Shown piece after piece: positions 1 through 64,000 of a stretch of 64,000 nt of DNA (the first letter of the stretch is position 1; every line of letters starts with the position of its first letter). The notes under the pieces are model-generated. The model searched no databases. It was given only the letters and a program-made list of their open reading frames with translations, and was not told where the DNA came from. The translations under genes and the position numbers were made by a program. The stretch comes from Zobellia alginiliquefaciens. GTDB taxonomy: Bacteria > Bacteroidota > Bacteroidia > Flavobacteriales > Flavobacteriaceae. The stretch is taken from the NCBI RefSeq assembly GCF_029323795.1, contig NZ_CP119758.1, positions 682,001 to 746,000 of the forward strand, given 5' to 3'.

Positions 1-315
1 TTTGTCACTATCATAAGCAGCTCGTACCAATTCCTGCTGTAAAGCTCGGTATTTTTCGGCCAGTTTAATAAGGTCTTCTTCAGTACTCTGTGGATGTTGG
101 GCCAATAGTTTTTCTATCTGTTCTTCTAAACTCTTTGTTGTTACGGCCAATTCCCCTTGCAAAGCCTCCATAATTCCAATCTGTTCCTCATTTAACTGAA
201 AAATAGTTTTGATGGTATCACTGTTTTTTCCGCCAATATCCAATGTACAATTTTGGGCATTTCCCACAGAAAAAAACATTAAGCATACTATAAAACCATA
301 CATCTTACGAAACAT
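1..315 (-). CDS. Secreted protein of unknown function, 3' end outside the window
   Basis: The frame is open from an ATG at 315 to the window edge (105 codons, no stop), so the C-terminus is missing. It begins with a signal peptide (MFRKMYGFIVCLMFFSVGNAQ), then a Cys and a helical, Glu/Gln/Leu-rich stretch with LNEEQIGIMEALQGELA and LEEQIEKLLAQHPQSTEEDL, which looks like a periplasmic coiled coil. A terminator for the next gene upstream lies about 95 bp before its start, so it is probably a separate transcription unit. I do not recognise the family. The reading frame and signal peptide are clear; the function is unknown. Confidence 0.72.
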   Translation of the reverse strand, partial: MFRKMYGFIVCLMFFSVGNAQNCTLDIGGKNSDTIKTIFQLNEEQIGIMEALQGELAVTTKSLEEQIEKLLAQHPQSTEEDLIKLAEKYRALQQELVRAAYDSDK

Positions 316-408
316 ACTACTTTGTTTAAAATTTGATTCCGTTTATATAAACAACAATTTAGGTGAAAAATTATATTTCTTCTGTGTATGACTCTTTTAT
401 AGCAAAAA

Positions 409-434
409 AAAGACCGCCCTTCCGGACGGTCTTT
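409..434 (-). terminator. Rho-independent terminator of the TonB receptor gene
   Basis: Arms AAAGACCG and CGGTCTTT pair perfectly, with further C-G pairs towards the loop after one mismatch. On the minus strand the hairpin is followed by TTTTTTT (+ strand A-run 403-409). It lies 28 bp beyond the stop of the receptor gene. Confidence 0.85.
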
Positions 435-461
435 CTCAAATTAATTTAAATTCTTACTGCT

Positions 462-3452
462 TTATTTAAGCGTAAAATTCACTCTAGCAAACAAGAATCG
501 GCCACCTATGCCAAATTGTTGTGCTCTACGAGACCAATCAAAACGTCCAGAACTTCTATTATTAAAGGCTTCTTCCGCCCTGTCCGGATAAATATCAAAC
601 AAGTTGTTCGCCCCCAGTGTAAGCGTTAAAGCATCTGTTGCCTTATATCCTATGGAAAGGTCAGTTACCACTTTAGTGCCAAAAACCTGCTGATTTTCCA
701 CAACCGTAGTAGCTTCGGTTACTTCACCAAAATATACATTTCTCAAGAACATAATCCATTTGTCAGACGTAAGACTATTAGAAAGATTAAGCTTTGTACG
801 GGGTACGGCCTCTTCTAAATACACTCTACTATCTTCTGGAAAATACGTATCTACCAGACCGGCATTTTCCAATACTTCGGAAGAATTAATATCTCCTATT
901 TGGTTGGTTTTTGAAAACGTACCCGCTAGATCGGATTTCAATCTCCACTTATCACTTAAAGTTGCCTGGTGAGTGATAACCACATCCAACCCACGAGATT
1001 CTGTGTTAATGGCATTTGCAAAGAAAGAAGCAGCTGTTGCGTTAGCCTGACTCAATAAATTGTCCAATTCCGTTCCTGTACCAGGACCTTCAAACTGACC
1101 TGTATAGACTACTCTATCATTGATTTCAACATAATAGCCATCAACAGTAATCGTCAAATTAGCATCAGGAATCTTTGCTGTAAGCCCTAGGCTAACACTG
1201 CTGGAAGTTTCTTCTTTTAATTCTGGAATGCCCAAAAGTTTAGCCGCACGACTGTCATTTGCAAAAGTTCCCACCTCTTGAGGATCACCATTCTGATCAA
1301 AAATAGTTGATGTAGAATTGAAATTGATCTGATGTAAAGAAGGAGCCCTAAAACCCGTATTGGCAGCACCTCTAATGTTTAAATTATCAGAAATTTTATA
1401 ACGAGCAGCCAATTTAAAATTGATGGTAGAACCAAAATCGCTATAATCTTCAAAACGTGTGGCGAAACTGGCCAAAAACTTTTCAGAAAAATCTGCTTCT
1501 ATATCTATATAACCGGCCACACTACTTCTTCCTCTAGACAACTCATTTGTTGGTCCAAAACCTGGGAAAACTTGAGATCCACCCGGTCTAGCACTTCCAA
1601 AGAAATCTGTTGGTACACGTATGTCCGAATTTGGGTTTGGAATTGTAGCCCCCTCATCAGTTAATAAAGGGGTGCCAGAATCATCCCTAAGTATATCATC
1701 ATAAGCATTGTTTATTTTTCCGGTACCATCATACTGGCCATATGAGGCTGGCTCCCCTGCAACTATATCATAGTTTTCTACACGATATTCTGCTCCAAAA
1801 GCAACGTTTAGGCCAGACATGGTATCTTCGAAGAAACGAGTCACATCTAAATTGGCCGTATTCTGGGCAAAGGAAAATCCACCCGCATCAAAAGTTGTTG
1901 GCGATGAATTCTGCATAGACGCATTAAAGGTGTTACCTATAGTATATAAGAAAGAGTTCTTTCCATAGGTGTTACTTAAATCCACATCCCACTCATTAAT
2001 CTTTCCTTTAACACCTACAGATAACGACCTATCCTTAATAGCCGAATTAATTTCGGGCAAGAAACCGTTATTATAGGCGGGTGTATATGTTCTACTTTGA
2101 TTTGGCAAACGATAAAAGCCTGCAGAATTTCCTGTTCTAGAACTGATACCTGCAAAAGAATACACCTCCGTTCCGTTATCATCTAACGGCAAGGAAAAAT
2201 TGGCAAAGATCCTTCCTCCTCGTAAGGCGGACTGGCCAACCCTCATGTTGTAATCACTCCTTTGTTGATTTCTTTCTGCAAGTTCGGCGTCCGTGACATC
2301 ATTAGATAGAGGATTATAAAATGTTATGTTCCCATTGCCATCCGTCCTTGTTGGGCTATGCAGTTCAGCTGGCGAGAACCCGCTTATAATATCTCTATCG
2401 TTTTGGTCAAAAAAAGATAAGTTTTGAGATAATCTAACTACATCTGCATCTTGCAGATTAGCTATATCCAAATTTTCGCCTAATGCTAATCTCTCAATAG
2501 AATTATATGCATTAAAAACACCACCTTCCCACTCTTTCATTCTGCCGTAAGCTTGGCGAACATCAAAATCACCGGAAAGATTCAAGAAACCTCCGTTTTC
2601 CCCCAAAGGAACCCCATAACTTGCCGCAATGTTGGTAGTAGCACCATCTACACCACCGGTTTGATCATTGGCATTCTTAGAGAAATTAGCACCACTCGTG
2701 ACCGTCATATTCAATTCATTTACGCTTTTATTCAATACAATGTTGATTACCCCTGCAATGGCATCGGAACCATATTGTGCGGCCGCTCCATCTCGCAACA
2801 CTTCAATACGTTGTATTGCTGCTGCCGGTATAGCATTTAAATCCGTACCAACACTACCACGCCCAAAAGTTCCATTAACATTAATAAGGGAAGAGGTATG
2901 TCTTCGTTTTCCATTGATCAAGACCAATACCTGATCAGGACCTAGACCACGTAAAGAAGCTGGGTCAACGTGATCCGTACCGTCTGAAATAGTCTGGGTA
3001 TTGGATGTAAATGAAGGTGCTACATAATTTAATATCTGATTCAGGTTCACCTGAGGCGCAACACTATTCAGCTCCTTCATACTAATAACATCTACCGGAA
3101 CCGTACTTTCAGTAGCCGTTCTGTTGGGGTTACGAGAACCAACAATAATCACCTCTGAAAGCGCTACCCCAGAAGAAAGTTGTACACTCATTCCTCCAGC
3201 CGCAGCGGTCACTTCTTTGGTTTCATAACCAATGTAAGAAACGACCAACTTGTCTCCTACCTCGGCATCAATTGAAAATAAACCATCAAAATCCGTAGTG
3301 GAACCTGTAGTTGTTCCCTTTACTACTACCGAGGCTCCAGGTAGGGGGCCACCTTCTTCATCTAACACTGTACCCGTTATTTGAGCACTGGCAATTCCTA
3401 TGACACTCAAAAAGAGCGCATAGCATAAAAAATACTGCTTTTTCATATTCAT
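462..3452 (-). CDS. TonB-dependent outer-membrane receptor with carboxypeptidase-regulatory-like N-terminal domain
   Basis: This 996-residue protein imports a ligand across the outer membrane using TonB/ExbBD energy. In order it has a signal peptide (about 1-23), a CarboxypepD_reg-like beta-sandwich (about 24-110, with GTVLDEEGGPLPGASVVVKG), a plug domain (about 115-235, with IEVLRDGAAAQYGSDAIAGV) and a long beta-barrel ending in FARVNFTLK. The GFRAPSLHQ motif typical of siderophore- or vitamin-type receptors is present. No SusD partner flanks it, so it is a stand-alone receptor rather than a SusCD glycan importer, and the substrate cannot be read from sequence. A weak minus-7-like TATATTTT lies upstream on the minus strand (3513-3520). 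Confidence 0.93.
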   Translation of the reverse strand: MNMKKQYFLCYALFLSVIGIASAQITGTVLDEEGGPLPGASVVVKGTTTGSTTDFDGLFSIDAEVGDKLVVSYIGYETKEVTAAAGGMSVQLSSGVALSEVIIVGSRNPNRTATESTVPVDVISMKELNSVAPQVNLNQILNYVAPSFTSNTQTISDGTDHVDPASLRGLGPDQVLVLINGKRRHTSSLINVNGTFGRGSVGTDLNAIPAAAIQRIEVLRDGAAAQYGSDAIAGVINIVLNKSVNELNMTVTSGANFSKNANDQTGGVDGATTNIAASYGVPLGENGGFLNLSGDFDVRQAYGRMKEWEGGVFNAYNSIERLALGENLDIANLQDADVVRLSQNLSFFDQNDRDIISGFSPAELHSPTRTDGNGNITFYNPLSNDVTDAELAERNQQRSDYNMRVGQSALRGGRIFANFSLPLDDNGTEVYSFAGISSRTGNSAGFYRLPNQSRTYTPAYNNGFLPEINSAIKDRSLSVGVKGKINEWDVDLSNTYGKNSFLYTIGNTFNASMQNSSPTTFDAGGFSFAQNTANLDVTRFFEDTMSGLNVAFGAEYRVENYDIVAGEPASYGQYDGTGKINNAYDDILRDDSGTPLLTDEGATIPNPNSDIRVPTDFFGSARPGGSQVFPGFGPTNELSRGRSSVAGYIDIEADFSEKFLASFATRFEDYSDFGSTINFKLAARYKISDNLNIRGAANTGFRAPSLHQINFNSTSTIFDQNGDPQEVGTFANDSRAAKLLGIPELKEETSSSVSLGLTAKIPDANLTITVDGYYVEINDRVVYTGQFEGPGTGTELDNLLSQANATAASFFANAINTESRGLDVVITHQATLSDKWRLKSDLAGTFSKTNQIGDINSSEVLENAGLVDTYFPEDSRVYLEEAVPRTKLNLSNSLTSDKWIMFLRNVYFGEVTEATTVVENQQVFGTKVVTDLSIGYKATDALTLTLGANNLFDIYPDRAEEAFNNRSSGRFDWSRRAQQFGIGGRFLFARVNFTLK

Positions 3453-3563
3453 AAGTTTGAGTTAATTGTTGAGAAGTTAAGTATTTTTATTTTCATTGTA
3501 AGAAAACGACTAAAAATATAATCTTAAAAAAATGTTCTTTAGTAACTAATAAGTCCAATTTTG

Positions 3564-3571
3564 TACTTTTG
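3564..3571 (+). promoter_or_regulatory. Minus-7 box of the pepT promoter
   Basis: TACTTTTG matches the Bacteroidetes TAnnTTTG minus-7 consensus and lies 16 bp before the pepT ATG, which implies a very short leader. The minus-33 element is weak. Confidence 0.55.
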
Positions 3572-3587
3572 ATTTAAAAATATATCG

Positions 3588-4817
3588 ATGCAAAATATCA
3601 TTGACCGCTTTCTTAAATATGTCAAAATAGACACCCAAAGCGACCCCAATTCAAAAACGACCCCGAGTACTGAAAAACAATGGTATTTAGCAGATTTACT
3701 GGTTGAAGAACTACTGGAAATAGGAATGGAAGAAGTTTCTATTGACAACAAGGCTTACATCACCGCAACATTGCCCAGCAACATTAACATTGATGTGCCG
3801 ACCATCGGTTTTATTTCTCATTTTGATACTTCACCCGATTTTTCAGGAACGGATGTGAATCCACAGATTATTGAGAATTATGATGGTAAGGATATTGTCC
3901 TGAACCACATGGAGAACATTATTCTCTCTCCTGATTATTTTGAGGATTTATTACAGTACAAAGGTCAAACCTTGATTACTACAGATGGCACTACCCTTCT
4001 TGGTGCCGATGATAAGGCCGGGATTACGGAAATTATCACGGCAATGGAATACCTTATCAACCATCCGGAAATAAAACATGGTAAAATTAGAGTAGGTTTT
4101 ACGCCAGATGAGGAAATTGGTCGTGGAGCTCACCATTTTGATGTTGAAAAGTTTGGTGCCGATTGGGCATACACTATGGACGGAAGCCAAGTTGGCGAAC
4201 TGGAATACGAAAATTTTAATGCAGCCAGTGCCAAGGTTGTTATTAAAGGTAAAAGTGTACACCCCGGCTATGCTAAAAACAAAATGGTAAATGCCATAAG
4301 TATCGCCAGTGAATTTCTTGAAATTTTACCTCCTGAAGAAACCCCACAAAACACTTCGGGCAGAGAAGGTTTTTTTCACGTTCATCATATACAAGGCGAA
4401 ATTGAGCATGCCGAGTTTGAAATGATCATTCGTGATCACGACAAGTCTTACTTTGAAAACAGAAAACAGCTGCTCCGTGATATTGCGGAAAAATTAAATG
4501 ACATTCACGGTAATTGTATCGATCTAGAAATAAAAGATCAGTACTTCAACATGCGTGAAAAAGTTGAACCTGTTTTTCACATTGTAGAACTAGCAAAAGA
4601 GGCAATGGAAGCCATGCGTGTTACGCCGATCATTAAACCCATACGCGGCGGAACGGATGGTTCACAACTGAGCTATATGGGGCTACCTTGCCCTAATATC
4701 TTTGCAGGCGGACACAATTTTCACGGAAAATATGAATATGTTCCTGTGGAAAGCATGATAAAGGCTACTGAGGTAATCATTAAAATATGTGAACTGGCGG
4801 CAAAAAAGGCAGAATAG
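3588..4817 (+). CDS. pepT: Peptidase T (tripeptide aminopeptidase)
   Basis: Cytoplasmic M20B dizinc aminopeptidase that removes the N-terminal residue from tripeptides. The 409 residues match the family length. Metal and catalytic motifs are visible: HFD (His78, Asp80), GADDKAG (bridging Asp141), PDEEIGRG (catalytic Glu175, Glu176), [17 protein letters not shown], and the C-terminal [19 protein letters not shown] and [13 protein letters not shown]. The dimerisation (lid) domain is the middle third. It is divergent from the TonB receptor gene and has its own promoter just upstream. The next gene starts 47 bp downstream. Confidence 0.97.
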
Positions 4818-4864
4818 TGTCAAATCCTTATCTTTAGGAAAGAAACTCTAAAAAAACCAAGTTC

Positions 4865-5464
4865 ATGGATGCATCCAAAAAGGTAGCAGCCTATTATGGC
4901 AATGAACATCATTTTAAAAATGGTATTGCACAGTTACGCAAATTGGCGTTACAAACCGAGTTGGTAGAAACTTACAAATGGAGCATTCCAACATACACTA
5001 TTAATGAGAAGAATGTTCTTGCCATTTGTAAGTTCAAAAAACATTTTGGAATCTGGTTTTTTAACGGTGTCTTTTTAAGCGATTCCGAAAACCTATTGGA
5101 AAATGCCCAAGAGGGAAAAACCCAAGCCATGCGCCATTGGAAGTTTTATTCCGAAGACGATATCAATGCCATGAAAGTTTCAGCATATATTAATGAGGCG
5201 ATTGAAAACCAGAAAAAAGGTCTTACGTTAATTAAAAGTTCAAAAAAGAAAGTAACGAATGTGATTCTCCCCCTAGAGTTGAAAGAAGCTTTTAAAACAC
5301 AGCAAAAAGCTAAAAGTGCTTTCAAAGAACTATCGCCTTACAAACAAAAAGAATACGTAGAATATATTGCCAGTGCTAAACGCAAGACCACAAAGCTAAA
5401 TCGTTTAGAGAAAATCTTACCCATGATTATTGAAGGTAAGGGACTGAATGATGTGTATAGATAA
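4865..5464 (+). CDS. YdeI/OmpD-associated family protein (DUF1801 domain plus OmdA-like C-terminus)
   Basis: The 199-residue cytoplasmic protein has an N-terminal DUF1801/YdhG-like fold (about 10-110; WSIPTYTINEKNVLAICKFK and FGIWFFNGV are characteristic) and a C-terminal helical segment with SPYKQKEYVEYIASAKRKTT, the hallmark of the OmdA (bacteriocin-protection) domain. Related proteins are reported as iron-chaperone-like or bacteriocin-protection factors, but no enzymatic role is established. It follows pepT in the same direction. A TATCTTTA box at 4829-4836 may give it its own promoter. A strong hairpin terminator follows within 10 bp of the stop. Confidence 0.88.
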   Translation: MDASKKVAAYYGNEHHFKNGIAQLRKLALQTELVETYKWSIPTYTINEKNVLAICKFKKHFGIWFFNGVFLSDSENLLENAQEGKTQAMRHWKFYSEDDINAMKVSAYINEAIENQKKGLTLIKSSKKKVTNVILPLELKEAFKTQQKAKSAFKELSPYKQKEYVEYIASAKRKTTKLNRLEKILPMIIEGKGLNDVYR

Positions 5465-5468
5465 AAAA

Positions 5469-5503
5469 GCTCCCAAAGCCCTGTTTAATATGGGTTTGGG
5501 AGC
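5469..5503. terminator. Bidirectional terminator between convergent genes
   Basis: GCTCCCAAA pairs with TTTGGGAGC, continued by CCC/GGG after a bulged G. T-tracts occur on both sides (TTTTT at 5510-5514 on the plus strand; A-run 5463-5468 read as T on the minus strand), so it can end both the YdeI-like gene and the oxidoreductase gene. Confidence 0.85.
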
Positions 5504-5512
5504 ATTATATTT

Positions 5513-6862
5513 TTAAAGCATTGGAAGTTCCCAGCCGTTTTGGTAGTTGGAGGTAATTAGCTTGTTCGCTTCTTCTTCCTTAAATTTTCCTGCAGCGTCA
5601 TCCCAATAGATACGATTGCCGGTTTTAAAAGCAACATTACCCATATGCGATACCATAGCAGCATCGTAACCTACTTTTATAGGCGCGTTTAGTTTGGAGT
5701 TGTCCCGGCTTTTTACGGCGTCAATAAAGTTTGCCGTATGTAGATCGAGTCCGCTTGCTTCGCCTTTATTGTATGAAACAGCTTCTATTTTTGGTGTTCC
5801 CTTTTTACCCCAACCTGCAAACTCTTCTTCTGGTATTACTTCCCAACCGTTGCGATCTACTACTAAGGTGCCATTGTTACCTATAAAAGCGATACCGTGG
5901 TTACGTCCATAATTTCCGCCGTCAATTCCTGTGGCGTGCTCCCAAAGGATTGAAAATTTATCATATTCAAAAACCGTCTGTAATGTATCCGGAGTTTCGG
6001 AAGCATCATTTGGGTACGCAAACTTTCCGCCCAGCGCCATTACCGATTTTGGGTTTCCTGCTTTCATTCCGTATAAAGCGTAATCCAATAAATGCACGCC
6101 CCAATCAGTCATTAATCCACCTGCATAATCCCAAAACCACCTAAAATTAAAATGAAATCGGTTTGCGTTAAAAGCCCGTTCTGGAGCCGGACCTAACCAC
6201 ATTTTATAATCTACTCCTTCCGGAGCAGCTGAATCCGCAACAACCGGAACCGGTTTCATCCAACCTTGATAAGCCCATGCTTTTGCCAGTCTAATGCTTC
6301 CCAGTTTTCCGGAATGCACAAAATTAATGGCATCCACAAAGTGAGGTTGACTACGTTGCCATTGCCCCACCTGAACCATACGGTCACTGGAACTCGCATA
6401 GTTTAACATGATATTTGCCTCCTGAATAGAGTTTGCTATGGGTTTCTCGCAATACACATCTTTACCTGCCGTAAGTGCATCCGTCAATTGTAAACAGTGC
6501 CAATGATCGGGCGTACCAATTATGACCACATCAATATCCTTATTTTCCAGTAGCTTGCGATAATCACGGTACCACATAGGCTTTTTTACGCCCGCTTTTT
6601 CCAAATCTGCTGTTCTTGCTTTTAGCACGGCCTCATCTACATCACATAATGCCATTACACTGATCTCGCTCATTTTAAGCATTGAGGTCAGGTCACTAAA
6701 ACCCATACCCTTACAACCAATAAGCCCAACATTAATTTGGTCATTGGGACCTACCTTTTTGCGCATGCTAGCCAAAAGCTCCATAGGAAATAAAAATGCG
6801 GCACTTGAGCCTGCCAGGGCCAATGAACTTTTCTTGATAAAGTTTCTTCTATTATGGTACAT
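5513..6862 (-). CDS. Tat-exported Gfo/Idh/MocA family oxidoreductase
   Basis: NAD(P)-dependent sugar or cyclitol dehydrogenase family, 449 residues. The N-terminus carries a twin-arginine signal (NRRNFIKKSSLALAGSS), so it is probably exported folded with its cofactor to the periplasm. The Rossmann domain begins with INVGLIGCKGMG. IIGTPDHWH and the family EKP motif (CEKPIANS) are present, followed by the C-terminal alpha/beta substrate domain (YAGGLMTDWGVHLLDYALYG). The family is expanded in marine Bacteroidetes that degrade polysaccharides, but the substrate here is unknown. It is monocistronic between terminators at 5469-5503 and 6925-6949. Confidence 0.93.
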   Translation of the reverse strand: MYHNRRNFIKKSSLALAGSSAAFLFPMELLASMRKKVGPNDQINVGLIGCKGMGFSDLTSMLKMSEISVMALCDVDEAVLKARTADLEKAGVKKPMWYRDYRKLLENKDIDVVIIGTPDHWHCLQLTDALTAGKDVYCEKPIANSIQEANIMLNYASSSDRMVQVGQWQRSQPHFVDAINFVHSGKLGSIRLAKAWAYQGWMKPVPVVADSAAPEGVDYKMWLGPAPERAFNANRFHFNFRWFWDYAGGLMTDWGVHLLDYALYGMKAGNPKSVMALGGKFAYPNDASETPDTLQTVFEYDKFSILWEHATGIDGGNYGRNHGIAFIGNNGTLVVDRNGWEVIPEEEFAGWGKKGTPKIEAVSYNKGEASGLDLHTANFIDAVKSRDNSKLNAPIKVGYDAAMVSHMGNVAFKTGNRIYWDDAAGKFKEEEANKLITSNYQNGWELPML

Positions 6863-6924
6863 TGTTCAAGTTGTTTTATTGAGAACATGAATATACTAAT
6901 TTAGGCTAGCACAAGACCAAAAAA

Positions 6925-6949
6925 AACACCGCTAGTTCGTAGCGGTGTT
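6925..6949 (-). terminator. Terminator of the nusB-DUF1573-yajC operon
   Basis: AACACCGCTA and TAGCGGTGTT form a perfect 10-bp stem with a GTTCG loop. T-rich flanks lie on both sides; on the minus strand an 8-nt T-run (+ strand A-run 6919-6926) follows. It lies 23 bp beyond the yajC stop. Confidence 0.88.
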
Positions 6950-6972
6950 TTTCATATACTTAAAATGTGTTT

Positions 6973-7260
6973 TTACTTCTTTTCGGGAGCGTTTAATTTT
7001 TTGCTCATTTCCATTGAAATGGAGGAACGATCAAACTTTAACTTACCTGCCATGGTCTCTAATATGCAAGAAAAATCATTGTCATTTAATTCCATGATCT
7101 TTCCGTGCAAACCACTTTTTGTAATTACCCTATCGCCTCTTTTTAATTCAGCTGCGAATTTTTTTTCATCCTTTTGACGTTTCATTTGTGGACGTATCAT
7201 AAAGAAGTACGCAACCACAAAAATCAATATCATTGGAAGAAACTGTCCTATATCACCCAT
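6973..7260 (-). CDS. yajC: YajC, preprotein translocase accessory subunit
   Basis: Small inner-membrane protein that associates with SecDF and supports protein export. The 95 residues include a single membrane helix (FLPMILIFVVAYFFMIRP, about 7-25), then a basic linker (QMKRQKDEKKF) and the small cytoplasmic domain with LKRGDRVITKSGLHGKI, all typical of YajC. It is the last gene of the nusB-DUF1573-yajC operon, a common order in Flavobacteriia, 22 bp after the DUF1573 gene and just before a strong terminator. Confidence 0.95.
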   Translation of the reverse strand: MGDIGQFLPMILIFVVAYFFMIRPQMKRQKDEKKFAAELKRGDRVITKSGLHGKIMELNDNDFSCILETMAGKLKFDRSSISMEMSKKLNAPEKK

Positions 7261-7282
7261 GTTTTTTGTCTCTGATCTGTTA

Positions 7283-7753
7283 TTATTTTGTTGGTCCTAC
7301 TGGAGCAGCTCCTTTAGGATTAACAAAAGCCTTAATACGTAATTGCTCAGTACCTTTTTCAGTATTGGCGTTTACGGTAATAGTTTTAGTTACTTGGTTT
7401 TGACCTGATCCGTTAAACTTAACAACCAACTCACCTGTTTCACCTGGTGCGATAGGGTCTTTTGGTGGATTTGGTACTGTACAACCACATGAACTGGTAG
7501 CATTTGTAATGATCAAAGGTGCATTACCCGTATTGGTAAAAGTAAAAATAGTTTCTTGAGGGGTACCTTGTTCTATAGTTCCAAAATCATGCTCCGCTTT
7601 TGCGAACTCCATTACCGGAACTTGCTTACCAGCTTCATCACGCTGAGCAGCTTCGGCAACATTATCGGATTTTACTTTACTTGACGCATTTTCTTTACAC
7701 GATACGAACGCCAAAAGCGAACATATACTTAAGGCAAAAAATGTTTTTCTCAT
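7283..7753 (-). CDS. DUF1573 domain lipoprotein
   Basis: The 156-residue protein has a lipoprotein signal (MRKTFFALSICSLLAFVSC, lipobox FVSC), so it is anchored in the cell envelope. The body is one DUF1573 immunoglobulin-like domain, recognisable by EHDFGTIEQGTPQETIFTFT and LIITNATSSCGCTVPNPP. DUF1573 proteins are very abundant in Bacteroidetes, and their role is undefined. It is encoded between nusB (39 bp upstream) and yajC and is probably co-transcribed with them. Confidence 0.93.
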   Translation of the reverse strand: MRKTFFALSICSLLAFVSCKENASSKVKSDNVAEAAQRDEAGKQVPVMEFAKAEHDFGTIEQGTPQETIFTFTNTGNAPLIITNATSSCGCTVPNPPKDPIAPGETGELVVKFNGSGQNQVTKTITVNANTEKGTEQLRIKAFVNPKGAAPVGPTK

Positions 7754-7792
7754 AACTCTAACTTTAATTTGGGGTAAAATTAATCATTTATT

Positions 7793-8740
7793 TTAAATGA
7801 GCCCTCTGCCCATTTTATTCAGCTTTCCTTCCTTTTTGTAATCTTTTACTAAATTATCTAGAATGCCGTTGATAAAAATACTGCTTTTAGGAGTAGAATA
7901 TTCTTTTGCAATCTCTAAAAATTCGTTAATAGTTACCTTTTCTGGTATGGAAGGGAAGTTCAGTAGTTCGCAAATGGCCATTTTTAATAAAATAGCATCC
8001 ATATCCGCAATTCGGTCTTTATCCCAATTTGGAGTTTTCCCTTCAATTTCCTTAGTGAGTTCACCATCTTTCAACAAGGTTTTTCTAAGAAGTTTCTTTG
8101 CAAACTCCATATCCTCCTTATCCTTTAATAACCGAGGCAAGAAAAACGAAGTGGACTGATCGTTCTTCACCTTTTTAAGCTGTTTTAAAATATAGGTGTT
8201 TACAATAGGAATATCATCTACCCAAGTAAGGTTGTTATCTTCAAAATAGTCGTAGATTTTTTCATCTGGCGCAATAACCTCTCTGAACAAAGTAATGATG
8301 AGCTCTTTGTCTTTTGCATAAGTACTGCCTTCTACAGACATATACTCTTGGTAGGCAGTGCTTTTAACGATGTTGTTGTAAATAATTTTTACATACTCTT
8401 CGTTCAAATACCAATTATCTAGCTTTCTCTTTTTAAGCTCAGCTTTTAAGGGCTCATTATGCACCAATTGCAGCAATAGCTTATTGTTAACGAACTTTGC
8501 CTGATCCGGAAAATTATCCGAAGCCGTAGCCAAATACTTTTTTGAAGAAATCCTTAATTGGTCCGACCCTCTTTGCTGAATCTCTATCATCAAGCTCAGC
8601 ATTAAAAGATAAAGGGTATACATATTATCTATGCTAAACCGTAGAAATTTTTCTTGTTTCTCTAAAGATTCGTCTTTAGATTGGGTAATGGCATAAATAC
8701 ACTGCATTACTTTTACCCGTATATGTCTTCGTGTTAGCAT
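7793..8740 (-). CDS. nusB: Transcription antitermination factor NusB, extended flavobacterial form
   Basis: NusB joins NusE (S10) and boxA RNA in rRNA transcription antitermination. The start at 8740 gives MLTRRHIRVKVMQCIYA, the usual NusB N-terminus, and 315 residues. An in-frame ATG at 8788 overlaps a minus-7 box (8786-8793), so it is unlikely to be used. Bacterial NusB is usually about 140 residues. Here, as in other Bacteroidetes, a long N-terminal helical region precedes the classic C-terminal half (ILLKMAICELLNFPSIPEKV, TINEFLEIAKEYSTPKSSIF). First gene of the operon with DUF1573 and yajC, divergent from the ABC transporter gene. Confidence 0.94.
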   Translation of the reverse strand: MLTRRHIRVKVMQCIYAITQSKDESLEKQEKFLRFSIDNMYTLYLLMLSLMIEIQQRGSDQLRISSKKYLATASDNFPDQAKFVNNKLLLQLVHNEPLKAELKKRKLDNWYLNEEYVKIIYNNIVKSTAYQEYMSVEGSTYAKDKELIITLFREVIAPDEKIYDYFEDNNLTWVDDIPIVNTYILKQLKKVKNDQSTSFFLPRLLKDKEDMEFAKKLLRKTLLKDGELTKEIEGKTPNWDKDRIADMDAILLKMAICELLNFPSIPEKVTINEFLEIAKEYSTPKSSIFINGILDNLVKDYKKEGKLNKMGRGLI

Positions 8741-8785
8741 TTTAAAGAACTTTTTTGGAATAGTATTGGTTTGACTTTCACGACG

Positions 8786-8793
8786 CAAAAATA
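8786..8793 (-). promoter_or_regulatory. Minus-7 box of the nusB operon promoter
   Basis: On the minus strand the sequence is TATTTTTG, a perfect TAnnTTTG. Transcription would start near 8780, inside the longest possible ORF, which fixes translation at the ATG at 8740 with a leader of about 40 nt. Confidence 0.6.
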
Positions 8794-9021
8794 AGAATAA
8801 AGCCCAAAAGACTACTATACTAAACGACGAAACACCAACAACATTTCACTTTAATCATTAAATACTCTTGCAAGGCCTTGTTTTTAAGCTTCTTGAAAGA
8901 TTTAAAATATAAAAACTTACCGTAAATTTAACGTTTAAGATTCTCCATATAGATTTGATATTAATTTGTAGCAACACTACATCTTATAGTATTTATAACA
9001 TATGGTTTATACCCAAACCCC

Positions 9022-9029
9022 TATCTTTG
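9022..9029 (+). promoter_or_regulatory. Minus-7 box of the ABC transporter gene
   Basis: TATCTTTG is a perfect TAnnTTTG, 33 bp before the ATG at 9063. The minus-33 element is not clear. Confidence 0.55.
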
Positions 9030-9062
9030 ACCAATTAAATATAGCCTTAGTATATACCTTTC

Positions 9063-10817
9063 ATGAAGGAACTTGCACACCTAAATAAGTACTTTAAAAA
9101 ATATTGGTCTAAATTATTGATCGGGTTGTTCATAACAATTATTGCACGTGTGCTACAACTGGTTATGCCTAGATATGTAAAAGAATCGATTATGGTAATC
9201 GAAAATTTTATGGATGGGCAAGTGGAAGAATCGGCCGCTAAGGGCCTTCTCCTAGAGTACATTTTAATAATTGTAGGAGCTGCTCTGCTATCTGGCTTTT
9301 TCACCTTTCTCATGCGCCAGACCATAATCAATGTCTCTAGGTATATTGAGTATGACCTTAAAAATGAAATCTTTGACCATTATCAATTTCTAAGCCTAAA
9401 TTTCTACAAGAAAAATAGAACAGGAGATTTAATGAATCGTATTAGTGAAGACGTAAATCAGGTTCGTATGTATGCTGGGCCCGCTTTAATGTACGGCATA
9501 AATACCATTACTTTATTCGCCTGCATAATTCCCATTATGTTTATGACCGCCCCAACATTAGCGGCATACACATTAATTCCTCTACCTATTCTATCTGTTC
9601 TTATCTATTATATAAGTAAGGTAATCCATGAGCGCAGCACTATTGTACAACAATACCTTTCTAACCTATCTACCTTTACACAAGAAATATTTTCCGGTGT
9701 TTCCGTTATTAAAGCATACGCCTTGGAACCACAGACCAATAGTGATTTGAGCGCTTTGGCGGTAGAAGGAAAAGATAAGAGTATGGATTTGGCCAAGGTG
9801 AACGCTTGGTTCTTTCCTCTAATGATATTACTTATAGGGATCAGTAACATTTTTGTTATCTACATTGGTGGAAAACAGTATATAAATGGAGAAATAGAAT
9901 CTTCTGGTGTTATTGCCGAATTTGTACTTTATGTGAATATGCTTACTTGGCCTGTGGCAATTATTGGCTGGTTGACCTCCATCGTACAACGCGCTGAAGC
10001 CTCACAAAAACGTATAAACGAATTCTTGAACGAAACCCCGGATATTAGGAACACCGTTCTGGAAGAAACACCAGTTAAAGGGAAAATAGAATTTAAGAAC
10101 GTAACCTTCACCTATGAGGATACTGAAATAACGGCCCTAAAAAACATCTCATTTACCATACACGAAGGGGAAACCGTTGCTATTCTAGGTAAGACCGGTT
10201 CTGGAAAATCAACCATTTTAGACCTGATCGCCAGATTGTATGACGTTACGTCCGGTGAAATATTAATAGATGGCACCCCAATAAAAGAGTTGAATATTGA
10301 TAGTTTAAGGAAAGCCATTGGTGCCGTACCACAGGATGCCTTTTTATTCTCGGACTCCATTAAAAGCAATATAAAGTTCGGCAAGGAAAATGCTTCGGAC
10401 GAAGAAGTTGTAGAAGCTGCAAAGAACGCAGTAGTACATGAAAACATAATGGGATTTCAAAAAGAATATGAAACCGTTCTGGGCGAAAGGGGAATTACAC
10501 TCAGTGGAGGGCAAAAACAACGGGTATCCATAGCTAGGGCTTTGCTAAAAAAACCAGAAGTTTACCTGTTTGATGATTGCTTATCTGCCGTTGACACAGA
10601 AACCGAAGAGGAGATTTTAAACAACCTTAAAAAAGCCTCCAAAAACCGCACCACACTTATAGTTAGCCATAGGGTATCATCTGCAAAAAACGCCGATAAA
10701 GTATTGGTCTTATCCAATGGGGAACTTCTCCAAGAAGGTAACCACACTGATTTAAACAGTGTTGAAGGATATTACAAAGATTTGTACTACACGCAACTGT
10801 CAGAGAAAGAAAACTGA
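9063..10817 (+). CDS. ABC exporter, fused permease and ATPase (MdlA/MsbA-like half transporter)
   Basis: The 584-residue half transporter has six membrane helices (about 20-320) followed by a nucleotide-binding domain. Walker A is GKTGSGKST (near residue 375), the signature LSGGQKQR (near 479) and Walker B VYLFDDCLSAVD (near 500), with the switch His in IVSHR. The residue after the Walker B Asp is Asp instead of the usual catalytic Glu, a substitution also seen in one partner of heterodimeric exporters such as MdlA or BmrC types. Substrates may be lipids or drugs. No partner half is encoded next to it. Divergent from nusB with its own promoter. Confidence 0.93.
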   Translation: MKELAHLNKYFKKYWSKLLIGLFITIIARVLQLVMPRYVKESIMVIENFMDGQVEESAAKGLLLEYILIIVGAALLSGFFTFLMRQTIINVSRYIEYDLKNEIFDHYQFLSLNFYKKNRTGDLMNRISEDVNQVRMYAGPALMYGINTITLFACIIPIMFMTAPTLAAYTLIPLPILSVLIYYISKVIHERSTIVQQYLSNLSTFTQEIFSGVSVIKAYALEPQTNSDLSALAVEGKDKSMDLAKVNAWFFPLMILLIGISNIFVIYIGGKQYINGEIESSGVIAEFVLYVNMLTWPVAIIGWLTSIVQRAEASQKRINEFLNETPDIRNTVLEETPVKGKIEFKNVTFTYEDTEITALKNISFTIHEGETVAILGKTGSGKSTILDLIARLYDVTSGEILIDGTPIKELNIDSLRKAIGAVPQDAFLFSDSIKSNIKFGKENASDEEVVEAAKNAVVHENIMGFQKEYETVLGERGITLSGGQKQRVSIARALLKKPEVYLFDDCLSAVDTETEEEILNNLKKASKNRTTLIVSHRVSSAKNADKVLVLSNGELLQEGNHTDLNSVEGYYKDLYYTQLSEKEN

Positions 10818-10890
10818 AAAATTGTTGCCGTATTGGCTTTTTTTTTACATTTTTGAAAGATTAACAACTATTAACTACACTATAAACGCG

Positions 10891-11277
10891 ATGAACGAAA
10901 AAGATTCAATGGACCAGGAGGAAATTCATTCCAAAGTTTTACGGGCAGGTAGGCGCACGTATTTCTTTGATGTACGAAGTACCAAGGCAGGCGATTACTA
11001 TCTAACCATTACCGAGAGTAAAAAATTTACTCATGACGATGGTTCTTTCCACTACAAAAAACATAAAATTTACCTGTATAAGGAAGATTTTGAAGCCTTT
11101 AAGGATAATGTATCGGAAATGATGAATTTTATTATTGAAGAGAAAGGCGCTGAAGTCATCTCTGAACGTCACCAAAAAGACTTTAAGAAAGAAGAGGAAG
11201 TAACAACAACTACCAACGGAGAATTAAAATCTACGGAAACCGGTAATTTTACCGATGTTAGTTTTGATGACATCTAA
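10891..11277 (+). CDS. PUR-alpha-like DNA/RNA-binding protein (DUF3276)
   Basis: The 128-residue protein starts at the ATG at 10891; upstream in-frame codons belong to the end of the ABC gene and an AT-rich leader. It contains the single PUR repeat of the bacterial PUR family (RAGRRTYFFDVRSTKAGDYYLTITESKKF and KIYLYKEDFEAFKDNVSEMM), related to the nucleic-acid-binding protein BpuR of Borrelia and common in Bacteroidetes as DUF3276. The last 25 residues are acidic and Thr-rich, probably disordered. It is expected to bind single-stranded nucleic acid; its target here is unknown. A strong terminator follows. Confidence 0.92.
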   Translation: MNEKDSMDQEEIHSKVLRAGRRTYFFDVRSTKAGDYYLTITESKKFTHDDGSFHYKKHKIYLYKEDFEAFKDNVSEMMNFIIEEKGAEVISERHQKDFKKEEEVTTTTNGELKSTETGNFTDVSFDDI

Positions 11278-11296
11278 AAGCAAAAACTACTATAGT

Positions 11297-11324
11297 AAAA
11301 CGGCCCTTTTCAGGGCCGTTTTTT
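11297..11324 (+). terminator. Terminator of the PUR-domain gene
   Basis: ACGGCCCT and AGGGCCGT form an 8-bp GC-rich stem, extended by AAA/TTT, followed by a run of Ts to 11324. It lies about 20 bp after the stop. Confidence 0.88.
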
Positions 11325-11355
11325 ATTTGCGAAAATTCTTCTTTTAGACCAAAAT

Positions 11356-12399
11356 TTAATTATTCCGAACATACAGCCAATTGTAAAGAAATAAAGCCAG
11401 TATAACTATCAACCCAGTAGGGCTATTGCTTAACAACGCCACTACGGTAAATACCAACGCATAGTAAACAGGGTAAGCCAACAAGGCAAACCCAAAACGA
11501 AGGGTTCCCATAAATTCCGGTTCCCAAACTTTCGGTTTGGCCCATTTTCGCCATATTAGAAGTAACGGAAAGTTGATCAGTTCAAATACCGCTTTTGCCA
11601 ATGAATGGAGTATACCCTTTTTCTTAACCACAGCATCAACATTTACAGATGTACTGAGCGTTTCTATAGTTTTATTTGTTTCAAACGGATTGAGGTAATC
11701 TGTATTCAAAGCATTTAATTGCCCTGAAATAGAGTTATAAGTACTCTCATCCTCTATATGGGTCGTTAAGTGCTTCAACCTATCCGAGACCATTCCTTTT
11801 ACCATATTGACCGACCCTTGAACGTCATTGACATCATACAGGGTATTTACCACGATACTCTTATCAAAATAGATGGCCACCCGATCCGGAAAACCCGAGT
11901 TACTTCTATAATTAAGACCCACGGGAACAATATGAATATCCGTATCCGCCAATCTATCCACAGCATTGAAAAGAATACGGGTAAACCCCTTACTTAAAGG
12001 CCTCACACGACGTTTAATATTATGGTTAGCTTCCGGAAACATTACGATAGCATGTCCATTCCCAAAAATTTCGGCACATTGATCAAATACAGCTTGGTTG
12101 TTTTTTAAGGCCTCCCTCCCATCTCTAATTCTATAAATAGGAATCATTCTTAGATAGGCAAAAAACTTCTTTAGGCTAGGCTTCGTAAACACATCCGAAC
12201 GTGTTAAGAAGAATGGTTTACGATTACAATCTACCGCAATCAATAACACATCTAACAGTGCACTTTGGTGGTTTGGTAAAAAAAGTACAGGCTTGTCCTT
12301 AGGTACATTATCCAGCCCTGAAACTTGTATTTTCCCGTAATAAAGATGTAATCCCGTCTTAATCCAGGTTTTCAATAATTGATAGCCTATATTCTTCAA
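11356..12399 (-). CDS. Glycerophospholipid acyltransferase (PlsC/LPLAT family)
   Basis: Membrane acyltransferase of the PlsC superfamily, 347 residues, probably esterifying lysophosphatidate or glycerol-3-phosphate. The motifs are NHQSALLDVLL (near residue 43), a basic substrate block (YRIRDGREAL), and FPEANHN in place of FPEG, followed by VPVGLNYR. The His and Asp of the first block are separated by five residues (HQSALLD) rather than the canonical four (HX4D). Two or three membrane helices form the C-terminus. Its start overlaps the stop of the SBF transporter by 4 bp, so translation is coupled. Last gene of csaA-SBF-acyltransferase. Confidence 0.88.
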   Translation of the reverse strand: MKNIGYQLLKTWIKTGLHLYYGKIQVSGLDNVPKDKPVLFLPNHQSALLDVLLIAVDCNRKPFFLTRSDVFTKPSLKKFFAYLRMIPIYRIRDGREALKNNQAVFDQCAEIFGNGHAIVMFPEANHNIKRRVRPLSKGFTRILFNAVDRLADTDIHIVPVGLNYRSNSGFPDRVAIYFDKSIVVNTLYDVNDVQGSVNMVKGMVSDRLKHLTTHIEDESTYNSISGQLNALNTDYLNPFETNKTIETLSTSVNVDAVVKKKGILHSLAKAVFELINFPLLLIWRKWAKPKVWEPEFMGTLRFGFALLAYPVYYALVFTVVALLSNSPTGLIVILALFLYNWLYVRNN

Positions 12400-13316
12400 G
12401 TCAGTGTTTCGGTTTTAATTGGTTTGTAACTCCAAAAAGCAGCAAGCGTAAGGCCGGATACTAAGTGCCAAATTCCCCAGAAAGCAGCCAATAAAGCCAT
12501 TCCGCCAAGGCCATCAAAAAAGGAAAAAATTAAGAGCAAGCCCAGTCCAGAATTTTGGATACCCGTTTCTATGGTAATGGAACGTATATTTTTTGGCGAC
12601 AAGCCCATACATTTGGCGAATGAAAATCCTGTTAAAAAAGCCAATATATTATGTAGGACAACAATCCAGAAAACATACATTACATAATCATAAAATACAA
12701 CGCGGTTGTTATACAAGGCCAAAAATACCAATAGTATAAAAAAGACCAAGGAAACAACTTTAAGAACTTTACCCATTTTTTTTGCTAAACCAGGTTTTAG
12801 GTGATTTACCCATATACCTAAAACCAAAGGCAAACCCAACAATAGGGAAACCAACTGAATCATTTGCAAAGGAGATAAGGCTATTTCTTTTAAAATTTGA
12901 TGGGTCGGTGGGTATAAACTTCCCCAAAATTGAAGATTTAAAGGTGTAAAAACAACGGCCAACAAGGTTGCCGCTGCCGTTAAACTTACTGACAAAGCCG
13001 TATTTCCACCCGCTAAATGCGAGATAAAATTGGAGACGTTTCCCCCAGGACAAGCCGCTACCATTATCATTCCCAAAGCTATACTAGGTATGGGCCTAAT
13101 ACACAAAACCAAGAGAAAAGTTAGAAGAGGTAATAGAATAAATTGAGTAAAAAGCCCCGTAAATATAGGCTTGGGATTCTTAAGAAGCCCTTTAAAGTCA
13201 GCTATGGAAATATCTAGGGCTATCCCGAACATTACCAAGGCAAGTGAAATATTCAATACCCATTGCGCTTGGGCGTCAAAATTAAGGGATACGCTATCTA
13301 GTAAGTTTTCGGTCAA
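12396..13316 (-). CDS. Bile acid:sodium symporter family transporter (SBF/BASS)
   Basis: The 306-residue inner-membrane protein has about nine to ten hydrophobic segments. Family features include GLFTQFILLPLLTFLL, the conserved crossover MVAACPGGNVSNFISHLAGGN and the second crossover IETGIQNSGLGLLL. BASS-family members import organic anions with sodium; in bacteria the substrates range from bile acids to pantoate and keto acids, so the substrate is open. It sits 4 bp after csaA and overlaps the acyltransferase by 4 bp, indicating one operon. Confidence 0.93.
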   Translation of the reverse strand: MTENLLDSVSLNFDAQAQWVLNISLALVMFGIALDISIADFKGLLKNPKPIFTGLFTQFILLPLLTFLLVLCIRPIPSIALGMIMVAACPGGNVSNFISHLAGGNTALSVSLTAAATLLAVVFTPLNLQFWGSLYPPTHQILKEIALSPLQMIQLVSLLLGLPLVLGIWVNHLKPGLAKKMGKVLKVVSLVFFILLVFLALYNNRVVFYDYVMYVFWIVVLHNILAFLTGFSFAKCMGLSPKNIRSITIETGIQNSGLGLLLIFSFFDGLGGMALLAAFWGIWHLVSGLTLAAFWSYKPIKTETLT

Positions 13317-13320
13317 TCAA

Positions 13321-13659
13321 TTATGATATTTTCAGTCCGTTGGCCACAATTGCTTTTGGCTGTAAAAGCTCTACATCTTTGCCATTGACAGCACCCAATA
13401 TAAGACATTCACTCATAAAGTTAGCTATTTGCTTCTTAGGAAAATTAACGACCGCTACCACTTGCGTTCCCAAAAGCTGTTCTTTAGTATAGAGGGTAGT
13501 CACCTGAGCCGACGTTTTTTTAATTCCAATTTCTTCTCCAAAATCAATATGAAGTTGATAAGCAGGGTTTCTTGCTTCTGGAAAATCATCTACTTTTAAA
13601 ACCGTCCCGACACGCATATCTATTTTTGCAAAATCTTGCCAATTTATCGTCTCGCCCAT
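13321..13659 (-). CDS. csaA: CsaA-type tRNA-binding domain protein
   Basis: The 112-residue OB-fold protein matches CsaA from end to end: FAKIDMRVGTVLKVDDFPEA at the N-terminus, KTSAQVTTLYTKEQLLGTQV in the middle and a C-terminal NGLKIS. CsaA is described as a small export-related chaperone and has the same fold as the tRNA-binding domain of MetRS and Arc1p. It is the first gene of a compact three-gene operon; the leader is short and AT-rich. Confidence 0.92.
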   Translation of the reverse strand: MGETINWQDFAKIDMRVGTVLKVDDFPEARNPAYQLHIDFGEEIGIKKTSAQVTTLYTKEQLLGTQVVAVVNFPKKQIANFMSECLILGAVNGKDVELLQPKAIVANGLKIS

Positions 13660-13774
13660 ACTATTCTTAATGTTATTAAACCTCTAATAAAAGTTGAAGG
13701 TAAAAATAGATTATGGTTTAGCAAAGACACTCAAAATACTTTTTATAACTTTAATTTCTAAACACAATATAAAA

Positions 13775-14332
13775 ATGGCACGAACACTCAGTAATATGCT
13801 CCCGCTTGGTACAACTGCACCAGATTTTAATTTATTGAATACACGAACTGAAGAATACGTTCATCTTAACGAATTAAAGGGAGATAAAGGAACTGTAATT
13901 GCTTTTATCTGTAACCACTGCCCTTTTGTAAAACATGTAAATCTGGAAATTGCCCAAATGGCAAAAGATTACCAGGCCAAAGGCATAGGTTTCATCGCTA
14001 TTTCCAGTAACGATGTTCAAAATTATCCGCAAGATGCGCCGGATCTTATGAAACGGACAGCCACAGAAGAAGGTTACACTTTTCCTTATCTATATGATGA
14101 AACACAGGAAGTAGGCAAAAATTATGATGCCGCTTGCACACCGGATTTTTATTTATTCGATACCGATCTAAAACTAGTTTATCGCGGTCAGTTAGACGAT
14201 TCCAGACCAGGAAACGGCATCCCTGTAACCGGAAAAGATTTACGCAAAGCGCTTGATGCTCTTCTAAAAAATGAAAAAATAGACGAGAATCAAAAACCCA
14301 GTATTGGTTGTAACATCAAATGGAAGGGCTAA
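13775..14332 (+). CDS. Thioredoxin-like redoxin family protein with CNHC active site
   Basis: Starting at the ATG at 13775 gives 185 residues beginning MARTLSNMLPLGTTAPDFNL; upstream in-frame codons are AT-rich leader. The thioredoxin/AhpC-TSA fold is shown by GTTAPDFNLLNTR, the active site ICNHCPFVKHV (CXXC near residue 46), FIAISSNDVQNYPQDAPDLM and the cis-Pro region ACTPDFYLFD. No signal peptide, so probably a cytoplasmic thiol oxidoreductase or peroxiredoxin-like protein. A minus-7-like TAACTTTA lies 25-30 bp upstream. The gene converges on the DinB-type gene with only 2 bp between the stop codons. Confidence 0.9.
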   Translation: MARTLSNMLPLGTTAPDFNLLNTRTEEYVHLNELKGDKGTVIAFICNHCPFVKHVNLEIAQMAKDYQAKGIGFIAISSNDVQNYPQDAPDLMKRTATEEGYTFPYLYDETQEVGKNYDAACTPDFYLFDTDLKLVYRGQLDDSRPGNGIPVTGKDLRKALDALLKNEKIDENQKPSIGCNIKWKG

Positions 14333-14346
14333 TATTACCAGCCCTT
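14324..14346. terminator. Hairpin spanning both stop codons of convergent genes
   Basis: AAGGGCT (14324-14330) and AGCCCTT (14340-14346) form a perfect 7-bp stem. The loop region contains the ends of both genes (stops 14330-14332 plus, 14335-14337 minus), and the plus side continues into TCTTTC. It is a likely weak shared terminator. Confidence 0.55.
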
Positions 14347-14877
14347 TCTTTCAATTAGATTTAAAATTTGAGCAAAGTGATGTCTTCCATGCCATGCATA
14401 GTGACCAATATTCTCATCTAATAGCACTTGGACATTTCCACTGGGATGTGTAAACGTCATTTTTAGTTGAACATTAGAAAGCCCGTTTAGCAAATGAACC
14501 AACTTACCGTGAACGGCTTTAAGGTGATCCAAAGACAATTGTATAGGCGCGGTTTTAGTATCAAAAAGCTCTGCCCATGCTTTTTCATCATAAGCTTTTA
14601 TGACAGGGTTATGCTCTGTAAGAGCCCATTTAAAACGGATGTAGCTGTTATGATGACTGTCCGAAATATGGTGGACAGTTTGTCTTACCGTCCACCCACC
14701 GGGCCGGTAAGGTGTTTCTAACTGTTCATCTGTTAAATCCTTAACCAAGTTTTCCAGTTCTTCAGGAATCATTTCAAGTACATGAATCCATTCTTGGATT
14801 TGTTCATGGGTTATTTGCTCAGGTTTTTCAAACTTTCCTATGGGATATTTCAGTTGTTCCAATTCTTTCTTTTCCAT
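14335..14877 (-). CDS. DinB/YfiT-type putative metal-dependent hydrolase (bacillithiol transferase-like)
   Basis: The 180-residue four-helix DinB/YfiT protein starts YPIGKFEKPEQITHEQIQEW, a signature of the YfiT (BstA) group. The metal-binding histidines appear in VHHISDSHHNSYIRFKWAL and in HYAWHGRHHFAQI. In Bacillus, BstA transfers bacillithiol to electrophiles such as fosfomycin. Whether this organism makes bacillithiol cannot be seen in the window, so the activity is inferred. Convergent with the redoxin gene; no terminator of its own beyond the shared hairpin. Confidence 0.88.
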   Translation of the reverse strand: MEKKELEQLKYPIGKFEKPEQITHEQIQEWIHVLEMIPEELENLVKDLTDEQLETPYRPGGWTVRQTVHHISDSHHNSYIRFKWALTEHNPVIKAYDEKAWAELFDTKTAPIQLSLDHLKAVHGKLVHLLNGLSNVQLKMTFTHPSGNVQVLLDENIGHYAWHGRHHFAQILNLIERKGW

Positions 14878-14986
14878 AGCTTAAAAATAGGAAACTTTAA
14901 TACATTTTTAACCATAAACGTAAGGTTGTACTAGACTAATCTACTAATTTTATAGGATTACAATTTCAAACCTAAAAAACAAGATA

Positions 14987-15625
14987 ATGGCAACAATAAG
15001 ATTGGGCGATAAAGCCCCTAATTTTACAGCAGAAAGCTCAATAGGAGAAATTAATTTATATGATTATTTAGGCGATAGCTGGGGAATTCTTTTCTCTCAC
15101 CCTGCCGATTTTACACCAGTATGTACCACAGAATTAGGTACGGCCGCACAATTTAAGGGCGAATTTGATAAGCGTAATGTAAAAATGATTGCATTGAGTG
15201 TTGATGGTGCTGCATCTCATGTAGAGTGGATAAAGGATATTAACGAAGTTCAAAAGACCAATGTAGAATTTCCTATCATAGCAGATGAAGATCGCAAGGT
15301 TTCCGACCTGTATGACATGATACATCCAAAAGCAGACAGTACTTTAACCGTACGCTCAGTTTTCATTATTGCACCGGATAGAACGGTAAAGTTAATGTTG
15401 ACCTACCCTGCTTCTACAGGACGTAATTTTTACGAATTGCTACGAGTTATAGATTCTCTGCAACTTACAGCCAATCACAAAGTAGCAACACCAGCTAACT
15501 GGAAAAATGGCGAAGATGTTGTAGTGAGCCCAGCAATTTCTACGGAAGATGCTAAGACCATATTCAGTAAAGGTGTGGAAGAAGTAAAACCGTATTTACG
15601 TATGACACCAGACCCAACTGTATAA
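14987..15625 (+). CDS. 1-Cys peroxiredoxin (Prx6 family)
   Basis: Reduces H2O2 and organic hydroperoxides in the cytoplasm. The 212 residues contain the catalytic block HPADFTPVCTTE with the peroxidatic Cys46. It is the only Cys in the protein, so this is a 1-Cys enzyme of the Prx6 type needing an external thiol. The partner Arg lies in LTVRSVFIIAPDRTVKL, and the long C-terminal Prx6 extension (TPANWKNGEDVVVSPAIS, LRMTPDP) is complete. A minus-7-like TAATTTTA lies at 14945-14952. A hairpin terminator follows the stop. Confidence 0.95.
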   Translation: MATIRLGDKAPNFTAESSIGEINLYDYLGDSWGILFSHPADFTPVCTTELGTAAQFKGEFDKRNVKMIALSVDGAASHVEWIKDINEVQKTNVEFPIIADEDRKVSDLYDMIHPKADSTLTVRSVFIIAPDRTVKLMLTYPASTGRNFYELLRVIDSLQLTANHKVATPANWKNGEDVVVSPAISTEDAKTIFSKGVEEVKPYLRMTPDPTV

Positions 15626-15642
15626 GGTCTGCTTAATTAATT

Positions 15643-15680
15643 ATAAAGCCATCTATTTCATACACAATAGATGGCTTTAT
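15643..15680 (+). terminator. Terminator of the peroxiredoxin gene
   Basis: ATAAAGCCATCTATT and AATAGATGGCTTTAT form a perfect 15-bp stem with an 8-nt loop, 17 bp after the stop. The T-tail (AATTTCT) is short, so termination may be partial. Confidence 0.75.
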
Positions 15681-15903
15681 AATTTCTAAAATTCTTACAA
15701 AAGAAAATTACCGATAAGTAAGTTTTTAAATATTTGCTTGCCACTTCCTTTAGAAAAAGTATTTCTAAAAATTAAGGAGAATTCTCTAAAAAACTCAAAC
15801 AAAAGTGGTTAAACAACTTAGGTTGGGAGTAAAAACGGTTCGCATAACTCTCAGGTAAAGTAAAGATAACTTAGTAAAAATCATTGATTTAATTTTTTAT
15901 AGT

Positions 15904-15911
15904 TATATTTG
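15904..15911 (+). promoter_or_regulatory. Promoter of the cold-shock gene
   Basis: Perfect minus-7 TATATTTG, with TTG (15882-15884) 19 bp upstream as the minus-33 element: the best full Bacteroidetes sigma-A promoter in the window. It predicts a start near 15917 and a leader of about 25 nt. Confidence 0.75.
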
Positions 15912-15941
15912 CGCCATAATTTAATTTAATTTTTTTGTATT

Positions 15942-16136
15942 ATGAGTAAAGGAACAGTAAAATTCTTCAATGATTCCAAAGGTTACGGATTTATCACTGA
16001 AGATGGTTCAAGCGAAGATCACTTTGTACACATTTCTGGTTTGATCGATGAAATTCGTGAAGGTGACGTTGTAGAATTTGAGCTACAACAAGGTAAAAAA
16101 GGACTGAACGCGGTAAATGTGAAAGTAGTAGACTAA
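15942..16136 (+). CDS. Cold-shock domain protein (CspA family)
   Basis: The 64-residue single OB-fold RNA chaperone contains RNP1 (KGYGFITEDG, residues 13-22) and an RNP2 that reads HFVHIS instead of the common VFVHFS. The rest (GTVKFFNDSK, EGDVVEFELQQGKKGLNAVNV) is standard. Such proteins melt RNA structure in the cold or in fast growth. Start choice is clear from the N-terminal MSKGTVKFF. It has its own strong promoter and terminator. The His at the start of RNP2 replaces a hydrophobic residue but should not disturb the fold. Confidence 0.96.
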   Translation: MSKGTVKFFNDSKGYGFITEDGSSEDHFVHISGLIDEIREGDVVEFELQQGKKGLNAVNVKVVD

Positions 16137-16163
16137 GAAAGACGCATAAACTTTTTTTATACA

Positions 16164-16198
16164 AAAGCCCCGTTACCATTGGTAACGGGGCTTTTTTT
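16164..16198 (+). terminator. Terminator of the cold-shock gene
   Basis: AAAGCCCCGTTACC and GGTAACGGGGCTTT form a perfect 14-bp stem with an ATT loop, followed by a T-run. Very strong, 27 bp after the stop. Confidence 0.95.
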
Positions 16199-16330
16199 GT
16201 TAACTGTAAGAGATAAATCAATAAAGTAATATTTTTCGTACATTTACTATTGAGTTTTTGACGCAACCCTTTTTACTTTTCTGCGTCTACTAAAAAACTA
16301 GGTTTTCCCCAATTAACCAAACAATAGAAT

Positions 16331-16423
16331 ATGCTTACTTTTTTTGGTATTGTTTTCGTATTGCTCGTAGTAAATATTGTTTTGCTAATTGTGAGCACAG
16401 ATAGAGCTAAGAACTCCCGATAA
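16331..16423 (+). CDS. Candidate 30-residue single-helix membrane protein
   Basis: ATG to TAA gives 30 residues: a hydrophobic helix (MLTFFGIVFVLLVVNIVLLI) followed by VSTDRAKNSR. The hydrophobic segment plus basic tail predicts an N-out, C-in inner-membrane miniprotein. Its N-terminus shares M-TFF-I---L----N------S with the small protein at 32504-32683 (8 identities in 22). The A-rich leader resembles Bacteroidetes translation starts. No perfect minus-7 box is seen; TACTTTTC at 16274-16281 is the nearest. It is below the usual size cut-off, so annotation tools would miss it. Function unknown. Confidence 0.45.
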   Translation: MLTFFGIVFVLLVVNIVLLIVSTDRAKNSR

Positions 16424-16453
16424 AATAGTATTGGGTAGATTGTTAATGCTGTA

Positions 16454-16478
16454 GGCGAGTGGCCAAAACCACTCTGCC
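16454..16478. repeat. GC-rich inverted repeat downstream of the 30-codon ORF
   Basis: GGCGAGTGG and CCACTC-T-GCC pair with one bulge around a CCAAAA loop, then a T-rich stretch (GCTTTTGTTTGTTTG) begins about 8 nt later. It may end transcription of the small ORF, or be part of a structured RNA. Confidence 0.45.
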
Positions 16479-16554
16479 AAGGGTTGCTTTTGTTTGTTTG
16501 AACAAAAATTACTGCAATCCCAATCAATTTCAACATATATATCCAAGAACAGAA

Positions 16555-16580
16555 AAGCCCTAACATTTCTGTTAAGGCTT
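16555..16580 (-). terminator. Terminator-like hairpin of the immunophilin gene
   Basis: AAGCC and GGCTT pair outside and TAACA and TGTTA pair inside, around a TTTC loop, with a C-A mismatch between the two blocks. It lies 23 bp beyond the minus-strand stop. The T-tail on the minus strand is short (TTTTCTG). Confidence 0.55.
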
Positions 16581-16603
16581 CTTCATAGTATTAATGTATA
16601 CTT

Positions 16604-17536
16604 TTATTTCACTCCCATCAATTCAACATCAAATAATAGGGTAGCATTTGGAGGAATTACACCACCTGCACCAGCGCTACCATATCCTAAATTAGATGGT
16701 ATAACCAATCTTGCCTTATCTCCTACCTGCAACAGTTGGATTCCTTCATCCCAACCTGGAATTACCTGACCAACACCTAATTGAAAATCAATAGGTTGAT
16801 TACGCTTGTAAGAAGAATCAAAAACCTGACCGTTCAATAAAGAACCTTCATAATGAACTGATACGGTTTGACCTTTTTCCGCCTGTGCACCACTTCCTTT
16901 TTGAATCATTTTATATCTAAGACCACTTTCTGTCTCATCAAAACCAGCTGCTATTTTATCCAATTCCGCTGCTTGCTTCGCTTTTTCCTCTGCTAGGCGC
17001 GCTTCTTTAGAACTTTTGAACTTTTCAAAACTAGCAAGCGCATCCCAGTTTTGGGCCTCATCACCCACACGAATAATTTCAACACTTTTAATCAAATCTC
17101 CTTGAGCAATAGCATCTACCACTTCCTGACCGCTTTCTACCTTTCCAAAAACCGTGTGCTTATTGTCTAACCATGGCGTTGGTACATGAGTTATAAAGAA
17201 CTGGCTCCCGTTAGTACCAGGACCGGCATTTGCCATAGAAAGGACACCTGGCTCAGAGTGATTTAGATCTGGATGAAACTCATCATCAAACTTATATCCG
17301 GCATCACCCGTACCTGTACCTTGAGGACATCCGCCCTGTACCATAAAATCTGGAATTACCCTATGAAATTTTAGTCCGTCATAATAAGGCTCTCCCGCAG
17401 CTTTTGCAGTATTATCTTGTTTTCCTTCGGCAAGGGCAACAAAGTTACCTACCGTACCCGGAGTTTTATCGTGAGTAAGTTTAACTACTATCTCACCTTT
17501 GTCCGTATTGAATTTTGCGTAGATTCCGTCTTGCAT
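16604..17536 (-). CDS. Cyclophilin-FKBP fusion peptidyl-prolyl isomerase (dual-family immunophilin)
   Basis: Two unrelated prolyl isomerase folds in one 310-residue chain. Residues about 1-170 are a cyclophilin ([40 protein letters not shown], with catalytic Arg in FHRV). A charged helical linker ([20 protein letters not shown]) follows, then an FKBP domain, about 200-310 ([58 protein letters not shown]). No signal peptide, so a cytoplasmic folding catalyst. Cyclophilin-first fusions have been described from Flavobacterium, so it is known for the lineage though rare elsewhere. It is followed by a hairpin and stands as a single transcription unit. Confidence 0.95.
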
Positions 17537-17636
17537 TTTTCATTTTTTTAATGAGCCGCAAAGATAAGCAAATTTGTTCGGAATTCTTAGTTACAAACCT
17601 CCTCCCCAACAAACTCTAAAATCCCTAGATAGAAGT

Positions 17637-17669
17637 AAAAAAAAGAGTCTTCTCCTACTAAGAAAAGAC
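17637..17669 (-). terminator. Terminator of the ppk2-M28 peptidase operon
   Basis: On the minus strand GTCTTTTCT pairs with AGAAGAC (two bulged Ts) around TAGTAGG, followed by CTTTTTTTT. It lies about 30 bp after the peptidase stop. The imperfect stem lowers confidence. Confidence 0.55.
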
Positions 17670-17700
17670 GCTTTATCCATATTAAAGCAGTATTCAACAA

Positions 17701-19083
17701 CTACTTTACAATTCCATATTTATCAAATAAATAAATTAAACTGGCCATACTAGCCGCACCCAGTTCCAACTCTCGTTTATTAACATGCTCAAAAGTATCA
17801 TTCTCCGCATGGTGATGCACAAAATATCTTTGGGAATCGGGCCTTAGACCGGCCAAGACCATTTCACTATTTTTCAACGGGCGAATATCGGCCCCACTAT
17901 ATCCTTTTTCAAAAAGATGAATGTAATAGGGCTCAAACAGACTTTTCCAGCTATGTACTTGCTTCAAATTTTCCTCCGAACAATCAAAAGAGAATCCGCG
18001 GGGTGTAAAACCTCCCGCATCACTCTCCAGAGCAAAAACATGCTTTTCTTTTTTATTACTAGCCACTTCAGCATACTTATTACCACCTCTTAAGCCATTC
18101 TCTTCGTTCATAAACAAAACTGCACGAATGGTTCTTTTAGGTTTATATCCTGTTGTTTTTAATAAACGAAGCACATCCATACTTTGTACGCAACCGGCTC
18201 CATCATCATGGGAGCCGTCACCCAAGTCCCAAGAGTCAAGATGGCCTCCTACAACCATTATCTCGTTTGGAAACTCACTCCCCTTAATTTCGCCAATGAC
18301 ATTAAAAGATTCAACATCATCAAACTGTTTGCAATTTTGCTTGAAATAGAACTGAACATCAGCGTTCAATTTTAGAGTTGTACTTAGCAGGTCAGCTCCT
18401 TTTGTACTTATGGCTGCAGCTGGAATTCTCTTGGAAACCGGTGTATCTCCATAACCCATTGAACCTGTATGCGGATAATCATCTAACCGTAAATTCAATG
18501 ACCGAACGATAACACCAACAGCTCCATATTTAGCTGCCTCTTCAGCACCGGAATAACGTTGATCAACGCAACCCGTATATGACGCAAACGTGCTGATCAG
18601 AGTTGGATCCATAGGTCTGTTATAAAAAACGATTTTCCCTTCAATATTTTCCTTACCTAACTTTTCTAAATCCTCAATGCCCTGTACTTCTATGAGCCCC
18701 GCTTTTAATCCTCCCAGAGGAGTGGCCACCGAACCTCCCAATGCGCAAATAGGAACATTAGTAGATAATCCCGGACTTGTTTCAAAGTATGCAAATTCCG
18801 GTGTTCCACGGACCCATTTTGGCACCATCACCGGTTGTAGATATACCCGGTCAAGGCCCAAAGAATCTAATTGTTTTTTGGTATAATCGACTGCCAATTG
18901 AGCCTGAACGCTACCCGATAACCTTCCGCCAATTTGGTTGGAGAGGTAATTTAGCCAATCATAAGCCTTACCGTTTGTAAGCGCTTGATCATATATTTTC
19001 TTAAGTTGCTTCTCATCTTCACTTTGGGCACAGACATTTATGCTTAGCCCTATACTCATCAACAGTAGGATTACTTTCTTCAT
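17701..19083 (-). CDS. Secreted M28 family zinc peptidase
   Basis: The 460-residue protein has a signal peptide (MKKVILLLMSIGLSINVCAQ) and is periplasmic or secreted. A PA-type insert occupies about 120-260. The M28 metal centre is visible: GGHLDSWDLGDGSHDDGAG (His and bridging Asp), NEENGLRGG (catalytic Glu and metal Glu), ALESDAGGFTPRGF and HHHAENDTFEHV near the C-terminus. The family includes aminopeptidases and glutamate carboxypeptidases, and exact specificity cannot be read. Its start overlaps the stop of ppk2 by 4 bp, so the two are co-translated. Confidence 0.94.
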   Translation of the reverse strand: MKKVILLLMSIGLSINVCAQSEDEKQLKKIYDQALTNGKAYDWLNYLSNQIGGRLSGSVQAQLAVDYTKKQLDSLGLDRVYLQPVMVPKWVRGTPEFAYFETSPGLSTNVPICALGGSVATPLGGLKAGLIEVQGIEDLEKLGKENIEGKIVFYNRPMDPTLISTFASYTGCVDQRYSGAEEAAKYGAVGVIVRSLNLRLDDYPHTGSMGYGDTPVSKRIPAAAISTKGADLLSTTLKLNADVQFYFKQNCKQFDDVESFNVIGEIKGSEFPNEIMVVGGHLDSWDLGDGSHDDGAGCVQSMDVLRLLKTTGYKPKRTIRAVLFMNEENGLRGGNKYAEVASNKKEKHVFALESDAGGFTPRGFSFDCSEENLKQVHSWKSLFEPYYIHLFEKGYSGADIRPLKNSEMVLAGLRPDSQRYFVHHHAENDTFEHVNKRELELGAASMASLIYLFDKYGIVK

Positions 19084-19964
19084 TCTCCTTCTTTTTCCAA
19101 TTGTTCTTTATACATTTCCAAGTTGGCCTTTATTTTATCATCAAGTTCAGGCTCTTTAATATCCTTGTACTTTTTAAGCTCCTCCAATAACACGGAAGCA
19201 ACAATAACACGTGCCGCCTTTTTATTATCCGCAGGCACTACATACCACGGTGCATGTGGTTTAGAAGTCACGTTAATAGCCTCTTGATAGCACTTTTGAT
19301 ACGTGTCCCACAGTTTGCGTTCTTTAAGGTCACCAGGAGAGAACTTCCAATTTTTACGCTTTAATGCCAAGCGCCTTAATAATCGTAAACGCTGCTCTTC
19401 TTTTGATAAATGAAGAAAAAATTTGAATATAATTGTTCCGTTCTCGGCAATGTGACGCTCAAAATTATTGATTTGCTCAAAGCGTTTATCCCAGAATTTC
19501 TGATCTATATCCGCAGTTGAATGAATACCCGGTATATGTTCACCCATTATATATTCAGGATGTACACGGGTTACCAAAACATTTTCATAATGGGTCCTAT
19601 TGAATACACCAAACTTTCCTTTGGCCGGTAACGCAATATAATGGCGCCACAAATAATCATGACCTAACTCTAGTTCCGTAGGCACCTTAAAACTATGCAC
19701 AACTACGCCACGGGCATTAAAATCCTTAAATACTTCACGAATTAGACTGTCCTTACCCGCAGTATCCATACCCTGAATACAAATAAGAACACTATATTTT
19801 CCGTGTGCGTACAGCGTATCTTGAAAGTCTCCTAACTCTTCACGGATGTTCTCTAAATCCTTTTTCAACTGTTTATCTGTAGCACCAAAATCTTCTTTGG
19901 TGGGACATTTTGAAAGTTCAATGTCCGAATTGACCCTAAATGAGGTTATTTCTTTTCTGTCCAT
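19080..19964 (-). CDS. Polyphosphate kinase 2 (PPK2), probably class III
   Basis: Uses polyphosphate to phosphorylate nucleotides. The 294 residues contain Walker A GMDTAGKDS (about 64-72), the following FKDFNARGVVVHSFKVP, the lid/Walker B region FNRTHYENVLVTRVHPE and the PPK2 block RHIAENGTIIFKFFLHLSKE. The FNRTHYE form rather than FDRSWYN resembles class III enzymes that convert AMP through ADP to ATP, though the class assignment is inference. It is the first gene of a two-gene operon with the M28 peptidase (4-bp overlap). Confidence 0.92.
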   Translation of the reverse strand: MDRKEITSFRVNSDIELSKCPTKEDFGATDKQLKKDLENIREELGDFQDTLYAHGKYSVLICIQGMDTAGKDSLIREVFKDFNARGVVVHSFKVPTELELGHDYLWRHYIALPAKGKFGVFNRTHYENVLVTRVHPEYIMGEHIPGIHSTADIDQKFWDKRFEQINNFERHIAENGTIIFKFFLHLSKEEQRLRLLRRLALKRKNWKFSPGDLKERKLWDTYQKCYQEAINVTSKPHAPWYVVPADNKKAARVIVASVLLEELKKYKDIKEPELDDKIKANLEMYKEQLEKEGE

Positions 19965-20162
19965 AGGCTGAATATAAAACTATTTTATCGTTGAACGGTC
20001 GCAAATGTTAAAAAAAATGACCGTTTGGCAACAGAACTATCCGGTTTATCCAAAATTGATAACCAAGCAGGTCGTCCATCGAAAAAACTACATCTTAACG
20101 ACCTGATGTACTTAACTTTACATTGTAATAATCCCAAATTTTACGACAACAAAACTTACTAA

Positions 20163-20849
20163 ATGAAGTTATTTTACTTTATACAATTTACATTCATTTT
20201 TTACTGTTCCTCCTCTTTTGGAGCGGTTCAAGATTGTGACTATGCCAACTCCAATATAGGTTACGTTAAGAATCAAACTAAGAAAGCTCTTTCCATGAAA
20301 GACTTGCAAATGGCTAGGTTCTATACATTTAAAGCCTTAAACGCACTGGAAAAATCTAGATTAAAAATTGAAGATTGTGGTTGTGAATATGCCTTAGATA
20401 GTGCCTTAGAAAATATTGAATACTTGAAAAACGCCACCAAGGCCACCTCAATTGCCGGTACTAGAATTTTATTGAACAAAGCTCTCCAATACAGTAAAGA
20501 AAGTCTAGAAGCTATTACCAACCATGATGAGCATGGCAGTATCTACGGGTCTAATAATTTAGTTATGAATGTTGCGAGCCCGGAACCAGAGCATACCATG
20601 GCTTTTCTAGATAATGCTAAAATACAAGAGAAAATAGACACCTCATTACTAAAGTACAAAAATTCATTGGACAAAGTTATCAATACAGTAGATTGCGTTG
20701 AAGCCAAAGCATTTGCTCAAAATATCTATGAAAATTGTGAGCAAGAGCTTTTAAAACCACATCTATCCGAAAGTAAAAAATACTACAACCTAAAAACCAA
20801 GCAAATTACGGCTAAGGCCCTTGAGCGACTAAAAAATTGCCAAAATTAA
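20163..20849 (+). CDS. Secreted helical protein with conserved cysteines, function unknown
   Basis: The 228-residue protein has a signal peptide (MKLFYFIQFTFIFYCSSSFG) and then an alpha-helical body. Cysteines are spread as CDYAN near the mature N-terminus, DCGCEYA near residue 73, and single Cys in TVDCVEA, ENCEQEL and the C-terminal KNCQN, suggesting disulfides in the periplasm. A TAACTTTA minus-7-like box lies about 50 bp upstream. It faces the sigma-54 activator gene and is isolated by about 200 bp from ppk2. I do not recognise a named family. Confidence 0.8.
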   Translation: MKLFYFIQFTFIFYCSSSFGAVQDCDYANSNIGYVKNQTKKALSMKDLQMARFYTFKALNALEKSRLKIEDCGCEYALDSALENIEYLKNATKATSIAGTRILLNKALQYSKESLEAITNHDEHGSIYGSNNLVMNVASPEPEHTMAFLDNAKIQEKIDTSLLKYKNSLDKVINTVDCVEAKAFAQNIYENCEQELLKPHLSESKKYYNLKTKQITAKALERLKNCQN

Positions 20850-20898
20850 TTCGTGCTATTTCTTAAAATAAGCGTACTACCTATAAAAAGAATGCGAT

Positions 20899-22062
20899 TT
20901 ACTTACTGGCAAAAAGCTTTACATCTTCCTCTGCCACTTCCTTTCCCCCTAAAATAATTAAACGCTCAACTACGTTTCTGAGTTCTCTAATATTTCCCGT
21001 CCAATCATAACTTTTTAAAAGCTTGATGGCTTTCGCCGAAAACGTCTTGGGAGCAATACCTTGTTCCGAAGCTATCTTTTTGGCAAAGTGCTCTATCAAC
21101 AACGGAATATCGTCGCGTCTATCATTTAAAGCCGGAACCTGTATTAGTATTACTGCCAACCTATGATACAGATCCTCACGGAAATTACCTTCTTCTATTT
21201 CCTTTTTTAAATTTTTGTTGGTTGCCGCAATTACACGCACATCTACTTTAATATCCTTATCCGTACCCACACGCGAAATCTTACTTTCCTGTAGCGCCCG
21301 TAATACTTTTGCTTGAGCAGATAGGCTCATATCACCTATTTCATCTAAAAAAATAGTTCCTTTATTAGCTGCTTCAAACTTACCTGCGCGATCTCTTACT
21401 GCAGAAGTAAAGGCCCCTTTAACATGACCAAAAAGTTCACTTTCTATTAATTCTGATGGGATTGCCGCACAATTCACCTCAATAAAAGGAGCGGCACTTC
21501 GCTGGCTTTTCTCATGAACCCAATGTGCCACCAACTCTTTACCGGTACCGTTTGACCCCGTAATAAGCACACGAGCATCTGTAGGCGCAACTTTTTCTAT
21601 CATATCTTTTATGATGGTAATCTCTTTGCTATTACCTATCATCTCATAATTCTTGCTCACCTTTTTCTTCAGCTTCTTGTTCTCAACAACAAGCACCTTA
21701 CGGTCTACCGCGTTGCGAACCGTTGTCAACAACCTATTTAAATCCGGTGGTTTTGAAATATAATCAAATGCACCAAGGCGCATGGTATTTACAGCCGTAT
21801 CTAAATCTCCGTGACCGGAAATCATTATAAACGGAGTCTCCGGTTTAATTTTACGGGCAGCTTCAAGCACTTCTACACCGTCCATTTTTGGCATTTTTAT
21901 ATCGCAAAGCACAAGATCATAATCATTGTTCTTGACCGCCTCTAAGCCTTTGAGACCATCTTCCGCTTCTTCTAACTGATAACTATCGCTTTCTTCGGAA
22001 AGAATTTTGACCAGTACGCGTCTAATTGCTGCTTCGTCTTCAATTACCAGTATTTTAGGCAT
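20899..22062 (-). CDS. NtrC-like sigma-54 response regulator without a DNA-binding domain
   Basis: The 387 residues carry an N-terminal receiver (about 1-120, phospho-acceptor Asp54 in LVLCDIKMPKMDG, T/K switch in MISGHGD and ISKPPD) and a sigma-54 AAA+ ATPase (about 145-370; Walker A GSNGTGKE, Walker B GTIFLDEIGD, RELRNVVERL sensor II region). The loop that contacts sigma-54 reads GAFTSA instead of GAFTGA. The chain ends at EEDVKLFASK, so the usual Fis-type HTH is absent. It may act from solution on several sigma-54 promoters, as reported for other activators lacking this domain. Last gene of the five-gene operon, 13 bp after the barrel protein. Confidence 0.93.
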   Translation of the reverse strand: MPKILVIEDEAAIRRVLVKILSEESDSYQLEEAEDGLKGLEAVKNNDYDLVLCDIKMPKMDGVEVLEAARKIKPETPFIMISGHGDLDTAVNTMRLGAFDYISKPPDLNRLLTTVRNAVDRKVLVVENKKLKKKVSKNYEMIGNSKEITIIKDMIEKVAPTDARVLITGSNGTGKELVAHWVHEKSQRSAAPFIEVNCAAIPSELIESELFGHVKGAFTSAVRDRAGKFEAANKGTIFLDEIGDMSLSAQAKVLRALQESKISRVGTDKDIKVDVRVIAATNKNLKKEIEEGNFREDLYHRLAVILIQVPALNDRRDDIPLLIEHFAKKIASEQGIAPKTFSAKAIKLLKSYDWTGNIRELRNVVERLIILGGKEVAEEDVKLFASK

Positions 22063-22075
22063 AGCATTTTAATTT

Positions 22076-22951
22076 TTAAAGTCCTATTCTAAATCCAGTT
22101 CTAAAATAGAAACTAGGATTGTCATTTAATGTAAAAATATCATTTCTATCGTCATCTCTCAAAACTCCATCTTGAAAAACCGTGTGTCCGGCATAAGCAT
22201 AAACAAATGTACTCTTTGCTAGTTTAAATTGATATCCTAAAGTAACCAGGGCTGCGGACGATGATACGGACGAAGCACTAATTGTATTGGGCAGTACAAT
22301 GTTATTCTGCAAATTCACATAATAGCCATCAAAGATAAACTCGGTCTGAAACTGATGCCTCTCTTTTAGATGGTATTTCATTCCTGTTTTAGGTATACCC
22401 ACAACAAAACTCCAACTTTTATGAAAGCGTTGCTCATAATAGAAAATAGGTATTGGTATACGAAGAGCCACGGTAGAATTATAAGCGAGCCCCAATACCA
22501 TTATACTTGGCTTTTCTACATTTTTTTTCTCTTTTAGAAAACCGATTGTTGAGTTCACCGAAAAATCACCATTTTCCAAAGGTCTTTCCAATGTGGATGA
22601 CAACCTAGGTGTTACAACACCAATAAAGCGCCATTTAGGATTAAATTTCCATACATAGGCCATATTAAAATCTACCACATGAAACTGCTTGAGACCTGCA
22701 TTACTAAATGGGAGCTCTTTTTCCAAATTATAGGCCAAACGGTTATATTCCGCTCCAATAACCAAGTTATTAGAATCCTTAACTTTTATAGGAACATTTA
22801 CCAATAGCTTTATTCTAGATAGCTCTGCATCAGAATTGTTTCTAGGCATCATCATATACTCTAACCTAACCACATCTGGCGTTTGACTAAAACCTATGAA
22901 GGACCACAAAAGAAAAAAGATAATACGGGCACTATATGTTCTACTATTCAC
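22076..22951 (-). CDS. Outer-membrane beta-barrel protein (DUF6268-like)
   Basis: With a GTG start at 22951 the protein has 291 residues and a compact signal peptide (MNSRTYSARIIFFLLWSFIG, cleavage near FSQ). The body alternates hydrophobic and polar residues (RLEYMMMPRNNSDAELSRIK, VYAYAGHTVFQDGVL) and ends SFYFRTGFRIGL, typical of outer-membrane barrels. The opening RLEYMMMPRN resembles DUF6268 proteins. The GTG start gives the overlap GTGAATAG with the mscS stop, the same 8-bp design as ATGAATAA between the two ABC genes of the operon. In-frame ATGs at 22972 and 22978 would lengthen the signal peptide. Confidence 0.8.
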   Translation of the reverse strand: MNSRTYSARIIFFLLWSFIGFSQTPDVVRLEYMMMPRNNSDAELSRIKLLVNVPIKVKDSNNLVIGAEYNRLAYNLEKELPFSNAGLKQFHVVDFNMAYVWKFNPKWRFIGVVTPRLSSTLERPLENGDFSVNSTIGFLKEKKNVEKPSIMVLGLAYNSTVALRIPIPIFYYEQRFHKSWSFVVGIPKTGMKYHLKERHQFQTEFIFDGYYVNLQNNIVLPNTISASSVSSSAALVTLGYQFKLAKSTFVYAYAGHTVFQDGVLRDDDRNDIFTLNDNPSFYFRTGFRIGL

Positions 22952-23879
22952 CCTGCTTCGCTTCACTATCATTTGCATTACTATGTTGAAACGGCTTTTG
23001 CTGAATAATATGTATATCTCTTTGCGGAAAAGGTATAGAAATATTGTTCTTTCTAAACTCCGCATCTATTTTATAACGCATTTCGCTTTTAATTTTGGGG
23101 TCGGTAAAACTATCTGTGATGAAAAAATTAAGGGAAAATAATAAAGCCGAGTCCCCAAAATCCTCAAAAATCACAAATGGTTTTGGGCTCTTCAATACGC
23201 CATTTTGGTGTTCGGCAATATCTTCTAAAATCTTTGTCGCTAAATTAACATCGCTTCCATAGGCTATACCGATTTTAACCTGTTCCCTAGTAGTTTTATG
23301 ATTTTGTGTATAATTGAATATTATATCGCTAATAAACTTATGATTAGGAATAATAATGACTTTATCGTCTCTGGTAATGGCTCTGGTGGTCCTTAGTTTA
23401 ATTTCGAATACCTTTCCTACTTTACCGTCCACTTCAATAATATCCCCAACATGAAGCGACTTATCCACAATTATAAAGATACCGCCGATAACATCTTGAA
23501 AGAGTTCCTGAAGTGCTAAACCTAAACCGACAAAAAGAGCAGCCGAAGCCGTAAGAAGCAGTGTTATGTCAATACCCGCTGCACTCATCGTCAAAAGAAT
23601 GACGACCATATAGACCACATATCTAATAAACTTAAAGACACTAATGAATTTAAGCTGATCTTCACTGGCCATGCGTCTCGTTATGAGCTTACGAAACCAG
23701 TTTAGCACTACACCGGTCAATAAAAAAGCAACCGTGAGTAGCAGTAAGAGACCAATGGTAATATTTATGGTATTCTCTCCTTCGCCATATTTAAGCCCCA
23801 GATTAAGAAAATCCTTAATTCCTCCCCAAATATCTTCTTCTATTATTTCCTCAACTTTACTTTGTGTATCCTGTATCAT
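22944..23879 (-). CDS. MscS-family mechanosensitive channel
   Basis: The ATG at 23879 gives 311 residues and leaves a 2-bp gap after the permease gene; an ATG at 23897 would overlap it. Three membrane helices (about 35-150) include the pore helix region with GLGLALQELFQDVIGGIFI. The MscS beta domain follows (VGDIIEVDGKVGKVFEIKLRTT, IIPNHKFISDIIFNYTQ), then the C-terminal alpha/beta domain. Such channels release solutes under hypo-osmotic stress. Third gene of the operon. The window has a second paralogue at 39247-40071. Confidence 0.93.
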   Translation of the reverse strand: MIQDTQSKVEEIIEEDIWGGIKDFLNLGLKYGEGENTINITIGLLLLLTVAFLLTGVVLNWFRKLITRRMASEDQLKFISVFKFIRYVVYMVVILLTMSAAGIDITLLLTASAALFVGLGLALQELFQDVIGGIFIIVDKSLHVGDIIEVDGKVGKVFEIKLRTTRAITRDDKVIIIPNHKFISDIIFNYTQNHKTTREQVKIGIAYGSDVNLATKILEDIAEHQNGVLKSPKPFVIFEDFGDSALLFSLNFFITDSFTDPKIKSEMRYKIDAEFRKNNISIPFPQRDIHIIQQKPFQHSNANDSEAKQGE

Positions 23880-23881
23880 GC

Positions 23882-25210
23882 TCAATATCTTAACCATTTG
23901 AACAATTCTTTATATGTGGGTTTCTTACCATACATAAGAATACCTACCCTATAAATTTTGGCTGCCAGCCAAACGATACCTATAAAAGTAATGATTAATA
24001 GAATAATAGATGTTGCCAACTCCCAAATGGGCACACCACCTTCACCAATGCCACCGGGCAAACGCATAAGCATAACAATTGGCGAGGTTAACGGAAACAA
24101 CGAAAAACCAACCGCAATAGGACCATGAGGATTGCTAAAAACCGAAAAGAAACCCACATAAATAGCCAACATCAGAGGCAAAATTATAGGAAATATAAAT
24201 TGCTGAGTATCTGTTTCGTTATCTACCGCCGCACCTATTGCCGCATAAATTGAGCTATAAATTAGATATCCCAATACAAAGTAAATGAGAAAAAAGGTAA
24301 TCAGCATTACCCATGGTATCTTAAAAAGTTCTTGTGCATACAACTGCATGGTCTGATCTACAGATGGTAATCCAGGTCCCATTGCCGGGGTGATTGAAGC
24401 ACCTCTATTCATGGCAGAAGGGTCAATATCAAAAACAGCGAACGATATCAACAAAAGAATACTTGCCGAAACGATCCAAATAGCAAATTGGGTGATTCCC
24501 GCCAATGAGGTCCCAATAATTTTTCCCAACATTAGTTGAAATGGCTTGACCGAGGAAATAATCACCTCTATTATTCTACTGGTCTTTTCCTCTATGACAC
24601 TACGCATAACAAAACCACCATAAATAATGATGAACATCATGATCAAATAGCCAAAACCTCCACCAATAAATGCTTTTATTTCATTGATGCCCTTTAGATT
24701 GGTCTCCCCGGAAAAGGTAGCTGTTTTCATCTCAAAATCAGTGTCCATCTTTGCAAAATCAGCAGCTGTGATTCCCATTTGGTGCAATCGCTCCTGGCGC
24801 AGTCGTTCTTGAATGGTGTTTTCCAAACGCTCAACTACCTGTGTAGGTGGAGTATCTTTTGTATAGAAGAAAGAATTCTCGGTTACGGCTTTTAAACTAG
24901 TACCGTTGGGTATATGTAAAAGACCGTCAAAACCCAAACTAGCAATAGAGTCTTTTGCCTCCTCTAAAGTAACATCAACAAAATCAACAAATGATGTGGA
25001 TTCACTAGGTACAAAGTCATTTGAAAAATAATCACTTTCATTCAGTATACCAATGACCCTAGATTCATTATCGTTCACTTTGGCCAAATATGCTACAAGC
25101 ACCACCATAGCCACCATAAGAATAGGACTCAAAAATGTCATTATAACAAACGACTTATTTCGCACCTTGGCCAAATATTCCCTTTTTATAATAAGCGATA
25201 ATTTATTCAT
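23882..25210 (-). CDS. ABC transporter permease, NatB/ABC-2 type
   Basis: The 442-residue ABC-2 permease has one N-terminal membrane helix, a large extracytoplasmic domain (about 50-180) and five or six C-terminal helices. IIEVIISSVKPFQLMLGKII and VMRSVIEEKTSR are typical of the NatB group (sodium or drug efflux). Its start overlaps the ATPase gene stop by 8 bp (ATGAATAA), so the pair is translationally coupled. The transported substrate is not known. Confidence 0.93.
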   Translation of the reverse strand: MNKLSLIIKREYLAKVRNKSFVIMTFLSPILMVAMVVLVAYLAKVNDNESRVIGILNESDYFSNDFVPSESTSFVDFVDVTLEEAKDSIASLGFDGLLHIPNGTSLKAVTENSFFYTKDTPPTQVVERLENTIQERLRQERLHQMGITAADFAKMDTDFEMKTATFSGETNLKGINEIKAFIGGGFGYLIMMFIIIYGGFVMRSVIEEKTSRIIEVIISSVKPFQLMLGKIIGTSLAGITQFAIWIVSASILLLISFAVFDIDPSAMNRGASITPAMGPGLPSVDQTMQLYAQELFKIPWVMLITFFLIYFVLGYLIYSSIYAAIGAAVDNETDTQQFIFPIILPLMLAIYVGFFSVFSNPHGPIAVGFSLFPLTSPIVMLMRLPGGIGEGGVPIWELATSIILLIITFIGIVWLAAKIYRVGILMYGKKPTYKELFKWLRY

Positions 25211-26138
25211 CTACGCTTTTACTTTGTACTGTTTGTATAAAAATTTCACTAGTAGACGGAACGGTCTCTACAAATTGATTAACATTCGCTTTTGACGCCA
25301 AATAAGTCAACACCTCCCGTGAATCGCTAGTAGGTAGTTGAAGGGTAAGGTTCAACTGATTATCCTCTGGATCAAAAAGTGACGTATTTATGGTGAATTT
25401 ATCCGTTAGCTCTTTTAAAAGCACATCTGCATTCTCTGTCTGTAGGCCGACTTTGAAAATATTATTTTTATATGCTTTCTTAATATCGGATAACTTACCG
25501 TCCAATATTTTTTCAGAGCGATGAATTAATGCAATATACTCACATAGCTCTTCTACAGATTCCATTCTATGGGTAGAAAATATAATTGAAGTTCCATTCT
25601 CTTTAAGTTTGAGAATTTCATCTTTTATAATATTGGCATTAATGGGATCAAACCCACTGAAGGGTTCGTCAAAAATCAAAAGTTTTGGTTCATGCAAAAC
25701 AGTTACTATAAACTGTATTTTTTGCGCCATACCCTTTGAGAGTTCTTGAATTTTTTTATTCCACCAGTCGCCTATTTCTAAACGCTCAAACCAAAATTTT
25801 AAACGTTTTTTTGCTTCAGTTTTGGACAACCCTTTTAATTGTGCCAAATAAAGGGCCTGCTCCCCCACCTTCATACTCTTATAAAGACCACGCTCTTCCG
25901 GAAGATACCCAATTTGGGCAACATGCTCCGCTCTTAAAGGTTCCCCATCAAACAGGACCTCTCCTTTATCTGGATATGTAATTTGATTTATAATACGAAT
26001 AAGTGTAGTCTTTCCTGCCCCGTTTGGACCAAGCAGTCCGTAAATACTATTTTTAGGAATCTCTAGTGAAACTTTATCTAGAGCTGTATATTCTCCAAAT
26101 TGTTTGGTGACCTCCTTAGTGACCAAAATGTTATTCAT
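25203..26138 (-). CDS. ABC transporter ATP-binding protein, NatA-like
   Basis: The 311-residue ATPase has Walker A GPNGAGKTT (near 38-46), Q-loop region GYLPEERGLYKSM, signature LSKGMAQK, Walker B LLIFDEPFSGFDP and switch His in FSTHRMES. The C-terminal extension (about 225-311) is typical of NatA/CcmA-type ATPases with a DUF4162-like tail. First gene of the operon ATPase-permease-mscS-barrel-sigma-54 regulator. Confidence 0.95.
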   Translation of the reverse strand: MNNILVTKEVTKQFGEYTALDKVSLEIPKNSIYGLLGPNGAGKTTLIRIINQITYPDKGEVLFDGEPLRAEHVAQIGYLPEERGLYKSMKVGEQALYLAQLKGLSKTEAKKRLKFWFERLEIGDWWNKKIQELSKGMAQKIQFIVTVLHEPKLLIFDEPFSGFDPINANIIKDEILKLKENGTSIIFSTHRMESVEELCEYIALIHRSEKILDGKLSDIKKAYKNNIFKVGLQTENADVLLKELTDKFTINTSLFDPEDNQLNLTLQLPTSDSREVLTYLASKANVNQFVETVPSTSEIFIQTVQSKSVDE

Positions 26139-26197
26139 GAAAGCAATTTTGTCAAAGATAGTTTTTTGTCTTCACAAGACATTGCCAATATATCCTT

Positions 26198-26233
26198 AAA
26201 AACAAAACCCACCCTTAAGCAAATAAGGATGGG
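26198..26233 (-). terminator. Terminator of grpE-dnaJ
   Basis: CCCA-C-CCTTA pairs with TAAGG-A-TGGG, with one C-A mismatch. On the minus strand it is followed by TTTTGTTTTT (26198-26207). It lies about 90 bp beyond the dnaJ stop. Confidence 0.6.
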
Positions 26234-26258
26234 AAAAAAATTGCTATGAAAAAGAAAA

Positions 26259-26282
26259 TTAATATTGGTAATCCAATATTAA
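26259..26282. repeat. Perfect AT-rich inverted repeat downstream of dnaJ
   Basis: TTAATATTGG and CCAATATTAA are exact complements around TAAT. On the minus strand TTTTCTTTTT follows, so it may act as a first terminator ahead of the one at 26198-26233. An operator for the ABC operon is also possible. Confidence 0.5.
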
Positions 26283-26323
26283 ATCAAATATACGTTTTTT
26301 ATTTAAAATGTAATGAACTTGAA

Positions 26324-27460
26324 CTATGAGAACATATCCTTTACTTTTTCAAAGAAAGACTTATCAGATTTCTCAGGTTTTGGCTCAAAGTTTTCATTGT
26401 TCTGCATTCGCTCAAAAAACTCTTTTTGTTCTTTATTTAACTCTTTTGGAGTCCAAACGTTTACGTGAACCAGTAAATCTCCACTACCATAACCGTTAAT
26501 GCTAGAGATACCTTTTCCTCTTAAGCGTAATATCTTACCGGACTGAATACCAGATTCTAATTTAATACGCACTTTGCCACCAACGGCATCAATTTCTTTA
26601 GAGGTACCTAATACAGCTTCGGAGAAGCTAATGTATAAATCATAATGAAGATTATCACCTTCACGTTTTAAGGTTTCATGGTCTATTGTTTCAATAGCTA
26701 CCAATAAATCTCCTGGCACTCCGTTACCGGGAGCATCATTTCCTTTATTAGGCACTTTTAACTGCATACCATCTTCTACCCCTGCAGGAATATTAATAGC
26801 TACGGTTTCTTCAGAAACTTTCAGTCCTTGTGCATCTGCATCACTAGGTTTTTTATCTAAAACCTGTCCACTACCGCCACAAGTACTACAGGTAGCTGCG
26901 GTCTGCATACGGCCTAGAATCGTATTGGTAATCTTAGTTACCTGTCCTCTACCTCCACAAGTGGCACATGTTGTATATGTTACACCGGGAGCTTGAATTT
27001 TTCTCCTGACCTTTATTTTTTTCTCAACGCCATTAGCAACCTCTTCCAGAGTCAGTTTTACGCGAATACGTAAATTACTTCCCTTAACTCTTCGCTGGCC
27101 TCCGCCGCCAAAACCTCCTCCGCCAAAACCACTGAAGCCGCCACCTCCGCCACCGCCAAAGGCACTGCCGAAAATGTCTCCAAACTGACTGAAGATATCA
27201 TCCATATTCATTCCGCCTCCGCCGAAACCGCCAGAACCGTCAAAAGCGCCATGACCAAACTGATCATAACGTGCTTTTTTGTCAGGATTACTTAAAACTT
27301 CATACGCTTCCGCAGATTTTTTAAATAATTCTTCAGCCTTGGAATCGCCAGGATTTTTATCTGGATGATGCTCCAATGCCTTTTTTCTATAGGCTTTCTT
27401 TATCTCCGCTGCGCTGGCACTCTTGCTAATGCCAAGTATTTCATAATAATCTTCCTTCAT
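26324..27460 (-). CDS. dnaJ: Chaperone DnaJ (Hsp40) with a reduced zinc-binding region
   Basis: Co-chaperone that stimulates DnaK ATPase. The 378 residues have the J domain (about 1-70, HPD in EHHPDKNPG), a long Gly/Phe-rich segment (about 75-125, runs of FGGGG), a zinc-binding region and the two substrate-binding beta domains. Only two CXXCXGXG repeats are present (CATCGGRG and CSTCGGSG); E. coli DnaJ has four. The region is contracted but not frameshifted, and this short form is common in Flavobacteriia. Encoded 9 bp after grpE. Confidence 0.96.
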
Positions 27461-27469
27461 TCTTGATTT

Positions 27470-28015
27470 TTAGTTTCCTACAACCACTTTTGGATGACGA
27501 ATGATCTTATCGCCAAGCTTAAATCCTTTTTCAACTACATCAACAATTTTGCCCTTTAGTTTTTTGCTAGGGGCCGGTATTTGTGTAATAGCTTCGTGTA
27601 TATCGGCATCAAAAACATCACCTGCTTCTGCACCTACTTCTTCCAATCCCTTATTCTTTAGGGTTTCTCGAAATTTAACACGGATAAGCTCTACACCTTT
27701 GAACATTTCTTTGTCCTCTGATTTAGCCATTTCCTTTAAAGCACGCTCAAAATCATCTAAAACCGGCAACATAGAAACCATAATTTCTTGTCCTGCCGTT
27801 TTAAACAACTCCATACGCTCTTTTGAAGTTCTTCTTTTGAAGTTTTCGAACTCAGCAAACAACCTAAGAAATTTATCCTTTTCCTTAGCAAGGTCTTCCC
27901 TTAGCTGTTCTTCTACGCTTAATTCTTCTTGCTCTATATTGTTTTCAGAGGTTGTCTCGGTTTGGTCTTGGTCCAATACCTCATCAAACTCTTCTGTGTT
28001 TTGTTTATCGCTCAT
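27470..28015 (-). CDS. grpE: GrpE nucleotide exchange factor
   Basis: Exchange factor of DnaK. The 181 residues begin with an acidic, low-complexity tail (QNTEEFDEVLDQDQTETTSE), then the long dimerisation helix (FLRLFAEFENFKRRTSKERM), the four-helix region and the C-terminal beta domain (VDVVEKGFKLGDKIIRHPKV), the family signature. Operon with dnaJ, 9-bp spacing. dnaK is not in the window. Confidence 0.96.
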   Translation of the reverse strand: MSDKQNTEEFDEVLDQDQTETTSENNIEQEELSVEEQLREDLAKEKDKFLRLFAEFENFKRRTSKERMELFKTAGQEIMVSMLPVLDDFERALKEMAKSEDKEMFKGVELIRVKFRETLKNKGLEEVGAEAGDVFDADIHEAITQIPAPSKKLKGKIVDVVEKGFKLGDKIIRHPKVVVGN

Positions 28016-28165
28016 TTGTGATACAATTTGAATTCTCGTGTTTAGCTTGGCAAAAGTACTGCCATTTCTTTAAAAATGTCAAAATGTCATTAAAAAAAGA
28101 AGCTATAGTTTACCCTTGGTCAATTCACAAATAGCAATGCGATAGATTACTAACCTTATTCACAC

Positions 28166-28192
28166 AAAAAACACCTGTAAGTTGCAGGTGTT
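28166..28192 (-). terminator. Terminator of the epimerase gene
   Basis: AACACCTG and CAGGTGTT form an 8-bp stem around TAAGTTG. An A-run at 28166-28171 becomes the T-tract on the minus strand. It lies 31 bp beyond the stop. Confidence 0.8.
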
Positions 28193-28222
28193 CTATAGAT
28201 TACGTTAAATATTGTTTTTGAT

Positions 28223-29188
28223 TTATGAAAGATACTCCTTAGACAATGCTCCCAAGCTAGAGGGCTCTATACACTCCTTACTCTTATAAATAGCTTCTAA
28301 GGCCACACAAACATTTGGATACACAAAATTAAACCCTTCTTCTTCTATTTTTTTACAACTTACACGCTGGCTCGCAAAAAGCAAATAAGACATTTTGCCC
28401 AAAATAATCTTCATTACCACTTTTGGTATATTGGGCAGTATAACGGGTCTATCAAGAACCTTGGCTATTTCTTTTACAAGCTTAGTATTGGTAACAGGGT
28501 TAGGCCCCACTCCATTATACACTCCTTCTAAATTATGCGCCACAATAAACACAAAAATGCGTGCTAAATCTGAAATATGAACCCAAGATTGCCATTGTTG
28601 ACCACTACCAAAGGCCGCGCCAACATAATTTTTAATCGGTTTTGCCATTTCTGGAAGCGCACCACCTTTACACGACATTACCAAACCTATTCGCACCTTG
28701 GCGACGTTAAACCCAAAACTTTTGAATTTATCCGTTTCATTCTCCCAGATTTTCACCACTTCCCCTAAAAAACTATCGTCCACCTCAGTTTCATCCTCGG
28801 TATAAAAATTGCTTAGGGAATCTGGATATCTACCTATGGCCGATGCCGAAACAAAAGAAGTAATCCCTTTAGAATCTACTTTATTTAAAGCAGTGTGCAA
28901 TGTTCGCAAGGAATTAACCCTACTGGAAATAATTTTCTTTTTATAACTAGAAGTCCACCTTTTAGAAATAGTAGCTCCCGCCAAATTTATAATAGCAGAA
29001 ACTCCGTTAAAGCACTCTAAATCGATCTCGCCTTTATTCGGATTCCAATAATAACCTTGAAATTTGGGCTCTGAAGTAATTTTACTTTTCCTCGTAGTAA
29101 GGTAATTTACAGCAATATCATTTTTATGACATTGCTCTACAATCGCACTGCCTACTAGACCTGTTGCCCCTGTAATCAGTATTCTCAT
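28223..29188 (-). CDS. TIGR01777 family NAD(P)-dependent epimerase (SDR39U1-like)
   Basis: Extended/atypical short-chain dehydrogenase fold. Starting at the ATG at 29188 gives MRILITGATGLVGSAIVEQC, a complete Rossmann beta-alpha-beta with GATGLVG; the ORF reaches further upstream but adds only eight non-family residues. INLAGATISKRW, VSASAIGRYPDS and WQSWVHISDLARIF are signatures of the TIGR01777 group. A DUF1731-like tail lies at the C-terminus. Physiological substrate is unknown for the family. Monocistronic, with its own terminator. Confidence 0.9.
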   Translation of the reverse strand: MRILITGATGLVGSAIVEQCHKNDIAVNYLTTRKSKITSEPKFQGYYWNPNKGEIDLECFNGVSAIINLAGATISKRWTSSYKKKIISSRVNSLRTLHTALNKVDSKGITSFVSASAIGRYPDSLSNFYTEDETEVDDSFLGEVVKIWENETDKFKSFGFNVAKVRIGLVMSCKGGALPEMAKPIKNYVGAAFGSGQQWQSWVHISDLARIFVFIVAHNLEGVYNGVGPNPVTNTKLVKEIAKVLDRPVILPNIPKVVMKIILGKMSYLLFASQRVSCKKIEEEGFNFVYPNVCVALEAIYKSKECIEPSSLGALSKEYLS

Positions 29189-29315
29189 AATCCAAAGATA
29201 GAGCATTTGCAAACTAGCTGACTATCATTTAATTCGGATTTAACACTAATACGCTGCAATATGTTAAGAAATGCCGATAATCCGTTTTTTATTAACTTTT
29301 CTTTACAACAAAAAA

Positions 29316-29975
29316 CTACTTTCTAGCCCGCAACATCTCTCTTTTTCCAGGAGGACCTGGTAAACGTTCCACCTCAAAACCAACGGCTAACATGGCTCTT
29401 CTTACACTTCCCTTTGCCGCGTAAGTTACCAGAACACCATCTTTTTTCATAGCACGATACATTATAGAAAAGATTTCTTCCGTCCATAATTCCGGTTGAA
29501 CGCGCGCTCCAAAAGCATCAAAATAAACAAGGTCAAAACTATTTTCATCCGTAATCTCAGCAAAAAATTTCTTTTCTTTTCTCAAGACGAAATCATCTGA
29601 AATCTGGATATCACTTTCCCACGGAGAGCTATGCATTTTTTGGAAATCACTAGTAAACACCTCAGCTTTTAATTCTGAAATATAATTTAGCTGTTCTAGC
29701 TCTTCGTTAGAAACAGGATAAGCCTCCACACCCCTATACCCAACTTTGGTGGAATTCTTTTTGGACTCAATATACGTAATGAGCGTATTGAGCCCGGTAC
29801 CGAAACCTATTTCCAGAATATTTACATCTCTACCAGAAAAAAGAGAAAGGCCATGTTTAATGAATACGTGATACGCTTCTTGTACCGCTCCATGTTTTGA
29901 GTGGTACTGCTCGTCCCAATCAGAAATCTGAATAGTCTTTGAACCATCTCCGGTGGTAATAATCTTTCTCTCCAA
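29316..29975 (-). CDS. mnmD: tRNA 5-methylaminomethyl-2-thiouridine methyltransferase MnmD
   Basis: Stand-alone MnmD, the SAM-dependent half of MnmC, which completes mnm5s2U34 in tRNAs for Lys, Glu and Gln. The 219 residues contain the SAM motif EIGFGTGLNTLITYIES, DLVYFDAFGARVQPELWTEE and the C-terminal LVTYAAKGSVRRAMLAVGF and PGPPGKREMLRA typical of MnmD. The FAD-dependent MnmC2 domain is absent, as in most Bacteroidetes. It starts 1 bp after the DUF4920 gene stop and is surely co-transcribed. Confidence 0.95.
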   Translation of the reverse strand: MERKIITTGDGSKTIQISDWDEQYHSKHGAVQEAYHVFIKHGLSLFSGRDVNILEIGFGTGLNTLITYIESKKNSTKVGYRGVEAYPVSNEELEQLNYISELKAEVFTSDFQKMHSSPWESDIQISDDFVLRKEKKFFAEITDENSFDLVYFDAFGARVQPELWTEEIFSIMYRAMKKDGVLVTYAAKGSVRRAMLAVGFEVERLPGPPGKREMLRARK

Positions 29976-29976
29976 A

Positions 29977-30483
29977 CTATTTATTTTCTATCAAAACTCC
30001 GTCCGCTTCAAAACCGTATGTTTTCTTGGGCTCGGTTATTTTAGCAATTTCAGATTCCGTTTTGCCACCATCTTTGGCATAGTGCTTCTGATCTTCCACA
30101 CTCATAAATTCTACAAAAGCATACCCGTTTACAATGACTTCTTTTCCAGTAATATCACTTGGCATAAAAAACCCATAATCCTTAAAACGCACCATAGCCT
30201 CCTGACCATCGCCCAACTGCAACTTCATCCAACAACCCTTAACTTTACAAACATCTGTTACCACGGCCCTGAACTTTGTACGAAGTGTATCTTGCACCGC
30301 CAAATCACTAAATTTACGAGTCATTTCAACATCGGTTATGGCACTGTCCGCCGCTATATCCCCACCTATAACTTGATAGTCTACACCATCATAAGTTACC
30401 TTTTGGGTTTCCTGCCCTCTACAGGCAAAAACCACCATAAAAACCACCATAAAAACCGCAAGTAAATTGTTAAATAGACGCAT
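29977..30483 (-). CDS. DUF4920 family lipoprotein
   Basis: The 168-residue protein has a lipoprotein signal (MRLFNNLLAVFMVVFMVVFAC, lipobox VFAC). The domain, with FRAVVTDVCKVKGCWMKLQL and MVRFKDYGFFMPSDITGKEV, is DUF4920, an OB-like fold common in Flavobacteriia next to mnmD and ilvE. The KVKGCWM Cys is well conserved in the family as I know it, and metal binding is possible but unproven. Divergent from ilvE and upstream of mnmD with a 1-bp gap. Confidence 0.9.
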   Translation of the reverse strand: MRLFNNLLAVFMVVFMVVFACRGQETQKVTYDGVDYQVIGGDIAADSAITDVEMTRKFSDLAVQDTLRTKFRAVVTDVCKVKGCWMKLQLGDGQEAMVRFKDYGFFMPSDITGKEVIVNGYAFVEFMSVEDQKHYAKDGGKTESEIAKITEPKKTYGFEADGVLIENK

Positions 30484-30589
30484 TTCCGATAAAAATTAGA
30501 TAAGTACTGCAAAACTGGTCATTTTTCAACGAAAAAAGAAGAACAGATAAGGATAAATCGTTAATTTTAATCCTTTAATTCAAAAAGTT

Positions 30590-31654
30590 ATGAACTCGAC
30601 CATGCAAAAAATCAGCATCGAAAAGGTAAAAGAATCAAAGATTGAACAAGTAGACTTCAACAATCTCGCTTTTGGGAGTGTATTTACCGATCATATGCTG
30701 GTCTGTGACTATAAAAATGGCGCTTGGGAAACTCCAAAAGTAGTTCCCTACCAACCCATTAGCCTTGACCCTTCCGCTAAAATATTCCATTATGGGCAAT
30801 CTATTTTTGAAGGAATGAAAGCTTATAAAGACACAGATGAAAAAGTATGGCTTTTTAGACCGTTGGAAAATCACAAACGATTCAACATCTCTGCAAAGCG
30901 TATGTCAATTCCAGAAATTCCAGAAGAATTTTTCATGGAAGGTTTAAAGACTTTGTTAGAGGTAGAAGATAAATGGATTCCTCAGACCGAAGGGAGCTCT
31001 ATGTATATTAGACCATTTATGTTTGCATCGGGCAACGGTTTTCATGCCTCACCTGCCAATGCCTATAAATTTATGATCTGCCTTGCACCATCCGGTGCAT
31101 ATTTTTCAGGTAAGGTAAAAGTTCTCATTGAAGAAAAATATTCCCGTTCGGCCAACGGTGGTGTGGGATACGCAAAAACAGGTGGTAATTACGCCGGCCA
31201 ATTCTACCCTACTCAGTTAGCTGTAGAAAAAGGTTACAACCAAGTTATTTGGACAGATGACCACAACCATGAATACATTGAGGAAGCCGGTGCCATGAAT
31301 ATTTTTATTCGTATTAATGATACCCTGATTACGGGCCCTACGAGTGACCGTATATTAGATGGTATAACGCGAAAAAGTATTTTACAGCTTGCAGAGAAAA
31401 AAGGCATTGCGACCGAAGTTCGAAAAATTACCGTTACCGAAGTTGTTGAAGCCGCCAAAAACGGAAGCCTTAAAGAAATGTTCGGAGCAGGTACCGCCGC
31501 AGTTGTTTCACCTATTTCCGCTTTTGGTTACAGAGGTGTAGATTATGATTTGCCAGAACTAGAGAACAGCTATGCTTCTCAAATAAAGAAGGATATTACA
31601 GACATCCAATACAACCGCTCCGAAGACCCATTTGGATGGCGAGTTGGCCTATAA
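30590..31654 (+). CDS. ilvE: Branched-chain amino acid aminotransferase
   Basis: PLP enzyme interconverting Val, Leu and Ile with their keto acids, using glutamate/2-oxoglutarate. The 354 residues match the fold IV BCAT2-like group. IFHYGQSIFEGMKAYK, RPFMFASG, the PLP lysine in GGVGYAKTGGNYAGQF, VIWTDDHNHEYIEEAGAMN and GTAAVVSPISAF are all visible. A TAATTTTA minus-7-like box precedes the leader. A perfect palindromic terminator follows. It links amino-acid nitrogen to glutamate, thus to the nitrogen genes nearby. Confidence 0.96.
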   Translation: MNSTMQKISIEKVKESKIEQVDFNNLAFGSVFTDHMLVCDYKNGAWETPKVVPYQPISLDPSAKIFHYGQSIFEGMKAYKDTDEKVWLFRPLENHKRFNISAKRMSIPEIPEEFFMEGLKTLLEVEDKWIPQTEGSSMYIRPFMFASGNGFHASPANAYKFMICLAPSGAYFSGKVKVLIEEKYSRSANGGVGYAKTGGNYAGQFYPTQLAVEKGYNQVIWTDDHNHEYIEEAGAMNIFIRINDTLITGPTSDRILDGITRKSILQLAEKKGIATEVRKITVTEVVEAAKNGSLKEMFGAGTAAVVSPISAFGYRGVDYDLPELENSYASQIKKDITDIQYNRSEDPFGWRVGL

Positions 31655-31695
31655 AATGCATTTACATTTTAGTAGGATACATATTAAAGGATACA

Positions 31696-31725
31696 AAAAC
31701 GGTCGCTAAATTTAGCGACCGTTTT
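31696..31725. terminator. Palindromic bidirectional terminator after ilvE
   Basis: AAAACGGTCGCTAAA is directly followed by its exact complement TTTAGCGACCGTTTT (15-bp arms). T-runs on both strands allow it to end ilvE and, from the other side, the pyrophosphohydrolase gene. Confidence 0.92.
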
Positions 31726-31744
31726 TTATATAGTATATTCTAAA

Positions 31745-32131
31745 CTATCCTTTTAAAATCTCCGAAATATTAGGTTTAAAGTAATTAGGCCCCTTCAACA
31801 CCTTACCGTCCTCACGATAAATAGGCTTACCATCTGCACCCAACTTACTCATATTACTACGTTGTATTTCATTAAAGACTTCTTCTATCTTATGCTGCAT
31901 ACCATGCTCAAGTATAGTTCCACATAATATGTAAAGCATATCGCCCAAGGCATCTGCTACCTCCACTAGGTCATCATTTTTTGCAGCCTCTAAATATTCA
32001 TTATTCTCTTCGTCCATTAAATTAAAACGAAGCAAATTCTTGGCTTCTCCTAAATCTGCTCGCATAGTTTGGGACACCCCAAGTCCAAATGAGTTATGAA
32101 AGAGTTCTACGGCACTTATTTTGTTTTTCAT
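31745..32131 (-). CDS. MazG-like nucleoside triphosphate pyrophosphohydrolase
   Basis: The 128-residue all-alpha NTP pyrophosphatase hydrolyses nucleotides such as (d)NTPs to monophosphates. The metal-binding acidic residues lie in FNLMDEENNEYLEAAK (EExxE-like) and VADALGDMLYILCG (ExxD-like), with a conserved C-terminal segment, IQRSNMSKLGADGKPIYRED, shared with flavobacterial homologues. Exact substrate unknown. Converges on ilvE through the shared palindromic terminator. The start is a normal ATG with an A-rich leader. Confidence 0.88.
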   Translation of the reverse strand: MKNKISAVELFHNSFGLGVSQTMRADLGEAKNLLRFNLMDEENNEYLEAAKNDDLVEVADALGDMLYILCGTILEHGMQHKIEEVFNEIQRSNMSKLGADGKPIYREDGKVLKGPNYFKPNISEILKG

Positions 32132-32175
32132 TTATAGTTGTATTGATTTAGAAATAGTTTCTGCCAATAATAGCG

Positions 32176-32183
32176 TAATTTTG
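32176..32183 (+). promoter_or_regulatory. Minus-7 box of the 62-residue membrane protein gene
   Basis: TAATTTTG is a perfect TAnnTTTG, 17 bp before the ATG at 32200. A longer overlapping frame starting at 32121 would begin upstream of this promoter, which argues against it. Confidence 0.6.
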
Positions 32184-32199
32184 CACAAAAATAAAGAAT

Positions 32200-32388
32200 A
32201 TGTTCACCACCGGACAAATCGTTTTTGCCGCACTTTTTGCTATTTGTTTTATCGTTATTATATTTTTATCCTACAAAAAAGACAAAAAACTACATGCAAA
32301 AAACTACAAAGGGGTGAAATGGGTAGGACTTTTGTTCATAGTCTTCGTAATTATCCTACTTTTTATTAAGCATTTCCTTAAAAATTAA
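32200..32388 (+). CDS. Small two-helix membrane protein, function unknown
   Basis: The 62 residues have two hydrophobic helices (about 6-25 and 41-58) joined by a very basic loop (YKKDKKLHAKNYKGVKW), so a hairpin in the inner membrane with the loop in the cytoplasm. Start supported by a perfect minus-7 box 17 bp upstream. It precedes another small membrane protein and crcB in the same direction. No named family recognised; similar short proteins occur in flavobacterial genomes. Confidence 0.78.
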   Translation: MFTTGQIVFAALFAICFIVIIFLSYKKDKKLHAKNYKGVKWVGLLFIVFVIILLFIKHFLKN

Positions 32389-32468
32389 GATAAATTTTAA
32401 AGTCTTTGTAAAAACGTCATTTTACACGACTAAATTTAATTTCTTCCCGTATAACATAACAATAAGCG

Positions 32469-32476
32469 TAATTTTG
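32469..32476 (+). promoter_or_regulatory. Minus-7 box of the 59-residue membrane protein gene
   Basis: TAATTTTG, with the same flank GCG-TAATTTTG-CG as the box at 32176. The TTG at 32474 that opens the longest frame lies inside this box, so translation must begin at an ATG downstream (32504). Confidence 0.65.
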
Positions 32477-32503
32477 CGTTATGTATTCCAAAGGGGTAAA
32501 ATC

Positions 32504-32683
32504 ATGATGACTTTTTTCACAATACTTTTAATTTTGATCGGTGCAAATGCCTTGTTTATGGTATTTAGCCTAAGCGGCATATCTAATGAAGGAAAAAAAT
32601 CTGAAGAGAATGCTACTAAAAATGCATCATCCAAGATTCTCTCGTTAAATAACATTTCTTCTAAATACAAGAAGGCCGTTTAA
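32504..32683 (+). CDS. Small single-helix membrane protein, function unknown
   Basis: Starting at the ATG at 32504 gives 59 residues: a hydrophobic helix (MMTFFTILLILIGANALFMV), then a polar tail (SGISNEGKKSEENATKNASS) and a basic C-terminus ending SSKYKKAV. An AAGGGG run 7-12 bp before the ATG could act as a ribosome site, which is unusual here. A promoter lies just upstream, independent of the preceding small gene. The helix resembles that of the 30-residue ORF at 16331. Function unknown. Confidence 0.75.
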   Translation: MMTFFTILLILIGANALFMVFSLSGISNEGKKSEENATKNASSKILSLNNISSKYKKAV

Positions 32684-32739
32684 CAAGTATCCGCAGAAAG
32701 CACTACCACGCTGACAAATTATTTACGTAATTTGCGCAG

Positions 32740-33111
32740 ATGAAACAATTGTTACTTGTATTCTTTGGAGGTGGCATAGGTAGCATACTTCGCTATCTAG
32801 TTTCTAAATCCCTTAACAATCATTTTCAACATTTCTTTTTAGGCACGTTTTTAGTCAACGTCATTGGCTGTTTATTGATTGGATTTATTTTAGGCCTTTC
32901 AATTAAAACGAATTACCTGTCCCAGAACCAAACGCTTTTATTCGCAACAGGTTTTTGCGGAGGCTTCACTACATTTTCTACATTTGCTTTTGAAAAACAC
33001 TCACTTCTGACTTCAGGAGAATTTATAGGTTTCTTTACCTATCTAATAGCGAGTATAGTGGTTGGCATCCTAGCGGTTGCCTTAGGGCTTTATCTTTCCA
33101 GACTACTATAA
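32740..33111 (+). CDS. crcB: Fluoride ion channel CrcB (Fluc)
   Basis: Dimeric inner-membrane channel that exports fluoride. The 123 residues have four helices and the family motifs GGGIGSILRYLVS, GTFLVNVIGCLLIGF and GFCGGFTTFSTFAFE (Phe-rich fluoride path and the sodium-site region). It follows the 59-residue membrane protein by 56 bp. No fluoride riboswitch was recognised in that gap. Confidence 0.95.
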   Translation: MKQLLLVFFGGGIGSILRYLVSKSLNNHFQHFFLGTFLVNVIGCLLIGFILGLSIKTNYLSQNQTLLFATGFCGGFTTFSTFAFEKHSLLTSGEFIGFFTYLIASIVVGILAVALGLYLSRLL

Positions 33112-33219
33112 AGTCTACATTTACCTTTTTCACAATCTATCAAAACTTCAACATTTTAAGTCCACAACTTAAAATAATCTAACCTTATGGCATTTTTTGC
33201 CCGTTTTTTTCAATTTTCC

Positions 33220-33261
33220 ATCAGATTATCTGATTTCCAATCAGGGAAAAATACATTTTCC
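33220..33261. repeat. Two perfect dyads upstream of glnK
   Basis: ATCAGAT-T-ATCTGAT (33220-33234) and GGAAAA-ATACA-TTTTCC (33245-33261) are both exact inverted repeats. They lie 130-180 bp before glnK and just upstream of the shared nitrogen elements. They could be additional operator sites or the end of the crcB transcript. Neither has a copy in front of the GSII gene. Confidence 0.45.
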
Positions 33262-33276
33262 ATTAATTTAATTAAG

Positions 33277-33300
33277 ATACCCTAAAAAAATAGGGGGTAT
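33277..33300 (+). promoter_or_regulatory. Distal nitrogen-operator candidate of glnK-amtB
   Basis: ATACCC-N11-GGGGTAT, 24 bp, ending 66 bp before the minus-7 box. It matches the element at 54377-54400 upstream of the GSII gene at 17 of 24 positions. Its half-sites are inverted (ATACCC/GGGTAT), as expected for a dimeric regulator. Confidence 0.6.
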
Positions 33301-33329
33301 AATTCCTATAAATATAAAAATTACCACAT

Positions 33330-33352
33330 ACACCCCAAATTTTTTAGGGTGT
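33330..33352 (+). promoter_or_regulatory. Proximal nitrogen-operator candidate of glnK-amtB
   Basis: ACACCC-N11-GGGTGT, a perfect 6-bp dyad starting 53 bp after the start of the distal site. It covers the putative minus-33 element (TTTA 33343-33346), so a bound protein would touch or block RNA polymerase. Confidence 0.58.
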
Positions 33353-33366
33353 TAATTATTTTAACA

Positions 33367-33374
33367 TACATTTG
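33367..33374 (+). promoter_or_regulatory. Minus-7 box of the glnK-amtB promoter
   Basis: Perfect TACATTTG, with TTTA 20 bp upstream as minus-33. It is 23 bp before the glnK ATG. Confidence 0.7.
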
Positions 33375-33397
33375 TTTCTCTAATTAATACAATTATT

Positions 33398-33736
33398 ATG
33401 AAACAAATCGAGGCAATCATTAGAAAATCGAAGTTTGATGACGTAAAAAAGGCGTTACATCAAATTGAGGTCAACTTCTTTAGTTACTGGGATGTAACAG
33501 GGGTTGGAAACGAAAAACAAGGTCACGTCTATAGAGGAATCTCTTACAGCACAAGTGACATTCAAAGAAGATACCTATCTATAGTGGTATCCGATGAATT
33601 TGTACAGCGTACCGTTGACACCATTCTTGAAGCGGCATATACCGGTAATGTAGGAGATGGAAAAATATTTGTTTCAGAAATTCTGGACGCATATAGAATA
33701 CGAACGAAAGAAAGCGGACAAGCTGGAATCAACTAA
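33398..33736 (+). CDS. glnK: PII nitrogen regulatory protein (GlnK/GlnB)
   Basis: Trimeric signal protein that senses 2-oxoglutarate and ATP/ADP and, in this position, most likely gates AmtB. The 112 residues match PII. The N-terminus is MKQIEAIIRKSKFDDVKKAL. In the T-loop (about 37-55) the Tyr aligned with E. coli Tyr51 is kept (HVYRGISY), but the loop is one residue shorter and RRYLS replaces LPKVK after it. The C-terminal GNVGDGKIFV block and RIRTKE are standard. Operon with amtB, 29-bp gap, under a promoter carrying two operator-like dyads. Confidence 0.95.
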   Translation: MKQIEAIIRKSKFDDVKKALHQIEVNFFSYWDVTGVGNEKQGHVYRGISYSTSDIQRRYLSIVVSDEFVQRTVDTILEAAYTGNVGDGKIFVSEILDAYRIRTKESGQAGIN

Positions 33737-33765
33737 AAAAAACCAATAACTAAACTTTATATAAA

Positions 33766-34998
33766 ATGGACGCAGGATTATTTACAGCAAATAACGTTTG
33801 GATGATGTTGGCTACCGCCTTGGTATTCTTCATGCATACAGGCTTCGCCTTTTTAGAAATTGGCCTTACCAGACAAAAAAATACAATAAACATATTATTT
33901 AAGAACATCTTTATTATAACAGGTGGTCTTTTACTTTACTATGCGTGGGGCTTTAACATGATGTACCCTGGCTTTGAAGAAGGGTCTTCAGGAATATTCG
34001 GTTTTGCCGGTTTTGGTATAGCAGCTCCAGAAGGAGGAATGACACCAGACTACGCAGATGGTGGTTACACATGGTGGACAGACTTCTTGTTCCAAGGAAT
34101 GTTCGCAGCAACAGCAGCGACTATCGTATCCGGTGCAGTTGCAGAACGTATTAAAATTGGTGCTTTCATGATATTCACAGTAATCTATGTAGGTCTTGTT
34201 TATCCTATAGTAGGTGCTTGGAAATGGGGTGGCGGTTTCTTGGACTCATGGGGTTTTTATGATTTCGCAGGTTCTACTTTAGTTCACTCCGTAGGAGGTT
34301 GGGCAGCGTTAGTAGCTATCTTCTTATTAGGGTCTCGTATCGGTAAGTTTGATGAAAACGGTAAACCTAAAGCAATACCAGGTCATAACATTCCATTGGC
34401 AACTGCAGGTGTTCTTATCCTTTGGTTAGGATGGTTCGGTTTCAACGGTGGTTCTGTACTATCAGCTGACCCAGAATTAACTTCTTTAGTATTGGTAACT
34501 ACAAGTTTAGCCGCTGCTGCTGGTGGTTTTGGAGCTTTTATCCTATCTACCATATTATATAAGAACTTAGATTTAACCATGTTCCTTAATGGTATCCTTG
34601 GTGGTCTAGTAGGTATTACAGCTGGAGCTGACCTAATGTCTCCTAACGAAGCTATAGTTATTGGTTTCTTAGCCGGTCTTATTATTGTGTTAGGTGTAGC
34701 GTTAATTGACAAACTAAAATTAGATGACCCTGTTGGTGCGGTTACAGTTCACTTGATTTGTGGTATCTGGGGAACTTTAGCGGTAGGTATATTCGGTTCA
34801 AAAGCCGGTGGTGAGCAATTTATGGTTCAACTATACGGAGTGCTGATCGTAGGTGCCTTCTGTGTGATTTGTACTTTCATTATCCTTGGAGCCCTAAAAG
34901 CGGTAATGGGACTTAGAGTAAGCAAAGAAGAAGAGATCGAAGGTCTTGATATTCATGAGCACGGTATGGATGCATACCCAGATTTCATAAACGACTAA
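33766..34998 (+). CDS. amtB: Ammonium transporter AmtB
   Basis: The 410-residue trimeric ammonium channel has eleven membrane helices and no cleaved signal peptide. Family blocks include FFMHTGFAFLEIGLTRQKN, DFLFQGMFAATAATIVSGAV, the pore His in GSTLVHSVGGWAALVAI, WLGWFGFNGGS and the second His in VTVHLICGIWGTLAVG. The acidic C-terminal tail (EEEIEGLDIHEHGMDAYPDF) is the part that meets PII in other bacteria. Directly after glnK. A stem-loop without T-tail follows, then the porin gene. Confidence 0.97.
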   Translation: MDAGLFTANNVWMMLATALVFFMHTGFAFLEIGLTRQKNTINILFKNIFIITGGLLLYYAWGFNMMYPGFEEGSSGIFGFAGFGIAAPEGGMTPDYADGGYTWWTDFLFQGMFAATAATIVSGAVAERIKIGAFMIFTVIYVGLVYPIVGAWKWGGGFLDSWGFYDFAGSTLVHSVGGWAALVAIFLLGSRIGKFDENGKPKAIPGHNIPLATAGVLILWLGWFGFNGGSVLSADPELTSLVLVTTSLAAAAGGFGAFILSTILYKNLDLTMFLNGILGGLVGITAGADLMSPNEAIVIGFLAGLIIVLGVALIDKLKLDDPVGAVTVHLICGIWGTLAVGIFGSKAGGEQFMVQLYGVLIVGAFCVICTFIILGALKAVMGLRVSKEEEIEGLDIHEHGMDAYPDFIND

Positions 34999-35012
34999 GT
35001 ATATTAATTAGA

Positions 35013-35040
35013 AACGGAGCGTTTTGCCGAACGCTCCGTT
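35013..35040 (+). promoter_or_regulatory. Stem-loop between amtB and the porin gene
   Basis: AACGGAGCGTT and AACGCTCCGTT form a perfect 11-bp stem with a 6-nt loop, but the following bases are ATATAAC rather than T-rich. It may be a 3' stabiliser or weak attenuator that lowers porin expression relative to glnK-amtB. Confidence 0.55.
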
Positions 35041-35112
35041 ATATAACACTTTCAAAATCTTAACAGGTTTTAATTCAACCATCCCAAACAGGGATAACTA
35101 AACAAAATTAAA

Positions 35113-36177
35113 ATGAAAGCGATTACAAATACAAAATACGTAAAAAATCTATTTTTCCTAGCCATATTACTTTTCTCCGCAACAGTTGTTGTTGCACAGG
35201 AAGATGAGGAAGAAAGTTCTAAATTTTCATTTAGCGGTTCAATCGATGCGTATTACAGAGCAAATTTAAACGCTCCCAACGGAGCAGATGCTCAAGCTCC
35301 AGGAAGTTCATTTGCAAACTTACCAGGTTTTGCTTTAGGTATGGCCAATGTTATTGGTGCTTACGAAGGTGAAAAAGTAGGTTTTGTAGCTGATTTAGTT
35401 TTTGGCCCAAGAGGAACGGATGCCATTTTTGCTTCTCCAATGTATTCTTCTACCGGAAACATCGTTAACCAATTGTATGCTTACTGGAATGTAAGTGATG
35501 CCGTAACCTTAACTTTTGGTAACTTCAATACTTTCTTAGGTTACGAGGTTATATCACCAGTTGCCAACTTTAACTATAGTACTTCTTACTTGTTCTCTTA
35601 CGGTCCGTTTTCACACACGGGATTAAAAGCTGATTTTGCTCTATCTGATGATTTCAGCTTAATGTTAGCGGTAATGAACCCAACTGACCTTACAGAGTTC
35701 AACCCAACAGGACAGTACGCTTGGGGAGCTCAATTAGGCTACAGTGGTCAATATTTGAACCTTTTAATTGATAACGGTTCTTACGAAGTAGATTTCACTG
35801 GTGGCTTTGACCTTTCTGATACTTTCTTCCTAGGATTGAACGCCGCTTATTTTGACGGAGACGAGGAGGATGGTGTTGGTAGCTTTGCAGGTCTTGCAGT
35901 TTACCCACAGTTGGCAACTTCTGATACTTTTTCTATAGGTCTAAGAGGTGAGTATTTTGCTGAAACTGATTTCTTTGGAGCAGTTGGTGGAACTGATGCT
36001 GACGGAGATGCAAGCGTATTTGCTGTAACCCTAACAGGTAGTGCTACTATTGGTGACTTGATCATCAAGCCAGAATTAAGATTAGATAGCGCTTCAGAAG
36101 AAGTATTCATTGACAATGATGGAAACCCAATGGGAGGTCTTTCTTCTTTTGTGTTGGCTGCGGTCTACTCTTTCTAA
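35113..36177 (+). CDS. Outer-membrane beta-barrel porin (BBP2/OmpL-like)
   Basis: The 354-residue protein has a signal peptide (about 1-29, ending VVVAQ) and a barrel of repeated amphipathic strands (FSFSGSIDAYYRANLNAPN, YAYWNVSDAVTLTFGNFNTF, SLMLAVMNPTDLTEFNP) ending FVLAAVYSF, with a terminal Phe as expected for BAM substrates. It resembles the putative beta-barrel porin-2 family. Position behind glnK-amtB suggests passage of ammonium or another nitrogen source across the outer membrane, which is inference. A strong terminator follows. Confidence 0.88.
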   Translation: MKAITNTKYVKNLFFLAILLFSATVVVAQEDEEESSKFSFSGSIDAYYRANLNAPNGADAQAPGSSFANLPGFALGMANVIGAYEGEKVGFVADLVFGPRGTDAIFASPMYSSTGNIVNQLYAYWNVSDAVTLTFGNFNTFLGYEVISPVANFNYSTSYLFSYGPFSHTGLKADFALSDDFSLMLAVMNPTDLTEFNPTGQYAWGAQLGYSGQYLNLLIDNGSYEVDFTGGFDLSDTFFLGLNAAYFDGDEEDGVGSFAGLAVYPQLATSDTFSIGLRGEYFAETDFFGAVGGTDADGDASVFAVTLTGSATIGDLIIKPELRLDSASEEVFIDNDGNPMGGLSSFVLAAVYSF

Positions 36178-36233
36178 AAAAGAATTATAATGGTTAAGTG
36201 TTTATAATTTAAGTTAAGCTAATTCAAGTAAAG

Positions 36234-36261
36234 ACCCCAACGTTAATCCGTTGGGGTTTTT
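36234..36261 (+). terminator. Terminator of the glnK-amtB-porin unit
   Basis: ACCCCAACG and CGTTGGGGT form a 9-bp stem followed by TTTT, 56 bp after the porin stop and touching the end of the convergent DUF1684 gene. Confidence 0.88.
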
Positions 36262-36911
36262 CAGTTTTTATTAGGCTCAAAAGCTTTTACCCCTGCAAGT
36301 ATCTCTGTATCTAAATTATTTACACTAGGCACAATAGGGCACGAAAACTTTTTATTATAAGCACAATATGGGTTGTACGCCGTATTAAAGTCAATAACTA
36401 TAGTATCTCCGTCAGGTATGGTTAAATCTATGTACCTACCACCTGTATAGGTCTGTTTTCCGTTGGTATCATCTGTAAAAGGTAGAAACAGATAATCCCT
36501 ATATTTCTCTTGCTGCATCAATTCTTTATTTTGATATACCTCTAGCTTTCTGTTTTTACCATTAAGCGTAAAATGGGCAATACCATAAACCGTTTCCTCT
36601 GAAGAATCACCTGTAGTACTTGGCATTAAAAAAGGTAATGCTTCAGGTGTACGAACAAACTTAGCCGTAACTACATACGTGGTGTCCGGAGGAAAGAAGT
36701 CCAATGACTCAAAATCCTTACGATATCTATCCGGTAACGGCGAAGTTTCCGGATCTTTAAACTCCTCATTTTTTTCCTTTTGATAATCTAAAATAGCTTG
36801 TAACGCGCTGGTTTCGGCAACTATCTCTTTTTCATCTGGCGGATCATGATATTTTTTATCAGTTTTACAACTTAAAAACGTGAAGAAAAAAATCAAAATA
36901 AGAACTCGCAT
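36261..36911 (-). CDS. DUF1684 domain lipoprotein
   Basis: Starting at the ATG at 36911 gives 216 residues with a proper lipoprotein signal (MRVLILIFFFTFLSC, lipobox FLSC). A longer frame to 36929 adds only six residues. The DUF1684 domain is clear from VVTAKFVRTPEALPFLMPST, YGIAHFTLNGKNRKLEVYQN, YTGGRYIDLTIPDGDTIVID and DFNTAYNPYCAYNKKFSCP. The Cys pair in YCAYNKKFSCP is typical. The domain has no proven function. Convergent with the porin gene and divergent from the DJ-1 gene. Confidence 0.9.
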   Translation of the reverse strand: MRVLILIFFFTFLSCKTDKKYHDPPDEKEIVAETSALQAILDYQKEKNEEFKDPETSPLPDRYRKDFESLDFFPPDTTYVVTAKFVRTPEALPFLMPSTTGDSSEETVYGIAHFTLNGKNRKLEVYQNKELMQQEKYRDYLFLPFTDDTNGKQTYTGGRYIDLTIPDGDTIVIDFNTAYNPYCAYNKKFSCPIVPSVNNLDTEILAGVKAFEPNKN

Positions 36912-36995
36912 ATAGTCAATTTTTATCACAAAAATACAACTTAAAGTGATTCCTCTTCACCAACCCATTGTACATTGCAACCTTAAATATAAAAA

Positions 36996-37736
36996 ATGAA
37001 TAAACTTTACCTAATACTACTCGCCCTAAGCCTTTTCTTTTCGTGCAACCTACCAAAAGAGCAACCAAAATCCACATACAATTCAAAAAGAACATTACCT
37101 GAAATTTCACCTGACCGCTACAATGTAGCCTTTTTAATTATGAATGGAACTTTCAATACGGAACTTACAGCTCCATATGATATTTTTCAGCATACCAAGT
37201 TTCGAAAAAACATTAAGGCCATGAATACATTTACGGTTGCCAACACTTTAGAACCCATTACTACTTTTGAAGGCCTACGCCTATTACCGGATTTTGATTA
37301 CACCAAAGATGACCTACCTCCTATAGATATTTTAGTCGTACCTAGTGCAGAACATCATTTAGATACCGATTTAAAAGATACTGCTATGCTAGACTTTGTC
37401 CGAAAAATAGATAGTTCCGCTTTATTCATGACCAGCCATTGTGATGGCGCATTTGTCTTGGCGAAAGCCGGTGTTCTTAATAACAAAGTATCCACCACAT
37501 TCCCTAGTGATATTGACACCTACAAAAAAATGTTCCCTAAACTACAAGTAGCAGATAGTGTACTATTTGTTCACGATGGAAAATATATAACTTCAGCAGG
37601 AGGTGCCAAAAGTTTTGAAGCTTCCCTTTACCTCTGCGAATATTTATATGGAAAAGAAGTAGCGGACTCCCTAGCCAGAGGCTTGGTTATAGACTGGAGC
37701 CTAGAACAAACTCCCCACTTAACTATAGATCAATAA
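36996..37736 (+). CDS. DJ-1/PfpI family lipoprotein
   Basis: The 246 residues start with a lipoprotein signal (MNKLYLILLALSLFFSC, lipobox FFSC), so it is envelope-anchored. The GATase1-like fold has a candidate nucleophile Cys in the elbow FMTSHCDGAFVLAKAG, followed by TFPSDIDTYKKMFP and ITSAGGAKSFEASLYLCEYL, as in DJ-1/PfpI and AraC-type sensor domains. Lipid anchoring of this fold is not common. Its activity (deglycase, protease or binding) cannot be decided. Ends 7 bp from the convergent hydrolase gene. Confidence 0.87.
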   Translation: MNKLYLILLALSLFFSCNLPKEQPKSTYNSKRTLPEISPDRYNVAFLIMNGTFNTELTAPYDIFQHTKFRKNIKAMNTFTVANTLEPITTFEGLRLLPDFDYTKDDLPPIDILVVPSAEHHLDTDLKDTAMLDFVRKIDSSALFMTSHCDGAFVLAKAGVLNNKVSTTFPSDIDTYKKMFPKLQVADSVLFVHDGKYITSAGGAKSFEASLYLCEYLYGKEVADSLARGLVIDWSLEQTPHLTIDQ

Positions 37737-37743
37737 TGATTAT

Positions 37744-39156
37744 TCATTCTTCAATGATGGTATACCTGGCTTCCTTTAGGTATTTCTCTACCAACTCATT
37801 AAACTCGGGAGTAATTCGTAACAAAGCCGTATTTTCCAATGCATAAAGCTCACCGCGGTTAGTATACCCCTTTTTCAAAAGTTCTTCCAAGTAAAAAAGG
37901 GCTGTTCCGTAATCATCCGTTTTGGCCGTGTATGATATTATCTTAAGATAACTATCAAAATTATCCGGCTCTATAATCGTTTTCAGCATCCATAAAAAAT
38001 TTAGGGCCTCGCCATCAACAGGACTTTCCCCACTAAGCAAGTCAACATTATCATCAACTAGAGCTTTGAGATAACCTTCCAAACGTTTACCCATTTTTTG
38101 CTGAAGTATTTCTGGGCTTTTTCTGTATTTCTGAAGCTCTTCCATCTGGTATTTCCACCATCCTAAATTGTTGTAGTTATACGTAATTATATCTTCCTCC
38201 AGATAATAATTGAATTCATCTTTTATTAAACCTTCTTTTAAAGCAAGGGTATTTTGAGTTCTATTCTTTGTTCTATATAGTCGACTTTTTTTCAACGACT
38301 TTCTACTCGCCTTTATTGAATCCAAAGACATATACGGCTGATATATCTCTAACATTTCTCCCAACCAATCTTCCGCCAACAACGGCTTGTTTGCGGCATA
38401 CAAACTGTTTACCTTAACAAAATCCTCATTGTAGCTCGCATTTACATAGGCTTCGTCACGAGGCATATACCCTTTTGCCATAGCTGCTAAAGTCAAAAGC
38501 TTAAGTGCTTTACTAAGATTTTCAGTTTTTGGCCACTCATGCCCTCCGTCAAATACCAATAATTGATTAGGGAATTTCATTCTACTCAGTACCTTTTCCA
38601 CCGTCCTCATTTCAGAATAACTAAAATCCTCATCCCCTACCACACCTATATAATGAAACGGATTCCTACTGGTAAGAACCTCAAAATTCGCCACTGCGGC
38701 ACCACAAGCTATCACCCCCTCTACACCCTTTATAAAAGTGGGAATCAATGTAGAAAACCTTCCGCCCGCAGAAAATCCACTAGTGTAAATACCATTTTTT
38801 CTAATAGGGAGCATAGTGGTTACGGTATTCAACATTCTACTTGTAATGACAATATTTTTAGCAATAGACAAGGTGTCACTAATATTGTTTGAAGCCGCAA
38901 GGATATAGCCCTGTTCCTCCGCGGCAGCACTATACATTGCCAATGCCTGCCTACCCTTACCGTTCATATCAAAAACGAATACCACAGGCCATGCTTTTGA
39001 AACATCAAATTTTTTAGGGAGGTATAGCGAGAAGGTTTCAGCAATTGTATCGTTTACCACAAGGGAATCAATTACTACACCTTTTTTTAAGGTGATGTTT
39101 TGAGCAGAACCCATAAACGCAGCACTAAAGGCCAGTAACAATAATATTTTTTTCAT
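37744..39156 (-). CDS. Secreted alpha/beta hydrolase-like protein with helical C-terminal domain
   Basis: The 470-residue protein has a signal peptide (MKKILLLLAFSAAFMGSAQ). The N-terminal part (about 25-240) looks like an esterase/phospholipase fold: FSLYLPKKF, PVVFVFDMNGKGRQALAMYS, nucleophile elbow GIYTSGFSAGGRFS with Ser, and FDGGHEWPKTE carrying a candidate His. The remaining 230 residues are helical and TPR-like (GTALFYLEELLKKGYTNRGE). A polyhydroxybutyrate-depolymerase-like esterase is possible. Substrate unknown. Confidence 0.82.
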   Translation of the reverse strand: MKKILLLLAFSAAFMGSAQNITLKKGVVIDSLVVNDTIAETFSLYLPKKFDVSKAWPVVFVFDMNGKGRQALAMYSAAAEEQGYILAASNNISDTLSIAKNIVITSRMLNTVTTMLPIRKNGIYTSGFSAGGRFSTLIPTFIKGVEGVIACGAAVANFEVLTSRNPFHYIGVVGDEDFSYSEMRTVEKVLSRMKFPNQLLVFDGGHEWPKTENLSKALKLLTLAAMAKGYMPRDEAYVNASYNEDFVKVNSLYAANKPLLAEDWLGEMLEIYQPYMSLDSIKASRKSLKKSRLYRTKNRTQNTLALKEGLIKDEFNYYLEEDIITYNYNNLGWWKYQMEELQKYRKSPEILQQKMGKRLEGYLKALVDDNVDLLSGESPVDGEALNFLWMLKTIIEPDNFDSYLKIISYTAKTDDYGTALFYLEELLKKGYTNRGELYALENTALLRITPEFNELVEKYLKEARYTIIEE

Positions 39157-39246
39157 AAAAATTGAATCATCAAAAATCTAGCCAAAAGAAAGGTGATAAA
39201 AGATTTTTGCTAGCTGTAGGCATCATTGGAATAGAGAAAGATATTC

Positions 39247-40071
39247 CTACTCCCCTATTTTTCCTATTTCCACCCCTTCTGAGTATGCCACCTTAATATC
39301 ATGGGCACTAAAGGCCTTTTTGATAGATTTGTTGGCATTAAAGGTTACTTCCCAAAAATCATCCGGTAATACAAATGGCCGTACTATCAACTGTACGTTA
39401 TGTGAATCAAAATCTAAAATCCCGATTTCAGGAGTAGGTTCCGGCAGTATTTTTTCAACTTCTTTTAAGGCATCTCTTAAAACCTGTTTTACTTTTGGAA
39501 AGCTTTCTTCATAAGGCATGGTTACCTCTAATTCCAACCTGATCATTCCTTTTTCTGAATAGTTGGTCACCACGGATTCTGTTATCATTGAATTAGGAAT
39601 AATCAATATTTTATTACCGGGTGTAAGGACATCTGTACTAAAAATGCCAATTTCTACTACTCTACCGAACTTATCATCTACCTGAATCCAATCACTGACC
39701 TTAAAAGGTTTTAGCGTCAATATTAAAATACCCGAAGCAAAATTACCCAAGCTACCCTGCAAGGCCATACCAACGGCAAAAGCAGCTGCAGCCAATATCG
39801 CAAAAAGTCCGGTAAGATCCGCCCCCAGAACCGTAGCGATCACAAAAAGAACCGTTCCTTTAAGCAATACCCCTACTATAGAAGATAAAAACGGACGTAA
39901 TGTTTCCGAAAACCCGGTTTTCTCCAAGGCTTTTCTAACAAGTTCAACTATTTTCTTGGCAAGCTTAAAGCCAATCCACAAAATGAGACCAGCTAAGAAA
40001 ATTCTAGGTATATAGAAAACCGCCTTATCTATGGCAATCTGGGCGTACTCATTTATTTTATCCAAGTTCAT
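39247..40071 (-). CDS. Small MscS-family mechanosensitive channel
   Basis: The 274-residue protein is close in length to E. coli MscS. It has three membrane helices; the pore helix region reads AVGMALQGSLGNFASGILIL. The beta domain follows (FKVSDWIQVDDKFGRVVEIG, FSTDVLTPGNKILIIPNSMI) with the C-terminal vestibule. It differs from the 23-kb paralogue in length and pore sequence. Single-gene unit with a 128-bp AT-rich upstream gap. Confidence 0.95.
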   Translation of the reverse strand: MNLDKINEYAQIAIDKAVFYIPRIFLAGLILWIGFKLAKKIVELVRKALEKTGFSETLRPFLSSIVGVLLKGTVLFVIATVLGADLTGLFAILAAAAFAVGMALQGSLGNFASGILILTLKPFKVSDWIQVDDKFGRVVEIGIFSTDVLTPGNKILIIPNSMITESVVTNYSEKGMIRLELEVTMPYEESFPKVKQVLRDALKEVEKILPEPTPEIGILDFDSHNVQLIVRPFVLPDDFWEVTFNANKSIKKAFSAHDIKVAYSEGVEIGKIGE

Positions 40072-40199
40072 GAATTAAAATTAATAATTAGAGAGCGTAC
40101 TCCTACAGAAAATTTATGATTTTATACATTTTATATTTAAAACTAGGCTAAACAACGTCCAAAAAGCAAACACCGCTATCTCAACATGCAGAAATACCA

Positions 40200-42269
40200 C
40201 TATCTTTTTAAAGCAAAATGACTCTTAAATTCTTTTCTGATTCCGTCTTTGGTGTATTCTACTTTAAACCAATAATCACTGGAGGGTGCATTTTTTCCAT
40301 TAAACGTTCCGTCCCACGCAAAACTTCCATTTAATTGATGGAGCAGCGCTCCATATTGGTTATAAATACTAACGGCCGGGTCCTCAATCTGAGGAAAGCC
40401 CACAATGGCCCACACATCATTTACTCCATCTCCATTAGGCGTAAAAAACTTAGGATAATCCACTACCATAAATTCCTTGGAAAGCACACTACAATTATGA
40501 ATATCCGTAATATATGCCACGTGCTCTCCCGGACTTAAATTTTCGAACCTATGTTCCGAAGAAAAATTAGAATCATCAACACTATAAAGGTAACTCCCCT
40601 GCCCTTCAGCAGAAATTTCTACAATATTATTATCCGTGAAGGGGTCCGAGACAAATACAACTTCAAAAACTTCGGCTTGTGGCGAAGCAACCACTTGGGT
40701 ATACAAAGGAAATTCACACCCCAACTCCACATTCTGAAGACTTACCACATAAGCACCTTCTTCGCTTGCCATATAAAAAGCATCCGTTGCACCTGCTATC
40801 AAATTTTCCTCAGAAACATTTTCCCTGTACCAGGCAAAGTTATAAGCCGTGGAAGAAAGTCCTGTATTTAAAACAGGCAAAGGTTCCAGTGTTTCTCCAT
40901 TGACCCCCAGACAAAGAATGTACTCCTCTTGCAATTCCGATTGAAAATCAAGTCCTAATAAATTCACATCAAACAAGGCAATCTCATAACAACTATCTCC
41001 AGAGGATATTCTCGCAAAAATGGTTTTCTTTGAATTTACCAGCTCATAATTCTCTGCATCTTCAATAGCATTTTCGTAAGCTTCAGCGTCCTCTAATGAA
41101 GTATAATACGTAACCTGATATATGTTTACGTCCTGTTCCCCTAGAATAGACCGACTATTGACCGATAAATCTATAACCTCACTTCCAGTGGCATCAACAT
41201 CACAGAAAAACAATGAATCCGGCTCAGCATCAATTACCGGAGCGGGAATAAATTCAGCTTCCAATGTTCCGGTAGCCACACACGATTCGGAAAAAACAAG
41301 CTCTACACGATAACCACCGCTTTCCGTAACAGCTACTTGTGAAACCCCTGACCAATCCGTAATTTCAATATTATTCTTAAACCACCTGTAATCCGTAACA
41401 CCTTCTACGGTTGCATCCAAAGCTATAGTCTCGTTAATACAAGCTGGGTTTCCGCTGGCAACAGTCCTATCCTCACCTAAATCATACCCCAAAGAAAAAC
41501 TACCCGCTTCTAAAAATACAGCCGAATCTACTTTTGAATCCCTATTATCCGCAATGACCAACTTAATGGTGTATGAACTGTTGGGCACTACAGGTGATTC
41601 TGCGGTTAAACTAGTGGTCTGCCCATGAAAAGATATGGCCGAACTAACTCCGTTTATCTTATCAAAATAAGAAACATTTTTAGCACCGCATTCTCCATCT
41701 ACTCCAGGTCTGATAGTGGTTACACTAACAGGCAACTTATTATTGGGAATTACCGCCAAATTTGTAGAAATACCTTGCGCATCCGTCAATATAAAGGCAA
41801 AAACATCCCCAAACGTACATTGAAAGTTTTCCTGATATTCTTCTGATGCAAATAAGAAATTAAAACTGATGTGGTTGGTATGCGGAACAAAATCAAATTG
41901 TATGTACGAGGCATTAAAAAGAACATCCGACCCGGTTATCGATTTTAAATCGGCATCTCCCGCCCAATTTTCACTCCCTCCATCATGAATATCATTATTA
42001 GGACCCTCGGCTAACCTAGCTCGTCCAGTACTGAGAACTATTCCTTCTTCATAAGGAAAATCAGAACCATTGGCACTAAAATAACCTATGCCGTTCACAC
42101 CTTCTTCTAAGCCCGTTTTTGAAGTATAATTAGCTGTTTCCGCACAATTACTATTGATTAGGACATCTTTCACCAACTCCTCTACCGAATAACTGGTATC
42201 ATCAACATTGATTTGCCCCCAAAGCCCACAAGAGGACAATAGCAGGAATAAAAAAGTTAATATTTTCAT
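40200..42269 (-). CDS. Secreted choice-of-anchor L protein with type B T9SS sorting domain
   Basis: The 689-residue protein has a signal peptide (MKILTFLFLLLSSCGLWGQ). A choice-of-anchor L domain (about 25-265) shows FLFASEEYQENFQCTFGDVF and YTIKLVIADNRDSKVDSAVF. Ig-like repeats follow, and a C-terminal T9SS type B domain (about 605-689) begins FFTPNGDGVNDVWAI and ends YTKDGIRKEFKSHFALKR, with the conserved YNQYGALLHQL. It is thus exported by the type IX system and attached to or released from the cell surface. Binding partner unknown; roles in adhesion or gliding are common for such proteins. Confidence 0.93.
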   Translation of the reverse strand: MKILTFLFLLLSSCGLWGQINVDDTSYSVEELVKDVLINSNCAETANYTSKTGLEEGVNGIGYFSANGSDFPYEEGIVLSTGRARLAEGPNNDIHDGGSENWAGDADLKSITGSDVLFNASYIQFDFVPHTNHISFNFLFASEEYQENFQCTFGDVFAFILTDAQGISTNLAVIPNNKLPVSVTTIRPGVDGECGAKNVSYFDKINGVSSAISFHGQTTSLTAESPVVPNSSYTIKLVIADNRDSKVDSAVFLEAGSFSLGYDLGEDRTVASGNPACINETIALDATVEGVTDYRWFKNNIEITDWSGVSQVAVTESGGYRVELVFSESCVATGTLEAEFIPAPVIDAEPDSLFFCDVDATGSEVIDLSVNSRSILGEQDVNIYQVTYYTSLEDAEAYENAIEDAENYELVNSKKTIFARISSGDSCYEIALFDVNLLGLDFQSELQEEYILCLGVNGETLEPLPVLNTGLSSTAYNFAWYRENVSEENLIAGATDAFYMASEEGAYVVSLQNVELGCEFPLYTQVVASPQAEVFEVVFVSDPFTDNNIVEISAEGQGSYLYSVDDSNFSSEHRFENLSPGEHVAYITDIHNCSVLSKEFMVVDYPKFFTPNGDGVNDVWAIVGFPQIEDPAVSIYNQYGALLHQLNGSFAWDGTFNGKNAPSSDYWFKVEYTKDGIRKEFKSHFALKR

Positions 42270-42383
42270 TTTCTATAGCGTAACTCCAGAAAACCGGAAT
42301 GCTAAATATAAGAAACTCTTCATTGGTTTTTAGCACTTCTTTTATAATATACCGGTTATGGAATTGTTAATCCGCTTCTGTTT

Positions 42384-42830
42384 TTAAAAGGTATCCTTAC
42401 CTATGGGAGCACTAGATACCACATTAGAAAGTATAATATGCGTGCGTGTCTCCCCATACTGAATAAGTTTATCTATAAACCGCTCTAAATGGAACTGATC
42501 CCTTAAAACTACTTCCATAACAATATTCTCATTTCCGGTAATCCGATAACAGTTCACCACCTCCTTATACGTTTTTACGGTCTCCAAAAAAGGTTTTAAT
42601 TTCCCCATAAAAGCTCGTAAGGTTATGATGGCTTTAAGATGATGACCTGTTTTCGCGTGCGAGACTTTAGTTATGTATCCTTCTATAATTCCCAGGTCCT
42701 CCATCTTCTTTATACGCTCCGCCACAGCAGGTGCCGTAAGCCCTACTTGCCTACCAATATCCGCAAAGGTTTCACGTGCATTTGCCTGAAGCCTTTTCAG
42801 TATTTTCCAGTTCAAATCATCTATATTCAT
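42384..42830 (-). CDS. Lrp/AsnC family transcriptional regulator
   Basis: The 148 residues have an N-terminal winged HTH (about 1-60, DLNWKILKRLQANARETFAD and VGLTAPAVAERIKKMEDLGI) and a C-terminal RAM ligand-binding domain (about 66-140, VVNCYRITGNENIVMEVVLR). Lrp-like proteins answer to amino acids and often control amino-acid transport or synthesis. The gene is divergent from the four-helix gene, so it may also regulate that one or itself. It is the only DNA-binding regulator in the middle of this window. Confidence 0.95.
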   Translation of the reverse strand: MNIDDLNWKILKRLQANARETFADIGRQVGLTAPAVAERIKKMEDLGIIEGYITKVSHAKTGHHLKAIITLRAFMGKLKPFLETVKTYKEVVNCYRITGNENIVMEVVLRDQFHLERFIDKLIQYGETRTHIILSNVVSSAPIGKDTF

Positions 42831-42956
42831 TTTCGAGCCTTAATTTCAAAATTACCTTAATATCCAAAGCTAAATTACAAAATAGCTTTTGATTCTAAAG
42901 ACAAAACTTAAAAACTGGCCGTAACTTTATTAATCCTAATTGCTAGTGAAAGAAAA

Positions 42957-43370
42957 ATGTCTTACAAGAACCTTCGTACCTTACCGGTCTATAAAAAAGC
43001 CTTAGAGCTTTGCCATATGAGCAGAGAAATTGCGTCGTACGTTTCCTTAAACAAAGACCTTTTAAAACTCTACCAATCTAATAGCCATAGAGATAGCATT
43101 GCTAACTCCTTGTTAACGGATGCAATACTTATTCCCAAGAAAATTGCTTCTGCAGAAATCAGTGGCTGCCATATAGAACGGATGAAAAGCGCTAGCTTCA
43201 TTAATATAATGATACGCAACATCAACTCCTATTGTAATGGCCTGGAAAATGACGGCGTAAAAGAAAAAGAATATTTAAACCTCTTAAGAACAGAAATAAA
43301 AAGCTTTAGGCGTTCTTTCAAAAAGTGGCGCAGTTCTTTTCCTGACGGTGGAGCCAATTATTTTAATTAA
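42957..43370 (+). CDS. Four-helix-bundle protein (23S rRNA IVP-like), tentative
   Basis: The 137-residue, mostly helical protein opens with LRTLPVYKKALELCHMSREI, close to the FxxLxVYxKAxxL opening of the four-helix/IVP family. The middle (SNSHRDSIANSLLTDAILIP) and the end (LRTEIKSFRRSFKKWRSSFP) are basic. IVP-type proteins are often encoded in intervening sequences of 23S rRNA genes, but many stand alone with no known function. Divergent from the Lrp gene; a TAACTTTA box lies about 40 bp before the start. Confidence 0.72.
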   Translation: MSYKNLRTLPVYKKALELCHMSREIASYVSLNKDLLKLYQSNSHRDSIANSLLTDAILIPKKIASAEISGCHIERMKSASFINIMIRNINSYCNGLENDGVKEKEYLNLLRTEIKSFRRSFKKWRSSFPDGGANYFN

Positions 43371-43432
43371 ACTTCTTTTCCTTCAATTTGTTTTAAAATT
43401 TAGGTTATACTAAAATTGTTAGTTTAAAGTTC

Positions 43433-43440
43433 TAATTTTG
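43433..43440 (+). promoter_or_regulatory. Minus-7 box of purU
   Basis: TAATTTTG is a perfect TAnnTTTG. The TTG opening the longest frame (43438-43440) lies inside it, so translation starts downstream. Confidence 0.6.
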
Positions 43441-43458
43441 GATTTTAAATTATCGATT

Positions 43459-44310
43459 TTGAAAACAACAATTCTTATTCATTGCCCCGATCAAGCGGGA
43501 ATCATAAGTGTTACCACTAACTTTATACACCAACATAAAGGGAATATCGTTTACCTAGACCAACATGTTGATAAAGAAACCAACGTATTTTTTATGCGAT
43601 TGGACAGTGATTTTGAAAACCCCACTTTTTCTACCGACAGCTTTAAACAAGAATTTCAACTGGAACTGGCCGATAGATACCACATGCAATGGAGCATGCA
43701 TGAGGCAGGTATAAAACCCAAAATGGCTTTATTCGTATCTAAATACAATCACTGTCTTTACGATATTTTAAGTCGGTTTAACTCAAATGAACTTGAAGTT
43801 GAAATTCCGTTCATTATTAGCAACCACCCCGATCTTAAACTCATTGCCGATCAGTTTAACATTCCGTATTACCACATTCCCGTAACCAAGGATACTAAAG
43901 CTGAAGCCGAATCAAAACAACTAGAACTTTTAAAAGAATACAATGTTGATTTTATTGTTTTAGCCAGATATATGCAGATTGTCAGTCCTAAAATAATAAG
44001 CAACTTTCCTAATCGCATTATCAACATTCATCACTCATTCTTACCTGCATTTGCTGGTGCCAAACCGTACCACGCAGCGTATAAACGCGGAGTTAAGATT
44101 ATAGGTGCCACCAGTCATTATGTTACCGAAGAATTAGATGCAGGTCCTATTATAGAGCAAGATGTTACCACTGTAACCCATGCGCACAGTATCAAAGACT
44201 TTATTGCTAAAGGTCGTGATCTAGAAAAAATAGTATTGTCAAGAGCTATAAAACTTCATATCCTTAGAAAGACCATGGTTTACAACAATAAGACCGTGAT
44301 TTTTTCGTAA
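43459..44310 (+). CDS. purU: Formyltetrahydrofolate deformylase PurU, TTG start
   Basis: Hydrolyses 10-formyl-THF to formate and THF, balancing the one-carbon pool and feeding formate to purine synthesis. The ACT domain comes first (TTILIHCPDQAGIISVTTNF), followed by the formyltransferase-like domain (FVSKYNHCLYDILSRFNS, FIISNHPDLK, YMQIVSPKII, INIHHSFLPAFAGAKPYHAA with catalytic His, ATSHYVTEELDAGPII with Asp). Starting at TTG 43459 gives 283 residues beginning MKTTILIHC, the family N-terminus. The promoter at 43433-43440 rules out the earlier TTG at 43438. Confidence 0.93.
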   Translation: MKTTILIHCPDQAGIISVTTNFIHQHKGNIVYLDQHVDKETNVFFMRLDSDFENPTFSTDSFKQEFQLELADRYHMQWSMHEAGIKPKMALFVSKYNHCLYDILSRFNSNELEVEIPFIISNHPDLKLIADQFNIPYYHIPVTKDTKAEAESKQLELLKEYNVDFIVLARYMQIVSPKIISNFPNRIINIHHSFLPAFAGAKPYHAAYKRGVKIIGATSHYVTEELDAGPIIEQDVTTVTHAHSIKDFIAKGRDLEKIVLSRAIKLHILRKTMVYNNKTVIFS

Positions 44311-44412
44311 TATATATTTAAAGCGAATTCCTATAGTATTATAACCATTAACTACAAATTATTGAGTAAGGTATCCCCATATCTTTCATGATACAAACCC
44401 TAAAACAAGACT

Positions 44413-45117
44413 ATGAAAAAACTTATCATATTATTTTTCGCATTGAGCCTAACGTCATGCCACGAACTTCAACAGGTCGTTAACCAGTTACCGCAGGGCG
44501 AAGCAGGACTAGGCAATGACCAAATTGCCGCCGGATTAAGACAGGCCCTGGACAAGGGTATTCAAAGCCAAGTGAGCAAACTTACTCAAGAAGATGGATT
44601 CTTAAAGAACGAAGCCGTAAAAATATTACTGCCAGAGGAGCTGCAAAAAGTAGATAAAACCCTTAGAGACATAGGTCTTGGCAGCCTAGCCGATGAAGGT
44701 CTTAAAGTTTTAAACCGAGCTGCAGAAGATGCCGTAGGCGAAGCCACCCCTATTTTTGTTGATGCTGTAAAAGGTATCACTTTTAGCGATGCCAAGAACA
44801 TTTTACTAGGTAGCGATAATGCAGCTACACAATATTTAACCTCAGCTACCCAAACACAACTTTACGCAAAATTCAACCCGGTAATTAAAAATTCTTTTAG
44901 CAAAGTAGGGGCTGATAAAATCTGGAGTAACCTTATTACCAAATACAACAATATACCCCTGACCAAAAAAGTAAATCCTGATTTAACGGACTATGTAACC
45001 CAAGAAGCACTTAACGGAGTTTACACTATGATCGCCGTAGAAGAAAAGGAAATAAGAAACAATACCGCATCAAGAACAACAGACCTTTTAAAGCGTGTTT
45101 TCAGCCTGCAAGATTAA
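44413..45117 (+). CDS. DUF4197 domain lipoprotein
   Basis: The 234 residues begin with a lipoprotein signal (MKKLIILFFALSLTSC, lipobox LTSC). The rest is the DUF4197 domain, with QIAAGLRQALDKGIQSQVSK, the central LGSDNAATQYLTSATQTQLY and the C-terminal EALNGVYTMIAVEEKEIRNN. The domain is helical and found in many proteobacteria and Bacteroidetes without known function. A hairpin terminator lies 164 bp after the stop. Confidence 0.92.
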   Translation: MKKLIILFFALSLTSCHELQQVVNQLPQGEAGLGNDQIAAGLRQALDKGIQSQVSKLTQEDGFLKNEAVKILLPEELQKVDKTLRDIGLGSLADEGLKVLNRAAEDAVGEATPIFVDAVKGITFSDAKNILLGSDNAATQYLTSATQTQLYAKFNPVIKNSFSKVGADKIWSNLITKYNNIPLTKKVNPDLTDYVTQEALNGVYTMIAVEEKEIRNNTASRTTDLLKRVFSLQD

Positions 45118-45244
45118 AAATAAATTTTTACCACAAACCTTACAATAACTTGAAAATTAACCCGTTAAACTCATAAGTAGTCTTCATAAACTACGAATCT
45201 CTAAGACCTTGTTGATTGTTAAAAATTAGAGATTATGACACTGA

Positions 45245-45274
45245 ATTTTTTGAGTTAGTAATTTTTGAGTTAGT
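45245..45274 (+). repeat. Tandem direct repeat of a 14-15-nt unit
   Basis: A-T6-GAGTTAGT (45245-45259) and A-T5-GAGTTAGT (45261-45274) are adjacent direct repeats just before a terminator. They lie in the 264-bp gap after the DUF4197 gene and could belong to its 3' untranslated region or to a short RNA. Confidence 0.5.
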
Positions 45275-45280
45275 TAGTTT

Positions 45281-45308
45281 AAAACCGGTGGGAGCACCGG
45301 TTTTTTTT
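45281..45308 (+). terminator. Strong terminator 164 bp downstream of DUF4197
   Basis: AAAACCGGTG and CACCGGTTTT form a perfect 10-bp stem with GGAG loop, then T-run to 45308. Its distance from the gene leaves room for a long 3' end or a separate short transcript. Confidence 0.9.
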
Positions 45309-45381
45309 GTTTTTTATTAAGGTAGAAAGGATTTAAGATCAGGAAATTTGTAGTGCTTAGTTTTAATATAGAAAGAAGTAA

Positions 45382-46170
45382 TTACCCTCTATTTACATCA
45401 GCCACAAAATCAATGACAAAACGATTAAACAATTGTGGTTGTTCTACATTAACTACATGACCGCAGTGCTCAATGGTCAACAAACTAGATTGGGCTTGCT
45501 TCTGCACCATTTTCTTAACGGACGGAAGAAAAAGATAATCCTCTCCTCCCATAACATATAAAGTTGGAATGTTGATATCTCCCGCTCTAAAAAAACGTAA
45601 CAACCTGTTGATTTGCGACCCCATCTTATACCAACGTACAAACTCTTTTTGATACATCTTTTTTGCTTCCCTCACGAAAAGCAATCTAGACTCTTTGTGA
45701 TTACCGTCCGGCATAATGGCAAAAGTAAATAGTTTGTACAACCAGATATAAGGAACTAATGACTTAAATAGACCACCAAAGCCCATTAAAATCCTAAAGC
45801 GCATATCTAACCTTATAATGGCCCCACCCAACACCATGCTTTCTACACGGCCAGGATACTGTTCCGCTAAATTTCTAATCAGTACGGTACCCAATGAAAT
45901 TCCTATAAAATGAGATTTTTGAATTTTAAGAAAATCCAATACCTCTAAGATATCTTCCGTGATATAATCAAAAGTATACTTATCATTGAAAGCATCCTTT
46001 AGACCAGGTTGGGAATCACCATGCCCTCTAAGGTCTAGAAGCAAAACGTTAAAGTGTTTTCTAAATTCCCTTAGTTGTTTGTACCAAATAGAAGAGCTGC
46101 CTCCAGCTCCATGCACAAAGGTGACCCAAGAATCCGATTCTTGATGTAAATATGTTACGTAATTCAGCAA
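45382..46170 (-). CDS. Alpha/beta hydrolase, TTG start
   Basis: The 262-residue cytoplasmic hydrolase has VTFVHGAGGSSSIWYKQLRE (oxyanion HGAGG), LLLDLRGHGDSQPG, nucleophile elbow FIGISLGTVLIRN (Ser), a late Asp in VMGGEDYLFLP and His in IEHCGHVVNVEQP. The only start codon compatible with the family N-terminus (MLNYVTYLHQ) is TTG at 46170; an in-frame TAA stands 26 codon positions further up with no ATG between. Substrate unknown (esterase or peptidase-like). Confidence 0.88.
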   Translation of the reverse strand: MLNYVTYLHQESDSWVTFVHGAGGSSSIWYKQLREFRKHFNVLLLDLRGHGDSQPGLKDAFNDKYTFDYITEDILEVLDFLKIQKSHFIGISLGTVLIRNLAEQYPGRVESMVLGGAIIRLDMRFRILMGFGGLFKSLVPYIWLYKLFTFAIMPDGNHKESRLLFVREAKKMYQKEFVRWYKMGSQINRLLRFFRAGDINIPTLYVMGGEDYLFLPSVKKMVQKQAQSSLLTIEHCGHVVNVEQPQLFNRFVIDFVADVNRG

Positions 46171-46553
46171 AGTGTTCTCTCTTTTTTCCCATTACGGAAT
46201 CTTGCAATGTATTAAATCTTTTGATCCATTTTTAGTTTGAGCAAAAAATAAAATCCACAGCTACCTATTAAAATGAAAAATTTAAGAAAAACTATAAAAA
46301 ACTAAGAATCTGATTTCCAAACCCATACACTCTCCCAGAAAGATTGTTAATATCTTATCGTTTTAACAAAATAGATTTAACAAAACCGCAAGAAAAAAAG
46401 AGTTATTAACAACTAGCAAAAGAGATCCGCAAGCATTCTATTTATGAATTGTTAATAAATCATCAATTCATCTTAATTTTTGCCATGTACAGCGATAATC
46501 GAGATCCAAAGCGAATTTCTGTCCGTATATTTGTAATAAAGCATTTTAAGACT
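46171..46553. other. Intergenic region between the hydrolase and the 65-residue gene
   Basis: About 380 bp of AT-rich DNA with no convincing larger gene. It holds the leader of the minus-strand hydrolase and, at 46526-46533, the promoter of the small plus-strand gene. A longer frame to 46449 in the small gene is not used if that promoter is right. Confidence 0.55.
46526..46533 (+). promoter_or_regulatory. Minus-7 box of the 65-residue gene
   Basis: TATATTTG is a perfect TAnnTTTG, 20 bp before the ATG at 46554, and supports that start over the upstream ones. Confidence 0.6.
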
Positions 46554-46751
46554 ATGGAAAATCAATATTGCAGGGTAGGAACAGTTACCTCGATTACTTC
46601 AAACAGAAACGCGATATCACTTTTAGAGCACCAATATCAAACTTTCTTAGGGAAAGCTAACGATATGAAATATGCCGATACTAAGTTGGTAGAATTTTTT
46701 GAGCAAAAGGCTGAGAAGATTCAGAGAGTTTTGGAAAATATGATAAAGTAA
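46554..46751 (+). CDS. Small soluble protein of unknown function
   Basis: Starting at the ATG at 46554 gives 65 residues: MENQYCRVGTVTSITSNRNA followed by a helical, charged half (HQYQTFLGKANDMKYADTKL, FFEQKAEKIQRVLENMI). No signal peptide and no membrane segment. The longer ORF adds 35 residues that would be read upstream of the promoter. I do not recognise the family. It ends 12 bp from the convergent pyrF. Confidence 0.65.
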   Translation: MENQYCRVGTVTSITSNRNAISLLEHQYQTFLGKANDMKYADTKLVEFFEQKAEKIQRVLENMIK

Positions 46752-46763
46752 TTTCTTCGAAAA

Positions 46764-47573
46764 CTATAAAAGTTCGGCCATTTGACGTTGTAGCTCTATC
46801 GCCTTGTGCCTTGCTGCGTCCGCAAAGTCCGAACCGGTCGAGGCATATATGATACCTCGTGATGAATTTACCAGAAGACCTACGTTTTCGCTCATTCCAT
46901 TTTCGCAGACCTCTTTAAGACTTCCCCCTTGCGCGCCAACTCCCGGCACCAGCAAAAAGCTTTTAGGAATAATTTTTCGGATATCTTTTAAATATTCCGC
47001 TTTTGTTGCGCCTACTACGTACATTAAATTTTCAGAGTTCTTATAAGTTTTGGAAGTCTCCAAAACTATTTTATACAACTCCTTACCCTCTATCAACTTT
47101 GTCTGATAATCAAAGGCACCAACATTTGATGTTAATGCCAAGAGTATTGTATACTTATTTTCAAAGGCCAAAAATGGCTCAACCGAATCTTTCCCCATGT
47201 ACGGAGCAATTGTAACAGAGTCAAACTCCATATCTTCAAAGAACGCCTTTGCGTAACGCGTAGAGGTATTTCCTATATCCCCACGTTTGGCATCTGCAAT
47301 GGTAAAAATCTCTGGATAATTACTATTGATATACTTAATGGTCTTATCTAGTGATTGCCATCCTTCAATACCATATGCTTCGTAAAAAGCGATATTAGGC
47401 TTATAAGACACACAAACATCGTGCGTAGCATCAATAATTGCTTTATTAAAGGCGAATATTGGGTCTTCTTCGGATAACAAATGAGGTGGAATTTTTTCCA
47501 AATCGGTGTCAAGACCGATGCATAGAAATGATTTTTTCTTTCTGATTTGGGCAACAAGTTGTTCAGTGGTCAT
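46764..47573 (-). CDS. pyrF: Orotidine-5'-phosphate decarboxylase
   Basis: Last step of de novo UMP synthesis. The 269 residues form the longer PyrF type found in Bacteroidetes and Mycobacteria: [17 protein letters not shown], the catalytic Lys-Asp network in [38 protein letters not shown] and [19 protein letters not shown]. It lies 49 bp after prfA on the same strand and is probably co-transcribed with it. Confidence 0.97.
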
Positions 47574-47622
47574 AGAGGCGCTACGGCTATAATGTTATGT
47601 TTCTGAAAAAAAAGATAGTACG

Positions 47623-48699
47623 TTAAAAAATTTCGGATGCTTCTTTCAATTTTTCGGTGTTTTCTACAAAGCTCAACTCATCAATGATTTTCTGAATATC
47701 ACCATCAATAATATTTTGCAAATCGTAAAGCGTTAATCCAATACGGTGATCGGTAACACGACCTTGCGGATAATTGTACGTTCTAATTTTTGCTGAACGG
47801 TCTCCACTACTTACCTGAGAATTACGTTTTGCCGCATCTTCTTCTTGCTTTTTTGCAAGTTCTAGATCATACAATCTTGAACGCAGTACCCTAAACGCTT
47901 TATCCTTATTCTTATGCTGGGATTTTTGATCTTGACATTGCGCCACCAACCCAGTAGGAATGTGAGTTAAACGTACCGCTGAATAGGTAGTGTTTACCGA
48001 CTGCCCCCCTGGTCCCGAAGAACAGAAAAAATCTATTCGGACATCTTTCGGGTCTATTTGAACATCAAAATCTTCGGCCTCAGGAAGCACCATTACCGTT
48101 GAGGCACTAGTATGAACCCTACCCTGGGTTTCTGTCTGCGGTACGCGTTGCACACGGTGTACACCAGCCTCAAATTTTAGCGTTCCGTATACATCCTTAC
48201 CGGTAACTTCAAACTGGATTTCTTTATAACCTCCACTCGTACCTTCACTCAAATCGATTACATTGGTTTTCCAACCTTTGCTTTCACAATACTTGGTATA
48301 CATGCGGAACAAGTCTCCTGCAAATATACTTGCCTCGTCCCCACCCGTTCCGGCCCTGATCTCAACAACCACATCTTTAGCGTCTTCAGGGTCTTTAGGT
48401 ATAAGCATTAACTTTATCTCCTCTTCTAGCTGCGGAAGGTTCGCTTTAGCCTCTTCCAACTGCATTTTGGCCATTTCCACCATCTCGGCATCACTACCGT
48501 CCGCTATAATTTCTTCAGCCTCTTGAATGTTATCCATAAGCTCAACGTAAACATCACGTTTAGCCACAAGCTCTTTTAAATCTGAATATTCTTTGGTTAA
48601 TCCTACATAGCGCTTCTGGTCCGAAATAATATCCGGCTGAATAATAAGGTCAGAAACCTCATCAAAACGCTGCTTTACTATATTAAGTTTATCTATCAT
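47623..48699 (-). CDS. prfA: Peptide chain release factor 1
   Basis: Recognises UAA and UAG stop codons. The 358 residues show the GGQ peptidyl-hydrolysis motif in [20 protein letters not shown], the codon-recognition domain ([20 protein letters not shown]), and the C-terminal [20 protein letters not shown] and [20 protein letters not shown]. Length and order are standard. No frameshift signal was seen, as expected for RF1. Upstream lies a short palindrome (48707-48720) in the leader. Operon partner pyrF. Confidence 0.97.
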
Positions 48700-48706
48700 T
48701 ATCTTA

Positions 48707-48720
48707 CATCACTTGTGATG
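48707..48720. repeat. Palindrome in the prfA leader
   Basis: CATCAC-TT-GTGATG is a perfect 6-bp dyad 8 bp upstream of the prfA start. It could be a small operator or a leader hairpin near the ribosome site. Confidence 0.4.
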
Positions 48721-48842
48721 CGAATTTACGACAAATTTGTACATTTATTGATATTCGTTCATTTTGATGAAAAGCTTACTTAACCCAATCATGAATCACT
48801 TTACTTCTGTTTCGGAAATTTACGCGTAGGAAGCAATCACCT

Positions 48843-49838
48843 TCAAGGTTTTTCATTTAACAGAATGCCACTACTTTTATACACTCGGTTAGAAGAATCC
48901 ACCAAAATAACCTCGGTTCCACCCAATTGGTTTATTAGAGCGAGTCCATCTTCCTTACCCATTATATAAACTGCCGTGGCCAAGGCATCACACAGTTCTG
49001 CGCTTTTTGCAAAAATTGAAACACTGTTTACTCCTGTGGAAGGATAGCCGGTTCTTGGATCCAAAATATGAGAATATTTAACGCCCTTAAAAATGACATA
49101 TTTCTCAGAATTTCCAGATGTGGCCACCGAAGATTCAACAATTGGTAGCCAAGAAAAAATCTTTTCATCGCTCAAGGGATTCGCTATTCCGATCAACCAC
49201 TTTTCCCCAGTTGCTTTCGTTCCCCATGTAGTAAGGTCTCCGGCCGCATTAATTATACCACCAAGCACCTGTTTTGATACCAAAAGCTCCTTAGCCTTAT
49301 CCGCTGCATATCCTTTACCTATGGCCCCAAAAGATATTCTCATCCCCTTTTGGCTTAGATAGACGGTTTTCTCAAACGGATTCAAAATTATGTTTTCGTA
49401 ACCTACATTTTTAACGGACTCACTTATTTCCTCAGGTGTGGGAATTTGAGCCATAGAACCATCAAAAGCCCAAATATTATCCATGGAAGCAAAAGAAATA
49501 TCAAAAGCACCATCTGTGATTTCAGAAATCTGTTTTGCTCTTTCTATCAGCATAAACAATTCTTGACTCACTTTTACCGGCTTTACACCGGCATTTAAAT
49601 TTATCAATGAAGTTTCCGATTCCGGATTCCATGCCGAAATCATATTTTCGATTCTCTGAATCTCTGCTGTAGCTTCTTCAATATTTATATACCCTATGTC
49701 CTCATTACTAGAAACCACTGTAATATCAAACCGTGTTCCCATAAGTTCCATGGCCTTATGGACGGTTACGAGTTTCTTTTCCTGGGCAAAACCACTGGTA
49801 AAGAACATAAAAGCGAGTATGTAAAATACCGTTCTCAC
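48843..49838 (-). CDS. FAD:protein FMN transferase (ApbE family)
   Basis: The 331-residue enzyme has a signal peptide (MRTVFYILAFMFFTSGFAQ) and acts outside the cytoplasm, attaching FMN to Thr/Ser of envelope flavoproteins such as NqrB/C or RnfG. LMGTRFDITVV, MISAWNPESETSLINLNAGV, FGAIGKGYAADKAKELLVSK, GGIINAAGDLTTWGTKATGE and HILDPRTGYPSTGVNSVSIF are family blocks including the metal-binding Asp/Thr region. It overlaps the thioredoxin gene by 4 bp. Target flavoprotein is not in the window. Confidence 0.95.
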   Translation of the reverse strand: MRTVFYILAFMFFTSGFAQEKKLVTVHKAMELMGTRFDITVVSSNEDIGYINIEEATAEIQRIENMISAWNPESETSLINLNAGVKPVKVSQELFMLIERAKQISEITDGAFDISFASMDNIWAFDGSMAQIPTPEEISESVKNVGYENIILNPFEKTVYLSQKGMRISFGAIGKGYAADKAKELLVSKQVLGGIINAAGDLTTWGTKATGEKWLIGIANPLSDEKIFSWLPIVESSVATSGNSEKYVIFKGVKYSHILDPRTGYPSTGVNSVSIFAKSAELCDALATAVYIMGKEDGLALINQLGGTEVILVDSSNRVYKSSGILLNEKP

Positions 49839-50269
49839 TCAAACATAGATTTTAAGTGTGTTATATATTCTGTGGGAGAAAGCTTTAAATAGCCTGTTTT
49901 TCCAATAACTTTTTCTTCTTCATTCAACAATACAACCAAAGGGAAATGTCCATTTGAATTATACCGTTCGGCCAAATTGTTATTTTGAAGAGCTAGCTCC
50001 TTATTAAGTTTATTCGCTTTTTTTCTTGGAAAATCCGCTTTATAGAGAACCAAATGGGCTTCTGCAAATTTTTTAAAATCTTCTGATTGCCATATGGTCT
50101 TATCCAACTTTATACAAGGTCCGCACCAGTCAGAACCAGCAAAAACAAGAAGAAGATTCTTGTTTTCCTTTTTTGCAAGGACAACGGCATCTTGGTAACT
50201 ATCTTCCCATTTTTGGGCGGAAAGCGACAGAGCTACCATCATGAATACCAAGAAGAAAACCTTTTTCAT
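49835..50269 (-). CDS. Periplasmic thioredoxin-fold protein with CGPC active site
   Basis: The 144-residue protein has a signal peptide (MKKVFFLVFMMVALSLSAQ) and a thioredoxin fold of the DUF255/thioredoxin_7-like type: NLLLVFAGSDWCGPCIKLDK, then LAERYNSNGHFPLVVLLNEE (cis-Pro). CGPC suggests a reductase-type redox potential. Upstream neighbour is the Rieske gene and downstream ApbE, so it may maintain cysteines of a co-expressed redox protein. Confidence 0.92.
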   Translation of the reverse strand: MKKVFFLVFMMVALSLSAQKWEDSYQDAVVLAKKENKNLLLVFAGSDWCGPCIKLDKTIWQSEDFKKFAEAHLVLYKADFPRKKANKLNKELALQNNNLAERYNSNGHFPLVVLLNEEEKVIGKTGYLKLSPTEYITHLKSMFE

Positions 50270-50297
50270 ACTATGTATTAGACAAAATCAATGCCAT

Positions 50298-50750
50298 TTA
50301 TTCAAATATGCGTAGCATATTACCGTTTAATTCGGTTTTAAAAACCTTCAAGGCCTTTGGTGCAGCGCTATCTACTTGGTTAATTGGTGTACCATTTTGC
50401 TCAAAACGTGAATTATGGACATCACAGTAAAAAATGCCCCCATTTATACTAGCAAAGCGCACTTCTTCATAACCTTGATGACTACAAACTTGACTAGCTG
50501 CAACAAATTCTCCTTCCAAATTCTTAGCTACAACGACCAAATCCTTCACTATAAACCCGCCGTTCTCTGCAAGTTTTGCATTTTCTGAAGCTTCTAAATC
50601 TAAAGTAAAATCAATTCCGGTAGGTACGGGAGTATTACCTTCACCCTCAATATTGTCCCCACTATCACTAGAACAACCATGCAAACATGGAAAAGCAAGC
50701 GCAAATGCAGCGCTGGCCCCTAAGGTTTTTAAGAAGTGTTTTCTTTCCAT
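50298..50750 (-). CDS. Rieske [2Fe-2S] envelope protein
   Basis: The ATG at 50750 gives 150 residues starting MERKHFLKTLGASAAFALAF, close to a Tat signal with Arg-Lys in place of twin Arg (ERKHFLKT), followed by lipobox-like LHGCSSDS. The Rieske cluster motifs are CSH (VAASQVCSHQGYEE region, CxH) and FYCDVHNSRFEQNG (CxxH). Arsenite oxidase-small-subunit-like and nitrite-reductase-type Rieske folds look alike here. Probably exported by Tat with its cluster and anchored by lipid. Partner redox enzyme not identified. Confidence 0.9.
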   Translation of the reverse strand: MERKHFLKTLGASAAFALAFPCLHGCSSDSGDNIEGEGNTPVPTGIDFTLDLEASENAKLAENGGFIVKDLVVVAKNLEGEFVAASQVCSHQGYEEVRFASINGGIFYCDVHNSRFEQNGTPINQVDSAAPKALKVFKTELNGNMLRIFE

Positions 50751-50800
50751 AGTACTACTGTTTACTATAAACAACGAACTATTGAAACGATTCGTATACC

Positions 50801-51982
50801 TTAATAAACAAACTTACCATAAGAACTCTGGATAGTCAGTTTTTTTGAATCACTAGCTTCTACCCTACCCACAATCCGGGCATCTACACCAAAACTTTCT
50901 GAAATAGCAATCAAGTCTTTGGCTACACTCTCATTCGTATAAATCTCAAGACGATGACCACAGTTAAACACCTGATACATTTCTTTCCAATCCGTACCCG
51001 ATTGTTCCTGAATCAATTTAAAAAGAGGAGGAACAGGAAAAAGATTATCCTTTACAATATGAAGTTCATCTACAAAATGAAGGATTTTAGTCTGGGCACC
51101 ACCACTACAATGCACCATTCCATGAATATCTTCAGAGGTATATTTGCTCAAAATTTTCTTTACAATTGGCGCATAGGTTCTAGTTGGAGACAACACCAAC
51201 TTACCAGCATCCAATGGTACATTTTCATCAACTTTATCCGTTAATTTTGTACTACCGGAATACACTAAATCCTCAGGTACGGAAGCATCAAAACTCTCAG
51301 GGTATTTTTCCGCTAGATACTTTGAAAAAACATCATGTCTAGCAGAAGTAAGTCCATTACTGCCCATACCTCCGTTATATTCTTTCTCATAAGTAGCCTG
51401 ACCGAACGATGCCAACCCAACTATTACGTCTCCTGCCTTAATATTAGCATTATCTATAACATCCTTTTTCTTTAAGCGAGCCGTTACCGTAGAATCTACA
51501 ATTATAGTACGTACCAAATCCCCAACATCTGCTGTTTCACCACCTGTAGAACGGATGGTTAGACCATGTTCTGCCAAATCATTTATAAGCTCTTCGGTAC
51601 CGTTTATGATTTCGGATATCACTTCACCAGGAATCAAATTTTTATTACGCCCAATAGTGGAAGAAAGCATAATATTATCCGTAGCACCAACACAGATAAG
51701 ATCATCTATGTTCATAATAAGCGCATCTTGAGCTATACCTTTCCAAACCGAAACATCACCCGTTTCTTTCCAATACATATAAGCCAATGATGATTTGGTA
51801 CCGGCACCATCTGCATGCATTACCAAACAATACGCATCATCGTTCGTTAAATAATCCGGCACAATTTTACAGAACGCCTTAGGAAAGAGCCCTTTATCAA
51901 TATTTTTAATTGCATTGTGCACATCTTCTTTTGAGGCAGAAACCCCTCTTTGACTGTATCTTTCACTGGTAGACGAACTCAT
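50801..51982 (-). CDS. purM: Phosphoribosylformylglycinamidine cyclo-ligase (AIR synthase), Bacteroidetes type
   Basis: Fifth step of purine synthesis. The 393 residues belong to the AIR synthase superfamily. YSQRGVSASKEDVHNAIKNI, AYCLVMHADGAGTKSSLAYM, AQDALIMNIDDLICVGAT, TIRSTGGETADVGDLVRTII and MVHCSGGAQTKILHFVDELH are seen. It is longer and diverged from E. coli PurM, but this form is standard in Bacteroidetes. The Rieske, thioredoxin and apbE genes follow on the same strand. Confidence 0.92.
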   Translation of the reverse strand: MSSSTSERYSQRGVSASKEDVHNAIKNIDKGLFPKAFCKIVPDYLTNDDAYCLVMHADGAGTKSSLAYMYWKETGDVSVWKGIAQDALIMNIDDLICVGATDNIMLSSTIGRNKNLIPGEVISEIINGTEELINDLAEHGLTIRSTGGETADVGDLVRTIIVDSTVTARLKKKDVIDNANIKAGDVIVGLASFGQATYEKEYNGGMGSNGLTSARHDVFSKYLAEKYPESFDASVPEDLVYSGSTKLTDKVDENVPLDAGKLVLSPTRTYAPIVKKILSKYTSEDIHGMVHCSGGAQTKILHFVDELHIVKDNLFPVPPLFKLIQEQSGTDWKEMYQVFNCGHRLEIYTNESVAKDLIAISESFGVDARIVGRVEASDSKKLTIQSSYGKFVY

Positions 51983-52076
51983 TATAACGGCTTTTTGGCA
52001 AAAATAAGGTATTCACCGAATATTCATCGCTTGACAAAAAAAACTTTCTAAAAGTTCTTAGACCAACTGCGTTTTA

Positions 52077-52104
52077 CAAAAAAAGGCCTCGTAAAAACGA
52101 GGCC
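52077..52104 (-). terminator. Terminator of the GSIII gene
   Basis: GGCCTCGT and ACGAGGCC form an 8-bp stem. On the minus strand an 8-nt T-tract (+ strand A-run 52077-52084) follows. It starts 6 bp beyond the stop. Confidence 0.9.
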
Positions 52105-52109
52105 GAAAC

Positions 52110-54296
52110 TTATTTAATGGACAATAACTCCCTGTATTTGGTAAGTGGCCAAAAACGATTGTCTACCAACCGTTCTAATTTATCGCAATGCATCCGTATT
52201 TCATCAAAATAAGGCTTTACGTTATCGCTATAAGCAAAAGCTTTCTTATGCGTATCGGCAAGCTTATTAGCCTTTCTTCTAGCATCGGTCATAGCGTCCG
52301 TCTGTTTTTTAAGCTCGGTAATATGCTCCGCAATCTGCTCTATAATTCCAGATTGGCCATCCGTCAATTTCCTGTGGGCAGCACCATATATCTCCTTTAG
52401 CCCCAGAACGTTTTTAATCAACATATTTTGATATTCTATAACAGACGGAATAATATGATTGTACACCAACTCATTAAACACCCTACCCTCTATCTGAATA
52501 TGCAAAATATAAGCATCCAGCTCTACCTCTTGTCTTGCCGTAACTTCTTTTTCGCTCATAACCCCCATTGACTCAAAAAGGTCTAAACTTTCTTTTGAGG
52601 TTAAAACCTGTAGGGCCTGTGGCGTATTCTTATTGTTACTTAGCTTTCTTCTTTTAGCTTCTTTTTCCCATTCATCACTATACCCATCTCCATCAAAACG
52701 AATTCGCTTAGACGTTTTTATATACTCTCTCAGTACATTAAAAACCGCTTCATCTTTTTTGAGACTCTTTTTATCAACCAGCGCATCAACTTCCTTTTTA
52801 AATTCTTGCAACTGCTTGGCTACAATTGTATTTAAAATGGTCATAGGCTTAGCACAATTGGTCTTTGAACCCACTCCACGCATTTCAAACTTATTTCCTG
52901 TAAATGCAAATGGCGAAGTACGATTACGGTCTGTGTTATCCAATAAAATTTCAGGGATTTTACCGACTACGTTAAGTTTAAGTTCCGTTTTTTCCTCAGG
53001 GGATAATTTTCCCTTAGACACACCTTCCAACTCATCTAAAACACTACTCAACTGCTTCCCTACAAATATGGATAGAATTGCCGGTGGAGCCTCGTTTGCT
53101 CCCAATCTATGGTCATTACTGGCAGACGCTATGGAAGACCTCAACAACTCCTCATACCTATCCACTGCTTTTATAGTATTAATAAAAAAGGTCAAAAATT
53201 GAAGGTTCTTCATAGGTGTAGAACCTGGACTCAATAAATTTACACCTGTATCCGTAGCCAAAGACCAGTTATTGTGTTTTCCCGAGCCATTGATTTCTGC
53301 AAATGGTTTTTCATGAAAAAGAACTTTAAGCTGATGTTTGTCCGCAATACGATCCATAACATCCATCAAAAGAAGGTTATGATCAACCGCCAGATTAGCT
53401 TCCTCAAAAACAGGAGCCAATTCAAATTGGTTGGGTGCTACTTCGTTATGACGGGTTTTTACAGGAATTCCCAGAAGCATACATTCTACCTCCAATTCCT
53501 TCATAAAATTGATTGCCCTCAAAGGAATCACACCAAAATAATGATCATCCAGTTGCTGCCCCTTTGCTGCGGAATGCCCAACTAAGGTACGCCCTGTTAA
53601 ACTGATATCTACACGTGAAGCAGCAAGTTCTTTATCTACCAAAAAATATTCTTGTTCCCAACCTAGGGTAGCATTGACCTTAACTACGGTTTTGTCAAAA
53701 AACTTAGCCACCGCTGTTGCAGCTTCGTCAACTGCACTCAACGCTCGTAACAAAGGCGCCTTATTATCTAAAGCTTCACCGGTATATGAGACAAATACCG
53801 TTGGTATACATAATGTGGTGTCATACACAAAAGCCGGACTCGTTGGATCCCATGCCGTATACCCTCTTGCCTCAAATGTATTACGTATTCCACCACTAGG
53901 AAAACTAGAGGCATCCGGTTCCTGCTGTACCAATTGTCCACCTCCAAATTTCTCCAACGCCCTTCCATCGGGCATCAAATCAAAAAACGCATCGTGCTTC
54001 TCGGCAGTTGCGCCTGTAAGTGGCTGAAACCAGTGGGTATAATGAGTAGCCCCCATTTCTATAGCCCATGATTTCATGGATTCAGCTACTTGATCAGCAA
54101 TTTTTCTGTCAATCTTTGATCCGGAAAAAATTGCCCCCTGCACGCTCGCCAAAGCATCTTTGGTAAGGTATTGCAACATTCGCTCATTATTGAACACATT
54201 AGTAGCATAAAGCTCTGACCTACGCCCCTTTTCATCAACATTTACCCGGTCTCTCTTTTTGCTCTCGGCAATAGCATCAAATCGCTGTCTAGACAT
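52110..54296 (-). CDS. glnN: Glutamine synthetase type III
   Basis: Makes glutamine from glutamate, ammonium and ATP. The 728 residues fit GSIII, about twice the size of GSI subunits. The catalytic core is seen in WEQEYFLVDKELAASRVDIS, TRHNEVAPNQFELAPVFEEA, FAEINGSGKHNNWSLATDTG, NDHRLGANEAPPAILSIFVG and NRTSPFAFTGNKFEMRGVGS. The GSIII-specific N- and C-terminal helical regions are complete. It is divergent from the GSII gene across a 211-bp gap carrying operator-like dyads, so both may be regulated together. A strong terminator follows. Confidence 0.96.
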   Translation of the reverse strand: MSRQRFDAIAESKKRDRVNVDEKGRRSELYATNVFNNERMLQYLTKDALASVQGAIFSGSKIDRKIADQVAESMKSWAIEMGATHYTHWFQPLTGATAEKHDAFFDLMPDGRALEKFGGGQLVQQEPDASSFPSGGIRNTFEARGYTAWDPTSPAFVYDTTLCIPTVFVSYTGEALDNKAPLLRALSAVDEAATAVAKFFDKTVVKVNATLGWEQEYFLVDKELAASRVDISLTGRTLVGHSAAKGQQLDDHYFGVIPLRAINFMKELEVECMLLGIPVKTRHNEVAPNQFELAPVFEEANLAVDHNLLLMDVMDRIADKHQLKVLFHEKPFAEINGSGKHNNWSLATDTGVNLLSPGSTPMKNLQFLTFFINTIKAVDRYEELLRSSIASASNDHRLGANEAPPAILSIFVGKQLSSVLDELEGVSKGKLSPEEKTELKLNVVGKIPEILLDNTDRNRTSPFAFTGNKFEMRGVGSKTNCAKPMTILNTIVAKQLQEFKKEVDALVDKKSLKKDEAVFNVLREYIKTSKRIRFDGDGYSDEWEKEAKRRKLSNNKNTPQALQVLTSKESLDLFESMGVMSEKEVTARQEVELDAYILHIQIEGRVFNELVYNHIIPSVIEYQNMLIKNVLGLKEIYGAAHRKLTDGQSGIIEQIAEHITELKKQTDAMTDARRKANKLADTHKKAFAYSDNVKPYFDEIRMHCDKLERLVDNRFWPLTKYRELLSIK

Positions 54297-54376
54297 ATTA
54301 TTACATTATTTTGAGCGGCTAAAATAAGGATTAACGATTTAATAATAAAAACTTAAAATAATCAACTTACCACAAA

Positions 54377-54400
54377 ATACCCTGTTAAATTTAGGGCTAT
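54377..54400 (+). promoter_or_regulatory. Distal nitrogen-operator candidate between GSIII and GSII genes
   Basis: ATACCC-N11-GGGCTAT, 24 bp, ending 65 bp before the GSII minus-7 box. It matches the glnK element 33277-33300 at 17 of 24 positions. It also lies 80 bp upstream of the GSIII start, so one bound protein could affect both genes. Confidence 0.6.
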
Positions 54401-54429
54401 TGTAAATAATACTCAATTTTTCCACATTT

Positions 54430-54452
54430 ACCCCCCTAAAAATTAGTATAAT
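54430..54452 (+). promoter_or_regulatory. Proximal, degenerate nitrogen-operator candidate of the GSII gene
   Basis: This 23-bp site starts exactly 53 bp after the distal site, the same offset as in glnK. Its left half (ACCCCCC) and TAAAAA centre resemble the glnK proximal dyad, but the right half is not GGGTGT. It covers the minus-33 region (TTAG 54443-54446). Confidence 0.45.
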
Positions 54453-54465
54453 TCAACAAAAAACA

Positions 54466-54473
54466 TATTTTTG
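54466..54473 (+). promoter_or_regulatory. Minus-7 box of the GSII promoter
   Basis: TATTTTTG is a perfect TAnnTTTG, with TTAG 19 bp upstream. A start near 54480 rules out translation from the in-frame TTG near 54475. Confidence 0.7.
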
Positions 54474-54507
54474 TTTGTCTTTAAATTTAAAATTAATTAC
54501 CGTAATT

Positions 54508-55524
54508 ATGAGCAAAACAAAATTAGAGTACATCTGGTTGGATGGATATTTCCCTACACAGAACATGCGTAGCAAGACTAAAGTCGTTAATGATTTTAGT
54601 GGAAAATTAGAAGATTGTGATATGTGGTCTTTTGATGGAAGTTCAACAAGACAAGCAGTAGGTGGATCTTCAGATTGCTTGTTAAAACCAGTTGCTATTT
54701 ACCCTGACCCTGCGCGTAGAGATGCCTATTTAGTAATGACCGAGGTCTTGAATGCTGATGGAACTCCACACGTTTCTAACGGTAGAGCAACTATTGATGA
54801 TGATGATAATGATTTCTGGTTCGGTTTCGAACAAGAATACTTTATTATGGATACCGCTACTCAACTTCCTTTAGGTTTCCCAATTGGTGGTTACCCTGCT
54901 CCACAAGGAATGTACTACTGTTCAGTAGGTGGTAAAAATACACACGGTAGAGATATCGTAGAAGAGCACGCGGATCTTTGTATCGATGCTGGATTGAACT
55001 TTGAAGGAATTAACCAAGAGGTTGCTTCTGGACAATGGGAATTTCAATTGTTCGCCAAAGGTGCTAAAAAAGCAGGTGATGAAATCTGGATCGCAAGATA
55101 CCTTTTAGATAGATTAACAGAACAACATGGTTATTACATTGAATACCACCCTAAGCCATTAGGAAAAGACATGGATTGGAACGGTTCTGGTATGCATGCC
55201 AACTTCTCTAACGAAGTTTTAAGAACATGTGGAGACAAAGCAACATATGAGAAAATATGTGAAGCTTTCCGTCCTGTTGTAAAAGAACACATTGCTGTTT
55301 ACGGTGAATTTAACGACCAACGTTTGACTGGTGATCACGAAACTGCTTCAATTAACGACTTTAGCTTTGGTATTTCTGATAGAGGTGCTTCTATACGTAT
55401 TCCAATTATTACAGTAGAGCAAGGCTGGAAAGGTTGGTTAGAAGACAGAAGACCTGCTTCTAATGGTGATCCGTACAAGATTGCGGGTAGAATCATCAAA
55501 ACAGTTAAATCTGCTAAGATTTAA
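54508..55524 (+). CDS. Glutamine synthetase type II (eukaryote-like)
   Basis: The 338-residue GSII starts at the ATG at 54508 (MSKTKLEYIWLDGYFPTQNM). The upstream in-frame TTG lies by the promoter. Family blocks: DMWSFDGSSTRQAVGGSSDC, FWFGFEQEYFIMD, GINQEVASGQWEFQLFAKGA, DWNGSGMHANFSNEVLR and RLTGDHETASINDFSFGISD. GSII is the eukaryotic class but is normal in Bacteroidetes. The pair GSII-GSIII gives two enzymes for the same reaction. Glnk-type operator sites lie upstream, and a very strong terminator follows. Confidence 0.96.
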   Translation: MSKTKLEYIWLDGYFPTQNMRSKTKVVNDFSGKLEDCDMWSFDGSSTRQAVGGSSDCLLKPVAIYPDPARRDAYLVMTEVLNADGTPHVSNGRATIDDDDNDFWFGFEQEYFIMDTATQLPLGFPIGGYPAPQGMYYCSVGGKNTHGRDIVEEHADLCIDAGLNFEGINQEVASGQWEFQLFAKGAKKAGDEIWIARYLLDRLTEQHGYYIEYHPKPLGKDMDWNGSGMHANFSNEVLRTCGDKATYEKICEAFRPVVKEHIAVYGEFNDQRLTGDHETASINDFSFGISDRGASIRIPIITVEQGWKGWLEDRRPASNGDPYKIAGRIIKTVKSAKI

Positions 55525-55557
55525 TTAGAATAAAATTTTTTGTTGTTGACATAATGT

Positions 55558-55592
55558 AAAACGCCCGAACCAAATGGTTCGGGCGTTTTTTA
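55558..55592. terminator. Terminator between convergent GSII and glpQ genes
   Basis: ACGCCCGAACCA and TGGTTCGGGCGT form a perfect 12-bp stem with a 2-nt AA spacer, followed by TTTTTT. On the minus strand AAA before the stem gives a short T-tail, so it can also serve glpQ. Confidence 0.93.
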
Positions 55593-55619
55593 TATCTAAT
55601 TTTGAAAGCTTAATGGGGG

Positions 55620-56774
55620 TTACTTTTTCTTAGCTCCCTCCCAAGTTTGCAAAGCATCTACAGCTTCATCTGTATAATCCGTAAAAACACCGTCGACACC
55701 GGCATCAAAGAAAAGGTGATACTCCGCCTCAGGATTACCGTTACTCCATTTCTCATCTTCATTTCTAAATGTATAAGGATGCACCTGCAGCTCATACTTG
55801 TGCGCTAAATCTATAAAGTCCGTTTTTGGTAGGACTGAAATAGCTCCTGACTCATCCGTCGTGAAGGAAATAACAAAAGGTTTCCAAGGTCCAATACCCT
55901 CTGCATAAGATGAAACAAAACGCATACCGTCTTCCGTAGAGAAATACTCATATGTTCTAGCGTCTCCATTGGCATAAAAATCAAATGGAGCGGCGTAAGA
56001 GATAAAATCGCCTTCTGGCACATTAAAATCTAAGGTACCATCAGCATTTACGTTATACGTAGAAATTAACTGTACCAATTTAACATCGGACTTTGAATTG
56101 ATATACTGCAATGGAGCAACTTCAAAACACTGCACGAACACAGGTGACTCATACGAGTTCATTCCAGCTCTAGACAAAACCGTTAATAATGCATCTTCAA
56201 TTGCAAAACCCATTTCATTATGAAAAAAAGGATGCTTCATTTCAGGATAAATACCTACATCATTACCCTTTATTGTTTTTCTTGATTTTGCCAAGGCGAT
56301 GATTTCCTCAATTGTTGGAATTTGGAACATACCATCAAAACTATCGGAACGATCAGAACGGGCTTGTTTCGCTTTTAACTTTTTAATTTGCTCCAAAGTG
56401 AAATCGGACACAAACCAATCCGTAATTTCCTTACCATCCAGATTTTTAGTGGTTTTTAAGTCGGCAAACTCAGGCAAGTCCGCAACATTAGTAGTACCCG
56501 AAATAAATGGCTCATGACGTGCAACCAAAAAGCTATCCTTTGTCATTACCAAGTCTGGCTCAATGTAATCCGCCCCCATTTCAATAGCCTTTGCATAGGC
56601 TTCTAACGTGTGCTCAGGATAAATTGACTGTGCCCCTCTATGAGCAATTATCAATGGTTTTTTCATTTCTTCTTCATGATGACCTCCCCCTATAAAATCA
56701 TCTAATTTATCACAGGAGGTAAACAAGGTCAACAAATACAAACTTGCCATTGGCAAAAAATTCATTTTTTTCAT
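55620..56774 (-). CDS. glpQ: Glycerophosphodiester phosphodiesterase lipoprotein
   Basis: Hydrolyses glycerophosphodiesters to glycerol-3-phosphate and an alcohol in the envelope. The 384 residues begin with a lipoprotein signal (MKKMNFLPMASLYLLTLFTS, lipobox FTSC). The GDPD fold is complete: PLIIAHRGAQSIYPEHTLEA (catalytic His), MGADYIEPDLVMTKDSFLVA (metal Glu/Asp), HEPFISGTTNV, the long insert typical of periplasmic GlpQ, GIYPEMKHP, and DAGVDGVFTDYTDEAVDAL. It converges on the GSII gene through a shared terminator. Confidence 0.95.
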   Translation of the reverse strand: MKKMNFLPMASLYLLTLFTSCDKLDDFIGGGHHEEEMKKPLIIAHRGAQSIYPEHTLEAYAKAIEMGADYIEPDLVMTKDSFLVARHEPFISGTTNVADLPEFADLKTTKNLDGKEITDWFVSDFTLEQIKKLKAKQARSDRSDSFDGMFQIPTIEEIIALAKSRKTIKGNDVGIYPEMKHPFFHNEMGFAIEDALLTVLSRAGMNSYESPVFVQCFEVAPLQYINSKSDVKLVQLISTYNVNADGTLDFNVPEGDFISYAAPFDFYANGDARTYEYFSTEDGMRFVSSYAEGIGPWKPFVISFTTDESGAISVLPKTDFIDLAHKYELQVHPYTFRNEDEKWSNGNPEAEYHLFFDAGVDGVFTDYTDEAVDALQTWEGAKKK

Positions 56775-56911
56775 TTTAGTGGTTTTTTAAGTTGACACTA
56801 AAACAACAAAACGCATATTAGCCAGGCGTTAAATAAGGTTACTATATCAATATGCTTGGATGAGGATAACTTAAGGAAATTGTAAACAGCCCCAAAACCA
56901 GTGCATTCAAC

Positions 56912-57850
56912 CTAAGTTACCGTCAAATAAACAAAGGCAATATAAACACCAAGTAAAATCATACCATCACGCCAACCTAGGCGCAGGCCTTTGGGAATAA
57001 ATACAAGAGGAAGTATAAGAAAAGAGATACCCAACATCCAAAAAATGTCGTTGCTTAACAATCCATCATCCATTACTTTAATTGGTGTGATAATAGATGT
57101 AATGCCCAAAACGGCCAAGAGGTTAAAAATGTTAGACCCAATTAAATTCCCCAGAGAAATAGCTTTTTCTTTTTTGATGACCGCAATTACGGATGCAGCC
57201 AATTCCGGTATACTTGTACCTACCGAAACCACGGTCACAGCAATTATACGCTCACTAACGCCATATAATGTAGCTAAACCTACAGCTCCATTAATCAGCA
57301 ACTCAGATCCGCCCCAAAGCGCCGTACCACCAAGACCTAAAAACAATACTAATTTATATAATGGCAAAGGCACATCATCTTCGGGTGCTTCATCCACAAC
57401 GGCCTGCTTTTGAAAACGAAGCAGATAGACCAAAAAAGTAAATAAGGCCACCACCATAATAACACCTTCATACTGTTGCAACTCACCATCAAAGAAAAGA
57501 AAAGCAAAGAAAAGCAAAGACGCGGCCATCATAACCGGCCAATCTGTAGTATAAAAAGTTTTACGCACATCTATAGCCCCCAAAAGAACCGTTACCCCCA
57601 ACACCAAACCAAGGTTTGCAATATTTGACCCAACCACATTACCCAATGCCAAATCCGGGAAACCGTCTAAAGCTGCCTTAATACTAACAATTAATTCTGG
57701 AGCAGAGGTAGCAAAAGACACTACCGTCATACCAATAACTATTTTAGGAATGTTTAATCTAAGAGAAAGTGCTACGGCAGATTTTAAAAGCCAATTACCA
57801 CCTGCAATTAAAAGCGTTAGACCCAAGACAATAAAAAGAAGGTTCTGCAT
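56912..57850 (-). CDS. Calcium/sodium antiporter (CaCA, YrbG-like)
   Basis: The 312-residue inner-membrane antiporter has ten helices in two homologous halves. The alpha repeats are clear: VVSFATSAPELIVSIKAALD with GNVVGSNIANLGLVLG, and VVSVGTSIPELAASVIAVIK with GNLIGSNIFNLLAVLGIT. The acidic Glu in each PEL triplet binds the cation. Exchange of Ca2+ for Na+ or K+ is expected. Monocistronic. Confidence 0.95.
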   Translation of the reverse strand: MQNLLFIVLGLTLLIAGGNWLLKSAVALSLRLNIPKIVIGMTVVSFATSAPELIVSIKAALDGFPDLALGNVVGSNIANLGLVLGVTVLLGAIDVRKTFYTTDWPVMMAASLLFFAFLFFDGELQQYEGVIMVVALFTFLVYLLRFQKQAVVDEAPEDDVPLPLYKLVLFLGLGGTALWGGSELLINGAVGLATLYGVSERIIAVTVVSVGTSIPELAASVIAVIKKEKAISLGNLIGSNIFNLLAVLGITSIITPIKVMDDGLLSNDIFWMLGISFLILPLVFIPKGLRLGWRDGMILLGVYIAFVYLTVT

Positions 57851-58052
57851 GTACGTATTTCAGAAAATTAAAGGACAAAGATATAGGAACATTTTAACTT
57901 AAGACCACCTTTTTAACCGAGTTGACACTACCCTCCGGGATAAGAAAAGTATCCCTCTTAAAAATGGATTTAACAAAAAACTTCTTATTCTTGACCAAAC
58001 TTATGCTTAAAAAAGAAAAGACTTATAAAAAAGCTTCTTCATTTATTACATA

Positions 58053-58076
58053 TTAATATGTTAATTGACATATTAA
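58053..58076. repeat. Perfect AT-rich inverted repeat
   Basis: TTAATATG and CATATTAA are exact complements with an 8-nt spacer TTAATTGA. This resembles an operator for a dimeric regulator. No gene starts within 180 bp on the plus strand; the nearest is the 20-codon ORF. Confidence 0.5.
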
Positions 58077-58265
58077 CTAACAATTAAAAACTTAACTGAA
58101 GAAAATATTTTAAAATCATTAATCAAATCCGTTATTACACTTATAAAACAGCATTTAAATTGAATAATTCTCATCTATTTACTAGGAAATGGATGTTTCT
58201 TTTAATTATCTTGATTGGATAATCGATTATTGACAACTATCTATTAACCCTAAAAACCCCTAATT

Positions 58266-58328
58266 ATGATTACACTTGCTAAAATTCTGTTACTCCTACT
58301 AGTATCACTGATCACGATAATAGCGTAA
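58266..58328 (+). CDS. Candidate 20-residue hydrophobic peptide
   Basis: ATG to TAA encodes MITLAKILLLLLVSLITIIA, a single membrane helix. It has an AT-rich leader and is followed 25 bp later by a strong terminator, so a short transcript is plausible. The size and hydrophobicity resemble type I toxins or regulatory miniproteins, but nothing here proves translation. No perfect minus-7 box was found; TATCTATT at 58231 is weak. Confidence 0.4.
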   Translation: MITLAKILLLLLVSLITIIA

Positions 58329-58352
58329 GTTGAATCATATAGGCCTATATAC

Positions 58353-58383
58353 AAAAAAGACCGTCCTATGACGGTCTTTTATT
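58353..58383 (+). terminator. Terminator after the 20-codon ORF
   Basis: AAAAGACCGTC and GACGGTCTTTT form a perfect 11-bp stem around CTAT. A-run before and T-run after make it bidirectional in principle. Confidence 0.9.
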
Positions 58384-58421
58384 TTATTTTCAATAAGTTA
58401 GTGTTTTTAATAACCTAGTTG

Positions 58422-58574
58422 ATGAAAAAAGCATTTTTTAAGTTTCTTGCTAAAGCAAACCAAATCCTCCTTCCGTCTTTCTCTAAAAAAAGGCTTGATC
58501 TTTCTAAAGCCTCTAAATTTCAGATGGCCTTAATAGGTTGGCGTTACTTTGTCACCACACGTGCATTAGACTAG
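58422..58574 (+). CDS. Small conserved basic protein (often labelled SsrA-binding protein in flavobacteria)
   Basis: ATG at 58422 to TAG gives 50 residues: MKKAFFKFLAKANQILLPSF, SKKRLDLSKASKFQMALIGW and RYFVTTRALD. The Lys-rich, amphipathic helix and the KASKFQMALIGWRYFVT block recur in flavobacterial genomes, where such ORFs are sometimes annotated as SsrA-binding proteins. That label is doubtful, because SmpB is about 150 residues and shares no motif. Its stop uses the CTAG palindrome shared with the convergent apt gene. Function unknown. Confidence 0.72.
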   Translation: MKKAFFKFLAKANQILLPSFSKKRLDLSKASKFQMALIGWRYFVTTRALD

Positions 58575-59083
58575 TAATTCAAAAGAGATTTCACCTCAGC
58601 ATTCCCTAATTTATTCCTTCCATTTAAAAAATCTAGTTCTATTAAAAAATTACATTGAACAATTTCCCCTCCCAAACGCGTGATTAAATCACAAGTGGCC
58701 TTTGCCGTACCTCCGGTGGCTAGCACATCATCATGTACTAAGATTTTTTCTCCGGCCGTAATAGCATCACTATGTATCTCCAAAGTATCGGTGCCGTATT
58801 CCAAATCATAGGTCTGACTGGTCCTCGCGGCCGGTAATTTATTAGGTTTTCTCACAGGAATGAAACCTGCATTCAGTTTTTGAGCCAAAAGAGGCGCGAA
58901 AAAAAACCCACGGCTTTCCATGCCCACTACCTTATCTACCCTAACATCACCTACCATTTCAACAAGTTTATGCAACGTATACTGCATGGCACGGGCATTC
59001 GCCAACAAAGGTGTAATATCTTTAAAGACCACTCCTTCCTGTGGAAAATTGTCAATATCTCTAATAAAGGTTTTTAAATCCAT
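58571..59083 (-). CDS. apt: Adenine phosphoribosyltransferase
   Basis: Purine salvage: adenine plus PRPP gives AMP. The 170 residues match the family. DIDNFPQEGVVFKDITPLLA, GMESRGFFFAPLLAQKLNAG and the PRPP loop LVHDDVLATGGTAKATCDLI are present. The usual Glu-Asp before DVLATGG is His-Asp here (VHDDVLATGG). The stop codon is read from the same CTAG as the stop of the convergent 50-residue gene. The promoter on the minus strand is TACATTTA at 59109-59116. Confidence 0.95.
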   Translation of the reverse strand: MDLKTFIRDIDNFPQEGVVFKDITPLLANARAMQYTLHKLVEMVGDVRVDKVVGMESRGFFFAPLLAQKLNAGFIPVRKPNKLPAARTSQTYDLEYGTDTLEIHSDAITAGEKILVHDDVLATGGTAKATCDLITRLGGEIVQCNFLIELDFLNGRNKLGNAEVKSLLNY

Positions 59084-59108
59084 TTAATATGTAACTTATA
59101 TTTTGCCG

Positions 59109-59132
59109 TAAATGTAAAAAGAAATATATTTG
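59109..59132. promoter_or_regulatory. Back-to-back promoters of apt and tRNA-Arg
   Basis: Minus strand: TACATTTA (59109-59116) for apt. Plus strand: perfect TATATTTG (59125-59132) for the tRNA. They are 8 bp apart, so the two polymerases compete for the same DNA. Confidence 0.6.
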
Positions 59133-59147
59133 CACCCCGTTAGATAA

Positions 59148-59178
59148 AAAGGTCGTTGCAAATGACCTCTTTTTATTT
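59148..59178 (+). terminator. Terminator-like hairpin between the tRNA promoter and tRNA-Arg
   Basis: AGGTC and GACCT pair around GTTGCAAAT, with A-rich sequence before and CTTTTTATTTT after. It lies about 10-40 bp downstream of the predicted start and 36 bp before the tRNA, so some transcripts may stop here. Confidence 0.5.
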
Positions 59179-59213
59179 TCATTCAGAAAAAATCTAACTA
59201 AAGTATTTTTATT

Positions 59214-59287
59214 GGTCCTGTGGCGCAACTGGATAGCGCATCTGACTACGAATCAGAAGGTTACAAGTTCGAATCTTGTCAGGATCA
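59214..59287 (+). tRNA. tRNA-Arg (anticodon ACG)
   Basis: The 74-nt cloverleaf has acceptor GGTCCTG/CAGGATC (one G-T pair) plus discriminator A, a D-arm GCGC/GCGC with AACTGGATA loop, anticodon stem TCTGA/TCAGA with loop CTACGAA (anticodon ACG at 59248-59250), variable AGGTT, and T-arm ACAAG/CTTGT with TTCGAAT. The 3' CCA is not encoded, which is common in Bacteroidetes. The A34 is expected to be deaminated to inosine to read CGN codons. Confidence 0.96.
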
Positions 59288-59409
59288 CTTCTAAATCCCT
59301 AGAAACATCTGTTTTTAGGGATTTTTTTGTGACCAATTCCACACAGATTACCAGTCTTGGCACATCTATCCAATGTAACATCTATTACATTCACTAGACA
59401 GATTACCTT

Positions 59410-59417
59410 TACATTTG
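59410..59417 (+). promoter_or_regulatory. Minus-7 box of the YeeE-like operon
   Basis: TACATTTG is a perfect TAnnTTTG, 14 bp before the ATG at 59432. This fixes the start and predicts a nearly leaderless mRNA. Confidence 0.65.
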
Positions 59418-59431
59418 CACAAACTTTTAAT

Positions 59432-59989
59432 ATGGATAGCATACTTCAGCCATGGCCATGGTACGTTTCTGGCCCATTGATTACGTCTGTTATGGTTTTT
59501 CTAATCTATTTTGGAAAGACTTTTGGCATGTCCTCAAACCTTAGAACATTTTGTAGTATTGGTGGAGCAGGAAAATATGCTGATTTTTTTAGATTTGATT
59601 GGAAGGCGCAACGTTGGAACTTAACCGTTGTTCTCGGCGCTATAATTGGCGGCTTTATTGCGGTTACTTTTCTTTCTGACGGATCCGCGATCGACCTGAA
59701 CCCACAGACTATAACCGATCTAAAAGAACTGGGTTTTGAAAATGCCGGCGAAACTTTATTACCAGGTGAAATTTACGATTGGAGCAACGCACTTTCACTT
59801 AAAGGCCTACTCATATTAATAGTTGCTGGTTTTCTTGTAGGATTTGGCACACGTTATGCTGGCGGATGTACTTCTGGACACGCCATTACTGGCCTAAGCA
59901 ATCTGCAACTACCTTCTTTAATAGCCGTAATCGGCTTTTTTATTGGAGGACTTATTATGACACATCTTTTACTCCCTCTAATTTTTTAA
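59432..59989 (+). CDS. YeeE/YedE family sulfur-compound transporter, N-terminal half
   Basis: The 185-residue inner-membrane protein starts at the ATG at 59432 behind a promoter. It has about five helices and one half of the YeeE/YedE fold: MSSNLRTFCSIGGAGKYADF, then GFGTRYAGGCTSGHAITGLS with the conserved Cys of the thiosulfate path. In full-length transporters two such halves are fused; here the second half follows 2 bp later. Likely import of thiosulfate or a related sulfur species. Confidence 0.9.
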   Translation: MDSILQPWPWYVSGPLITSVMVFLIYFGKTFGMSSNLRTFCSIGGAGKYADFFRFDWKAQRWNLTVVLGAIIGGFIAVTFLSDGSAIDLNPQTITDLKELGFENAGETLLPGEIYDWSNALSLKGLLILIVAGFLVGFGTRYAGGCTSGHAITGLSNLQLPSLIAVIGFFIGGLIMTHLLLPLIF

Positions 59990-59991
59990 GT

Positions 59992-60405
59992 ATGAAATTT
60001 CTAAAATTCTTATTCGTAGGTATATTTTTTGGTATTGTATTAGTGAAGTCTGAAGCGGTTTCCTGGTACCGAATTTATGAAATGTTCAAATTTCAGTCCT
60101 TTCACATGTACGGCATAATAGGCTCTGCAGTAGTGCTTGGCGCAATATCCGTATGGGTAATTAAAAAGTTGAAAGTTAAAAGTATTGAAGGCAAAGAGAT
60201 TGACCTTCCCGCCAAGGATAAAAGTTTTACCCGTTATATATTAGGAGGTACCATTTTTGGATTAGGATGGGCATTAGCAGGTGCTTGCCCAGGGCCTATG
60301 TATATACTTTTAGGCGCTGGAGTATTCAGTATGTTGATAGTTATTGCAGCGGCAACCTTAGGCACCTTTGCTTATGGAGTGCTCAGGAGTAAACTACCCC
60401 ATTAA
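59992..60405 (+). CDS. YeeE/YedE family, second half (DUF6691)
   Basis: The ATG at 59992 gives 137 residues with four helices. GGTIFGLGWALAGACPGPMY carries the second conserved Cys, as in the C-terminal half of YeeE or PmpB. The 2-bp gap to the first half indicates a co-translated pair forming a heteromer. No rhodanese, TusA or sulfite gene lies next to it. Converges on clpS. Confidence 0.9.
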   Translation: MKFLKFLFVGIFFGIVLVKSEAVSWYRIYEMFKFQSFHMYGIIGSAVVLGAISVWVIKKLKVKSIEGKEIDLPAKDKSFTRYILGGTIFGLGWALAGACPGPMYILLGAGVFSMLIVIAAATLGTFAYGVLRSKLPH

Positions 60406-60422
60406 AATAAACAGAAACCCTA

Positions 60423-60707
60423 TTACACGATTTCTGCACTCAACCCCGCCTCCAATAATTTACCACAACGCGGTTCCAAATCCTTATACTCTCCGGTTTT
60501 TACCGTACACTTACCATTATAGTGTACAATAAGTGAGCATTGCTCCGCTTGAACAGGCGTATGATCACAAACATCAACTAAGGTTTCAATAACATGATCA
60601 AAAGTATTGACCTCATCATTGAATAAAACAATCTCGTTCTGTTTTACAACTTCTTCTTCTAATAATAGTTCTTCCGATACTTTTTCTTTGAAACTCATAC
60701 TCATCAA
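60423..60707 (-). CDS. clpS: ClpS adaptor protein
   Basis: Delivers N-degron substrates to ClpAP (or ClpCP). The 94 residues match ClpS: IVLFNDEVNTFDHVIETLVD, HTPVQAEQCSLIVHYNGKCT, VKTGEYKDLEPRCGKLLEAG. The N-end-rule pocket Asn-Asp is intact. The start may be Met1 or one of the next two Mets. It follows prmA by 19 bp on the same strand. Confidence 0.95.
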   Translation of the reverse strand: MMSMSFKEKVSEELLLEEEVVKQNEIVLFNDEVNTFDHVIETLVDVCDHTPVQAEQCSLIVHYNGKCTVKTGEYKDLEPRCGKLLEAGLSAEIV

Positions 60708-60726
60708 TTTAAAATAGTATACCTCT

Positions 60727-61563
60727 CTAAAATACGTATTTTACCGCAACCCAATTATTTTTTTCCAGATTTTTTTTAAACTTTAATCCTGACTTTACAC
60801 AGGTTTCACTTATTAACGGAATATCTTCCGTATAGAATCCGCTTAAGAAAAGTGTTCCGTTTTCCTTTAGGTTTTCAGCGTAAACGGGAATGTCCGCCAA
60901 TAGAATGTTCCTATTGATATTAGCTATTATGGTATCATACTTTCGCTCTCCCAGCAACGAAGAATCGCCTTCAAAGACTGAAATGTGGCTACAGTTATTT
61001 CGTTCTACATTTTCCTTTGCATTTAGATAACACCAATTATCAATATCTATAGCATCAATGTGTTTGGCATTTTTCATTGCGGCCAAAATGGCCAAAACTC
61101 CAGTACCACTACCCATATCCAAAACATCTTTTCCGTCAAAATCATTTTCAAGAATAAACTCCAGCATCATATGCGTGGTCTCATGGTGCCCCGTACCAAA
61201 GCTCATTTTTGGCTCAATAACAATATCATATTGAACTTCTGGCTTTTCGTGAAATGGCGCACGAACTACACACTGATCCGCAACTTGAATAGCTTCAAAA
61301 TTCTCTTCCCAAGTGGCATTCCAGTTTTCTTGTTCTATTTCTTTTACCGAAAATTCAACCTGAAACAATTCATTATCAAGAATTTCTACGGACTCTAGAA
61401 TATCCTCGTTCCAATCACCCTTTTGGATATAGGCCAAGACCCCTTCCTCATTCTCCACAAAACTCTCAAAACCAACCTCACCCAGTTCCGCAATTAAAAT
61501 ATCCGATCCAGGTTGCAATGGTGTTATGGTAAAATTATATTCAATGTATATGATGTTTGACAT
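60727..61563 (-). CDS. prmA: Ribosomal protein L11 methyltransferase
   Basis: Trimethylates L11. The 278 residues show the PrmA N-terminal substrate domain and the SAM domain with VLDMGSGTGVLAILAAMKNA and DTIIANINRNILLADIP, the NIN motif of the family. MSFGTGHHETTHMMLEFILE is the classic PrmA block. Operon with clpS. A terminator-like hairpin for tpiA lies upstream. Confidence 0.96.
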   Translation of the reverse strand: MSNIIYIEYNFTITPLQPGSDILIAELGEVGFESFVENEEGVLAYIQKGDWNEDILESVEILDNELFQVEFSVKEIEQENWNATWEENFEAIQVADQCVVRAPFHEKPEVQYDIVIEPKMSFGTGHHETTHMMLEFILENDFDGKDVLDMGSGTGVLAILAAMKNAKHIDAIDIDNWCYLNAKENVERNNCSHISVFEGDSSLLGERKYDTIIANINRNILLADIPVYAENLKENGTLFLSGFYTEDIPLISETCVKSGLKFKKNLEKNNWVAVKYVF

Positions 61564-61667
61564 TTTTCTTTTTTGAACGGGTTCTTGGTCGTTTTTATCT
61601 TCAAGTACTTACGAAAACCTTAAAAGACTTTCTTCACTGTGCTATTTGCAATTTCACTCTTAAAATG

Positions 61668-61703
61668 AAAACCCTTTCCGCAACGGTTGGGAAAGGGTTT
61701 TTT
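61668..61703. terminator. Terminator of tpiA
   Basis: AAAACCCTTTCC and GGAAAGGGTTTT form a 12-bp stem around GCAACGGTTG, with T-run. On the minus strand an A-run at the other side gives the T-tail after tpiA (stop at 61725). Confidence 0.88.
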
Positions 61704-61724
61704 AAAAAATACTATTCCAATTTA

Positions 61725-62474
61725 TTAGATAGCTTTTATAATAGCTACAAAATCATCTGCAACCAATGAAGCTCCTCCAATAAGGCCACCATCTACATCT
61801 GGCTTACCAAAAATTTCTTCAGCATTAGCAGGCTTTACACTACCTCCGTAAAGGATGGAAACATTGTTTGCTATTGAAGCATCATATGCTTCTGTAATTG
61901 TTTTACGGATGAAAGCGTGCATTTCCTGAGCTTGTTCCGGCGAAGCTGTTTCACCCGTTCCAATGGCCCATACAGGCTCATACGCCAAAATTATCTTACT
62001 CCAATCAGAAGCTTCCAAAGAGAAAAGTGCATTCTTCAACTGACTTTCAACTACTTTAAAATGATTGTCGGATTTTCTATCTTCAAGCTCTTCACCAAAG
62101 CAAAACATAACCCGAATGTTCTTTGATAAGGCAGTAGCTACTTTTTTTGCTAAAATCTCATCAGTTTCACCAAAGTAAGCCCTTCTTTCCGAGTGACCAA
62201 TTATTGCTGTATCTATACCGATATTCAACAACATATCTGCAGAAATCTCACCTGTATAAGCACCATTTTCAGCAAAGTGCATATTCTGGGCAATAACCTC
62301 AACTACCGAAGAATCTAAAGCTTTTACCGCAGATGCCAAGTTTACGTATGTTGGCGCAACCATAACTTCCGCTTGTGTATCTGGCAATTTAGCTGCCAAT
62401 TCTGTCAACAAAGCTTCAGTTTCAGCTAAGTTTTTATTCATTTTCCAGTTTCCTGCAACAATTTTACTTCTCAT
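61725..62474 (-). CDS. tpiA: Triosephosphate isomerase
   Basis: Glycolytic isomerase of DHAP and GAP. Starting at the ATG at 62474 gives 249 residues (MRSKIVAGNWKMNKNLAETE). An upstream ATG at 62528 precedes the minus-7 box and is not used. Catalytic residues: Lys in GNWKMN, His in IIGHSERRAYFGETD, Glu in LAYEPVWAIGTGETASPEQ and the phosphate loops NVSILYGGSVKPANAEEI and DGGLIGGASLVADDF. Confidence 0.97.
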   Translation of the reverse strand: MRSKIVAGNWKMNKNLAETEALLTELAAKLPDTQAEVMVAPTYVNLASAVKALDSSVVEVIAQNMHFAENGAYTGEISADMLLNIGIDTAIIGHSERRAYFGETDEILAKKVATALSKNIRVMFCFGEELEDRKSDNHFKVVESQLKNALFSLEASDWSKIILAYEPVWAIGTGETASPEQAQEMHAFIRKTITEAYDASIANNVSILYGGSVKPANAEEIFGKPDVDGGLIGGASLVADDFVAIIKAI

Positions 62475-62510
62475 TTTCAATGTATTTTGCGTTATGTATG
62501 GGGTATGACC

Positions 62511-62518
62511 TAAAGTTA
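62511..62518 (-). promoter_or_regulatory. Minus-7-like box of tpiA
   Basis: On the minus strand it reads TAACTTTA, a one-mismatch TAnnTTTG, and would start transcription near 62504, between the two candidate ATGs. It supports a separate tpiA promoter inside the operon. Confidence 0.5.
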
Positions 62519-62531
62519 TCGACTTCAAAAA

Positions 62532-63629
62532 TCAATCGAAAATCAACTCATCTAAATCATTATAATGTACTTTTTGTTTTATAGTTCCTTTTTCCAAAAC
62601 CAGGGCTCCAGGATTGGATCGGACAATTGTTTTTAAAGCGGTCTCGTCCGTAAAATAAAATTCAAAATTAAGCTTATATTCTTTCATCAAAGCGTCTTTT
62701 AGCTCGTCATTAGAAGCGGACATACCGATTACCTTATAGCCTTTTTTCACCGCTCTATCCGTCACTTTTTTAACCTCGGAATACTTGTCCCTATTTGTCT
62801 TATGAAGGTCATACGCTATTATCATTACCAATTTGGGCTCCTGCAATAAAGAATCCGCAAAATTAACGCCCTCCTGCTCTATGGTAAAATCATGAATAGG
62901 TGGCTCATAGCCTTTTTGAACTTCGGTAGTTTCTACATCAACAAACTCGCCGTCTACTTGGGGGTAATCTCCTTGGGTAACGATTATTTTATCCTCTCCA
63001 TTAACGTTAAACCGCCAGGCATAATCATAAATTGGCTTGGGTGCATCATCTGGCACCGTCATACCTTCACTAATATTATCTCCAATTTTATACGGCCTAA
63101 AGTCTATAACAGGCAGGTGGTTCAGCACATATACACAGTACCCGACACAAAGCACTAATGATGCAAGTGTTACAATTCTCTTTGCATTAGCTCCAAAAAT
63201 GGGCGTTATATATTTTCTGCCTTTGAAAAGGAGAATAATGAGCGCAAGAAGGATAATATCTTTTGAAAACGATTCCCAAGGTGTAAGTTTAATAGCGTCT
63301 CCAAAACAACCACAATCCGTCACCTTATTGAAGTACGCCGAATAAAATGTTAAAAAAGTGAACCCAATTATCATTAACAACAAGCTCCACACAGTAAACT
63401 TCACTCTAAAACCTACTAAGAGCATCACTCCTAAAAGCACTTCAAAAATCACTACAAAAATAGAAATTGCTAAAGCGTGAGGCTCAAAAAATGGAAGGTC
63501 AAGCACACCAGAACTAAAATATTCTTCTAACTTAAACGAAAAACCTACGGGGTCATTCAGTTTTACAAAACCACTAATGATAAAAAGTATACCTACAAAC
63601 ACTCGGCTAATGCCTACAAGATATTTCAT
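62532..63629 (-). CDS. DoxX/MauE-like membrane protein (BT_3928 type)
   Basis: The 365-residue protein has four N-terminal membrane helices of the DoxX/MauE type (VFVGILFIISGFVKLNDPVG, FEVLLGVMLLVGFRVKFTVW) and the paired Cys NKVTDCGCFGDAIKLTPWES, a redox-like motif. A fifth helix and a periplasmic C-terminal domain (about 190-365) follow. The family BT_3928 is common in Bacteroidetes, next to DUF1599 and tpiA. The C-terminal domain resembles a thioredoxin-like fold but has no CXXC. 1 bp after the DUF1599 gene. Confidence 0.88.
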   Translation of the reverse strand: MKYLVGISRVFVGILFIISGFVKLNDPVGFSFKLEEYFSSGVLDLPFFEPHALAISIFVVIFEVLLGVMLLVGFRVKFTVWSLLLMIIGFTFLTFYSAYFNKVTDCGCFGDAIKLTPWESFSKDIILLALIILLFKGRKYITPIFGANAKRIVTLASLVLCVGYCVYVLNHLPVIDFRPYKIGDNISEGMTVPDDAPKPIYDYAWRFNVNGEDKIIVTQGDYPQVDGEFVDVETTEVQKGYEPPIHDFTIEQEGVNFADSLLQEPKLVMIIAYDLHKTNRDKYSEVKKVTDRAVKKGYKVIGMSASNDELKDALMKEYKLNFEFYFTDETALKTIVRSNPGALVLEKGTIKQKVHYNDLDELIFD

Positions 63630-63630
63630 A

Positions 63631-64000
63631 TTATGATTTAGGGGTTACACCAAGATGGATCATCGCAAAAATTGCATAGTTGACCATATCTTGATAATTA
63701 GCATCAATACCTTCGCTTACTAGAGTCTTTCCTTTATTGTCCTCAATTTGTTTAACCCGTAAAAGTTTTTGCAAAATTAGGTCTGTTAAAGAACTGACTC
63801 GCATATCTCGCCAGGCCTCACCATAATCATGGTTTTTATTTTCCATAAGTGTTTTGGTGGTAGTAGCATGTTTATCAAAAAGAGATACGGCCTCTTCTAC
63901 GGAAAGATCTGGCTGATCGGCAATACCCTTCTCCAATTGAACAAGTGCCATTATAGAATAGTTAATAATCCCTATAAACTCGGAACGTTCGCCTTCGTCT
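63631..64000 (-). CDS. DUF1599 protein, 5' end outside the window
   Basis: The frame stays open to the window edge: residues DEGERSEFIGIINYSIMALVQ precede the ATG at 63951, so that Met is internal and the gene begins beyond 64000. DUF1599 (nucleotide-modification-associated) motifs are FDKHATTTKTLMENKNHDYG, EAWRDMRVSSLTDLILQKLL and NYQDMVNYAIFAMIHLGVTP. Function unproven. Operon with the DoxX-like gene (1-bp gap) and perhaps tpiA. Confidence 0.9.
   Translation of the reverse strand, partial: DEGERSEFIGIINYSIMALVQLEKGIADQPDLSVEEAVSLFDKHATTTKTLMENKNHDYGEAWRDMRVSSLTDLILQKLLRVKQIEDNKGKTLVSEGIDANYQDMVNYAIFAMIHLGVTPKS

Follow-up and report, generated by a model that had tools for sequence, protein, structure and literature searches.

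The window analysed here is a stretch of 64,000 nucleotides, corresponding to positions 682001–746000 of the 5.07-Mb genome of Zobellia alginiliquefaciens, which is assembled as one contig. It carries a glnK-amtB pair with a BBP2-type porin gene behind it and, with its paired repeats ∼21 kb from glnK, a gene for a type II glutamine synthetase (GSII) that is divergent from a type III gene (GSIII). The features are listed in Table 1.

Table 1. Genes and predicted regulatory features of the window, with coordinates counted from its first nucleotide
Feature	Position	Strand	Basis
Putative operator site 1 of glnK-amtB, ATACCC-N11-GGGGTAT, ATACCCTAAAAAAATAGGGGGTAT	33277..33300	+	Sequence; kept in nine genus members; module R1 E 5.3e-17
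Putative operator site 2 of glnK-amtB, ACACCC-N11-GGGTGT, 53 bp after site 1	33330..33352	+	Sequence; 53-bp peak across promoters
TAnnTTTG (−7) box of the predicted glnK promoter, TACATTTG	33367..33374	+	Sequence; distance to site 2 almost constant in several relatives
glnK (P-II protein)	33398..33736	+	Pfam P-II, E 3.3e-23
amtB (ammonium transporter)	33766..34998	+	Pfam Ammonium_transp, E 9.8e-117
BBP2 beta-barrel porin, 3' of amtB	35113..36177	+	Pfam BBP2, E 3.1e-67
Lrp/AsnC-family gene, between glnK and GSII	42384..42830	−	Pfam
Glutamine synthetase type III (GSIII), divergent from GSII	52110..54296	−	Pfam GSIII_N, E 6.4e-76
Putative operator site 1 of GSII, ATACCC-N11-GGGCTAT, ATACCCTGTTAAATTTAGGGCTAT	54377..54400	+	Sequence; module R1 E 1.1e-13
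Putative operator site 2 of GSII, ACCCCCC left half kept, right half degenerate	54430..54452	+	Sequence
TAnnTTTG (−7) box of the predicted GSII promoter, TATTTTTG	54466..54473	+	Sequence
Glutamine synthetase type II (GSII)	54508..55524	+	Pfam Gln-synt_N and Gln-synt_C

A first-pass annotation of this DNA had described a tandem operator shared by glnK-amtB and both glutamine synthetase genes, and all of the coordinates that it gave proved correct. The first sites of glnK and GSII are identical at 17 of 24 positions and lie 66 and 65 bp, respectively, ahead of a TAnnTTTG box, and in both promoters the second site begins 53 bp after the first. The second sites themselves share only 11 of 23 positions, and TAnnTTTG is a frequent motif, with 103 copies on the two strands of the window. 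The operator indeed precedes glnK-amtB and GSII, but in this genome the extension to GSIII does not hold in the same sense: the module faces GSII. The GSIII gene is divergent, its ATG lies 80 bp beyond the opposite end of the module, and the strand of GSIII shows no perfect TAnnTTTG between the two, so that GSIII is here only a candidate for control.

The exact pattern of the first site, ATACCC-N11-GGG(G/C)TAT, occurs twice in the window, compared with no occurrence in 100 dinucleotide-preserving shuffles, and the whole 5.07-Mb genome contains it at these same two places only. With up to one mismatch allowed, the genome-wide counts were 13 (forward) and 7 (reverse), compared with 4 and 3 when the pattern was reversed. 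In a search of the genome with a sequence-only model of the tandem arrangement (R1, described below), the next place after glnK and GSII scored E = 0.0095; the GSII place belongs to the training set of R1, that of glnK closely duplicates a training example, and R1 E-values come from a shortened calibration.

Conservation and architecture of the paired sites

Sixty genomes, the present one included, were searched, of which 28 gave a P-II match and 52 a GSII match, some of the latter being weak matches to GSIII only. The element with its 53-bp spacing was found at the glnK and GSII promoters in nine out of nine genomes of the genus. Such conservation within the genus proves little, since the neighbouring DNA is conserved as well: the DNA between site 2 and the start of glnK, some of the spacer and nearly all of the GSII upstream region are conserved like the sites, and at GSII the stretch from ACCCCCC to AGTATAATT is invariant among the nine members. 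Outside the genus, the two sites persist at the same spacing although the DNA separating them has diverged. The location relative to the gene varies among the P-II loci: the pair stands directly before glnK at 16 of 27 P-II loci (68–100% identity), 1.1–1.3 kb upstream at five (with a degenerate first site in L032), and 2.6 kb upstream, between gltB and a porin gene, at one (G021). In the five, a porin gene leads the glnK-amtB operon and the module is placed before the porin. At GSII, 21 of 30 loci match the site-1 pattern 121–134 bp before the ATG.

A BBP2-type porin accompanies glnK-amtB, following it in the present genome and preceding it at L023, L025, L026, L030 and L032. This porin may form an outer-membrane channel for ammonium or amines.

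The putative operator module is two inverted repeats of approximately ACCCC-N10-GGGGT, with an A/T-rich core, whose centres are 53 bp apart. Pairs of ACCCC-N9..11-GGGGT repeats 51–54 bp apart were found, the second GSII site of the window retaining its left half only. Distances between strong half-sites were tabulated for 112 upstream regions (13 from glnK out of 30 P-II loci, 21 from GSII out of 30, and 78 from GSIII taken from the best 80 of 594 loci), after removal of paralogues, porin-led loci, duplicates from the genus and a GSII locus whose start is uncertain. Left-to-left distances peak at 53 bp with 14 cases, to which 51 and 52 bp add 14 more, although one repetitive upstream region (L418) contributes spurious left-to-left distances of 12, 24, 36 bp and so on. 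Right-to-right distances of 52–54 bp occur in 17 cases, the first right half lies 34–37 bp from the second left half in 32, and the half-sites within a site are 16–18 bp apart in 43. Outside the Flavobacteriales, inspection by eye showed that the inner half-sites (GGGGT...ACCCC) are often the clearest. As 53 bp corresponds to five turns of B-DNA, both sites would be expected on the same face of the helix.

Target genes and distribution in the Bacteroidia

R1 was built from 36 modules of glnK, porin-glnK and GSII loci (alignment A1, 36 of 40 modules, with L008, L012, L038 and L043 omitted as near-duplicates) and was applied to 38 genomes. With each locus counted once, 46 loci scored E ≤ 4.2e-4, and 45 of these lie before an ammonium-assimilation gene. 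When the trained loci and the four near-duplicates are removed, 18 of the 19 loci at this threshold precede such genes. GSIII accounts for nine of the 18 predicted loci (G012, G014, G019, G020, G023, G040, G042, G044 and G045). The others are a divergent GSIII/GSII pair in G016, GSII in G022, glnK in G038, the alanine dehydrogenase gene ald in G017, G018 and G021, gltB in G018, and divergent gltB/porin genes in G016 and G021. The sole exception, L086, overlaps the start of a Mur-ligase gene. Target genes were named from their translations, and Pfam confirmed the examples that were checked (ald, gltB, porin, amtB, GSIII, GSII and Mur ligase). Altogether, 27 of the 38 genomes have the module before an ammonium-assimilation gene, and in genomes other than the present one GSIII is its most frequent target. 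R1 found no module before such genes in the other 11 (G009, G011, G037, G039, G041, G043, G046, G047, G048, G049 and G050), eight of which had a P-II or glutamine synthetase match. A weaker R1 match (5.2e-4) precedes another type of amtB (G019, L157).

Association with alanine dehydrogenase is sporadic: four of 23 close orthologues with usable upstream DNA carry the module (24 loci, one with a short upstream region), and none of the nine in the genus does. At gltB, all nine genus members have GGGGG(T/C)-N30-ACCCCC (L168, C1:2961601–2961665 in the present genome), that is, the inner half-sites only, 3 bp closer than in glnK. The gltB upstream DNA (L472–L483, within ∼190 bp) is strongly conserved in the genus and partly in three other genomes, and an inverted repeat in it, AACGTTTTATT-N2-AAACGTT-like, looks like a second, different operator.

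The class as a whole was surveyed by running R1, under stricter filters and at E ≤ 5e-4, over 159 Bacteroidia genomes, 18 of which gave a match. With the present genome and G040 excluded, 13 of the remaining 16 have a match before GSIII, GSII or amtB (two of the 13 belong to the same family as Zobellia), and three have a match elsewhere only; none of three further matches in these genomes was assigned to such a gene. The module was found before ammonium-assimilation genes in independent lineages.

GSIII upstream regions were scored in addition. The scan covered named genomes with a Bacteroidales query and the best 80 of 594 loci were taken, so that the sample is uneven; 78 of the 80 were scored, two having too little upstream DNA. 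Among these 78 from the best 80 of 594, 19 reached a score of at least 22 compared with 0.85 expected from shuffles, and 12 reached at least 24 compared with 0.2 expected. The scores include 32 for Bacteroides sp. GM023 (L362), 30 for a Paludibacteraceae MAG (L368), 22 for B. graminisolvens (L363), Flavobacterium beibuense (L431) and Chryseobacterium oranimense (L412, effectively one strong site), and 21 for C. cucumeris (L408), and inner half-sites were seen by eye in a Fluviicola MAG (L400). A false score of 22 can arise, as at L437, which apparently lies within a gene; this was the only one of ten Prevotella GSIII upstream regions to reach 22, and none of the ten was convincing. Nor was a module present in the upstream DNA examined for the gut Bacteroidaceae L397, L405, L407 and L432, in three of which amtB stands directly before GSIII.

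The first-pass annotation had suggested looking for the element in flavobacteria. It recurs there and in many other genera with its 53-bp spacing, before GSIII, gltB/porin, ald and another amtB as well, but it is not confined to flavobacteria, being found in other orders of the Bacteroidia, Bacteroides included.

Direction of control and candidate binding proteins

Given the conserved paired sites, the simplest reading would be that one shared dimeric regulator governs ammonium uptake, PII and glutamine synthetase, as had been put forward from the window. It would bind as a dimer at each of the two sites, and the two dimers, on the same face of the DNA, would cooperate or bridge. Its targets would be glnK-amtB (with the porin), GSII and GSIII, joined in certain genera by gltB, ald and another amtB. 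When nitrogen is plentiful, the regulator would repress by covering or looping the core promoter, and nitrogen shortage would release the repression. We consider it likely, from sequence comparison, that the two places in the window are instances of a conserved Bacteroidia operator module for ammonium assimilation that represses under nitrogen plenty. Of this model, the comparisons directly show the module with its spacing, the genes that it precedes and how it is distributed.

The earlier view that repression and activation cannot be told apart still holds as far as proof is concerned, but promoter geometry leans to repression. Among 35 promoters with a script-assigned second site, this site starts 33–37 bp before TAnnTTTG in 18, 15–17 bp before it in six and at other distances in four, and the remaining seven have no perfect box. 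By eye, L386, L389 and L406 each have a site whose right half reaches into the TA of the −7 box, and L368 and L379 have half-sites to either side of it. Since the sites shift relative to TAnnTTTG and yet stay on or around the core promoter, a repressor is likelier; supposing that the element is an operator, we judge repression somewhat more probable than activation, going by promoter geometry only. Such a repressor probably acts as two cooperating dimers.

It is possible, if less probable, that the same operator serves an activator under nitrogen shortage, with the upstream dimer recruiting a second one to a weaker site that replaces the −33 element. The glnK and GSII promoters have the arrangement expected for this, with the stronger site upstream and the weaker one over −33, 33–35 bp from the −7 box in 14 of the 14 such promoters that have a box. 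In addition, a TTG in the −33 window is found in none of the 18 promoters of this type (second site 33–37 bp before the box), compared with six of nine in the other class. However, module-free controls also have no TTG there (0 of 27), and other GSIII promoters have the module ∼17 bp closer to, over or flanking the −7 box, which fits a repressor better.

The putative regulator need not depend on PII. P-II gave no match in ten of the 18 operator-bearing genomes outside the genus (G012, G014, G016, G017, G020, G023, G040, G042, G044 and G045), in a search that used one query protein, which a very divergent P-II could escape, and in which four genomes were 90–92% complete or gapped; G019 gave a distant match only. 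Because the module is present in genomes with no P-II match, the regulator need not act through PII there; if these genomes truly lack PII, it cannot depend on it, and glutamine synthetase or glutamine would be an obvious guess for what it senses. We tentatively propose that the Bacteroidia have a nitrogen regulator of their own, a protein so far not linked to nitrogen, free of PII and with GSIII as its most widespread target, that would bridge two operators separated by five turns, over the core promoter or next to it, and may sense glutamine synthetase or glutamine.

TnrA and GlnR are small MerR proteins that have no effector domain and sense glutamine synthetase. A MerR protein of ∼110 residues, also without an effector domain (L307–L336), was matched strongly, and once per genome, in 33 of the 34 genomes searched. 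That this near-universal protein is the binder, acting like TnrA or GlnR, is unlikely. The half-site distance of CCC-N11-GGG equals that of TGT-N11-ACA in TnrA/GlnR boxes, the module is present in genomes with no P-II match, and each of the 20 operator-bearing genomes among the 34 searched has one strong MerR match; yet the protein is equally present in operator-negative genomes. Moreover, the 29 proteins aligned (29 of 33 matches; G044, G027 and G048 were without a locus and one protein was not picked) hardly differ in the recognition helix, whether or not their genomes carry the operator, and in 30 MerR loci of ∼3.3 kb the module score never exceeded 23, compared with 30 for glnK and 22 for GSII of the present genome. 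Across the 34 genomes and 29 proteins, neither the presence of the protein nor its helix tracks the box.

Still more doubtful is a binder of the Lrp/AsnC family, such as the product of the window gene or of AsnC genes near ald. Phased sites with A/T-rich cores fit this family, an AsnC gene lies within ∼25 kb of GSIII or GSII in G000, G012, G016, G018, G019 and G020, and in G018 and G021 (L121, L110) one is found within a few kb of ald, beside a leuS-like gene. Against this, searches of operator-bearing genomes with AsnC_trans_reg found nothing in G042 (99% complete) or G045 (92% complete) and a single match each in G017 and G044, and the family looks excluded. A Crp-family protein was matched in 18 of 19 operator-bearing genomes, with none in G045 (92% complete), and seems an unlikely binder, its half-site distance not fitting. 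In Bacteroides sp. GM023 (L362) a Crp-family gene directly follows GSIII; it was set aside, as relatives of it also occur in operator-negative genomes.

An inventory of DNA-binding proteins was made for the small operator-bearing genome G045 (92% complete), in which 37 generic seeds were searched against almost the entire set of 42 contigs. MerR, TetR, ArsR, PadR, DtxR, Fur, LysR, AraC, OmpR, NtrC-type and XRE proteins remained; no notable match was found there to AsnC, Crp, GntR, LacI, Rrf2 or LuxR seeds, and MarR seeds weakly matched only XRE or unrelated proteins. The seed screen recovered ten of ten known AsnC, Crp and MerR controls, which cover these three families only. An S24-type XRE protein of G045 was rejected, being neither conserved nor tracking the module.

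It is highly improbable that the repeats are transcription terminators or leader-RNA hairpins rather than operators: ACCCC...GGGGT repeats with T-runs do occur elsewhere as likely terminators, for instance at 791009 of the same genome, but whatever gene lies upstream, the module stays at a similar distance from the downstream start and its sites stay 53 bp apart, site 1 precedes the −7 box, and site 2 in the window has no T-run behind it. No Rfam match was found at the sites, the only match in the window at gathering scores being a tRNA (59214–59287). The repeat AACCCCATAAAATATGGGGTTTT at C1:791009–791033 (L109), between asnB- and gyrB-like genes (read from their translations), is a terminator-like mimic of the operator. 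It and L105 were matched by a single-site model, R2, and were discarded as terminator-like false positives; R2 is weaker than R1 and also picks terminator-like repeats.

Relation to known nitrogen-control systems

In Bacillus, TnrA and GlnR of the MerR family bind TGTnAn7TnACA boxes before glutamine synthetase and amtB-glnK genes. The module resembles these boxes in being an inverted repeat with an A/T-rich core, in having half-sites ∼14 bp apart and in the similar target genes, but differs in reading ACCCC instead of TGTnA, in the two sites 53 bp apart and in belonging to another phylum; all 48 aligned sites read ACCC...GGG. AmtR of Corynebacterium, a TetR-family protein with a regulon of amtB, glnK, gltBD and glutamine synthetase, represses in nitrogen excess via GlnK. 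It shares with our model an overlapping regulon and repression in nitrogen excess, here only proposed, whereas its sequence is different and it acts through GlnK, for which many module-bearing genomes gave no match. The cyanobacterial Crp-family protein NtcA recognizes GTA-N8-TAC, with half-sites ∼11 bp apart, and likewise serves a nitrogen regulon, but half-site sequence and distance differ and G045 gave no Crp match. NtrC enhancers, which work with sigma-54, likewise come as paired sites upstream of glnK-amtB and glutamine synthetase genes; unlike them, the module is combined with a TAnnTTTG promoter box and has a site overlapping the core promoter; no sigma-54 −24/−12 motif was noticed when the window promoters were read by eye.

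To our knowledge, the control of ammonium uptake and glutamine synthesis in the Bacteroidota is poorly described, and no description of such an operator was found in the literature searched (at the level of catalogue entries). We therefore regard as apparently new a nitrogen-control box with a fixed tandem spacing and a wide distribution. In Prevotella ruminicola 23, amtB, glnK, glnN, gltB, gltD and asnB are reported to change strongly together with ammonium supply (PMC5552732). Passages of the study are inconsistent on the direction, the genes being called induced at limiting ammonium in one place and higher at non-limiting ammonium in others (PMC5552732). Given this conflict and the lack of a convincing Prevotella upstream region, the study supports only the idea that such genes are regulated together in the class.

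The matched site pairs in distant relatives point to an undescribed protein that would control nitrogen use across a broad bacterial class. With the sequence, spacing, targets and distribution of the operator defined, the question is narrowed to finding the protein that binds an 80-bp fragment. The operator may also serve as a marker for reading nitrogen regulation in genomes and metagenomes, and the nitrogen regulon would persist in genomes in which no P-II gene is detected.
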